In this document: one piece after another, positions 1-36,789 of the stretch | How positions within the stretch are numbered: position 1 is the stretch's first letter | Layout: the number at the start of each line of letters is the position of its first letter | From: Acidobacteriaceae bacterium | GTDB taxonomy: Bacteria > Acidobacteriota > Terriglobia > Terriglobales > Acidobacteriaceae | Length of the DNA: 36,789 bases | Assembly (NCBI GenBank): GCA_013361705.1 | Contig: JABFXN010000132.1 | Location: forward strand, 1 to 36,789 | Reading direction: 5' to 3' | Translations under genes and position numbers: made by a program | The notes under the pieces: generated by a model | Told to the model about the DNA's origin: nothing | Database searches by the model: none | Seen by the model: only the letters and a program-made list of their open reading frames with translations

Positions 1-264
1 GGTCTTACGCTGCTAATGCTACGCGGTATCCGCCGCTGGCTGTGGCAGGACTGGCGCTCGGTGATGCCGTACCTAGCACTCGTAGTGCTGTTTCCCATTC
101 CGTACTATTTGACGCATGCGTCGATGGACTACCGTCAGCCCATCGAGCCGCAGATCCTGGCTCTCGTCATCGTGGGCCTGGTAGGAATGCAGCCACAGGA
201 AAGCTATGTAGCCGAAGATGAGGATGCATTCGCTGGCGACGTAGAGCTTCAGCCCGCCAACTGA
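1..264 (+). CDS. C-terminal part of a membrane protein (glycosyltransferase-39-like tail), truncated by the window edge
   Basis: Frame is open to base 1 (GLTLLMLRGIRRW...), so the ORF start at 16 is probably internal. Hydrophobic segments with 'PYYLTHASMDYRQPIEPQILAL' resemble the last helices of ArnT/PMT-type membrane glycosyltransferases. Confidence 0.5.
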   Translation, partial: GLTLLMLRGIRRWLWQDWRSVMPYLALVVLFPIPYYLTHASMDYRQPIEPQILALVIVGLVGMQPQESYVAEDEDAFAGDVELQPAN

Positions 265-310
265 ATCGGATGTAGGTGGCAGAGGAACTTCCTCTTGCCA
301 CCTACAGACA

Positions 311-919
311 TCAGATCCTTGCGTGCCTCCGGGGCTTTGCTACAAGAGTCTCCAGGTGAGCCGACAGGGCAGTACGAGCATCATGCAGCGCATCCAGAGT
401 GTGTTCCAGCCTGGTAATCATCACGGCGCCCTCCAGGGTAGAGATGATGATGTTTGCGGTGATCTTCGGAGAAGCGGTGCCCACGATCTCCCCGGTGCGT
501 ATGCCATCCTCCACAATCTTCATCAGGCGCTGCTGCCAATTTTGCAATGTCTTCTTCGCGAGGTGACGTAGCGCCGGGTTGCCGTCGTCACAGTCCATGG
601 CTGTATTCAGCAGGGGGCACCCTCCTGAAACCGGGGACCTTACTTCGACGAAGTTGTCGATGATGTGGCGTAGTTTGCCGAGTGCGGTCGGCACTGCATC
701 CAGCCCTTGCAGGCGGACCTCCAGCACTGTATTCCAGGCAAACTTGAACGACTCCATCGCAAGCTCTTCCTTGCTGCTGAAGTGGCGATAGATGCCGCCT
801 TTTTCCAGGCCGGTGGCTTCCATGAGCTGCGACATGGTGGCCCCCTCGTAGCCATATGCGTTGAATACCGGGGCCGCCTGGGCAATGATGCGTTCGCGCG
901 TCTGCTGGCCTTTTTTCAT
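311..919 (-). CDS. TetR/AcrR family transcriptional regulator
   Basis: N-terminal HTH 'TRERIIAQAAPVFNAYGYEGATMSQLMEATGLEKGGIYRHFSSKEEL' is classic TetR. Start placed at the internal ATG (917-919) preceded by AGGAG rather than at 946. Confidence 0.93.
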   Translation of the reverse strand: MKKGQQTRERIIAQAAPVFNAYGYEGATMSQLMEATGLEKGGIYRHFSSKEELAMESFKFAWNTVLEVRLQGLDAVPTALGKLRHIIDNFVEVRSPVSGGCPLLNTAMDCDDGNPALRHLAKKTLQNWQQRLMKIVEDGIRTGEIVGTASPKITANIIISTLEGAVMITRLEHTLDALHDARTALSAHLETLVAKPRRHARI

Positions 920-959
920 TTGAATCGTTCTCCTGCCCGGCTCCATCTTATCTCTACTC

Positions 960-975
960 GAGACCGTTCGGTCTC
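960..975. promoter_or_regulatory. Putative TetR operator O1 (GAGACCG-TT-CGGTCTC)
   Basis: 7-bp inverted repeat with 2-bp centre, in the divergent tetR/MFS intergenic region. Confidence 0.75.
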
Positions 976-994
976 ATATTTTTGGATGTAAAAA

Positions 995-1010
995 GAGACC
1001 GAACGGTCGC
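995..1010. promoter_or_regulatory. Putative TetR operator O2 (GAGACCG-AA-CGGTCGC)
   Basis: Near-identical second inverted repeat; centre 35 bp from O1. Confidence 0.72.
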
Positions 1011-1026
1011 ATGGAAGGATGCAGAC

Positions 1027-2610
1027 GTGGCAGAGAACCGAAGGCAGGTGAACCCGTGGGTGGTAGCGCTTACCGTAACCATCGCTACCTTCATGGAGCT
1101 TCTGGATACCTCTATTGCCAATGTGGCTCTGCCGCATATCGCCGGAGGGCTAGGTCGCAGCTTCGATGAGGTGACCTGGATTCTGACGACCTACCTGGTG
1201 GCCAACGCTGTGGTTCTGCCGATGTCGGCCTGGCTGAGCCGCGTCTTCGGCCGCAAGACCTACTACATGCTCTGCGTAGCGCTCTTTACCGTCACCAGCT
1301 TCTTCTGCGGTATCGCGCCCAGCCTGAACGTGATTCTGATCGCGCGTGTTCTGCAGGGAATTGCAGGCGGGGGCCTCGCGCCGGTGGAGCAGGCGATTCT
1401 GGTCGACACCTTCCTGCCTGCTAAGCGGGCCAGCGCTTTTGCGCTTTATACCGTCGCCATCGTCACCGCGCCGGCGATCGGTCCTGTTCTCGGTGGCTGG
1501 ATCACCGACAACTTCAACTGGCGCTGGGTCTTCTTCATCAACATCCCTATCGGCGCTCTGAGCCTGTTCCGTCCGGAGCGTTTTGTGCACGATCCTCCAG
1601 CTTTGGAGGAGGAGCGCCGCACGTTGAAGGCGCAGGGCGGCGGCAAGGTAGACGGCCTCGGTATTGCTCTGATCGGTATCGGCTCGGCTGCGCTTGAGCT
1701 GGTGCTCGACCGCGGCCAGATTGACGATTGGTTTGGAAGCACAACGATCACCTGGCTGTTTGCAATCGCTGTCATTTGCTGGGGGACCGCCATCTGGTGG
1801 GAACTGCGCACCCCAGACCCGATCGTGGAGTTCCGTATGCTTGCAAACCGGAACTTCGCGATTGCCTGCGCCTTTTACTTCATCTTCGGTGTAGGCCTCT
1901 TCGCGACGACCACGATGATCCCGCAGATTCTGCAGAGCCTGTACGGATATCGTGCGCTCGATGCCGGCCTGGTGCTTGGCCCGGGAGCTCTGGTGATTAC
2001 CTTCCTTGCTCCTGTCGCTGCGCAACTGGTGCAGCGCGGGATTGTGCACCCGCGCATGATGATCGGCGCCAGCCTGACTGTCGTCGCCGCCGCAATGTTC
2101 TATTACAGCCGTCTGACGCTGCAGTCTGACTATTTTCATTACGCCCTTGCCCGCGCCTATCAGGGACTGGGATATGCCTTTCTCTTCGTTCCGCTCACGG
2201 TGCTGGCGTACTCGCAGCTGCGGCCCGATCAAAACAATAAGGCGTCTAGCCTGACCAATCTCTTCCGCAACTGGGGTGGCAGCTTCGGTGTGTCCTTCGT
2301 CACCACGATGAGCGAGCGGCGGCAGAACTTCCACGAAGATCGCCTGTCAGCGTACTTCTCTTCATCCAGTGATGCGCTGCAGCAGAATGTGAGGCAGGTT
2401 GCAAGCTATCTTCAGATCCACGGCTTTAGCGTGGCTGACGCCACCCGTGGAGCTTATGTGCAGCTTTATGCGCAATTTGAGGCGCATACCCGCCTGCTTG
2501 GCTTCATGGACTGCTTCCGCTTGATGGGCTGGATCACTCTTCTCGCGGCGCCTTTAGTGCTTCTGGCAAAGCATTTCAGGGTGGGAGGAAAAGCGCCGGC
2601 AGGCCATTGA
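1027..2610 (+). CDS. DHA2-type (EmrB/QacA) MFS multidrug efflux transporter
   Basis: 'MELLDTSIANVALPHIAGGLGRSFDEVTWILTTYLVANAVVLPMSAWLSRVFGRK' is the typical DHA2 N-terminus. GTG at 1027 has GGAAGGA upstream; the track start (982) would put O2 inside the coding region. Confidence 0.9.
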   Translation: MAENRRQVNPWVVALTVTIATFMELLDTSIANVALPHIAGGLGRSFDEVTWILTTYLVANAVVLPMSAWLSRVFGRKTYYMLCVALFTVTSFFCGIAPSLNVILIARVLQGIAGGGLAPVEQAILVDTFLPAKRASAFALYTVAIVTAPAIGPVLGGWITDNFNWRWVFFINIPIGALSLFRPERFVHDPPALEEERRTLKAQGGGKVDGLGIALIGIGSAALELVLDRGQIDDWFGSTTITWLFAIAVICWGTAIWWELRTPDPIVEFRMLANRNFAIACAFYFIFGVGLFATTTMIPQILQSLYGYRALDAGLVLGPGALVITFLAPVAAQLVQRGIVHPRMMIGASLTVVAAAMFYYSRLTLQSDYFHYALARAYQGLGYAFLFVPLTVLAYSQLRPDQNNKASSLTNLFRNWGGSFGVSFVTTMSERRQNFHEDRLSAYFSSSSDALQQNVRQVASYLQIHGFSVADATRGAYVQLYAQFEAHTRLLGFMDCFRLMGWITLLAAPLVLLAKHFRVGGKAPAGH

Positions 2611-2615
2611 GATTC

Positions 2616-2660
2616 GTTAAATACAAAGAGACTCCCATCGGGAGTCTCTTCGTATTTAAC
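2616..2660. terminator. Bidirectional terminator-like hairpin between convergent genes
   Basis: GTTAAATAC A AAGAGACTCCC ATC GGGAGTCTCTT C GTATTTAAC: 21-nt arms with one mismatch, 3-nt loop. Confidence 0.85.
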
Positions 2661-2673
2661 AAGGAGTTGCGAC

Positions 2674-3312
2674 TTACATGTGTGAGTCGGCCGTGGTTGT
2701 CGATGATGCGGACTCACTGGCATGAATGTCAGCGTTCGCTTGCTTCGTAGCCTTCTTCGCCTCCGCCTTAGCATCGGTGCCAGCTGCCGCGGTGCTCTGG
2801 ATCGCCTTACCAAGGCTGACGGCCTTCGAGCCGGTCATCTGTGACTGCAGGCTGGCGAAGGGGATGTTGAGATTCTGCGCCACATGCATGGCCGCAACGC
2901 AGTTGCCAAGGTTCTTGAAGCCTGAGCAGGCGGTCTGAAGGCTGCCGCCGGGGATCGAGACACCGCTCTTACCTAGGGATGAGGTGAGCGATGAGTTGAG
3001 ATGAGTATTGGTCAACACCGCATCAGGAGATTGCCGGGATGCGTTGACGTTGGCGGATGTTGCTCCGTTCGCGCCCACATTGGTGCGACCGGCGCCTGCG
3101 TTGGCGCCAAGCCCTGCGCCTGTACCGGCGCCAACACTACCGGTGCCCAGATTGCCGGTGCCCAGACCAGCGCCTGAACCGACACCCGCACCCGCACCAC
3201 CGCCGAGCCCTGCGCTACCGCCAATGGGGTGACCGCGCTGCGCAAAAGCGGCAACGCTGAAGAAAAACATGAGGGAGAGAGCAAGAGAATGCGTCCGATA
3301 TGACTTTTTCAT
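2674..3312 (-). CDS. Exported Gly/Ala-rich low-complexity protein with conserved-looking C-terminal module
   Basis: Signal peptide MKKSYRTHSLALSLMFFFSVAAFAQ, then Gly-rich tract, then 'CSGFKNLGNCVAAMHVAQNLNIPFASLQSQMTG'. Confidence 0.75.
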   Translation of the reverse strand: MKKSYRTHSLALSLMFFFSVAAFAQRGHPIGGSAGLGGGAGAGVGSGAGLGTGNLGTGSVGAGTGAGLGANAGAGRTNVGANGATSANVNASRQSPDAVLTNTHLNSSLTSSLGKSGVSIPGGSLQTACSGFKNLGNCVAAMHVAQNLNIPFASLQSQMTGSKAVSLGKAIQSTAAAGTDAKAEAKKATKQANADIHASESASSTTTADSHM

Positions 3313-3644
3313 TTTTTTAATTCCTCCAACGGCTGAGATCGTATTGCCGAATCAGGGAAGGCCGGGCGACGTGCCAGGAGAGATGCTCCAGACCGTATAC
3401 CGGCCCTTTCTGGTCGAGCGTGAACCAATGTGTTGGGAACACATCGGAGCGGGATAGCCGACCTGACAGAACCAGACACAGCCTTGAATCAATAGTTGCA
3501 ATTCTTTGAAAAGAAGGATCGTAGGGAAAGAAATGCGGGTTACGGAGGTAACAGATCAAGAACCCAGGATCCGAGTGACGCACCTAAGTAGCGACGTCTT
3601 CAGCGCCTCATAGGCAACCAAAAACAGTGCTTGTTGTACTCTGA

Positions 3645-4313
3645 ATGAGTTTCAGAGGGACCGTATTGAGCGCTGACGTTGTTCGTATGCATCCGGATGA
3701 ACCGGAACCGGAGCTGGTGGCGTATGTTGCCGAACGCCTGAATCAGGGCGATGTGGTCGGTATGCCGACCGACACCTTTTACGGGCTAGCCGTGGATCCC
3801 GTTAACCTTCGTGCTGTTGAGCGTATCTACGAGATCAAAAAACGCGCAAAGTACAAACCGTTGAGCCTGCTTCTTTCTGAGGTGTCGCAGTCGTATGAGT
3901 TGGCGCGGGATCTCGATACCGCCTTCGATCGTTTGACAGAGAAGTTCTGGCCTGGTCCCTTGACCATCATTGTGAAGGCCGGCGGCAAATTGCCTCTGCG
4001 CGTTACCGCCCAGACGGGCAACGTCGCGCTACGCGTACCGGAGGCAGCGATTCCTCGGGCAGTGGTTGCCAAGCTCGGATTGCCGATTACGGCAACGGCG
4101 GCAAACATGTCGGGACTGCCGGAGTGCACGCATGCCAACGGGGTCCAGGAGCAGATCGGCGATCAGATTCCGCTGATTATTGACGGTGGGCCCACATCCC
4201 GGACCCTGCCGACGACCATTGTCGACCTCAGCGGCGGCGGTTCATCCTGGATGATTTTGCGTGAAGGCGCGATCCCGACTCACGAGATTGCGCTTGCACT
4301 GCAACGGGCCTGA
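3645..4313 (+). CDS. tsaC: L-threonylcarbamoyladenylate synthase (Sua5/YciO/YrdC family)
   Basis: 'GMPTDTFYGLAVD', 'KKRAKYKPLSLLL', 'ALRVPEAAIPRAVVAKLGLPITATAANMSG' are YrdC-domain hallmarks. Confidence 0.9.
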   Translation: MSFRGTVLSADVVRMHPDEPEPELVAYVAERLNQGDVVGMPTDTFYGLAVDPVNLRAVERIYEIKKRAKYKPLSLLLSEVSQSYELARDLDTAFDRLTEKFWPGPLTIIVKAGGKLPLRVTAQTGNVALRVPEAAIPRAVVAKLGLPITATAANMSGLPECTHANGVQEQIGDQIPLIIDGGPTSRTLPTTIVDLSGGGSSWMILREGAIPTHEIALALQRA

Positions 4314-4318
4314 TCGTT

Positions 4319-4432
4319 AGAACATTTCTCCTGTAGGTGTAGTGTAGGGCCTTTGCATCTATGGGCGTTTTCCTCAGTGAAAACGCCGCTGCACGCTGCT
4401 CTCGGGATACCCAGCAACAGGAGAAATGCTCT
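4319..4432 (+). repeat. 114-bp structured intergenic repeat, family A copy 1
   Basis: Terminal inverted arms AGAACATTTCTCCTGT / ACAGGAGAAATGCTCT; central hairpin GGCGTTTTC-CTCAGT-GAAAACGCC. Confidence 0.92.
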
Positions 4433-4464
4433 GATACTTGTCATGCTTCGTATGATGGAAGCAC

Positions 4465-5109
4465 ATGCCTGAACGAAAACGGCACTTCTGGCGATGGTTG
4501 CTGCTCCTGGTTTTATTGGCGGCCCTCTCGTGGTGCGCCTGGGTTTATCACCAGATTGTGCAGGTCGCGCAGGAAGATCAGGCCCAACCCGCAGATGCGA
4601 TTGCGGTGTTTGGCGCGGCCGAGTATGGGGGCCGGCCCTCCCCCGTATTGCACGCACGGTTGGATAAAGCTGTGGCGCTCTATCGCAGACAGATCGCTCC
4701 GGTCATCGTGACACTCGGCGGAGGTACAGAGAAGGACTCCGGCCGGACCGAGGGCGGAGTCGGCCGGGATTACCTGTTGGCCGAGGGTGTGCCCTTCGAA
4801 CAGATAATTCCCGAGACCCGCTCCATCGACACAGAACAACAGGTGGAGGTTCTGGCCGAGATAGCACGCACGCAAAACTGGCAGCATATCGTGGTGGTCA
4901 GTGACGGATCGCATCTCTTTCGCATCCGCGAGCTGTGCCGTCAGGCCGGTTTGAATGTCTGGACCTCGCCTCGCTCTATTTATGGACGCATCAGCCCCTG
5001 GGACTACCGGATGCGCATTGTGCATGAGATTGTCAGCTATACCGCTGTTCGGCTCCACATTCCCGCTAGCTTTGTCCATCGCTGGTGGATCGGGGCGGAG
5101 GATCTGTAG
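4465..5109 (+). CDS. YdcF family (DUF218) membrane-anchored protein
   Basis: N-terminal TM, then 'ADAIAVFGAAEYGGRPSPVLHARLDKAVALYRRQIAPVIVTLGGG...EGGVGRDYLLAEGVP' and 'VVVSDGSHLFRI', typical DUF218. Confidence 0.9.
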   Translation: MPERKRHFWRWLLLLVLLAALSWCAWVYHQIVQVAQEDQAQPADAIAVFGAAEYGGRPSPVLHARLDKAVALYRRQIAPVIVTLGGGTEKDSGRTEGGVGRDYLLAEGVPFEQIIPETRSIDTEQQVEVLAEIARTQNWQHIVVVSDGSHLFRIRELCRQAGLNVWTSPRSIYGRISPWDYRMRIVHEIVSYTAVRLHIPASFVHRWWIGAEDL

Positions 5110-5131
5110 CCTTAGGTCCGGCTCCAGATTT

Positions 5132-6037
5132 TTACCGGAGCAATCCAATCCCCGCCGCCGCAGCAATCGCCGCGACCAATGTCGATAAAAAGTTCACCAG
5201 GTCATTGCCCAGCCAGCCCGCCCGTTCCACGGTCGCTCCCAGGAACGTGTCGACGAAGAGGCCAAGAACTCCGGCGAAGAAGGCGACTGCCGCTACCTTC
5301 GGAGTCAGCAGGAGGGCCCACCAACCGATCCCGGTCACAATTGCCGCTCCGGTAACGCCCGCGAAGGTGCCCACCATCGAGATAGCGCCGTCCGTTCCCG
5401 GCGGAACGCGACGAAATCCAAGCCACGGTTCTCCGCCGAAGACCTGTCCGATCTCTGAAGAGATGGTGTCAGCCGTCGCTTCGGCCAAGGCTGCCAGACA
5501 TGCTGCCAGCGATGCGAAGTAGCTGAAGGGGTAGGGAAGTTTGAAAAATTTGCCAAACAGCCATGCACCAAGCCAGGTGACGATCAGCGCCGCGACAGCC
5601 AGGTTGGCGGCGACTTGCGACGCCGTTCTTCCGTGCTTCGGCTCGGCCAGACCCGCACGCTCTTTCTCCGCACGGCGAACCCGTGTCGCTGCCCAGGTCA
5701 GAAGGAAGAGCGCCAGTAATGGAGTCAGAGCGGAATGCAGCAGGTTGCTGTTGTAGTCACGAGTCCAGGCGATCAGGTCGAAGCAGACCAGCGCTCCCAT
5801 CAGGCAGCCACCCAGCGTCGCCGACCGCAGGGCGAAAACCACCATCGCGAAAGCCACGGCAATCGCAAGAGGCCCTGCAACGAAGGGAAATCCCGCGCGT
5901 CCAAAACTGAAGACAAAGATGGAATAGCAGGTCAGCAGCAGGGTGCAGGCGCAGGCGGCCGTCAGTAACTGTGACTGCAGCCGGTCACGGGATGCCGGGA
6001 TGGTTTTTCCGGGGATAGAGAGTGTGGTCTGGCTCAT
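5132..6037 (-). CDS. DUF92 family integral membrane protein
   Basis: 'ASLAACLAALAEATADTISSEIGQVFGGEPWLGFRRVPPGTDGAISMVGTFAGVTGA' matches the DUF92 signature. Confidence 0.88.
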   Translation of the reverse strand: MSQTTLSIPGKTIPASRDRLQSQLLTAACACTLLLTCYSIFVFSFGRAGFPFVAGPLAIAVAFAMVVFALRSATLGGCLMGALVCFDLIAWTRDYNSNLLHSALTPLLALFLLTWAATRVRRAEKERAGLAEPKHGRTASQVAANLAVAALIVTWLGAWLFGKFFKLPYPFSYFASLAACLAALAEATADTISSEIGQVFGGEPWLGFRRVPPGTDGAISMVGTFAGVTGAAIVTGIGWWALLLTPKVAAVAFFAGVLGLFVDTFLGATVERAGWLGNDLVNFLSTLVAAIAAAAGIGLLR

Positions 6038-6099
6038 GCACCTGTGATTTACAATCGGCTTTGAGCATATCGGACCTTGGTCTGTGTTTGGGAGATGGT

Positions 6100-7422
6100 T
6101 TGGCGTCAGAAGTGCGGTACGGAAAGAGAGTGCTGGCGAAGGCCGGTGCAGTGTTGGCGGCGGCGGCAGCGCTGGTTCCGTTGAGCGGTTGCGGCAATAC
6201 GTATCGCGCCGTCGTGAGCTCCATCAACCCCGTTGGCCCGGCGACCCAGCCGCAGAAGCTGCTGGCTGTGGTCTCGGATCCAGGAAGCGGACAGCCCGGT
6301 CTGATCACGGTTGTTGATTTCTCCGGAGACACGGTTCTGGCGATTGCGAATATTGCTCCGAAGCCGACGTATTTCGATCTGGCTCCGGCGAGCAACGGCG
6401 GTACGGGATACTCCCTGCATACCAGCTCCAGCGGTACGGTGATGAATAACTTTGACGTCTCGCCTTCGTTGAAGACGAACATCGTGTATTCCACGACGTT
6501 GTTCTCCAATGCGAACGCGAACTCGCTGTTCGCGACCTCCTCGGGAGCGTTCGTCAGCGAGCTTGGACGGTCCGCCGTTGGCCAGATCATCGGTGGTTCA
6601 CCGGCTTCGCTGCGCCAGGAGTATGACGTTGCGGCCAATCCGCAGTACGTTGTGGGTCTTACCACCGGCACGCGCTACTACGCGATCAGCCAGGGTTCAG
6701 GCTCTACCGGTTCGGTGGCCGCGATTGATACCTCGACCAACACGATCTCCAGCTCCATCAACGTCGGCACTCAGCCTGTCTATGGTGTGATGACCTCCGA
6801 TGCGAAGCGCGTCTTTGTGATGAACAAGGGCAGCAATACCGTGTCGGTGATCAACTCACAGGCCAATACTGCTGACGTCGCGCATCCCACCATCACCGTG
6901 GGTACTGCCCCTGTCTGGGCCGATGTGGTCAGCACCATCAACGAGCTTCTGGTCCTGAACCAGGGTTCGACGACCAGCTCTCTCAGTGTGGTCAGCATCC
7001 CGCTCTGCAACGCCAACAGCTCGACGAGCAACCCGAACTGCGACACCAACAACCCGGTGGATGCGACAGATTTCGGCACGGTTGTGGCTACGGTGCCGCT
7101 GGGCACCAACTGCACCCAGGTATCGGCGCTGCAGGACGGAACCCGTGCTTACGTCATGTGCAACGACGATCCCACGGCATCTGATGCCAACAACGGTCTG
7201 GTCTACGTCGTCAATCTGACCACGAACACCGTGACGGCGAAGGTGAAGGTGGTCGGTCATCCGAACTGGATCACCGCGGTTACCGGCACGCCGAAAGGCA
7301 AGGTCTATACCACTGCCAGCGACTCACACTTTCTCACGGTCATCGATACCAGCACCGATACGCGTTATACGACGATCGATATTCTCGGCAACGGTGTATC
7401 CGTACGTCGCAACGCGCAGTAA
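6100..7422 (+). CDS. Lipoprotein/secreted YncE-like beta-propeller repeat protein
   Basis: Lipobox 'LVPLSGC', then repeats such as 'VAAIDTSTNTISSSINVGTQPVYGVMTSDAKRVFVMNKGSNTVSVIN'. Likely start TTG at 6100 (GGAG upstream) rather than ATG 6022, which overlaps the divergent DUF92 gene. Confidence 0.85.
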   Translation: MASEVRYGKRVLAKAGAVLAAAAALVPLSGCGNTYRAVVSSINPVGPATQPQKLLAVVSDPGSGQPGLITVVDFSGDTVLAIANIAPKPTYFDLAPASNGGTGYSLHTSSSGTVMNNFDVSPSLKTNIVYSTTLFSNANANSLFATSSGAFVSELGRSAVGQIIGGSPASLRQEYDVAANPQYVVGLTTGTRYYAISQGSGSTGSVAAIDTSTNTISSSINVGTQPVYGVMTSDAKRVFVMNKGSNTVSVINSQANTADVAHPTITVGTAPVWADVVSTINELLVLNQGSTTSSLSVVSIPLCNANSSTSNPNCDTNNPVDATDFGTVVATVPLGTNCTQVSALQDGTRAYVMCNDDPTASDANNGLVYVVNLTTNTVTAKVKVVGHPNWITAVTGTPKGKVYTTASDSHFLTVIDTSTDTRYTTIDILGNGVSVRRNAQ

Positions 7423-7444
7423 CGCACAAGAATCGAAGTTCAAG

Positions 7445-7473
7445 AAGAAGGGCGGCCGCTGGCCGCCCTTCTT
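7445..7473 (+). terminator. Rho-independent-type terminator hairpin
   Basis: AAGAAGGGCGGCC-GCT-GGCCGCCCTTCTT followed by T-rich sequence, just after the beta-propeller gene. Confidence 0.88.
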
Positions 7474-7521
7474 TCGTTTATTCAACCATTCAATGATTGA
7501 ATTCTTCAATTCCTTCCAGAA

Positions 7522-8391
7522 CTACATTCCAACCATGATGATCGGTAGTGTCGGAACCTGTGAGCCGCCGCGGTTCTCGACGGTAACCCCGAATGCCTTT
7601 GCATTCACGCCCTTCGGCACCTCCGGCAGCACGATCGCGGCGTTGCCGCGCTCGTCGGGCAGGAAGGTGCCGGCAGGGATCGGCGAGCGGTCTGTCTCCG
7701 ACGGGATGATCCACAGTTCATAGGTCTTGTCCGGCGTTACCGTAGCGATGTTGCTGGCCAGGAAGAGCAGCATACCGCTATCGGGGCGATAGATTACGCG
7801 TCCGGTTGGCGATGGAGCAGTCTCTGCCCGCGTGAGGGTTACACGCTGGGTCGTCTTGTCGGAAAGAGAATCCAGAATCTCTCGTGCCCTGGCCGCATCT
7901 TCTGACAGGCTGGCCATCTGCGCCGCATTCATGCGCAGGCTGCGCTGCAGCTCTTCACGCTGGCGATAGAGGTGGTAGCCGCCAAAGGCCAGTCCGGCCG
8001 CTACAGCCCATCCTGCCCAGCCAAAGATGATGGCGCCGATGCTTGCTTTGCGCGGAGTTTCGTCATACTCGTCGAAGCCGGATGCTCCATAGCCGGCAAA
8101 GGGAACAGAGCCTTCAGCGCCTGTTGGACTCAGTGCCGTTTCAGGCTGGGGCACGACTCGTTTTTCACGGCTGACCTGCGTCATTAGCCGCTGACGCGCC
8201 AGGACAGGAGGCGTCTGCATCTCTGCCGTATGGGCAAAGGCTGCAAGGTCACCCTGGATGGTCGCCAGCTCACGGCGGCATTCCGGACAGTGGCGTACGT
8301 GTGCTTCTACGAGAGCCGTTTCCTCGGGCGTGAGGAACTGCATGGCGTAGAGCGCCAGGTCATCGGCCAATATGTGCTTGGGCTCGATCAT
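7522..8391 (-). CDS. Anti-sigma factor, RskA (anti-sigma-K) family
   Basis: N-terminal HxxxCxxC zinc-finger-like 'HVRHCPECRREL', central TM, C-terminal RskA domain 'TPDKTYELWIIPSETDRSPIPAGTFLPDERGNAAIVL'. Confidence 0.9.
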   Translation of the reverse strand: MIEPKHILADDLALYAMQFLTPEETALVEAHVRHCPECRRELATIQGDLAAFAHTAEMQTPPVLARQRLMTQVSREKRVVPQPETALSPTGAEGSVPFAGYGASGFDEYDETPRKASIGAIIFGWAGWAVAAGLAFGGYHLYRQREELQRSLRMNAAQMASLSEDAARAREILDSLSDKTTQRVTLTRAETAPSPTGRVIYRPDSGMLLFLASNIATVTPDKTYELWIIPSETDRSPIPAGTFLPDERGNAAIVLPEVPKGVNAKAFGVTVENRGGSQVPTLPIIMVGM

Positions 8392-8912
8392 GCCTGGAAG
8401 CTCCTGCGCAGCGAGATCAACGCACTGCGGATGCGGGTTTTTACGGTGCCGAGGGGATCTCCCGTCATCTCGGAGATCTCGATATGAGTCAGGCCATCGA
8501 AGAAGGCCATCTCAAGCGTCTTGCGCTGCTCGGCCGGCAGGTTCTGGATCACCGTGCGTGCCTTCTCCATCAGCGCACTTCGTTCCGCCTCATCAGCCAA
8601 GTTGAATCCAGAGGAAAGAATGACGTCTTCGACGGAATCGGTCGGTCGGCGCCGTCGCAACGCGTCGATGGAGCGATTGCGCGCCACCACTGCCAGCCAG
8701 GCGCCAAGGGTGCCTCGTGTCTGCTGAAACCTCTCCGGATTGCGCCATACCTGCATGATCACGTCCTGCAAAACATCCTCGGCGGCGCCGGGATCTCGCA
8801 GAACCCGCAAGGCAACGGAGTAGACAACCCGGGAGTAGCGGTCATAGAGCGATGCCATCGCCTGTTCGTCGCCTGACTGAACAAGGGCGAGCAGGGATGC
8901 ATCATCGCGCAT
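8388..8912 (-). CDS. ECF RNA polymerase sigma factor (SigK-like)
   Basis: 'LYDRYSRVVYSVALRVLRDPGAAEDVLQDVIMQVWRNPERF' (region 2) and 'LTHIEISEMTGDPLGTVKTRIRSAL' (region 4). ATGA overlap with the anti-sigma gene. Start could be 8954 or 8912. Confidence 0.93.
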   Translation of the reverse strand: MRDDASLLALVQSGDEQAMASLYDRYSRVVYSVALRVLRDPGAAEDVLQDVIMQVWRNPERFQQTRGTLGAWLAVVARNRSIDALRRRRPTDSVEDVILSSGFNLADEAERSALMEKARTVIQNLPAEQRKTLEMAFFDGLTHIEISEMTGDPLGTVKTRIRSALISLRRSFQA

Positions 8913-9113
8913 CTGGATTCCGGACTCGCTCTTCACTTCAGGGTCTCGATACATGAACGATTCAGCAGCTCTTGCAGATTTACGTGGGTCTACTCAAGGG
9001 TTTCATGCCATGAAAGCACAGCCAGGACGCCGTGTAAGCATGGCACATCCTGCTCATTCTACAGAGATTCCTGTACTACGCGCAGGGGTTGGCTTGAGTG
9101 TACCCTGCCAGAA

Positions 9114-9896
9114 GTGGCAGCCATAGCAAAACTTCGTTTGGACAAACTGCTGATGGAGCGTTCGCTCGCCCCCAGCCGCGAACGCGCGCAGGCCATGATT
9201 ATGGCGGGTCGCGTGCTCGTGAATGAACAGAAGCTTGATAAGCCGGGCGCCTCTGTCGCCATCGACTCCGCGATTCGCATCCTCGGCGATGACCTGCGCT
9301 ATGTCAGTCGCGGCGGCCTGAAGCTCGAACACGCGCTGCAGCAGTGGAAGATCGATCTGAGCGATTTGCTTTGTCTGGATGTCGGTGTTTCCACCGGTGG
9401 GTTTACCGATTGCATGCTGCAGCACGGTGCATCGCGTGTTCTTGGTGTCGATACCGGAGCCGGGCAGATCGCCGAGAAGCTGCGTCAGGACCCACGCGTC
9501 AATCTCCGAGAGCGTACGAATGCGCGGTTGTTGCAGCCGGGCGATCTGCCGGCGGGAATCCGCTTCTTTGCGATGGATGTCTCCTTTATTTCGGCCACGC
9601 TGGTGTTGCCGCCGGTGCTCGGCGCACTACGGGCCGCAGAGGGGAGCGACTGGAACGGAGAGGCTGTGGTTCTGGTGAAACCGCAGTTTGAAGCCGGCAG
9701 GGAGGCTGTCGGCAAAGGTGGCATCGTTCGCGATGAGGTGGCGCAGCGTGGCGCTATCGAGAAAGTGCGGCGATGTCTCGCCGAGCTTGGAGGACGGGAC
9801 ATGGAAGCGATCGATTCTCCTATCCTCGGTGGAGAAGGGAATCGGGAGTTCCTCCTACATGTCATCTTCAGCGCGGCGGAAGGTACACTGAGCTAG
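9114..9896 (+). CDS. tlyA: TlyA-family rRNA 2'-O-methyltransferase (S4 domain + FtsJ-like)
   Basis: 'LRLDKLLMERSLAPSRERAQAMIMAGRVLVN' S4 domain, 'DVGVSTGGFTDCMLQHGA', 'LVKPQFEAGRE'. GTG start. Confidence 0.93.
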   Translation: MAAIAKLRLDKLLMERSLAPSRERAQAMIMAGRVLVNEQKLDKPGASVAIDSAIRILGDDLRYVSRGGLKLEHALQQWKIDLSDLLCLDVGVSTGGFTDCMLQHGASRVLGVDTGAGQIAEKLRQDPRVNLRERTNARLLQPGDLPAGIRFFAMDVSFISATLVLPPVLGALRAAEGSDWNGEAVVLVKPQFEAGREAVGKGGIVRDEVAQRGAIEKVRRCLAELGGRDMEAIDSPILGGEGNREFLLHVIFSAAEGTLS

Positions 9897-9897
9897 C

Positions 9898-10755
9898 ATG
9901 CGCAGGGTCGCCCTAATTTCGAAACCGCAGAAAGCTGAGTTGGAAACCATCATGCCGGAGCTTGCCTCCTGGCTGAAGTCACGGGGCTATGAACCCATCT
10001 TCGACGAGCAGTCTGCGATCTACGCTCATGCTGGGAGTGGCATGCATCGGGACGAGCTGGCCGCCCTTCAGCCGGAGCTGGTGGTTGTGCTTGGCGGTGA
10101 TGGCACGCTGCTGAGCGCAGCGCGCGCCTTTGCCAAGACAGCAACTCCGATTCTGAGCGTTAACCTGGGCTCCCTGGGATTTCTGACGGAGATTCCCATC
10201 CAGGATCTCTACAAGGCGCTCGAAGCCTGGTGCGTCAATTGTTGCGAGGTCGACCAGCGCAGCATGATGCATGCCGAGCTGTGGAGAGGGGGAAAACCCT
10301 CTCATGAGTTTGAGGCGCTGAACGATGTGGTGATCTCCAAGGGCGCGATTGCCCGCATGGGAGACTTCACCATTACGCTGAACGGGAAGCTGGTGGCGAC
10401 CTTCCGTGCCGACGGAATGATCGTGTCCACTCCGACTGGTTCTACGGCGTACTCACTCGCGGCCAATGGTCCCATCGTCATGCCGGATGTCAATGCCATG
10501 ATCGTCAATGCGATCTGTCCGCATCTTCTGACCATCCGTCCGATCGTGGTGCATGGCGATTCCGAGATTCAGATCAAGGTGGAAGGCATGGCTGATCAGA
10601 CGTTTCTGACCGTCGACGGCCAGGAGGCTGTTGCGATGGAAGTTGGGGATGAACTCCACTGCCGTCGCTCGCAGCATGCTGTCCGGCTGATTCAGCAGTA
10701 CGACACCGGCCTCTTCGATGTCCTTCGCACGAAACTGAAGTGGGGCGTCCGTTAA
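9898..10755 (+). CDS. nadK: NAD kinase
   Basis: 'VVLGGDGTLLSAAR', 'NLGSLGFLTE', 'STPTGSTAYSLAANGPIVMP' are NadK motifs. Confidence 0.95.
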   Translation: MRRVALISKPQKAELETIMPELASWLKSRGYEPIFDEQSAIYAHAGSGMHRDELAALQPELVVVLGGDGTLLSAARAFAKTATPILSVNLGSLGFLTEIPIQDLYKALEAWCVNCCEVDQRSMMHAELWRGGKPSHEFEALNDVVISKGAIARMGDFTITLNGKLVATFRADGMIVSTPTGSTAYSLAANGPIVMPDVNAMIVNAICPHLLTIRPIVVHGDSEIQIKVEGMADQTFLTVDGQEAVAMEVGDELHCRRSQHAVRLIQQYDTGLFDVLRTKLKWGVR

Positions 10756-10867
10756 AGCATTTTCTCTGTAGGTGTAGAGTAGGGCTTCCGCATCTATGGG
10801 CGTTTTCCGCAATGAAAACGCCGCTGCACACCCCTTCCGGGCTACCCAGCAACAGGGAAAATGCTCT
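10754..10867 (+). repeat. 114-bp structured intergenic repeat, family A copy 2
   Basis: Arms AAAGCATTTTCTCTGT / ACAGGGAAAATGCTCT; central GGCGTTTTC-CGCAAT-GAAAACGCC. Shares GCATCTATGGGCGTTTTCC, TGAAAACGCCGCTGCAC and ACCCAGCAACAGG with copy 1. Confidence 0.92.
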
Positions 10868-10938
10868 AAAGCACTGAATCTTTCCTTTCGATGAAAACAT
10901 CTGACCATCTGAATTCGGACTAATGTAGACTGAATTAG

Positions 10939-11184
10939 GTGGAAAAGATGTGCCTCAGTGAGATGAAGGTGGGCCAGCACGGTCGTTTGGAGCGGGTCGA
11001 TTTGCCGGAAGAGGTAGGCGATCACCTCGCGCATATGGGTTTCCTGCCTGGGGCCGGCGTCCACGTCCTGAGGCGTGCACCCGGAGGCGACCCCACCGTC
11101 TATCGAGTTGATGGCATTGAGGTTGCATTACGTCGTGAGACTGCCAGCCATCTCTTCATGATCCCCATCGAGAAAGTTCAATGA
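10939..11184 (+). CDS. feoA: Ferrous iron transport protein A
   Basis: Small SH3-like protein 'HLAHMGFLPGAGVHVLRRAPGGDPTVYRVDGIEVALRRETA'; ATGA overlap with feoB. Confidence 0.9.
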   Translation: MEKMCLSEMKVGQHGRLERVDLPEEVGDHLAHMGFLPGAGVHVLRRAPGGDPTVYRVDGIEVALRRETASHLFMIPIEKVQ

Positions 11185-13103
11185 GCTCCTGCTGTACCCC
11201 TGCGGAATCGAACTCCGCCGTTCTGACGGCTCCGCCCCAGCCTGCACTGCATAAGGGACAGATCCGGACGATCGCGCTCATCGGCCCCCCGAACTGTGGA
11301 AAATCGACCCTGTTCAATCGCCTGACTGGACTTCGGCAGAAGGTCGGCAACTATCCGGGCGTCACGGTTGAACACCATTCCGGCAGGATGAAGGCCATAG
11401 GCCGCAGCGACCTCACGCTGATCGATCTTCCCGGTATCTACTCGCTCGCCACTTTTTCCGAAGATGCCCGCGTCGCCGTCGATGTGCTGAAGGGCCAGAT
11501 GCCGGGTGTTCCCGCGCCCGATGCCGTACTGCTGGTGCTCGATTCCACCCATATGAACCGGCAGCTTATGCTGGCAGCCCCAATTCTCGCGCTTGGCCTG
11601 CCCACGCTGGTCATTCTGAACATGTCTGACGTGCTTCAGTCGCGTGGCGGCAAGGTGGATGTGCTTGCCATGGCCCGGGAGCTCGGTCATCCCGTCGCAC
11701 TGATCTCCGCCGCGAAGGGAGTCGGGCTGGATCGCATTGCGGACTTCCTGAGTCAGTACGGCAACTTTGAAGTAACCCGGCCCGGCGCTGTGAAGCTGCC
11801 CGTAATCCAGAGCGCTGACAGCTACCGGAACTGGGCCACCCAGGTCAGCTCCCGTACGCACTATCAGCAGCCCAATGCTCCCAAGTGGACGCGTCGCCTG
11901 GACCATGTGCTTTTGCATCGCGTCTGGGGTCCGTTGATCTTTCTTGCGGTCGTGATCGCTGTCTTTCAGGTGGTCTTTGGCGTGGGACAACCGCTAAGCG
12001 ATGGTCTTGGGAACCTGCTGACGGGCCTGGGAGTAAAGGTTGCGGCGCTTCTGCCTGATGGCTGGATGCGCGCGCTTCTGCGCGACGGTCTCTGGAACGG
12101 CGTGCAGTCGGTTCTGGTCTTCCTCCCCCAGATCCTTCTGCTGTTCGCGTTTATCGGCATCCTGGAAGACTCGGGATATCTTGCCCGCGCCGCTCTGATC
12201 GCCGATCGCGTGATGCGTTCTATCGGTCTGAACGGCAAGGCTTTCATTCCGTTGCTCAGCGCCTATGCCTGCGCCGTTCCCGCGATCATGGCCACCCGCA
12301 CGATTGAGAACAAACGCGACCGCTTCGCCACCATCCTGGTTGCCCCGTTCATGACCTGTTCGGCGCGTCTCCCGGTCTACACCCTCATCATCGCGGCCTT
12401 CGTTCCCGATCGTAAGCTGCTGGGAAGTTTCGTCGGCCTGCGGGCCACCGTCATGCTGAGCCTCTATGTGCTCGGTTTCCTCGCGGCGTTGTTTACGGCC
12501 CGTGTACTCAAGTCCTCTTTGCTGAAGGCATCCTCGGCTCCGTTCATCCTGGAGCTGCCGCAGTACCGCTGGCCTACGCTGCAGGGACTTGGCATCCGGC
12601 TCTACGATCGTGCGAAGCTCTTCCTGCGCAAGGCCGGAACCATCATTCTGGGCGTCACCTTCGCTGTGTGGGTTCTCAGTGTTCTGCCGGTACATACCGG
12701 CCAGTTCTCTGCGCTGACGGATTCCGTCATTGGTCATATCGGCCACTGGATCGAGCCTGTCATTCGCCCGCTCGGTTTCAACTGGAAGATCGGTATCGGC
12801 CTACTGAGTTCCATCGTTGCGCGTGAGGTGATTGTCGGTACGCTGGGCACCCTCTACGGTGTCGATCCGGAGACGCATGCCCTTGGCCTGCAGCAGGCGT
12901 TGCGTGGTGATATGACGCTGGGCGGGGCGCTGGCGCTGGTGGTCTTCTTCGCCTTTGCACTGCAGTGCACCTCGACCATCATCATGGTCCGTCGCGAGAC
13001 CAATAGCTGGCGCTGGCCGGCAATTCAATTCACCTACATGACTGTCTTTGCGTATACGGCAGCGCTGCTCACCAACCAGATCGTAAATCTCATCGCTCGT
13101 TAA
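11181..13103 (+). CDS. feoB: Ferrous iron transporter B
   Basis: 'IALIGPPNCGKSTLFNRLTGLRQKVGNYPGVTVEHHSG', 'DLPGIYSL', 'ARAALIADRVMRSIGLNGKAFIPLLSAYACAVPAIMATRTI'. Confidence 0.96.
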   Translation: MSSCCTPAESNSAVLTAPPQPALHKGQIRTIALIGPPNCGKSTLFNRLTGLRQKVGNYPGVTVEHHSGRMKAIGRSDLTLIDLPGIYSLATFSEDARVAVDVLKGQMPGVPAPDAVLLVLDSTHMNRQLMLAAPILALGLPTLVILNMSDVLQSRGGKVDVLAMARELGHPVALISAAKGVGLDRIADFLSQYGNFEVTRPGAVKLPVIQSADSYRNWATQVSSRTHYQQPNAPKWTRRLDHVLLHRVWGPLIFLAVVIAVFQVVFGVGQPLSDGLGNLLTGLGVKVAALLPDGWMRALLRDGLWNGVQSVLVFLPQILLLFAFIGILEDSGYLARAALIADRVMRSIGLNGKAFIPLLSAYACAVPAIMATRTIENKRDRFATILVAPFMTCSARLPVYTLIIAAFVPDRKLLGSFVGLRATVMLSLYVLGFLAALFTARVLKSSLLKASSAPFILELPQYRWPTLQGLGIRLYDRAKLFLRKAGTIILGVTFAVWVLSVLPVHTGQFSALTDSVIGHIGHWIEPVIRPLGFNWKIGIGLLSSIVAREVIVGTLGTLYGVDPETHALGLQQALRGDMTLGGALALVVFFAFALQCTSTIIMVRRETNSWRWPAIQFTYMTVFAYTAALLTNQIVNLIAR

Positions 13104-13148
13104 ATTCTTCTGGCTTCGCGACGCTGTTTTGCGGCATCCAAGTGGGCC

Positions 13149-15266
13149 ATGAAGACCATCTTTCGCCCTGCCCCGATTGTTCGCCACGTTGAGCTCGACG
13201 TTAGCCATCTGGACGAGCGTACCCGCAGCCGTAGAGGGCTTTTCACCGAGTGGATTGTCACCAACGGTCTTGGCGGCTATGTTTCTGGTACTGTGGGCGG
13301 CCTGAATACCCGCCGCTATCATGGCTGGTTGATCGCCGCTTTACCTGCTCCGCACGGGCGCACCATGATGCTGAATCATTTGCGCGAGCGCCTGATTGTC
13401 GGTGGGCAAACCTATGTCCTGGCCTGTGATGACCTGATTCATAAGGATACTGGCGACCCCGTCAGCCCGTATCTCTCTGAGTTCCGACTGGAAAATGGAC
13501 TCCCAGTCTGGGTCTTCCGCTGCGGCGGGAATGTGATTGAAAAACGTACCTGCATGGTGCATCTGCAGAACACGGCGTTCATCACCTACACATTGCTGGA
13601 AGGGGAGGGGGGACGCCTGGAGGTGCAGCCGGCGGTGCACGTGCGGTCGCATGATGACTCGCTGGCAGGCCCGCCGGAAGAGCAATATCGCTGGACCGGT
13701 GTGGAAGACGGTTTCGAGCTGCGCGTCAGCGACGACCTCCCCGTACTCAAGCTGGTCTGGAATTGCGACGAGTGCGATTTCCATATGAAGACCCGACGGC
13801 TCGACAACCTGCGTTATCGCATTGAGCAGGCTCGTGGCTATGACTGGGAGGGATCGCTCTGGTCTCCTGGAGGCTTCACGGGAGAGCTGCGCCCCGGAAA
13901 ATCGGCTGCTCTCACAGCATCGACTGAAGATTGGGAGAAGGTTCGGGCTCTCTCTCCCAGTGCGGCCTTTGCCGTGGAACTGGAGCGGAAGCGCCGCCTG
14001 CTGCGGACCGCGCCACCCGAAGCACGGGAGGGGTTTGCAGCAGAGTTGGTGTTTGCGGCCGATCAATTTCTGATCACACCGATGGGGCGCACTGCAGACC
14101 AGATTCGTGCCCATGCCGTGGGAGATGAGATTCGTACCGTGATCGCCGGCTATCACTGGTTTACGGATTGGGGCCGCGACACCATGATTTCGCTGGAGGG
14201 GCTTACCCTTTCAACAGGCCGCTATCGCGAGGCCGAATACATCCTCCGCAGTTTCGGCAACTACATCCACAACGGTCTGATCCCTAATATGTTTCCCGAG
14301 GGGAGAACCAGCGGCTTGTATCACACTGCGGACGCCACACTCTGGTTCTTCCATGCCATCGATCGCTATCTGCAGGTAACCAGTGATTGGGAGACGCTTG
14401 AGTTCCTGCTGCCGAAGATGGTCGATGTTGCCGAGTGGCATCTTCGTGGCACCGACTTCGGCATCCATATCGACCAGAACGACGGTTTGATGGTGCAGGG
14501 ACAGGACGGGTATCAGCTCACATGGATGGATGCCAAGGTTGGCGACTGGGTGGTAACGCCCCGCCGTGGCAAGGCCGTGGAGTTGAATGCACTTTGGTAC
14601 AACGCTCTTCGTCTGCTGGTGGAGTGGTTGGAGGCGCTTGAGGATACCCGAACCGACCGCGCCCGATATCTGCAGTTGGCGGATCAGTGCCGTGACAGTT
14701 TTAACCGTCGCTTCTGGAATGGTGACAAGGGCTGTCTCTTCGATGTGGTGGATAGGTTCGAGGGTGGCGACGATGCGCAGATCCGGCCGAATCAACTGAT
14801 CGCGATCTCGCTCAAGTATCCGGTGCTCGATGAGCCGCGATGGAAGCCCGTCGTCGAGCGCTGCATGCGTGAGCTGCTGACGCCCGTTGGTCTTCGCAGT
14901 CTGGCGCGCGGTGAAAAAGACTATAAGCCTCGTTACGATGGTGATCTGCTGGCTCGGGACGCGGCGTATCACCAGGGAACGGTATGGGGATGGCTGATTG
15001 GGCCGTTTGTGAATGCATGGCTGAAGACCTTTCCCGAGCGGGTGGAGAAGGCACCGGCCTTTCTGCATGGCTTCGACCAGCACCTCCATGAAGATGGCGT
15101 GGGGACCATCAGCGAGATCTTCGATGCCGAAGAACCTTTCACGCCGCGTGGCTGCATGGCTCAGGCATGGAGCGTCGCCGAGGTACTGCGGTGCGAGGTA
15201 ATGTTACGCAGAATGCTTTCGGAAAAAGGCTCGCAGAAAGAGATGGAGAGCGCTGTAAGCCGATGA
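13149..15266 (+). CDS. Glycogen debranching enzyme (amylo-alpha-1,6-glucosidase family)
   Basis: 'REWIVTNGLGGY'-like N-terminus (FTEWIVTNGLGGYVSGTVGGLNTRRYHG), 'AGYHWFTDWGRDTMISLEGL', 'YHQGTVWGWLIGPFVNAWLK'. Confidence 0.93.
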   Translation: MKTIFRPAPIVRHVELDVSHLDERTRSRRGLFTEWIVTNGLGGYVSGTVGGLNTRRYHGWLIAALPAPHGRTMMLNHLRERLIVGGQTYVLACDDLIHKDTGDPVSPYLSEFRLENGLPVWVFRCGGNVIEKRTCMVHLQNTAFITYTLLEGEGGRLEVQPAVHVRSHDDSLAGPPEEQYRWTGVEDGFELRVSDDLPVLKLVWNCDECDFHMKTRRLDNLRYRIEQARGYDWEGSLWSPGGFTGELRPGKSAALTASTEDWEKVRALSPSAAFAVELERKRRLLRTAPPEAREGFAAELVFAADQFLITPMGRTADQIRAHAVGDEIRTVIAGYHWFTDWGRDTMISLEGLTLSTGRYREAEYILRSFGNYIHNGLIPNMFPEGRTSGLYHTADATLWFFHAIDRYLQVTSDWETLEFLLPKMVDVAEWHLRGTDFGIHIDQNDGLMVQGQDGYQLTWMDAKVGDWVVTPRRGKAVELNALWYNALRLLVEWLEALEDTRTDRARYLQLADQCRDSFNRRFWNGDKGCLFDVVDRFEGGDDAQIRPNQLIAISLKYPVLDEPRWKPVVERCMRELLTPVGLRSLARGEKDYKPRYDGDLLARDAAYHQGTVWGWLIGPFVNAWLKTFPERVEKAPAFLHGFDQHLHEDGVGTISEIFDAEEPFTPRGCMAQAWSVAEVLRCEVMLRRMLSEKGSQKEMESAVSR

Positions 15267-15326
15267 CATCGATCTGGTGCTCCGGCGTATCCAGCAACAG
15301 GCTGCGTAGCTTCGATCTCACGGCTG

Positions 15327-17033
15327 CTAAGAAGTAGTGCTCGGTGGGCGGTGAGCCATCTTCAGCAGGCGTTCGTCGAAGCCGCCCACACGGAACCAGC
15401 GGTAACCGTATGGTTCCATCTGGATGCAGTACCGCCCATCCGCATCTTCTTCAAGAAAGCTGTGATCTTTGGAGAGGATATTGATCAGGGGGACACCTTC
15501 TTCCGCTTCCGCACCATCTCCGATGGTGCCTGGCGCTAGCCGAAGCTCGATGGGATCAGCGCTGAAGTTGTGCAGTACGAGCGTGTGATTTCCGCGCCAG
15601 TCGTAACGGATACCGAGAATTTGGCTGCGTCCGGTATCGATGATCCGGAAGTCGCCCCATCCGATCTCGGGTGTCTCCTTACGTATGCGGATCATGCGCT
15701 CCATCCAATCCATCAGCGAGTTCGGATCGCGGCGTTGGTCGGCGACGTTTATGTGTTGGTAGCCATATGCTCCCGCACGAATCGTCGGTATCTTCGACCG
15801 TTTGGCCCACGTGAAACCGCCATTACGATCATTGGTCCACTGCATGGAAGTGCGGCAACTATAGCGCTCCGGAAGCGCCAGGTTGTCACCCATGCCGATC
15901 TCATCGCCGTAACGCAGCACCGGCGTGCCAGGCAGAGAGAAGAGCAGGGAGTAGGCCTGTTCCAGGCGTCTTCGGTCGCCATGCAGCATCGGCGCCAGAC
16001 GCCGGCGAATGCCGCGGTCGTAGAGCTGCATCTCTTTGTCCGGGGCGAACACCTTGAAGACCTTGCGGCGCTGCGCTTCGGTCAAGCGGCCAAGGTCCAG
16101 TTCATCGTGATTTCGTAGAAACGTGGCCCATTGTGCGGTTGCGGGACGTGACTTTGTCTGCATCAGAGATCTCTGCAGAGGGCCTACATCGCCGGTTGCC
16201 AGCGAGTAGAACAGGTGCTGGTTGACATTGAAGTTGAACATCATCGATAAGCGTTCACCGGCTTCGCCAAAGTACTGCATATCCGAAGAAGGCAGCACGT
16301 TCGCTTCGGCGAGGATGATGGCGTCTCCCTTGCGCCAGCTGAGAAACGCTGCAAAGGTGCGCAGCATGTCGTACTGCTCCACCGCGCGAGTAACGTCGGG
16401 ACCTTTGGTCGCGATGACAAAGGGAACGGCGTCCATGCGGAATCCGGAGACACCAAGTTGAATCCAGAAACCCATGATCTTGAGGATCTCCGCCTGGACC
16501 TCGGGGTTTGACGTATTCAGGTCTGGCTGAAACTTATAGAAGCGATGGAAATAGAACTCTTTGGCGACTTCATCATAGGTCCATGTCGTTCGTTGTACCC
16601 CGGGAAAGACCATGCCGCTATTGGCATTTTTCGGCTTCTTCTTCGACCAGACGTACCAATTGCGATAAGGCGATTCCGGGGTGCTGCGTGCGGCTTTGAA
16701 CCACGGATGCTGGTTCGAGGTATGGTTGATCACCAGATCGATCATCACTCGCATGCCGCGCTGTGCGCAGCCGTGGGCAAACTCTACAAAGTCGCCCAGA
16801 GTTCCATAACGTGGATCCACACTGTAGTAGTCCGTGATGTCGTAGCCGTCATCTCTTTGTGGAGATGGTTGAAAGGGCATCAGCCAGATGGCGGTGACCC
16901 CGAGCCCCTGCAGGTAGTCCAGACACTGAATCAGGCCGCGAAAGTCGCCGATGCCGTCACCGTTGCCATCGAGAAAACTCTCGACCGAAAGGCAGTAGAC
17001 AATGGCGTTCTTGTACCAGAGGTCGTTAATCAT
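15327..17033 (-). CDS. GH13 alpha-amylase / trehalose synthase (TreS)-like enzyme
   Basis: 'WYKNAIVYCLSVESFLDGNGDGIGDFRGL', 'RVMIDLVINHTSNQHPWF', 'GFRMDAVPF', 'ILAEAN', 'FLRNHDELDLGRL'. Confidence 0.9.
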   Translation of the reverse strand: MINDLWYKNAIVYCLSVESFLDGNGDGIGDFRGLIQCLDYLQGLGVTAIWLMPFQPSPQRDDGYDITDYYSVDPRYGTLGDFVEFAHGCAQRGMRVMIDLVINHTSNQHPWFKAARSTPESPYRNWYVWSKKKPKNANSGMVFPGVQRTTWTYDEVAKEFYFHRFYKFQPDLNTSNPEVQAEILKIMGFWIQLGVSGFRMDAVPFVIATKGPDVTRAVEQYDMLRTFAAFLSWRKGDAIILAEANVLPSSDMQYFGEAGERLSMMFNFNVNQHLFYSLATGDVGPLQRSLMQTKSRPATAQWATFLRNHDELDLGRLTEAQRRKVFKVFAPDKEMQLYDRGIRRRLAPMLHGDRRRLEQAYSLLFSLPGTPVLRYGDEIGMGDNLALPERYSCRTSMQWTNDRNGGFTWAKRSKIPTIRAGAYGYQHINVADQRRDPNSLMDWMERMIRIRKETPEIGWGDFRIIDTGRSQILGIRYDWRGNHTLVLHNFSADPIELRLAPGTIGDGAEAEEGVPLINILSKDHSFLEEDADGRYCIQMEPYGYRWFRVGGFDERLLKMAHRPPSTTS

Positions 17034-17067
17034 GCCTTCGGTTAGATGCCGATTGTCCCGAAAAGCG

Positions 17068-17093
17068 AAACGGACACCGATCGGTGTCCGTTT
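17068..17093. terminator. Bidirectional terminator-like palindrome between tRNA-Arg and the amylase gene
   Basis: AAACGGACACCGA / TCGGTGTCCGTTT perfect palindrome flanked by A/T runs. Confidence 0.75.
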
Positions 17094-17104
17094 TCTAATC
17101 TTGA

Positions 17105-17181
17105 TGGTGCGCCCGGAAGGAGTCGAACCTCCGACCTAATGATTCGTAGTCATTCGCTCTATCCAGCTGAGCTACGGGCGC
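17105..17181 (-). tRNA. tRNA-Arg(ACG)
   Basis: Reverse complement GCGCCCGTAGCTCAGCTGGATAGAGCGAATGACTACGAATCATTAGGTCGGAGGTTCGACTCCTTCCGGGCGCACCA; cloverleaf by eye, anticodon ACG, CCA encoded. Confidence 0.96.
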
Positions 17182-17261
17182 ATCCTGCGCGCTGTTATGC
17201 AACCAGCGGCAACTTTTTTAAGATACCACAGATCATTGTCACCCGCGACCTGCAGTGTGGA

Positions 17262-17546
17262 TCAGGCCTTTGCCGGAGCAGATACCGGCTGTGCCGGTGG
17301 AGACGGGGGCGGCGCCGGAAGCACCAGCGTCTCCGGCTCTGCAATCTGCAGGCCGGCGCGGCGCAGTAACTGGCGAACAACTGGCTCGCCGAAGCGCGTC
17401 GCGTCATACTCCACGCGCACTGTTTTCGCGGCTACATCGATGGTCAGACGGCGAACGCCGTAGACCTCACGCAGGTTGTTCAGGGCCAGAACCGCGGCCT
17501 CCGTAGGAGGCACGCTGTAGCGGTAAAGAGCGTCGACCGTAGTCAT
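17262..17546 (-). CDS. Small HMA-fold-like protein lacking the CxxC metal site
   Basis: 'ALNNLREVYGVRRLTIDVAAKTVRVEYDATRFGEPVVRQLLRRAGLQI' follows the beta-alpha-beta HMA pattern; Pro-rich tail; no cysteines. Confidence 0.6.
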   Translation of the reverse strand: MTTVDALYRYSVPPTEAAVLALNNLREVYGVRRLTIDVAAKTVRVEYDATRFGEPVVRQLLRRAGLQIAEPETLVLPAPPPSPPAQPVSAPAKA

Positions 17547-17598
17547 ATCTTCAGGGTACAGGTGCGGGGCGCATGGTTCAAGCAGGATGCCAGGGTGG

Positions 17599-18081
17599 TT
17601 AGAGCTTAGACAGGTAGTCGATCATCTCCGGATTGGTCCACTCCTGTGCACCGATCAGCTTGCGGCGAATCACTCCCTTGCGGTCGATGATGTAGGTCTC
17701 TGGAAAGCGATATGAGCCGTACAGAGCATTCGATTTTTGCTGTGCGTCGCGCACGGTCAGGAACAGGATGCGGTGTTTATCCAGGAAGCTCTTGTAGGCC
17801 TCTCCATCCTGGTCGGTGGAGACAGCCAGGACCTGGATATTCGGCATCTGTTCCTGCAACGCCTGCAATGACGGCATCTCTGCCACGCAAGGACCGCACC
17901 ATGATGCCCAGAAGTTAAGGACCACCACCTTGCCACGAAAGTTCGATAACTTCGCTGAGTGGTCGCTATCGGTGACGGTGAAATCGGGAGCTATCCCGCC
18001 GATCTGCCCAGGCTTTACGTTGCGCTCACAGGCGGTGAGCAGAAGCGAGGAGGCGAGCACGGCTGAGGCAAGAAGCTTCAT
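17599..18081 (-). CDS. TlpA/ResA-like thiol-disulfide oxidoreductase, lipoprotein
   Basis: Signal/lipobox 'MKLLASAVLASSLLLTAC', 'PDFTVTDSDHSAKLSNFRGKVVVLNFWASWCGPCVAEMPSL' with WCGPC. Start placed at 18081 rather than 18117. Confidence 0.92.
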   Translation of the reverse strand: MKLLASAVLASSLLLTACERNVKPGQIGGIAPDFTVTDSDHSAKLSNFRGKVVVLNFWASWCGPCVAEMPSLQALQEQMPNIQVLAVSTDQDGEAYKSFLDKHRILFLTVRDAQQKSNALYGSYRFPETYIIDRKGVIRRKLIGAQEWTNPEMIDYLSKL

Positions 18082-18110
18082 AACGGGTCGCTTCCTATAA
18101 TACGAGTGCT

Positions 18111-18224
18111 GGAGCATTTTCCCTGCGGGTGTAGTGTAGGGCTTCCATATCTATGTGCGTTTTCCGCAATGAAAACGCCGCTGCACTCCTCTTCCGGGAC
18201 ACCCAGCAACAGGGACGATGCTCT
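18111..18224 (+). repeat. 114-bp structured intergenic repeat, family A copy 3
   Basis: Arms GGAGCATTTTCCCTGC / ACAGGGACGATGCTCT; central GCGTTTTC-CGCAAT-GAAAACGC; same core blocks as copies 1 and 2. Confidence 0.9.
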
Positions 18225-18238
18225 CTAAGGGAGAGATG

Positions 18239-19273
18239 ATGGAACTTACCGTGATGGTGCCGGCGCGGAACGAAGAAGCCTGCCTGGAGGCCTGCCTGCG
18301 TTCGCTCACGACACAAAGCGAGCCAGGCTTCGAGCTTGGCCGCCACTGGGAGCTGATTGTCATCGACGATGGCTCCACAGACGCGACGCACCGCATTGCC
18401 GAGAGTGTTGCCGGTGTGACCGTTATGAATGCTCCGCCTCTTGAGACCAAACCAGGCCGCAAAGGGATGACCGGCAAGAACAATGCTCTATGGGCCGCGG
18501 CACAGCAGGCAAAGGGGAAGTGGCTGTTGTTTACCGATGCCGACACCCGGCACGCCTCCGGCAGCCTGGGCCGGGCCATGCGAGAAGCAGAGAAGTATGA
18601 GGCGGCCCTGCTCTCCTATTCGCCCAAACAGATCGTTACCGGTTTCTGGCAGCGGGCTCTGATGCCTCTCATTTTTTCGGAGCTGGCCATCGCATATCCG
18701 CCGAAGAAGGTCTCGGATCCTGCCAGCCGGATCGCTGCCGCCAATGGGCAGTTCCTTTTGATTGACCGCGAGAGCTACTTTGCCGTGGGTGGACATCAGG
18801 CGGTCGGCGACAAGGTGTTGGAGGATGTAGAGCTGGCCTGGAAGGTCAAGGCCTCGCGCCGCCGCTTGCGCTTTCGCTACGGTGGCGATGCACTGGAGAC
18901 GCAGATGTATCGTACCCTGCCGGCGATGATCGAAGGATGGACGAAGAACCTGGCCATCTTGTTCCTGCAGCCGCTGGCGCTGGCAGGTTTCCGGCTGATC
19001 GATTTTGGCTTGCTGATCAGTTTGCCGGTGTTGATGGCCGTCCTGCCGCAGCATCTGTTATTGCTGTGGTGGCAGTGGGCGGCGCTTGGTTTGTTGTGGA
19101 TTCGCGTGCTGTGGCGTTATCTTGCTCGTGTCCGTAAAAGTGAGTTTCCCTGGATCGACTGCATGCTCAGCATTGTGGCTCTGCCTATGTTCGGCTGGTT
19201 GCTATGGCGAAGCTGGATGCAGGTGAAACTGAAGCATGAGGTGGCCTGGAAGGGCAGAGTGTATAAAGCCTAG
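18239..19273 (+). CDS. GT2-family glycosyltransferase, membrane-associated
   Basis: 'LTVMVPARNEEACLEACLRSL', 'ELIVIDDGSTDAT', 'LLFTDADTRH', C-terminal TM segments. Start 18236 or 18239 after AAGGGAGAG. Confidence 0.87.
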   Translation: MELTVMVPARNEEACLEACLRSLTTQSEPGFELGRHWELIVIDDGSTDATHRIAESVAGVTVMNAPPLETKPGRKGMTGKNNALWAAAQQAKGKWLLFTDADTRHASGSLGRAMREAEKYEAALLSYSPKQIVTGFWQRALMPLIFSELAIAYPPKKVSDPASRIAAANGQFLLIDRESYFAVGGHQAVGDKVLEDVELAWKVKASRRRLRFRYGGDALETQMYRTLPAMIEGWTKNLAILFLQPLALAGFRLIDFGLLISLPVLMAVLPQHLLLLWWQWAALGLLWIRVLWRYLARVRKSEFPWIDCMLSIVALPMFGWLLWRSWMQVKLKHEVAWKGRVYKA

Positions 19274-19337
19274 CCGATAGTCATAGGAGCTCTTACCTAC
19301 GGCGTGGCTCAATTTCCAAGTGTCGCCTGATTTCTAA

Positions 19338-19472
19338 TTTGTCATTTCGGAGCGTAGCGGCGAAATCCGCTTGTTGGCGCACGCTTTCACATTCGGTGAA
19401 GCCGAACGCCTCTCCACGGGAGCAACAGAAACAGATTTCTCCGCTCCCGTTAGTCGCTACGAAATGACAGAC
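19338..19472. repeat. Repeat family B: inverted-repeat element with GTCATTTCGnAGCG...GAAATC ends
   Basis: Left GTCATTTCGGAGCGTAGCGGCGAAATC; right arm reverse complement GTCATTTCGTAGCGACTAACGGGAGCGGAGAAATC; internal hairpins TTCGG-TGAAG-CCGAA and ACGGGAGC...GCTCCCGT. Confidence 0.8.
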
Positions 19473-19615
19473 AAAATGTGGATGCGACGACGTTTTCTGG
19501 CCTCCTATAGGCTTTCGGCTTCGGCGGTAGACATATTTTCGACACCTGAACTATATTGGTCGCGCGACATAGATCCCGTGTCGCAGCTACTTCAAATGTT
19601 CAGGAAAGCTCATCG

Positions 19616-20923
19616 ATGACGCTTATCGCTTCCCGCCGTCAGGTTCTCCGCGGTCTTGCCGCCAGCGCCTTTGTCTCTGTTGTTCCCCGCGCTCATGGGC
19701 TTTTCTTTGACTGGCAAAGACCCAACGGTTCTATCAAGATCAGCGATGTCGAGATCTTCGAGGTCCGAGGATCGTACTCCGTACCGGCGGGAGTGAATGG
19801 GCAGCAGCAGGTGAGTCCGCTCGATGTCTACGATGATCTCCGGCCACCGGTTTATGCCGACCATCCGACAGGCAAAGACCGTGTCGCCAAGCCCTCGGCC
19901 ATGTACATCCGCATCAAGACCGATCAGGGGCTCGAAGGACTCTACGGCCCCATCGAAGAGGATGCGGCGGTCATCGTGCATCGCGATCTGCGTAAGTTTC
20001 TTATCGGCAAGGATCCGTTAGCCGGGGAGCTGCTGTGGGACGAGATGTATCGCTCTAATCGCCAATCACGGGCCTCTATCTTCATGATGGCTATCAGCGC
20101 CTGCGACATCTGCTTGTGGGATCTTCGTGGCCGCTACTTCGGCGTTCCGGTCTATCGCCTGCTTGGCGGTCCCACTCGCGGCTCGGTGGAGTACTATGCC
20201 TCCTGCCTCGGGTTCTCGCTGGAGCCCGAAGCTGTTCGTACGCGCGCGGCGGCTCTCAAGAAAGAGGGCTATCGCAACATGAAGTGGTTCATGGCCTATG
20301 GCCCCGGCGCTGGGGCGGAAGGCATGCGCAAGAATGTCGGGCTGGTCAAGGTTTTGCGTGAGACCGTTGGCGACGATGTGGAGATCATGTTCGATTGCTA
20401 CAGCGGCTGGGACATGACCTACGCCCTCGAATGGGCCCGGCAGGTGGAGCAGTATCGCCCGCGTTGGGTGGAGGAGATCACAATGCCGAACAAGATTGAG
20501 ACTTTTGCCCAGGTGCGCCGCAAGATCAACTTCCCGGTCGCCTCAGGAGAGCACTTTTATACCCGCTGGGACGTCGAGCGTTACCTGCAGGCCGAGGCCG
20601 TCGATGTGGTTCAGGCCGACCCCGAGTGGTGCGGCGGAGTCTCGGAACTGGTAAAGATCGGAACCCTGGCGGCGTTGCACGACGTTCCCGTTCTGCCGCA
20701 TGGCCATTGCCTCCACGCTGCGCTTCATGTCATCGCCAGCCAGCCCCCCATGACCTTCCCACTGGGCGAGTATCTGGTCAATAAGATGGCGCATTTCTAT
20801 CACTTCGAGAAAAATCCGCTTTTCCCGCACAATGCCAGAATCACTCTGCCTGCCGGACCGGGCTTTAACATCGAGCTCGATCCTGCCAAAATTGAGTCGC
20901 AGAAGACCATGGAGTGGGAGTAG
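19616..20923 (+). CDS. Enolase-superfamily (mandelate racemase/muconate lactonizing-like) dehydratase with Tat-like signal
   Basis: 'SRRQVLRGLAASAFVSVVPRAHG' twin-arginine-like leader; 'WDLRGRYFGVPVYRLLGG', 'EIMFDCYSGWDMTYALEWARQVEQY', 'WVEE', 'ASGEHFYTRWDVERYL', 'VVQADPEWCGG'. Confidence 0.85.
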   Translation: MTLIASRRQVLRGLAASAFVSVVPRAHGLFFDWQRPNGSIKISDVEIFEVRGSYSVPAGVNGQQQVSPLDVYDDLRPPVYADHPTGKDRVAKPSAMYIRIKTDQGLEGLYGPIEEDAAVIVHRDLRKFLIGKDPLAGELLWDEMYRSNRQSRASIFMMAISACDICLWDLRGRYFGVPVYRLLGGPTRGSVEYYASCLGFSLEPEAVRTRAAALKKEGYRNMKWFMAYGPGAGAEGMRKNVGLVKVLRETVGDDVEIMFDCYSGWDMTYALEWARQVEQYRPRWVEEITMPNKIETFAQVRRKINFPVASGEHFYTRWDVERYLQAEAVDVVQADPEWCGGVSELVKIGTLAALHDVPVLPHGHCLHAALHVIASQPPMTFPLGEYLVNKMAHFYHFEKNPLFPHNARITLPAGPGFNIELDPAKIESQKTMEWE

Positions 20924-20980
20924 GTTTCTGTACCTTCGGGGCTTTCCACTCATCTAAACTGAGTAGATGGTTCAGTTACA

Positions 20981-21115
20981 ATGCAGCCTACCAGCGAGAA
21001 CATCGCGATTGCGATCTGGCGGCGCCTGGAAGGGAAAATCGCCGGCGCCAATCTGGTGAAGGTCCGTGTTTACGAGATGGAAGACCTTTACGCCGACTAT
21101 ATGGGGGAAGCATGA
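20981..21115 (+). pseudogene. C-terminal remnant of a second PTPS/QueD-family gene
   Basis: 'MQPTSENIAIAIWRRLEGKIAGANLVKVRVYEMEDLYADYMGEA*' aligns by eye with the last third of PTPS-family proteins (compare 'VPSTENLAIVIWEILKGFTAAKIEKIRIEETPNNSFEY' in the next gene). ATGA overlap with the next gene's start. Confidence 0.72.
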
Positions 21116-21516
21116 AAGCCTACCTCGGTCGCCGTTATCGCTTCAGCGCCTCGCATCGTCTTCACGTAGACGGTTTCAGTGACGAGCGCAACCGCGAGGT
21201 CTTCGGGAAGTGCAATAATCCCTTTGGTCACGGACATAATTATTGGCTCGAGATTGTTCTCAGTGGCAAGGTTGACCCGACCACGGGCATGGTTTGTAAC
21301 CTGGTCGAAATCGATGAGTTCGCCCACCAGCGCCTCATCGCAAAGTTTGATCATCAGAATCTCAATACCTTGCCGGAGTTTGCTGCATTGGTCCCTTCTA
21401 CCGAGAATCTGGCTATTGTCATCTGGGAGATTCTGAAGGGGTTCACCGCGGCAAAGATAGAGAAAATCCGTATTGAAGAGACGCCCAACAACTCCTTTGA
21501 GTACAGGGGCGAGTAG
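21112..21516 (+). CDS. 6-pyruvoyl-tetrahydropterin synthase / 6-carboxytetrahydropterin synthase family
   Basis: 'RRYRFSASHRLHVDGFSDERNREVFGKCNNPFGHGHNYWLEIVLSGKVDPTTGMVCNLVEID' contains the Cys and zinc His residues of the PTPS family. True start at MKAYLGRR, not 20914. Confidence 0.92.
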   Translation: MKAYLGRRYRFSASHRLHVDGFSDERNREVFGKCNNPFGHGHNYWLEIVLSGKVDPTTGMVCNLVEIDEFAHQRLIAKFDHQNLNTLPEFAALVPSTENLAIVIWEILKGFTAAKIEKIRIEETPNNSFEYRGE

Positions 21517-21525
21517 GGAAGCACT

Positions 21526-22116
<591 letters not shown>

Positions 22117-22120
22117 AAAC

Positions 22121-22996
22121 GTGAACGGACTTTTAGTACTGGATAAACCCGCGGGGATGACCTCGCATGACGTTGTCAACCGTGTTCGCCGGGCGACGGG
22201 CGAGAAATCCATCGGCCATCTTGGAACGTTGGATCCCATGGCTACGGGCGTGCTTCCTCTCCTCCTAGGAAAGTGGACCCGCCTGGCGCAGTTCTTTTCC
22301 AGCGCGGAGAAAGCTTATACCGGTGCGATCCGGTTCGGTTTTGGAACCGATACCTACGACGCGGAGGGCGAACCGGCAGCGTTACCGCAGCCGTTGACGC
22401 AGACGCTCGAAGAGCTACGCGACCTGGCGTCGCGTTTCAGCGGAGAGATCGAGCAGATGCCGCCGCCCTTTTCCGCAAAGAAGAGCAACGGTGTACCTGC
22501 GCACAAGCTGGCGCGCGCCGGCAAAGAGGTTTCGGTGAAAGCGGCCCGCGTTACGGTGAATCGCTTTGAGCTCATCGAAATGGAAGGGGAAACCGTTCGT
22601 TTTGTCGCGGAGGTCTCCGCTGGTGGCTATATCCGCTCACTCGCGCACGATCTGGGAATAGCGGCAGGTTGTGGTGCGCATCTGACAGAACTCCGCCGCA
22701 CTCGCGCCGGCGTGTTCACTCTCGATCAGGCAATGTCTTTGGAGACGATGGAAGCACTCGCTGCGCGAGGCGAGCTGGAAGCAGTTCTCCCGCATCCGCG
22801 CACGGTTCTGTCGGAGATGCCCTCGGTGACAGCCGATCTGGCAACGGCGGGCCGCCTGCGCAATGGTATGGCGGTGAATCTGCCGGAGTTCTCCAACGCT
22901 CCTCTGGTGAAGGTCTTCGAAGGCCAGCGCCACCTGATCGCCATCGGCAAACGCATCGCGGGGACATTGATGCAGCCGATTGTTGTGATTGGCTGA
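22121..22996 (+). CDS. truB: tRNA pseudouridine(55) synthase
   Basis: 'GLLVLDKPAGMTSHDVVNRVRRATGEKSIGHLGTLDPMATGVLPLLLG'; GTG start. Confidence 0.95.
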   Translation: MNGLLVLDKPAGMTSHDVVNRVRRATGEKSIGHLGTLDPMATGVLPLLLGKWTRLAQFFSSAEKAYTGAIRFGFGTDTYDAEGEPAALPQPLTQTLEELRDLASRFSGEIEQMPPPFSAKKSNGVPAHKLARAGKEVSVKAARVTVNRFELIEMEGETVRFVAEVSAGGYIRSLAHDLGIAAGCGAHLTELRRTRAGVFTLDQAMSLETMEALAARGELEAVLPHPRTVLSEMPSVTADLATAGRLRNGMAVNLPEFSNAPLVKVFEGQRHLIAIGKRIAGTLMQPIVVIG

Positions 22997-23003
22997 GAGC
23001 TTT

Positions 23004-24308
23004 TTATAAGTGGTGGACTACGGCGCTGGTCCACTGTTCCGCCGCATAGTGCTTGGCGGCGACGTCGTCTTCAGCGATACCGAGGCGATTGCATGATTCG
23101 ATCATGCTGCCCCAATCGCCACGCTCGTACGCAACGGCAAGTGAAAGTGCCTGCGCATGAGCTTCTTCGATCGCAGGGTCGGTCAGTGCTGCAATCACCT
23201 CTTCCCGCAGAGGAAGATTGGCGGCTGCATCTTTGACGTCCATCTCTAACATGGGCAGGACCGCTGAGAGCATTCCCATCAGATAGAGCTCCTCACGGGG
23301 GCTGTTCAGATCGGTCGCCAGCAGCTCACAGAATCGTGCCCGCTGAACACAACGTTCCATTGCCTCGACCCCGGATCCTCCGGTCAACTCGGCGGCCAGC
23401 GTAGTACGGACGATTCTGCGGCTTTCCTCTTCGCCGATCAGCATAATCGCATGTCGCAGATCTGTAACAGTGCGGCGCAGACCAACGGCTGCGGAGTTAA
23501 CGTACCGGAGCACTCGATAACAGATGGCCGGCTCGGAACGCAGAATATGAAGAAAGCTTTCGAGGTCCAAGCTCGGCTTGCAGATTTCAGCCAGTAACTG
23601 CAGCTGATGGATGGACTTTCCCGGGCCGCGCCGTGCGGTCATAACGGGTTTCATGAAGAAATAGCCCTGGAAGAAATCAAACCCTTCCGCGACGGCGGTC
23701 TTCAATTGCTCGGCGTCTTCAATTCTTTCGGCGACAAAGTGCATGCCGCGCGGCTTCAGCCTCTTGATAATCCCTTTTCGATCCTCCGGGGTGCTTTGGG
23801 AGAAATCGATTTTGACATACTGCACGATGTCGAGAAACGGTTCCCATTGCTCGCGGAAATCATAATCGTCGAGCGCCAACGCGAATCCCAGACTGCGGTA
23901 GTAGCGGCATGCTTCCAGAACTTCTTCGTCTGCCTCGACGTTCTCCAGAATCTCAAGAACGGTACCTTGGGGCAGAAGCGAAGCACAGCGGCTTACGAGC
24001 AGCGATCGGGTGCAGTTAACAAACGGTTTGGCTTCACCTACTAACGATTCGAGTCCATGGGTAACGGCCCAGTCCACGATGCTGTTGGAGGCAGCTTCGC
24101 CATCACCGCTAAAGCGGTTCTCCCAGGTGGCGCGAAACAACAACTCATACCCAATGGTCTTGCGCCCCGCTGTCATAATCGGCTGCTTGGCCAGGAAACG
24201 CATTGAGCCATCTGCCGCCGCGGCAGGCGCCTGCATAGTTGCTGCAGGGCCCTGAGGTGTGATGTTGCGAGCTGGTGCCGAGAGTTGCACAGTACCTTTC
24301 GTGACCAT
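23004..24308 (-). CDS. EAL-HDOD (YuxH-type) signalling protein, probably non-catalytic EAL
   Basis: 'RFLAKQPIMTAGRKTIGYELLFR', 'LEILENVEADEEVLEACRYYRSLGFALALDDYDF', 'FFQGYFFMKP', then HDOD 'SEPAICYRVLRYVNSAAVGLRRTVTDLRHAIMLIGEEESRRI'. Confidence 0.88.
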   Translation of the reverse strand: MVTKGTVQLSAPARNITPQGPAATMQAPAAAADGSMRFLAKQPIMTAGRKTIGYELLFRATWENRFSGDGEAASNSIVDWAVTHGLESLVGEAKPFVNCTRSLLVSRCASLLPQGTVLEILENVEADEEVLEACRYYRSLGFALALDDYDFREQWEPFLDIVQYVKIDFSQSTPEDRKGIIKRLKPRGMHFVAERIEDAEQLKTAVAEGFDFFQGYFFMKPVMTARRGPGKSIHQLQLLAEICKPSLDLESFLHILRSEPAICYRVLRYVNSAAVGLRRTVTDLRHAIMLIGEEESRRIVRTTLAAELTGGSGVEAMERCVQRARFCELLATDLNSPREELYLMGMLSAVLPMLEMDVKDAAANLPLREEVIAALTDPAIEEAHAQALSLAVAYERGDWGSMIESCNRLGIAEDDVAAKHYAAEQWTSAVVHHL

Positions 24309-24449
24309 GGCCGATGAGGCTTACTGCGACTTTATCGGCCCTCTCACTGGGCGCTTTAGCGCACTCCGTGAAACGGGAGAAAAGGTAACAGGTCAGGCAG
24401 TTACGATGACGTATGTCGGCAGCAGCGGATTTTTCTTTAGTGAAAAACC

Positions 24450-25166
24450 TTATCGTTTTAGATTCGGTTCCACAAGGGGAAGAACATTCTTCACGATCAA
24501 CCGGCTGCCAAGATCGGTTGGATGGATCCCGTCCCGCTGAATCGCGTCCTGGACTCCGTATACGTCCTTGTAGAGGAAGGGGAAGAGCGTCAGGTTGTAC
24601 TTCGTCGCCATCAAGGCATAGGTCTCGTTGAACTGGTTGATGTATACCTTGCCGTACTGCGGCGGCAACGTAATCCCCAGCAGGATGACTTTGGCCCCGG
24701 TCGCTGTCAGCTTTGCCAGGATGCCGTCAAAGTTCGCTCGCGTACTGGCAATCGGGATGCCACGCAGGCCGTCGTTACCGCCGAGTTCCACCAGGATCAC
24801 GGCAGGGTGCAAGGCAACGGCGTCTTCCACCCGGGCAAGTGCGTCTTTTGTGGTGTCGCCGGAGATTCCCTGATTGACGACATGGTACCTGTATCCCTTT
24901 TCGTCCAGGGCTTTCTGCAGGTAATCCGGGTAACTTTGGCCGGCATCGAGGTTGTAGCCGGCGGTAATGGAATCGCCGAAGCATAAAATCACAGGACGTT
25001 CGTCTTTGCTAGTTGGGGTTGCCGCCGGAGAGGGGTTCAGGGCCATTGGCCGGGCGGGCCGGGTATCACGGGAGTAGTCCTCGGCGCGCCTGGTGCTATC
25101 GCTGGTCTTGCATCCGGTAACGGTGAGTGACAGGGCGAGGGGCAGGGCAATCCGGAACAGTTTCAC
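24450..25166 (-). CDS. tesA: SGNH/GDSL arylesterase - lysophospholipase (TesA-like), lipoprotein
   Basis: 'VILCFGDSITAGYNLDAGQSYPDYLQKALDEKG', 'VILVELGGNDGLRGIP', 'DGIHPTDLGSRLIV'. GTG start at 25166 giving lipobox 'LALSLTVTGC'. Confidence 0.9.
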   Translation of the reverse strand: MKLFRIALPLALSLTVTGCKTSDSTRRAEDYSRDTRPARPMALNPSPAATPTSKDERPVILCFGDSITAGYNLDAGQSYPDYLQKALDEKGYRYHVVNQGISGDTTKDALARVEDAVALHPAVILVELGGNDGLRGIPIASTRANFDGILAKLTATGAKVILLGITLPPQYGKVYINQFNETYALMATKYNLTLFPFLYKDVYGVQDAIQRDGIHPTDLGSRLIVKNVLPLVEPNLKR

Positions 25167-25197
25167 GCAAGCAGTGTAGCGAATTGGGGAGAGCGAA

Positions 25198-25890
25198 TTG
25201 AACGAAGCCATGATCGAGGTAAGCAATCTGACGCGATCCATCCGAAACGGCCGACGGACTGTCAAAATTCTGAAGGGCATCGACTTCAAGGTCGCTCACG
25301 GCGAGTTTGTCGCCATCATGGGATCTTCCGGATCCGGAAAAAGCACGCTGCTCGGCCTGTTGGCCGGTCTGGATACTCCTACGACCGGCGATGTGAAGAT
25401 TGCCGGAGAGAGCATCAGCTACTTGCCGGAAGACCGGCTCGCCCAGGTGCGGGGCAAAAAGATCGGCTTCGTCTTCCAGTCCTACCAGCTTATTCCGACG
25501 CTCACGGCACTGGAAAATGTGCTCCTTCCCTACGAGCTCAATCTCGGCTCCGACGGTCTTGCTCGTGCGAAGGAGCTTCTTTCCAGTGTTGGACTTGAAG
25601 CCCGGATGGACCACTATCCAATTCAGCTTTCCGGAGGAGAACAGCAGCGTGTAGCCATTGCTCGAGCCTTCGTGCTGCGGCCGCCGGTAGTGTTGGCTGA
25701 CGAACCGACCGGCAACCTGGACTCCGCGAACGGGACCCATGTGCTGGACCTGTTGCTGGAGATGAACCGCACCTCGAACACCACTCTGGTGATGGTGACC
25801 CACGACCCCAATATCGCCGCTCTCGCCGGCCGGCGCATTCTTCTTAAGGATGGCCTTATCGTCGCCGACGAGCGAAAGGCGGTTGAGTAG
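25198..25890 (+). CDS. ybbA: ABC transporter ATPase (YbbA/LolD-like)
   Basis: Walker A 'GSSGSGKST', signature 'LSGGEQQRVAIARA', 'LADEPTGNLDSANG'. Start TTG 25198 or ATG 25210. Confidence 0.93.
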   Translation: MNEAMIEVSNLTRSIRNGRRTVKILKGIDFKVAHGEFVAIMGSSGSGKSTLLGLLAGLDTPTTGDVKIAGESISYLPEDRLAQVRGKKIGFVFQSYQLIPTLTALENVLLPYELNLGSDGLARAKELLSSVGLEARMDHYPIQLSGGEQQRVAIARAFVLRPPVVLADEPTGNLDSANGTHVLDLLLEMNRTSNTTLVMVTHDPNIAALAGRRILLKDGLIVADERKAVE

Positions 25891-28458
25891 ATGCCGTCAC
25901 TCAGTTGGACCTCCGCCCGCCGTATCGCCTGGCGTGAGATGCGTTCGTCAAAGGGCAAGTTTGCCTTTGTCATTCTCTCGGTTGCCGTCGGCGTTGCCGC
26001 GCTTACTGGTGTTCGCGGTTTCAGCGGCGCCTTCCGCACTGAGCTACTCGTACGCGCGCGCTCCATCATGGCGGCCGATCTGGCCGCCCGCATGTTTGCC
26101 CAGCCGACTCCCAAAGAGCAGGAAGGGCTGGAGGCCATGGAGCGCGAGGGCCTGCATCTGACCACCGTGACCGAGATGGTGGCGATGGCTTCGGCCGAAC
26201 ACTCGCTTGACCCGCTTCTGGTCTCGCTCAAGGCGATTGACCCGGCCGTCTATCCCTTCTATGGAACCGTGGATCTGGCGCCGAAGGCCGTGCTCCGCGA
26301 TGTGCTGCATGACAACACCATTGTCGTCGCCGAAGACCTTCTGATCCGGCTGAATCTCAAGGTCGGGGATCGCGTGAAGATTGGCGATGGACTCTTCACG
26401 ATTGCAGGTGTGGTGACCAATGAACCGGACCGTCTTTCGGGATCATTTGCGGCGGGTCCGCGCGTCATCGTCACACGCAAAGGGTTGGAAGACGCAGGTC
26501 TGATCGCGGAAGGGAACCGGTCGAACGAGCGCTTTCTCTTCGAGCTTCCGGCACGAAGCTCCGATCAACAGGTCGCGGCGTGGAAAGATCGCCTGGTTGC
26601 GCTGCTCCCTGAAGCGCAGGTGACTGACTACCGTGAGACCAATCCCGCGCTGACGCAGGGGCTGGATCGCGCCACCGGCATTCTGAGCCTGATGAGCCTG
26701 GTTGCACTCGTTCTAGGAGCCATCGGAGTGGCAATGGCTATGCGTGCCCATCTGCAACAGCGCATGGATACCATCGCCATCATGAAGTCGCTCGGCGCCG
26801 GGTCTTCGCAGATCATGCGCATCTATCTGCTGCAGACGATCTTGCTCGGCACGCTCGGCGGCCTTCTCGGCGTCACCATGGGGACCGCCGTCCAGCGATT
26901 TCTGCCGGTGCTGCTGCGCAGGCTCATCAATGTCCAGCCACCCTTCACGCTTGACTGGCATGCGGTTGGGACCGGACTGACGGCCGGTCTGCTGACGACA
27001 CTGTTGTTTACGCTGCCTCCTCTGTTGGATATCCGCAAGGTCCGCCCCATCCTGATCCTTCGCCGCGCGGTCGAGCAGACCGACGAACCCATTCATAAAG
27101 CTTTCTGGGCTCGTTTGCGCTCGAACTGGACGCAGCTTTTGGCAACCATTGTGATTCTGCTGGGTCTCTCGCTCATTGCCGCTACGCTGAGTGACTCGGC
27201 GCAGACCGGCAGGACCTTCGCCGCAGGTCTCGGAGGGGTTCTTATCGCTCTTCTCGCCGCGGCCGCGATCTTGCTGACTGTCCTGCGCCGCTTCCTGCGC
27301 GGAGCTGGACTTGCTCTGCCCTCTGCCATCCGCCATGGCCTGGCCAATCTCTATCGTCCCGGGAATCCTTCGGCGGCGCTGCTTGCTGCTGTCGGCCTCG
27401 GTGTCATGCAGATTACGACTGTCTTCCTTATGCAGCAGGCGGTTGTCCGTGAGCTGCGTATCGTCTCTTCGCCGAAGATCCCGAATATCTTCCTGGTCGA
27501 CATCGCCAACTCCGAGGTTGAAGGAGTACGTAAGGTGCTTACCAGCCAGCCTGGAGTTATGGCAGAACCGGAATTGATCCCTGTCATCAGCTCACGCATC
27601 ACTAACGTAAACGGCGTTGCGGCCAAAGATCTGCGGCTGACCAATTTCCCCAGGCGGATGCTCCAGTCGATCCAACTCACATGGTCAGACGAACTTCCGC
27701 CCGGCACGACGGTTCTGCAGGGAGAATGGTGGAAACCCGGGACCCCGGTGGCCCAGGTAGCCATTGGACAACGCATGAGTCAGCGCCTCGGCGTCACGCT
27801 GGGAAGCCATATTGTCTTCTCAGCACAAGACAAGCCGATTGATGCCGTCGTGGCTGCGATCATTAAGTCCGACGGCCAGCATGCCTACTCACGCGCGGAG
27901 TTCATTCTGCCAAAGGCTCCGCTGCAGGGCTTCCCGGTTGTCTGGTACGGAGGAGCACATGTCGATCCGAAGAAGGTTGGGCAGCTCGAGCGCGCCATGT
28001 TCGCGGCATATCCTACGGTTACGGTGATCGATGTGGCGCAGGCGCTTGAGACCATCCGCCAGGTCGTACTACAGATCACGGTGGTGATTCAGTTCCTTTC
28101 GGCGTTTTCCATCTTCGCGGGCATGGTGATTCTGGCATCTTCCATTGCAGGCACGCGCTACCGCCGCATCCGCGAGGTGGTTGTACTCAAAACGCTGGGA
28201 GCGACCCGTTCGCGCATCGCCACCGTCTTTTCAATTGAATTCGCCGTTCTGGGACTGGTCGCCGGTTTCACGGGAGTCATCTTTGCCACGGTAGTTGCCC
28301 GGTTCATGCAGCGCCAGATGGGTATCGAGTTCCATCTTCCCTGGATCACCGATCTTGCCATGATGGCAGGCACCGCGGTTATGGCCGTGGCGACCGGATG
28401 GATCGCCAGCCACCGAGTACTCGGCCAAAAACCGCTGGAGGTCCTGCGCGAAGAGTAG
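25891..28458 (+). CDS. ybbP: ABC transporter permease, FtsX-like, YbbP type
   Basis: Two FtsX-like blocks ('GAIGVAMAMRAHLQQRMDTIAIMKSLGAGSSQIMRIYLLQ' and 'RRIREVVVLKTLGATRSRIATVFSIEFAVLGLVAG'). Confidence 0.92.
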   Translation: MPSLSWTSARRIAWREMRSSKGKFAFVILSVAVGVAALTGVRGFSGAFRTELLVRARSIMAADLAARMFAQPTPKEQEGLEAMEREGLHLTTVTEMVAMASAEHSLDPLLVSLKAIDPAVYPFYGTVDLAPKAVLRDVLHDNTIVVAEDLLIRLNLKVGDRVKIGDGLFTIAGVVTNEPDRLSGSFAAGPRVIVTRKGLEDAGLIAEGNRSNERFLFELPARSSDQQVAAWKDRLVALLPEAQVTDYRETNPALTQGLDRATGILSLMSLVALVLGAIGVAMAMRAHLQQRMDTIAIMKSLGAGSSQIMRIYLLQTILLGTLGGLLGVTMGTAVQRFLPVLLRRLINVQPPFTLDWHAVGTGLTAGLLTTLLFTLPPLLDIRKVRPILILRRAVEQTDEPIHKAFWARLRSNWTQLLATIVILLGLSLIAATLSDSAQTGRTFAAGLGGVLIALLAAAAILLTVLRRFLRGAGLALPSAIRHGLANLYRPGNPSAALLAAVGLGVMQITTVFLMQQAVVRELRIVSSPKIPNIFLVDIANSEVEGVRKVLTSQPGVMAEPELIPVISSRITNVNGVAAKDLRLTNFPRRMLQSIQLTWSDELPPGTTVLQGEWWKPGTPVAQVAIGQRMSQRLGVTLGSHIVFSAQDKPIDAVVAAIIKSDGQHAYSRAEFILPKAPLQGFPVVWYGGAHVDPKKVGQLERAMFAAYPTVTVIDVAQALETIRQVVLQITVVIQFLSAFSIFAGMVILASSIAGTRYRRIREVVVLKTLGATRSRIATVFSIEFAVLGLVAGFTGVIFATVVARFMQRQMGIEFHLPWITDLAMMAGTAVMAVATGWIASHRVLGQKPLEVLREE

Positions 28459-28486
28459 TGGCGGTACAGGGCGTCTGTTTTTGGGT

Positions 28487-28561
28487 TCGTCATTTCGTAG
28501 TGCTCAAGCGGAGAAATCTGCTGCTTCGCATCAGTTCCAAGATGCAGGAGGACATGAAATA
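28487..28561 (+). repeat. Repeat family B: partial copy
   Basis: CGTCATTTCGTAGTGCTCAAGCGGAGAAATCTGCTGCTTCGCA is close to one arm of the 19.34-kb element. Confidence 0.65.
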
Positions 28562-28604
28562 GCCGTCTGAAACTATTTCGATATCGAAGCATCTATTCCT
28601 GTGT

Positions 28605-29627
28605 ATGCAAATCGGAATTGACAGCTTCGTGGACTACACGCCGGATGCCGCCGGCAATCTCGTCTCCGCGCAGCAGCGCATGGCAGATCTGATGGAAGAG
28701 ATCGCGCTCGCTGACAAGGTCGGCCTCGCCGCGTTCGGTATTGGCGAGCATCACCGGCCGGATTACCTGGCCAGCTCCCCGTCGACCATTCTTGCGGCGG
28801 CTGCGGCCATTACGAAACAGATCCGCCTGCAGAGCTCGGTCACTGTGTTGAGCTCGGACGATCCTGTTCGTGTCTTTCAGCAGTTCGCTACCGTGGATCT
28901 CATCTCGAACGGGCGTGCGGAGATTGTCGTCGGCCGCGGCTCGTTTACTGAGTCTTATCCGCTCTTCGGTTTCGACCTCAAGCACTATGACGAGCTCTTT
29001 GCCGAGAAGCTGGATCTGCTGTTGAAGCTGCGGGAGCGGGCCAATATCACCTGGCAAGGGCAGCTTCGTTCGTCGCTTAACGGTGAAGGTGTCTATCCTC
29101 GCCCGGTGCAGCAGAAGCTTCCAGTCTGGCTCGGAGTTGGCGGGACGCCACAGTCATTCGCCCGGGCCGGCGTGCTGGGTCTCCCTCTGATGGTGGCAAT
29201 CATTGGCGGGGAACCGCATCGGTTCCGCCCATTGATCGATCTCTACCGCAAGATCTATCTTCAGGCTGGACACCCGGAGCAAGACATGAAGGTTGGTCTG
29301 CATGTGCTTGGATTCCTTGCGGATACGGATAAGGCAGCAGGGGACATCATGTTTCCCGTCTGGCAGCGTCAGTTCGCCAAGATCGGCGCCGAGCGTGGCT
29401 GGGGAGCACCGCAAACTCGGACTCAGTTTGACGGTAATACATCGCCCATGGGAGCGTTCTTCGTAGGCGGTCCCGATACCGTTGCGGCGAAGTTGAAGTA
29501 CGTGGACGAGGCGCTGGGTGGTGTGGACCGCGTGAACATCCAACTCACCTCCGGTACGCTGCCGCACCCGGATGTGATGCATGCGATTGAGCTACTTGGC
29601 GCCGCAGCTGAGGCTGCAACAAAATAA
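28605..29627 (+). CDS. LLM class flavin-dependent oxidoreductase (luciferase-like)
   Basis: 'ADKVGLAAFGIGEHHRPDYLASSPSTILAAAAAITKQIRLQSSVTVLSSDDPVRVFQQFATVDLISNGRAEIVVGRGSF'. Confidence 0.92.
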   Translation: MQIGIDSFVDYTPDAAGNLVSAQQRMADLMEEIALADKVGLAAFGIGEHHRPDYLASSPSTILAAAAAITKQIRLQSSVTVLSSDDPVRVFQQFATVDLISNGRAEIVVGRGSFTESYPLFGFDLKHYDELFAEKLDLLLKLRERANITWQGQLRSSLNGEGVYPRPVQQKLPVWLGVGGTPQSFARAGVLGLPLMVAIIGGEPHRFRPLIDLYRKIYLQAGHPEQDMKVGLHVLGFLADTDKAAGDIMFPVWQRQFAKIGAERGWGAPQTRTQFDGNTSPMGAFFVGGPDTVAAKLKYVDEALGGVDRVNIQLTSGTLPHPDVMHAIELLGAAAEAATK

Positions 29628-29638
29628 GCAGGAGACGG

Positions 29639-29670
29639 GAAGGGCGCCAATCAATTAGTCGGCGCCCTTC
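29639..29670. terminator. Terminator-like hairpin
   Basis: GAAGGGCGCC-aatcaattagtc-GGCGCCCTTC directly after the LLM oxidoreductase gene; no strong U tract. Confidence 0.65.
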
Positions 29671-29793
29671 AGGAATCTCAACTATCCCTCTGAAAAGGTG
29701 GGAGATTTGACCAGAAGCCTTCGAGGCCATACACTGACTTAGGTGAGTGGTGGCGCGGTAACAAAGTGCGACTCTCCCGGCCAATCTAAGTTT

Positions 29794-29867
29794 TGCCCTC
29801 TCGTTCAATGGTAGGACAGTCGGCTCTGAACCGATCAATCGGGGTTCGAATCCCTGGGGGGCAACCA
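29794..29867 (+). tRNA. tRNA-Gln(CUG)
   Basis: TGCCCTCTCGTTCAATGGTAGGACAGTCGGCTCTGAACCGATCAATCGGGGTTCGAATCCCTGGGGGGCAACCA; anticodon loop CTCTGAA; CCA encoded. Confidence 0.95.
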
Positions 29868-29956
29868 ATGACATACTCTTCCGCACCTTCTCGTACTTCC
29901 TCAAACTGATACCGCGATCCGAGAAGCAAAACCGGGTCTAAGGCCATACAAGATGT

Positions 29957-30253
29957 ATGACCGAGATGAGCTTTTTTGCTCGGCAAGCCAAGCGGATCGA
30001 AACTCTGGCGTTGGCGCGTGATGCAAGAGATGTCGCAAAACGAGCTCATGAATCCGTCGTTCAGATTTTCCGATTTGCAATCGCTCGCGAACGAGCAACA
30101 GATCCGGCGGCCGAGTTCAAACCAAGGGACATTCTTGCCCAGGCTAGGACTGAGAACTTTGCCCGTGTCGATGCCAAGGATCTGCCGGAGTTTTTGGTCA
30201 AGATGGATGGCTACAACGGCGATGCCATTATGCCCATCTGGCCGCCTAGCTGA
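29957..30253 (+). pseudogene. P4-type tyrosine integrase remnant (core-binding region only)
   Basis: 'KRIETLALARDARDVAKRAHESVVQIFRFAIARERATDPAAEFKPRDILAQARTENFARVDAKDLPEFLVKMDGYNGD' resembles the mid-region of P4/IntS-family integrases. N-terminal domain and RHRY catalytic domain absent. Confidence 0.75.
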
Positions 30254-30321
30254 ACCGGGCCCATGTTAGGTGCACCGCCGAACCCGGCCAGAGAATAAGA
30301 AGAGGAGCACAATTCGAGTTA

Positions 30322-30636
30322 GTGTCCGGCGAAGCATCTTTGCCCCTAAATCACGGTGATGTGGATCCACAATCTCGTATTCCCATCCGGCGGAAGATAG
30401 ACATCGCAGGACACCAGTTGGTGAATGCGGATTGGAACAAGCTTCAAGACGGCTTTCATGTCGAGGTAAGCGTCATCATCTGGCAGTCAGACAATATCCT
30501 CTGTATCCCGTCGAGCGCGATGTTTCGATCAACAAATTGCCAAGACGGCACTCCGGATGCCCATTTACTACTTCATAAGTCGGCCACTGATAGAAATGTG
30601 ACAGCAGTCACTGAAGGATATACGTCCGCTGGATAA
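30322..30636 (+). pseudogene. Fragment of an HlyD/RND-type periplasmic adaptor (membrane fusion protein)
   Basis: 'LQDGFHVEVSVIIWQSDNILCIPSSAMFR' matches the conserved 'LGDGYRVEARIVIWxxDDVLKVPxSALFR' stretch; downstream part unrelated. Confidence 0.62.
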
Positions 30637-30742
30637 CGTCGTTATTTGAGAGCTAAGACCATTGCGGCGTCACAAATCCTCTCGCTTCCCAAAGGGATGA
30701 CGGCGGGAGCCGAAGGGACGTGCTCCACACAAGATTCATAGG

Positions 30743-30765
30743 CAAGGTAGTCCCTAAGTACCTTG
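30743..30765. promoter_or_regulatory. Inverted repeat CAAGGTA-N9-TACCTTG upstream of membrane protein gene
   Basis: Perfect 7-bp arms ending 34 bp before the ATG at 30800. Confidence 0.4.
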
Positions 30766-30799
30766 TGCAAATCGAAGGAGCACCTTGTAGGAGACCTCC

Positions 30800-31363
30800 A
30801 TGAGAGAAGAGCTTCAATCCCACAAAATCGTCTTTAGCTTGATCGCCATGTGGTTGGTTATTTTTCTGATTACTGGGTTTTATCTGGGGCTTTACCACTC
30901 CGCTGAGCGACTCGAAGCAGAACTGCTCTTGATTGTTTCCATTGCTATTACATCGGCTCTGGGATACGTCGGGCTGGCGGAGATTATCGTCGGTGTTCAA
31001 TTTGGAGCTGCTCACCGACGGGAGTTGCTCACTTACCTGCTACTTGGCACGCTCTCTCTCCTTAGCGGTCTCATGCTCGCGATTGCGACCGAGATAAGTC
31101 TCCCTCGCCTTGCTCTGGCGGTCTCACCATATGCCATTTTGTTCGGCGCATTCCAGTTGCGGCTCGGGCAAGGCTTGTCGCGCCATCCGGTTCAACGTCG
31201 CAGCTTTCGAGTCTGCGGCGCCATCGAAATCGCTTCGGGAGTCGTGCTCGCTTGCGCCTCCTTCTTTTCTGGTGTGAACGTCATAAGACTTCTAGCTGTG
31301 ACCGCAGCGAGCACATTACTGCAGCTCCTCCCGTTCCTGTTCTTCTCCAGGAGAAACGCTTAA
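30800..31363 (+). CDS. Multi-pass membrane protein, weakly HdeD/DUF308-like
   Basis: 187 aa with several hydrophobic helices; family assignment uncertain. Confidence 0.6.
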   Translation: MREELQSHKIVFSLIAMWLVIFLITGFYLGLYHSAERLEAELLLIVSIAITSALGYVGLAEIIVGVQFGAAHRRELLTYLLLGTLSLLSGLMLAIATEISLPRLALAVSPYAILFGAFQLRLGQGLSRHPVQRRSFRVCGAIEIASGVVLACASFFSGVNVIRLLAVTAASTLLQLLPFLFFSRRNA

Positions 31364-31395
31364 GCTGCAAACGGACCGACGCTTTCCTGCGGCTG

Positions 31396-31411
31396 TGTGA
31401 CTTCCATCACA
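31396..31411. promoter_or_regulatory. CRP/FNR-family-like site TGTGA-CTTCCA-TCACA
   Basis: Exact match to the TGTGA-N6-TCACA consensus, 68 bp before the rubrerythrin ATG. Confidence 0.65.
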
Positions 31412-31479
31412 TCAGATGACACAAAACCTCATTAGCCTAAGATCGGTGACGTCGACGTCTACGCCAGATCGGAGGACCT

Positions 31480-31968
31480 ATGAAAAGCATCGTGATGATC
31501 GCCGCGGGCATCTTCGCTGTTGCCGCCACTGGAGCAACGCATCACCCGACAGATTCCAAACTGAATGAGCAGACACGGCAGAACTTGTCGACTGCGATGC
31601 ATGGTGAGGCATTTGCTTACGTAACGTACATGGCCTATGCAGAGCATGCTCGTAACAGCAATCAAGGCGACCTTGCGGCGTTGCTCGAGGAGACGGCTAA
31701 AACTGAGCGGTTCGAACACTTCGTCGAAGAAGCCAGATTAGCGGGGCTATTCGGGTCAAATGCGGAGAACCTGGAAAATGCGATCAACGGCGAGTCTTAT
31801 GAAATCGAGACGATGTACCGCAAGTTTGCACAAGAGGCCGAACGAGCAGGTGATCACGAAGTCGCTCAACGCTTTGAAGAAATTCGGCAGGACGAAGTCA
31901 AGCATAGGGATGCGTTCATCACTGCTCTCAAAAGCGTGAAGCATAAAACAGCGAGCGGACTTCGATAG
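31480..31968 (+). CDS. Rubrerythrin/ferritin-like diiron protein with N-terminal signal peptide, no rubredoxin domain
   Basis: 'MKSIVMIAAGIFAVAATGA' leader; 'NLSTAMHGEAFAYVTYMAYAEHARNSNQGDLAALLEETAKTERFEHF', 'AINGESYEIETMYRKFAQEAERAGDHEVAQRFEEIRQDEVKHRDAF'. Confidence 0.88.
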   Translation: MKSIVMIAAGIFAVAATGATHHPTDSKLNEQTRQNLSTAMHGEAFAYVTYMAYAEHARNSNQGDLAALLEETAKTERFEHFVEEARLAGLFGSNAENLENAINGESYEIETMYRKFAQEAERAGDHEVAQRFEEIRQDEVKHRDAFITALKSVKHKTASGLR

Positions 31969-31986
31969 GGACCAGAGAGGGATGCT

Positions 31987-32492
31987 ATGAAAACCTGGTT
32001 GAAGTGGACTATTGTCGGTTGCCTTATTGCTGCGGCGATTCAACTCATTCAGCCGGAGCATTCTAGCGGCCCGATAATTCCTGATCAGACGATCCATGCC
32101 AGATTGTTGATGGATCCCAATGTTGAAGCCACATTTGTGCGTTCATGTAATGATTGTCATTCCAATAGAACAATTTGGCCTCGTTATAGCCGCATTGCTC
32201 CGATATCGTGGCTGGTGGCCGCAGATGTTCGTCGAGGGCGGAATAGTCTGAATTTTCGGAGTGGGCATCCTATCCTCCGGAAAAGCAAAAAAAGCAGCTC
32301 GCAGATATTTGCGAGGAAGTCACGGACGCAGAGATGCCGGGAAAGCTATATACGTTCATGCATCCAAGCGCAAAGTTGACGGATGCAGATGTCAAATTGA
32401 TTTGCTCATGGTCGAAGGCTGTCGACATTTCGCAGCACCCTGATACAGCTACAAGCTATGAAGATATGACGATTGGTGCACCAGCCTATTGA
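31987..32492 (+). pseudogene. Haem-binding domain (CxxCH) protein, interrupted by one frameshift near 32253-32256
   Basis: Frame 1 '...VRSCNDCHSNRTIWPRYSRIAPISWLVAADVRRGRNSLNF' then +1-shifted 'SEWASYPPEKQKKQLADICEEVTDAEMPGKLYTFMHPSAKLTDADVKLICSWSKAVDISQHPDTATSYEDMTIGAPAY*'. Joined sequence follows the Haem_bd family pattern. Confidence 0.85.
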
Positions 32493-32523
32493 GGCATAAT
32501 CCAGCACACGACGCGGTGAAAGG

Positions 32524-32658
32524 GTGAACGAACAGACAGCAAATACCGGCGAGTGCGCTACAAACCCATCTCGCCTGTTCAAAGTGCACAACGTTACGAA
32601 GACATATCTGACCGGCGACATTTCTGTTGCGGCGCTACAATGCACTGCTGCGCTGTAA
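32524..32658 (+). pseudogene. N-terminal remnant of a MacB/LolD-type ABC ATPase
   Basis: GTG-started 'NEQTANTGECATNPSRLFKVHNVTKTYLTGDISVAALQ' matches the first strand pattern 'L..V.DLTKTY..GD..V.AL' and then stops before any Walker A. Confidence 0.5.
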
Positions 32659-32779
32659 ATCGCGCTGGGCCTGTTCATAGTCGCTTCTGGACCTTATGAC
32701 GATAGCCTCATTTTGCTTTTTGGTGGCCAACGCGGCATTGAGATGGGCTTCAAGGACGGCATTCTGGCGCGGGTCAATC

Positions 32780-32923
32780 GGCGATGGATCGCAAACCACT
32801 GTAAAAATCGGCCATAGAGGCGAAGATTTGTGGCAGGTCGTCGATGGCGTATCAGAGGGTGCAGAAGTAGTCGTTCACCCTGCGGTCGAGATAACCGACG
32901 GTGTACGCGTACGTAAACGCTGA
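32780..32923 (+). pseudogene. C-terminal remnant of an HlyD-type adaptor
   Basis: 'TTVKIGHRGEDLWQVVDGVSEGAEVVVHPAVEITDGVRVRKR*' matches the C-terminal 'VEIGxR..xxAEVxSGLxEGDxVVxHPSDxxxDGVRV' of the same adaptor family as the 30.3-kb fragment. Confidence 0.62.
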
Positions 32924-33072
32924 TCCTCAAGAGACAAGACGTTACTCCGAAGGGATCCGGATGCTATCGCCGTTTATGCGGAGTAGAGTGAGGCGCGCAG
33001 CTATAGTATGCCGTTTTCGGCAGCGAAGAGATGCGTAGGACGCACGCTCTCTTCCATGCCATCCGAGTGGGT

Positions 33073-33088
33073 TGTGATGTATATCACC
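33073..33088. promoter_or_regulatory. CRP/FNR-family-like site TGTGA-TGTATA-TCACC
   Basis: Palindromic core GTGAT-GTAT-ATCAC, 52 bp before the ppsA ATG. Confidence 0.6.
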
Positions 33089-33140
33089 GCATTGCGAAAC
33101 GATAGCGAGGTAGGGTTGTCATACTTCCGGAGAGGCAGTA

Positions 33141-35534
33141 ATGGCTGACTATGTTCTTGGATTCTCCCAAATTCGAATGAACGACATTGGTCGTGTCGGT
33201 GGAAAGAATGCATCCTTAGGCGAACTTTTCTCCGCGATTGGCAATCTCGGGGTCGGAGTACTCGACGGTTTTGCCGTTACCACAGAGGCATATCGCCGGC
33301 TCCTTCTGGAAAATGGTCTCGGCGCGGACCTGGAAAATGCCTTCAGGGATTTGAATACAGAAGACTTGGAAAAGTTGGCGGAAACCGGACATAAAGCCAG
33401 AGCGCTCATCTTACAGACGCCATTGCCCGACGAACTCCGCGAAGCTATTCTTGATGGTTATCGCGGGCTCGTACAACGGACCGGCGGTGATCCGAGCCTG
33501 GCAATCCGTTCTTCAGCAAGCGCGGAAGATCTGCCAGAGGCCTCCTTTGCTGGTGCGGCTGAGACATTCCTCAACGTACGCGGAGAGGATGCCCTGTTGC
33601 GTGCGGTACATCAGTGTTTTGCCTCGTTGTTTACAGACCGCGCCATCAACTATCGTGCCCGCCAGGGATATCCACCGCTTAAGGTAAGCCTCTCTGTAGG
33701 TGTGATGCCTATGGTTCGAGCGGATCGGGCGTGTTCAGGCGTAATGTTCACACTCGATACGGAGTCCGGATTTAGAGATGTCGTGACCTTAACTGGATCG
33801 TATGGCTTGGGAGAGTTTGTTGTTCAGGGAGTTGTTACGCCGGATGAATGGATTGTTTTTAAGCCGACGCTGCAAAGCGGTTTTGATGCAGTGATTGGCC
33901 GGCAATTGGGGTCGAAAGAGGTGCGCTTGATCTATGGTGATGGTACGCGCACTACAAGAAGCGAGGCCACACCAACTGAAGATCGAGCGAAGTACTGTTT
34001 ATCAGATAAAGAAGTTCTGCAACTTGCCCGTTGGGCATGCCTCATCGAAGAGCACTATTCCAGACTTGCCGGGCATCCCCAGCCAATGGATATTGAGTGG
34101 GCAAAAGACGGCATCACCGGCAAGCTCTATATTCTCCAGGCGCGACCTGAAACTGTCCATTCCGCCAAGACAAATCTCCATGTTGCTGAGACCTTCCGCC
34201 TGACTGGAGCTCACGGAGACCCTCTTGTAAAGGGGCAGGCGGTGGGGGAACGCATAGGTTCGGGATGTGCGCGCGTTATTACTGATGTCTCGATGTTGAA
34301 AGAAATTCAAGACGGGGAGATTCTGGTCGCAAAAAATACGGATCCAGACTGGGAGCCTGTTATGCGGCGTGTTGCCGGCATCGTTACAGATCAGGGCGGC
34401 CGCACGGCGCACGCTGCAATCATTTCACGCGAGTTTGGAATACCTTGCGTTGTTGGTACGGGGAACGCGACGGGAACCTTGAAAACTGGCCAAGAGATCA
34501 CGGTTTGTTGTACAGAAGGAAGCGAAGGCCGCGTTTATGAAGGGCGAATCTCTTTTCAGCGTGACGAGCTAGCAGTTCAGCGCTTGCCAGCGATGCACAC
34601 GAAGATCATGTTGATCCTTGGAGATCCATCAAAAGCGTTCAAGCTTGCGAGTATTCCGAATGATGGAGTCGGCTTAGCACGTACCGAGTTCATTATTGCG
34701 AATCACATTGGTGTTCATCCCATGGCTCTGGCGAATCTGGATCATATTCGTGATGAGCAGGTCGCGAGGCAGATTCGCTCAATGTTGGGCTCGGAAGATC
34801 CGAAAGAGTTCTTTGTCCGCAGGCTCAGTGAGGGAGTCGGACGCATAGCGGCCGCCTTTTATCCTAAGCCCGTGATCGTGAGGTTGAGCGATTTCAAGAC
34901 GAATGAATATGCAAACCTGATCGGAGGGGCTCAGTTTGAACTTTCAGAAGAGAATCCGATGCTGGGCTTTCGCGGAGCTTCCCGATATTACGATGAAAGG
35001 TATGCTGCTGGGTTCGCGCTGGAGTGCAGGGCGCTCGCCCGCGTTCGGAATGACTTTGGTCTGTCCAACGTGAAGATTATGGTCCCGTTCTGTCGAACCA
35101 TCGATGAGGGGCGTAAGGTGGTCGATCTCATGGCTCAGCATGGATTACCTCGAAAAGAGGGCGGGCTCGAGATTTACGCCATGTGTGAGATACCGGCGAA
35201 TGTCGTCCTGGCCAAACAGTTTCTCGAGGTGTTTGATGGCTATTCGATCGGGTCGAACGACCTCACCCAATTGACTCTTGGGCTAGATCGAGATTCTGGG
35301 ATTGTCGCGCATTTATTCGATGAAAGAAATGATGCTGTTCGATGGATGATTGGGGAAGCGATCCATTCTGCCCATGCCGTAGGTAGGCCGATTGGCATAT
35401 GCGGGCAGGCCCCCTCTGATTTCCCGGAGTTCGCCGAATGGCTTGTAGCGCAGAAGATTGATTCGATTTCTCTCAATCCTGATACGGCCATAAGCACAGC
35501 TGTGCGTGTCGCCCGCGCGGAACATGTCCTCTGA
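33141..35534 (+). CDS. ppsA: Phosphoenolpyruvate synthase
   Basis: 'VGGKNASLGEL', 'AIRSSASAEDLPEASFAG', phospho-His loop 'GGRTAHAAIISREFGIPCVVG', 'YSIGSNDLTQLTLGLDRDSG'. Confidence 0.95.
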   Translation: MADYVLGFSQIRMNDIGRVGGKNASLGELFSAIGNLGVGVLDGFAVTTEAYRRLLLENGLGADLENAFRDLNTEDLEKLAETGHKARALILQTPLPDELREAILDGYRGLVQRTGGDPSLAIRSSASAEDLPEASFAGAAETFLNVRGEDALLRAVHQCFASLFTDRAINYRARQGYPPLKVSLSVGVMPMVRADRACSGVMFTLDTESGFRDVVTLTGSYGLGEFVVQGVVTPDEWIVFKPTLQSGFDAVIGRQLGSKEVRLIYGDGTRTTRSEATPTEDRAKYCLSDKEVLQLARWACLIEEHYSRLAGHPQPMDIEWAKDGITGKLYILQARPETVHSAKTNLHVAETFRLTGAHGDPLVKGQAVGERIGSGCARVITDVSMLKEIQDGEILVAKNTDPDWEPVMRRVAGIVTDQGGRTAHAAIISREFGIPCVVGTGNATGTLKTGQEITVCCTEGSEGRVYEGRISFQRDELAVQRLPAMHTKIMLILGDPSKAFKLASIPNDGVGLARTEFIIANHIGVHPMALANLDHIRDEQVARQIRSMLGSEDPKEFFVRRLSEGVGRIAAAFYPKPVIVRLSDFKTNEYANLIGGAQFELSEENPMLGFRGASRYYDERYAAGFALECRALARVRNDFGLSNVKIMVPFCRTIDEGRKVVDLMAQHGLPRKEGGLEIYAMCEIPANVVLAKQFLEVFDGYSIGSNDLTQLTLGLDRDSGIVAHLFDERNDAVRWMIGEAIHSAHAVGRPIGICGQAPSDFPEFAEWLVAQKIDSISLNPDTAISTAVRVARAEHVL

Positions 35535-35787
35535 TTCGGGGTACTGAATAAGACCGATTACGGCGCATCGCCATACGAACACGGTGATTGGGCCATACCG
35601 CCACCGCGTGGCCGCGAATTCGCCGACGAATAGAAGGCCGGAGCCTATTACCCGACCGACGATGATGGACCTGATATCGGAAAAACTCCGACCTAAGATG
35701 AGCCTCCCAGGCCGATCATCTAAACCACTCTCGTAAAGGGAACGTGTAAAGTCCGTTGCGAGAGTTGAAGCTTCCCCGAGGGATGTC

Positions 35788-36789
35788 TCAGTAGCGGAGA
35801 AGTGCCCGAACAGGCTGAGTCGTTTCTTGCTGCGCCCAAACCTTAGCATCCGAGAGGAGTGCTCGTGTGGCGAGCAGCGCTTCCGGGAGGACTCGATGCA
35901 GTCCCGTACCGTCGCAAAACATACAGATCTTGCGATCCGCCGGCTGGGATCTTCCGCACCCATCGCATTCCATGAGATCGCCTCCCATATCATGCGTCAT
36001 GATGAGAGCGGAAGCCTCTCCGTTCTCAAGAGCGGCCAAGACGCTCGCCATGCCCGTCACGGAACGCCCGTGCGATTGTTCCGTCTCGAGCGTGGAACTT
36101 CGCGCTACTCGCATTTGCTTTAGAGATTGTTCGACCGCAGACATTACTTCGTGCTCAGACGCTTCAAAACTCTGCAACGGAGAAAAGGCGACGATGTATT
36201 CCTTGTCTAAAGAGGCAAACTCGCGACTAGCGTGCCCCCACAGCTCCTTGCGACACCCGATCACTATGTCTCCGATATGCAGGCGATTCAGCCATTCGGC
36301 TGTTTGGCGTTCAAGTTCACGCCAATAGGCCTCGCTTCGATGAGCTATATTTCCTTGGATATGGTGAGACCATCCCACACGAGAATCATCTGCATGCACC
36401 TTGAGGTCACTGTTGGGTAGCGCCTCTCGCAACTCTTTGAGTGCATCACCTTGTCCCACGAACAGGCGGGCTTTGTCTGACTCCAGAAGGAGCACGAGAA
36501 AGGGCTTACACGATTCTAGTGCGTGCAATAGCGGGAAAAGGTCGAGTCGGTATCCAGTTTGGATCTGGCTTATGTCCAATGACACAGGTAGTGTGCCGGA
36601 TAGTGTTTCAGTCCCCGCCCTTAGGAAGTAGTGGAAGGCACCGGGGTGATCCTGGATTGCTTGGCTAAATGAAACGAAACTAGACGAAGAGAGCCACGGA
36701 AATTTGCTGGCCGATTCGTTCATTTTTTTCAGGAACAGTTCTATCTCAAGGCGCTGAGAGTTCCCCGTCGCTCCCAGTTTCTGCGAGAA
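35788..36789 (-). CDS. Bacterial archaeo-eukaryotic release-factor-like (baeRF/eRF1-like) protein, 5' end outside the window
   Basis: 'DLFPLLHALESCKPFLVLLLESDKARLFV', 'SHHIQGNIAHRSEAYWRELERQTAEWLNRLHIGDIVIGCRKELWGHASREF', C-terminal zinc-ribbon 'CDGCGRSQPADRKICMFCDG'. Upstream of ATG 36723 the frame stays open to 36789. Confidence 0.72.
   Translation of the reverse strand, partial: FSQKLGATGNSQRLEIELFLKKMNESASKFPWLSSSSFVSFSQAIQDHPGAFHYFLRAGTETLSGTLPVSLDISQIQTGYRLDLFPLLHALESCKPFLVLLLESDKARLFVGQGDALKELREALPNSDLKVHADDSRVGWSHHIQGNIAHRSEAYWRELERQTAEWLNRLHIGDIVIGCRKELWGHASREFASLDKEYIVAFSPLQSFEASEHEVMSAVEQSLKQMRVARSSTLETEQSHGRSVTGMASVLAALENGEASALIMTHDMGGDLMECDGCGRSQPADRKICMFCDGTGLHRVLPEALLATRALLSDAKVWAQQETTQPVRALLRY

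Follow-up and report, generated by a model that had tools for sequence, protein, structure and literature searches.

Background

Most descriptions of rubrerythrins are of cytoplasmic peroxidases that receive their electrons from rubredoxin-type donors. Their canonical ligands are a Glu, a Glu-x-x-His, a Glu-x-x-Glu and a Glu-x-x-His spread across four helices, with Glu-x-x-His occupying helix 2 of both canonical rubrerythrin and sulerythrin. For rubrerythrins that lack rubredoxin, few electron donors are known. Rubredoxin-less proteins make up a known large class, and genes for DUF3501 and an Fe-S oxidoreductase are linked to those of the aerobic type (PMC5114695). In the E. coli quinol peroxidase YhjA (Ccp) electrons run from quinol to an N-terminal (NT) haem, which has M125 as its tested axial ligand, then on to the E haem and the P haem; the gene is under Crp/Fnr-family control (PMC10301912).

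Here we analyse a 36,789-nucleotide stretch of DNA from an Acidobacteriaceae bacterium (the window), in which a gene for an exported rubrerythrin (Rbr) stands next to a gene for a haem-binding (Haem_bd) protein. The parts are known, the pairing is new and the metal-site motif is modified (ExxxH); no description of an exported rubrerythrin paired with Haem_bd was found in the open-access literature, subscription papers being outside the search.

Results

An exported rubrerythrin with a shifted helix-2 histidine

The open reading frame at 31480..31968 (+) encodes a 162 aa protein from an ATG start and matches Pfam Rubrerythrin PF02915 at 2.1e-16 (61 bits, cut-off 22.8), with a further match to the ferritin-like family PF00210 at 3.8e-6. 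AlphaFold gave a four-helix bundle with a mean pLDDT of 88 and residues 30-159 mostly above 90, for which the best Foldseek match was sulerythrin (sulerythrin/rubrerythrin E 2.9e-6), and the closest PDB matches were sulerythrin and the Burkholderia pseudomallei rubrerythrin, not ferritin or bacterioferritin. Pfam, AlphaFold and Foldseek agree on the ferritin-like four-helix bundle of the PF02915 fold. The chain stops after helix 4, Pfam found no rubredoxin domain in it and the rubredoxin-like Cys4 domain of classical rubrerythrins is missing. The original prediction had described a signal-peptide-like leader and no rubredoxin domain, and both are borne out, the leader being present across the exported acidobacterial orthologs. 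It had also treated the missing domain as unusual, but with a large class of such rubrerythrins already known (PMC5114695) that absence alone is not.

A Sec-type signal peptide covers approximately residues 1-19 (31480..31536, +) as judged by hydrophobicity and ortholog comparison. The leader reads MKSIVMIAAGIFAVAATGA and is followed by THH, with cleavage likely to fall after ATGA (residues 16-19). Its maximal 12-residue Kyte-Doolittle mean is 2.78, against about -0.1 in leaderless relatives (L032, L035), and the exported acidobacterial relatives range from 1.7 to 3.5. Their N-termini generally carry 1-2 Lys/Arg and a hydrophobic core, most have a type I-like junction of A with Q, E or D (for example THA-QN, ITA-QS and INA-ES, the hyphen marking the junction) and no twin-Arg motif was seen in the Rbr leaders. 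By comparison among these proteins, Sec export is strongly indicated. A cytosolic location was considered and rejected for the exported subgroup; among the leaderless relatives (L032, L035 and the g66 paralogs L060-L064) none has an adjacent Haem_bd.

The putative diiron ligands E43, E76, H80, E105, E108, E139 and H142 are invariant in an alignment with 25 relatives. E105xxE108 and E139xxH142 are kept, and helix 2 carries Glu-x-x-x-His (E76...H80), in which the His lies one residue off the canonical position; the PDB alignments are gapped at this point and the canonical spacing was taken from general knowledge. Judging from this shift, the chemistry may differ from that of canonical rubrerythrin. 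The same helix-2 motif spans the whole rubrerythrin subfamily, including Chloroflexi and Eremiobacterota MAG relatives, and looks alike by eye in the actinobacterial ones.

A Haem_bd partner in two reading frames

After a gap of 18 bp (31969-31986), rbr is followed by a Haem_bd gene (31987..32492, +; Pfam, ORF frames). The ORF from 31987 matches PF14376 at 4.1e-20 and encodes an N-terminal hydrophobic membrane anchor and a CNDCH haem-c motif. It stops out of frame at 32379, the gene running in frame 1 to approximately 32256 and in frame 3 onward to 32492, so that its second half (SEWASYPP...EMPGKLY...HPSAKL...W) lies in the other frame. Pfam also splits the gene into two matches (32026-32292 and 32247-32417), the window fragment scoring 72.5 bits (cut-off 27) and the intact ortholog L014 136.5 bits. 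In tblastn the first-half match ends at the same base where the second-half match starts, at a T-run, TTTT (32253..32256, +; AATTTTCGG), and alignment places the loss of frame against all intact orthologs there, the window gene being one base short. The conserved motifs are kept in both halves. The haem partner in the window genome is broken or mis-assembled, and the frame break could be either a natural (recent) mutation or a homopolymer assembly error. Of the predicted anchored CxxCH protein 18 bp after rbr, the gap, the anchor and CNDCH therefore stand, but the window holds two frames and not one gene reading through to 32492.

Intact Haem_bd orthologs of approximately 150-168 aa are found at nine other loci (L014, L015, L017, L018, L019, L021, L025, L031 and L033). 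AlphaFold produced a weak Haem_bd model (pLDDT 60.6 from 9 sequences). Cytochrome-c assembly genes are present in the window's genome, as are two further Haem_bd proteins (L065 and L066), one having a C-terminal extension with a second CxxCH and the other being fused to a cytochrome c-like domain.

Haem_bd corresponds to the electron-input domain of YhjA

A profile built from the nine intact orthologs matched one PDB chain, 9qdt, at 3e-6 over residues 11-109; the chain is annotated 'probable cytochrome c peroxidase'. In E. coli Ccp/YhjA (b3518) PF14376 covers residues 19-152 (4.6e-30) and is followed by CCP_MauG. When the paired Haem_bd was compared with the YhjA NT domain, hhalign returned 94%, and the alignment and hhalign both set CxxCH against C59-C62-H63 and an invariant Met-Pro against M125. 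The His/Met ligation of a quinol-peroxidase NT haem domain is thus matched by alignment only (YhjA H63, M125). Since the paired protein aligns with the NT domain, Haem_bd corresponds to the domain through which a quinol peroxidase takes in electrons, encoded here as a protein of its own next to a diiron protein. This correspondence gives the idea of Haem_bd as electron donor independent support, and it speaks for electron supply more strongly than adjacency does. Pfam found no CCP_MauG di-haem catalytic part in the pair, which may work like a YhjA-type quinol peroxidase but is not a member.

The pairing recurs at differing loci

A scan of genome contigs yielded 39 Rbr relatives and more came from searching 61, 200 and 397 genomes related to that of the window; with duplicates merged, 27 distinct exported acidobacterial Rbrs remained. 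Haem_bd adjoins Rbr at 12 of these 27 loci (the window, L014, L015, L017, L018, L019, L021, L022, L025, L031, L033 and L072). The order is rbr then Haem_bd with short gaps in 11 of the 12, and is reversed in L025 with a gap of approximately 53 bp. The flanks vary between L014/L015, L017/L019, L021, L031, L033 and the window, and include an AI-2E permease (L014 and L015), a cation ATPase (L021), a VWA protein (L031) and a TonB-type receptor upstream (L025); gyrB adjoins the pair in L017, and in L019 an amidase-like gene lies between the pair and gyrB, both as read from sequence. Both pair genes are intact in L021, the genome of the isolate Acidobacteriaceae bacterium KBS 146, where rbr occupies 6001-6474 and Haem_bd 6515-6991.

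An exported Rbr and any Haem_bd occurred together in 8 of the 25 Rbr-bearing genomes searched, and in all eight the two are neighbours, the adjoining Haem_bd being the only one of its genome in four. We estimate chance adjacency at ~1e-3 or less per genome, given 1-3 copies in 3-5 Mb. Chance was rejected on the recurrence, the differing flanks, the reversed order and the neighbouring position in 8/8 genomes that hold both genes, and the linkage elsewhere that had been anticipated for the pair is upheld. Over 11 pairs, distances among the Rbrs correlate with those among their Haem_bd partners (r=0.86, Mantel p 2e-4), which may reflect shared descent only.

No adjacent Haem_bd was found at the other 15 exported Rbrs, among them all 7 in the order's sister family, and where their genomes were searched there was no Haem_bd anywhere, so other donors must serve these proteins. 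For three of the 15 the contig breaks off shortly beyond rbr, but a search of their genomes found no Haem_bd either. Haem_bd is common in the family mostly without Rbr (58/200 genomes), and co-presence alone is therefore not enriched (4/8). The rbr gene is rare, being found in 12/200 family genomes at E<=1e-15 with leaderless forms included. Extending the search from the order to the whole phylum brought in no further loci, and plasmid relatives were distant rubrerythrins only (<60% identity). A lone Haem_bd very similar in sequence to the paired one of L033 was also seen (L077), with the same operator upstream and no rubrerythrin beside it.

A Crp/Fnr-type operator precedes rbr

Consensus search located a Crp/Fnr-type operator, TGTGACTTCCATCACA, at 31396..31411 (+), its centre 76 bp before the rbr start, and the site is conserved upstream of rbr in orthologs. 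The TGTGA-N6-TCACA palindrome was present with 0-2 mismatches in 11/11 paired loci with rbr first; in shuffled upstreams 0-1 mismatches arose in ~0.5% of cases and 2 in ~6%. The full TGTGAY-N4-RTCACA pattern has 6 sites in the 5.17-Mb genome, the window site included, and the reversed-pattern control has 0. A -10-like hexamer, TAGCCT (31433..31438, +), identified by TAnnnT spacing, lies 29 nt from the operator centre. TAnnnT stands at this offset in 8/11 loci (the window, L014, L015, L017, L018, L019, L021 and L072) and at offset 30 in L020, and operator and hexamer are spaced as in a promoter of class II that Crp/Fnr activates. The unpaired exported Rbrs L020, L026, L057 and L058 also carry the operator, and none was found upstream of the sister-family exported Rbrs.

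Within the window GTGAY-N4-RTCAC occurs three times (30598-30611, 31397-31410 and 33074-33087) against 0.10 expected, the sites preceding a membrane protein ORF (30800), rbr and a PPDK-like gene (33141), all inside a tRNA-Gln island. A full-consensus operator was also seen at position 1508 of L102, ~144 bp upstream of what reads from its sequence as a cytochrome oxidase subunit I-like gene.

The window pair lies in a probable decayed island

A tRNA-Gln (CTG) found by ARAGORN at 29794..29867 (+) is the probable island integration site; no second att copy, as a direct repeat of the tRNA-Gln end, was found within the window. It is followed by an integrase remnant (29957..30250, +) with a tyrosine recombinase central domain (Pfam Phage_int_M 5.8e-4, below the curated cut-off), 63% identical to a fragment that precedes the pair in L072. 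A C-terminal HlyD/RND adaptor remnant at 32696-32920 resembles the adaptor downstream of the L021 pair. Taken together, the tRNA-Gln and the two remnants suggest a decayed mobile island. Among 19 same-genus genomes the rbr gene is in the window's genome only. ORF 30322-30636 may be another HlyD/RND adaptor piece, and a baeRF family 10 release-factor protein of the bacterial archaeo-eukaryotic type is encoded at the island end (35791-36723).

Discussion

From the export signal, the adjacency, the operator, the homology and the haem and diiron motifs we infer a split envelope diiron quinol peroxidase encoded by a small operon, a reading towards which we lean slightly. With its N-terminal helix as inner-membrane anchor, the Haem_bd protein would hold one His/Met c-type haem in the periplasm and would be reduced either by the quinol pool or by a cytochrome c. 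It would then hand the electrons from haem to diiron site in the exported rubredoxin-less Rbr, which would reduce H2O2 to water and possibly also organic peroxides or O2. If active in this way, the pair would be a diiron counterpart of YhjA/Ccp, in which Haem_bd feeds a di-haem peroxidase. As to its physiological role, the pair is probably switched on at oxic/anoxic transitions by a regulator of the Crp/Fnr family.

Rbr might instead be mainly an envelope ferroxidase or iron binder of the bacterioferritin/Dps kind that oxidises Fe(II) with O2 or peroxide, its haem neighbour exchanging electrons with iron or merely being co-regulated. Membership of the ferritin-like superfamily (PF00210), a helix-2 motif that departs from the canonical peroxidatic rubrerythrin and the many genomes that hold an exported Rbr without Haem_bd all lend this some weight, but the top structure and sequence matches are to rubrerythrin and sulerythrin and not to ferritin or bacterioferritin, and its specific partner is a domain that serves a peroxidase for electron input, so that we regard such a role as unlikely. 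Similarly improbable in our judgement is that the two proteins act independently within a Crp/Fnr low-oxygen stress island, with Haem_bd serving a general c-type chain. At 12 loci whose flanks otherwise differ, one of them with the gene order reversed, Haem_bd is the immediate neighbour, and independent proteins could be co-regulated without adjacent genes, against which must be set the confinement of the window's only three GTGAY-N4-RTCAC sites to the island, the solitary L077 protein behind the same operator as its near relative and the frequency of Haem_bd without Rbr.

A further possibility concerns just the copy in the window and can stand beside any functional reading of the family, namely that this pair is the decaying relic of an integrated island with Rbr intact, the haem partner a pseudogene and no working pair present. 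The chances of this fall a little short of even in our view. The haem gene is frame-shifted, integrase and HlyD-adaptor remnants lie alongside with tRNA-Gln next door, and the gene is confined to one of the 19 same-genus genomes; yet the second half of the haem gene retains all its conserved motifs, the break sits in a T-run, a kind of sequence prone to assembly errors, and the rbr gene and its operator are intact.

Going beyond the split peroxidase itself, we suggest tentatively that such pairs could form a new class of two-protein quinol-dependent envelope peroxidase, in which an ExxxH diiron Rbr takes the place of the di-haem catalytic module and receives electrons from a YhjA-type haem domain on a second protein, spread among Acidobacteria by tRNA-linked islands and held under Crp/Fnr control. 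If the proposal is true, respiration supplies an exported rubrerythrin with electrons, and the haem domain through which quinol peroxidases take in electrons can be reused as a module to serve a diiron enzyme. The pair gives a testable hypothesis for peroxide handling by soil Acidobacteria at oxic-anoxic transitions, and the intact copy in the isolate KBS 146 makes testing practical.

Comparison with known systems

Sulerythrin and the B. pseudomallei rubrerythrin share the rubredoxin-less four-helix diiron fold with the window Rbr. The classical rubrerythrin of Desulfovibrio vulgaris belongs to the same superfamily and has the same carboxylate ligand set with a weak sequence match, but it has a C-terminal rubredoxin domain, whereas the window Rbr has a leader, no such domain and a separate haem partner. 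The aerobic-type rubrerythrins have DUF3501 and an Fe-S oxidoreductase as linked genes, whereas Rbr is exported, linked to Haem_bd and carries ExxxH in place of ExxH; assignment to their gene cluster (Cardenas 2016; DUF3501 and RFO neighbours) was rejected, the neighbours here being an unassigned membrane protein, Haem_bd and PPDK. Exported Rbr-like proteins of actinobacteria and Eremiobacterota (L036-L044, L049) fall within the same ExxxH subfamily and have leader peptides, but they lack an adjacent Haem_bd and several of the actinobacterial ones are tandem two-domain proteins. Among these, L039, L041, L043, L044 and L049 are exported actinobacterial proteins with a leader, several of which appear to have two tandem rubrerythrin domains.

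The likeness to YhjA/Ccp lies in the N-terminally anchored Haem_bd, the CxxCH with a distal Met, the envelope location and the Crp/Fnr-family control, YhjA being under FNR and OxyR control in parallel to the Crp/Fnr-type operator of the pair. Tyrosines of the YhjA anchor helix are proposed for quinol contact, whereas the likeness of the pair rests on CxxCH and Met. YhjA is a single tri-haem chain with a catalytic CCP_MauG part, whereas the pair consists of a separate Haem_bd protein and a neighbouring diiron rubrerythrin.
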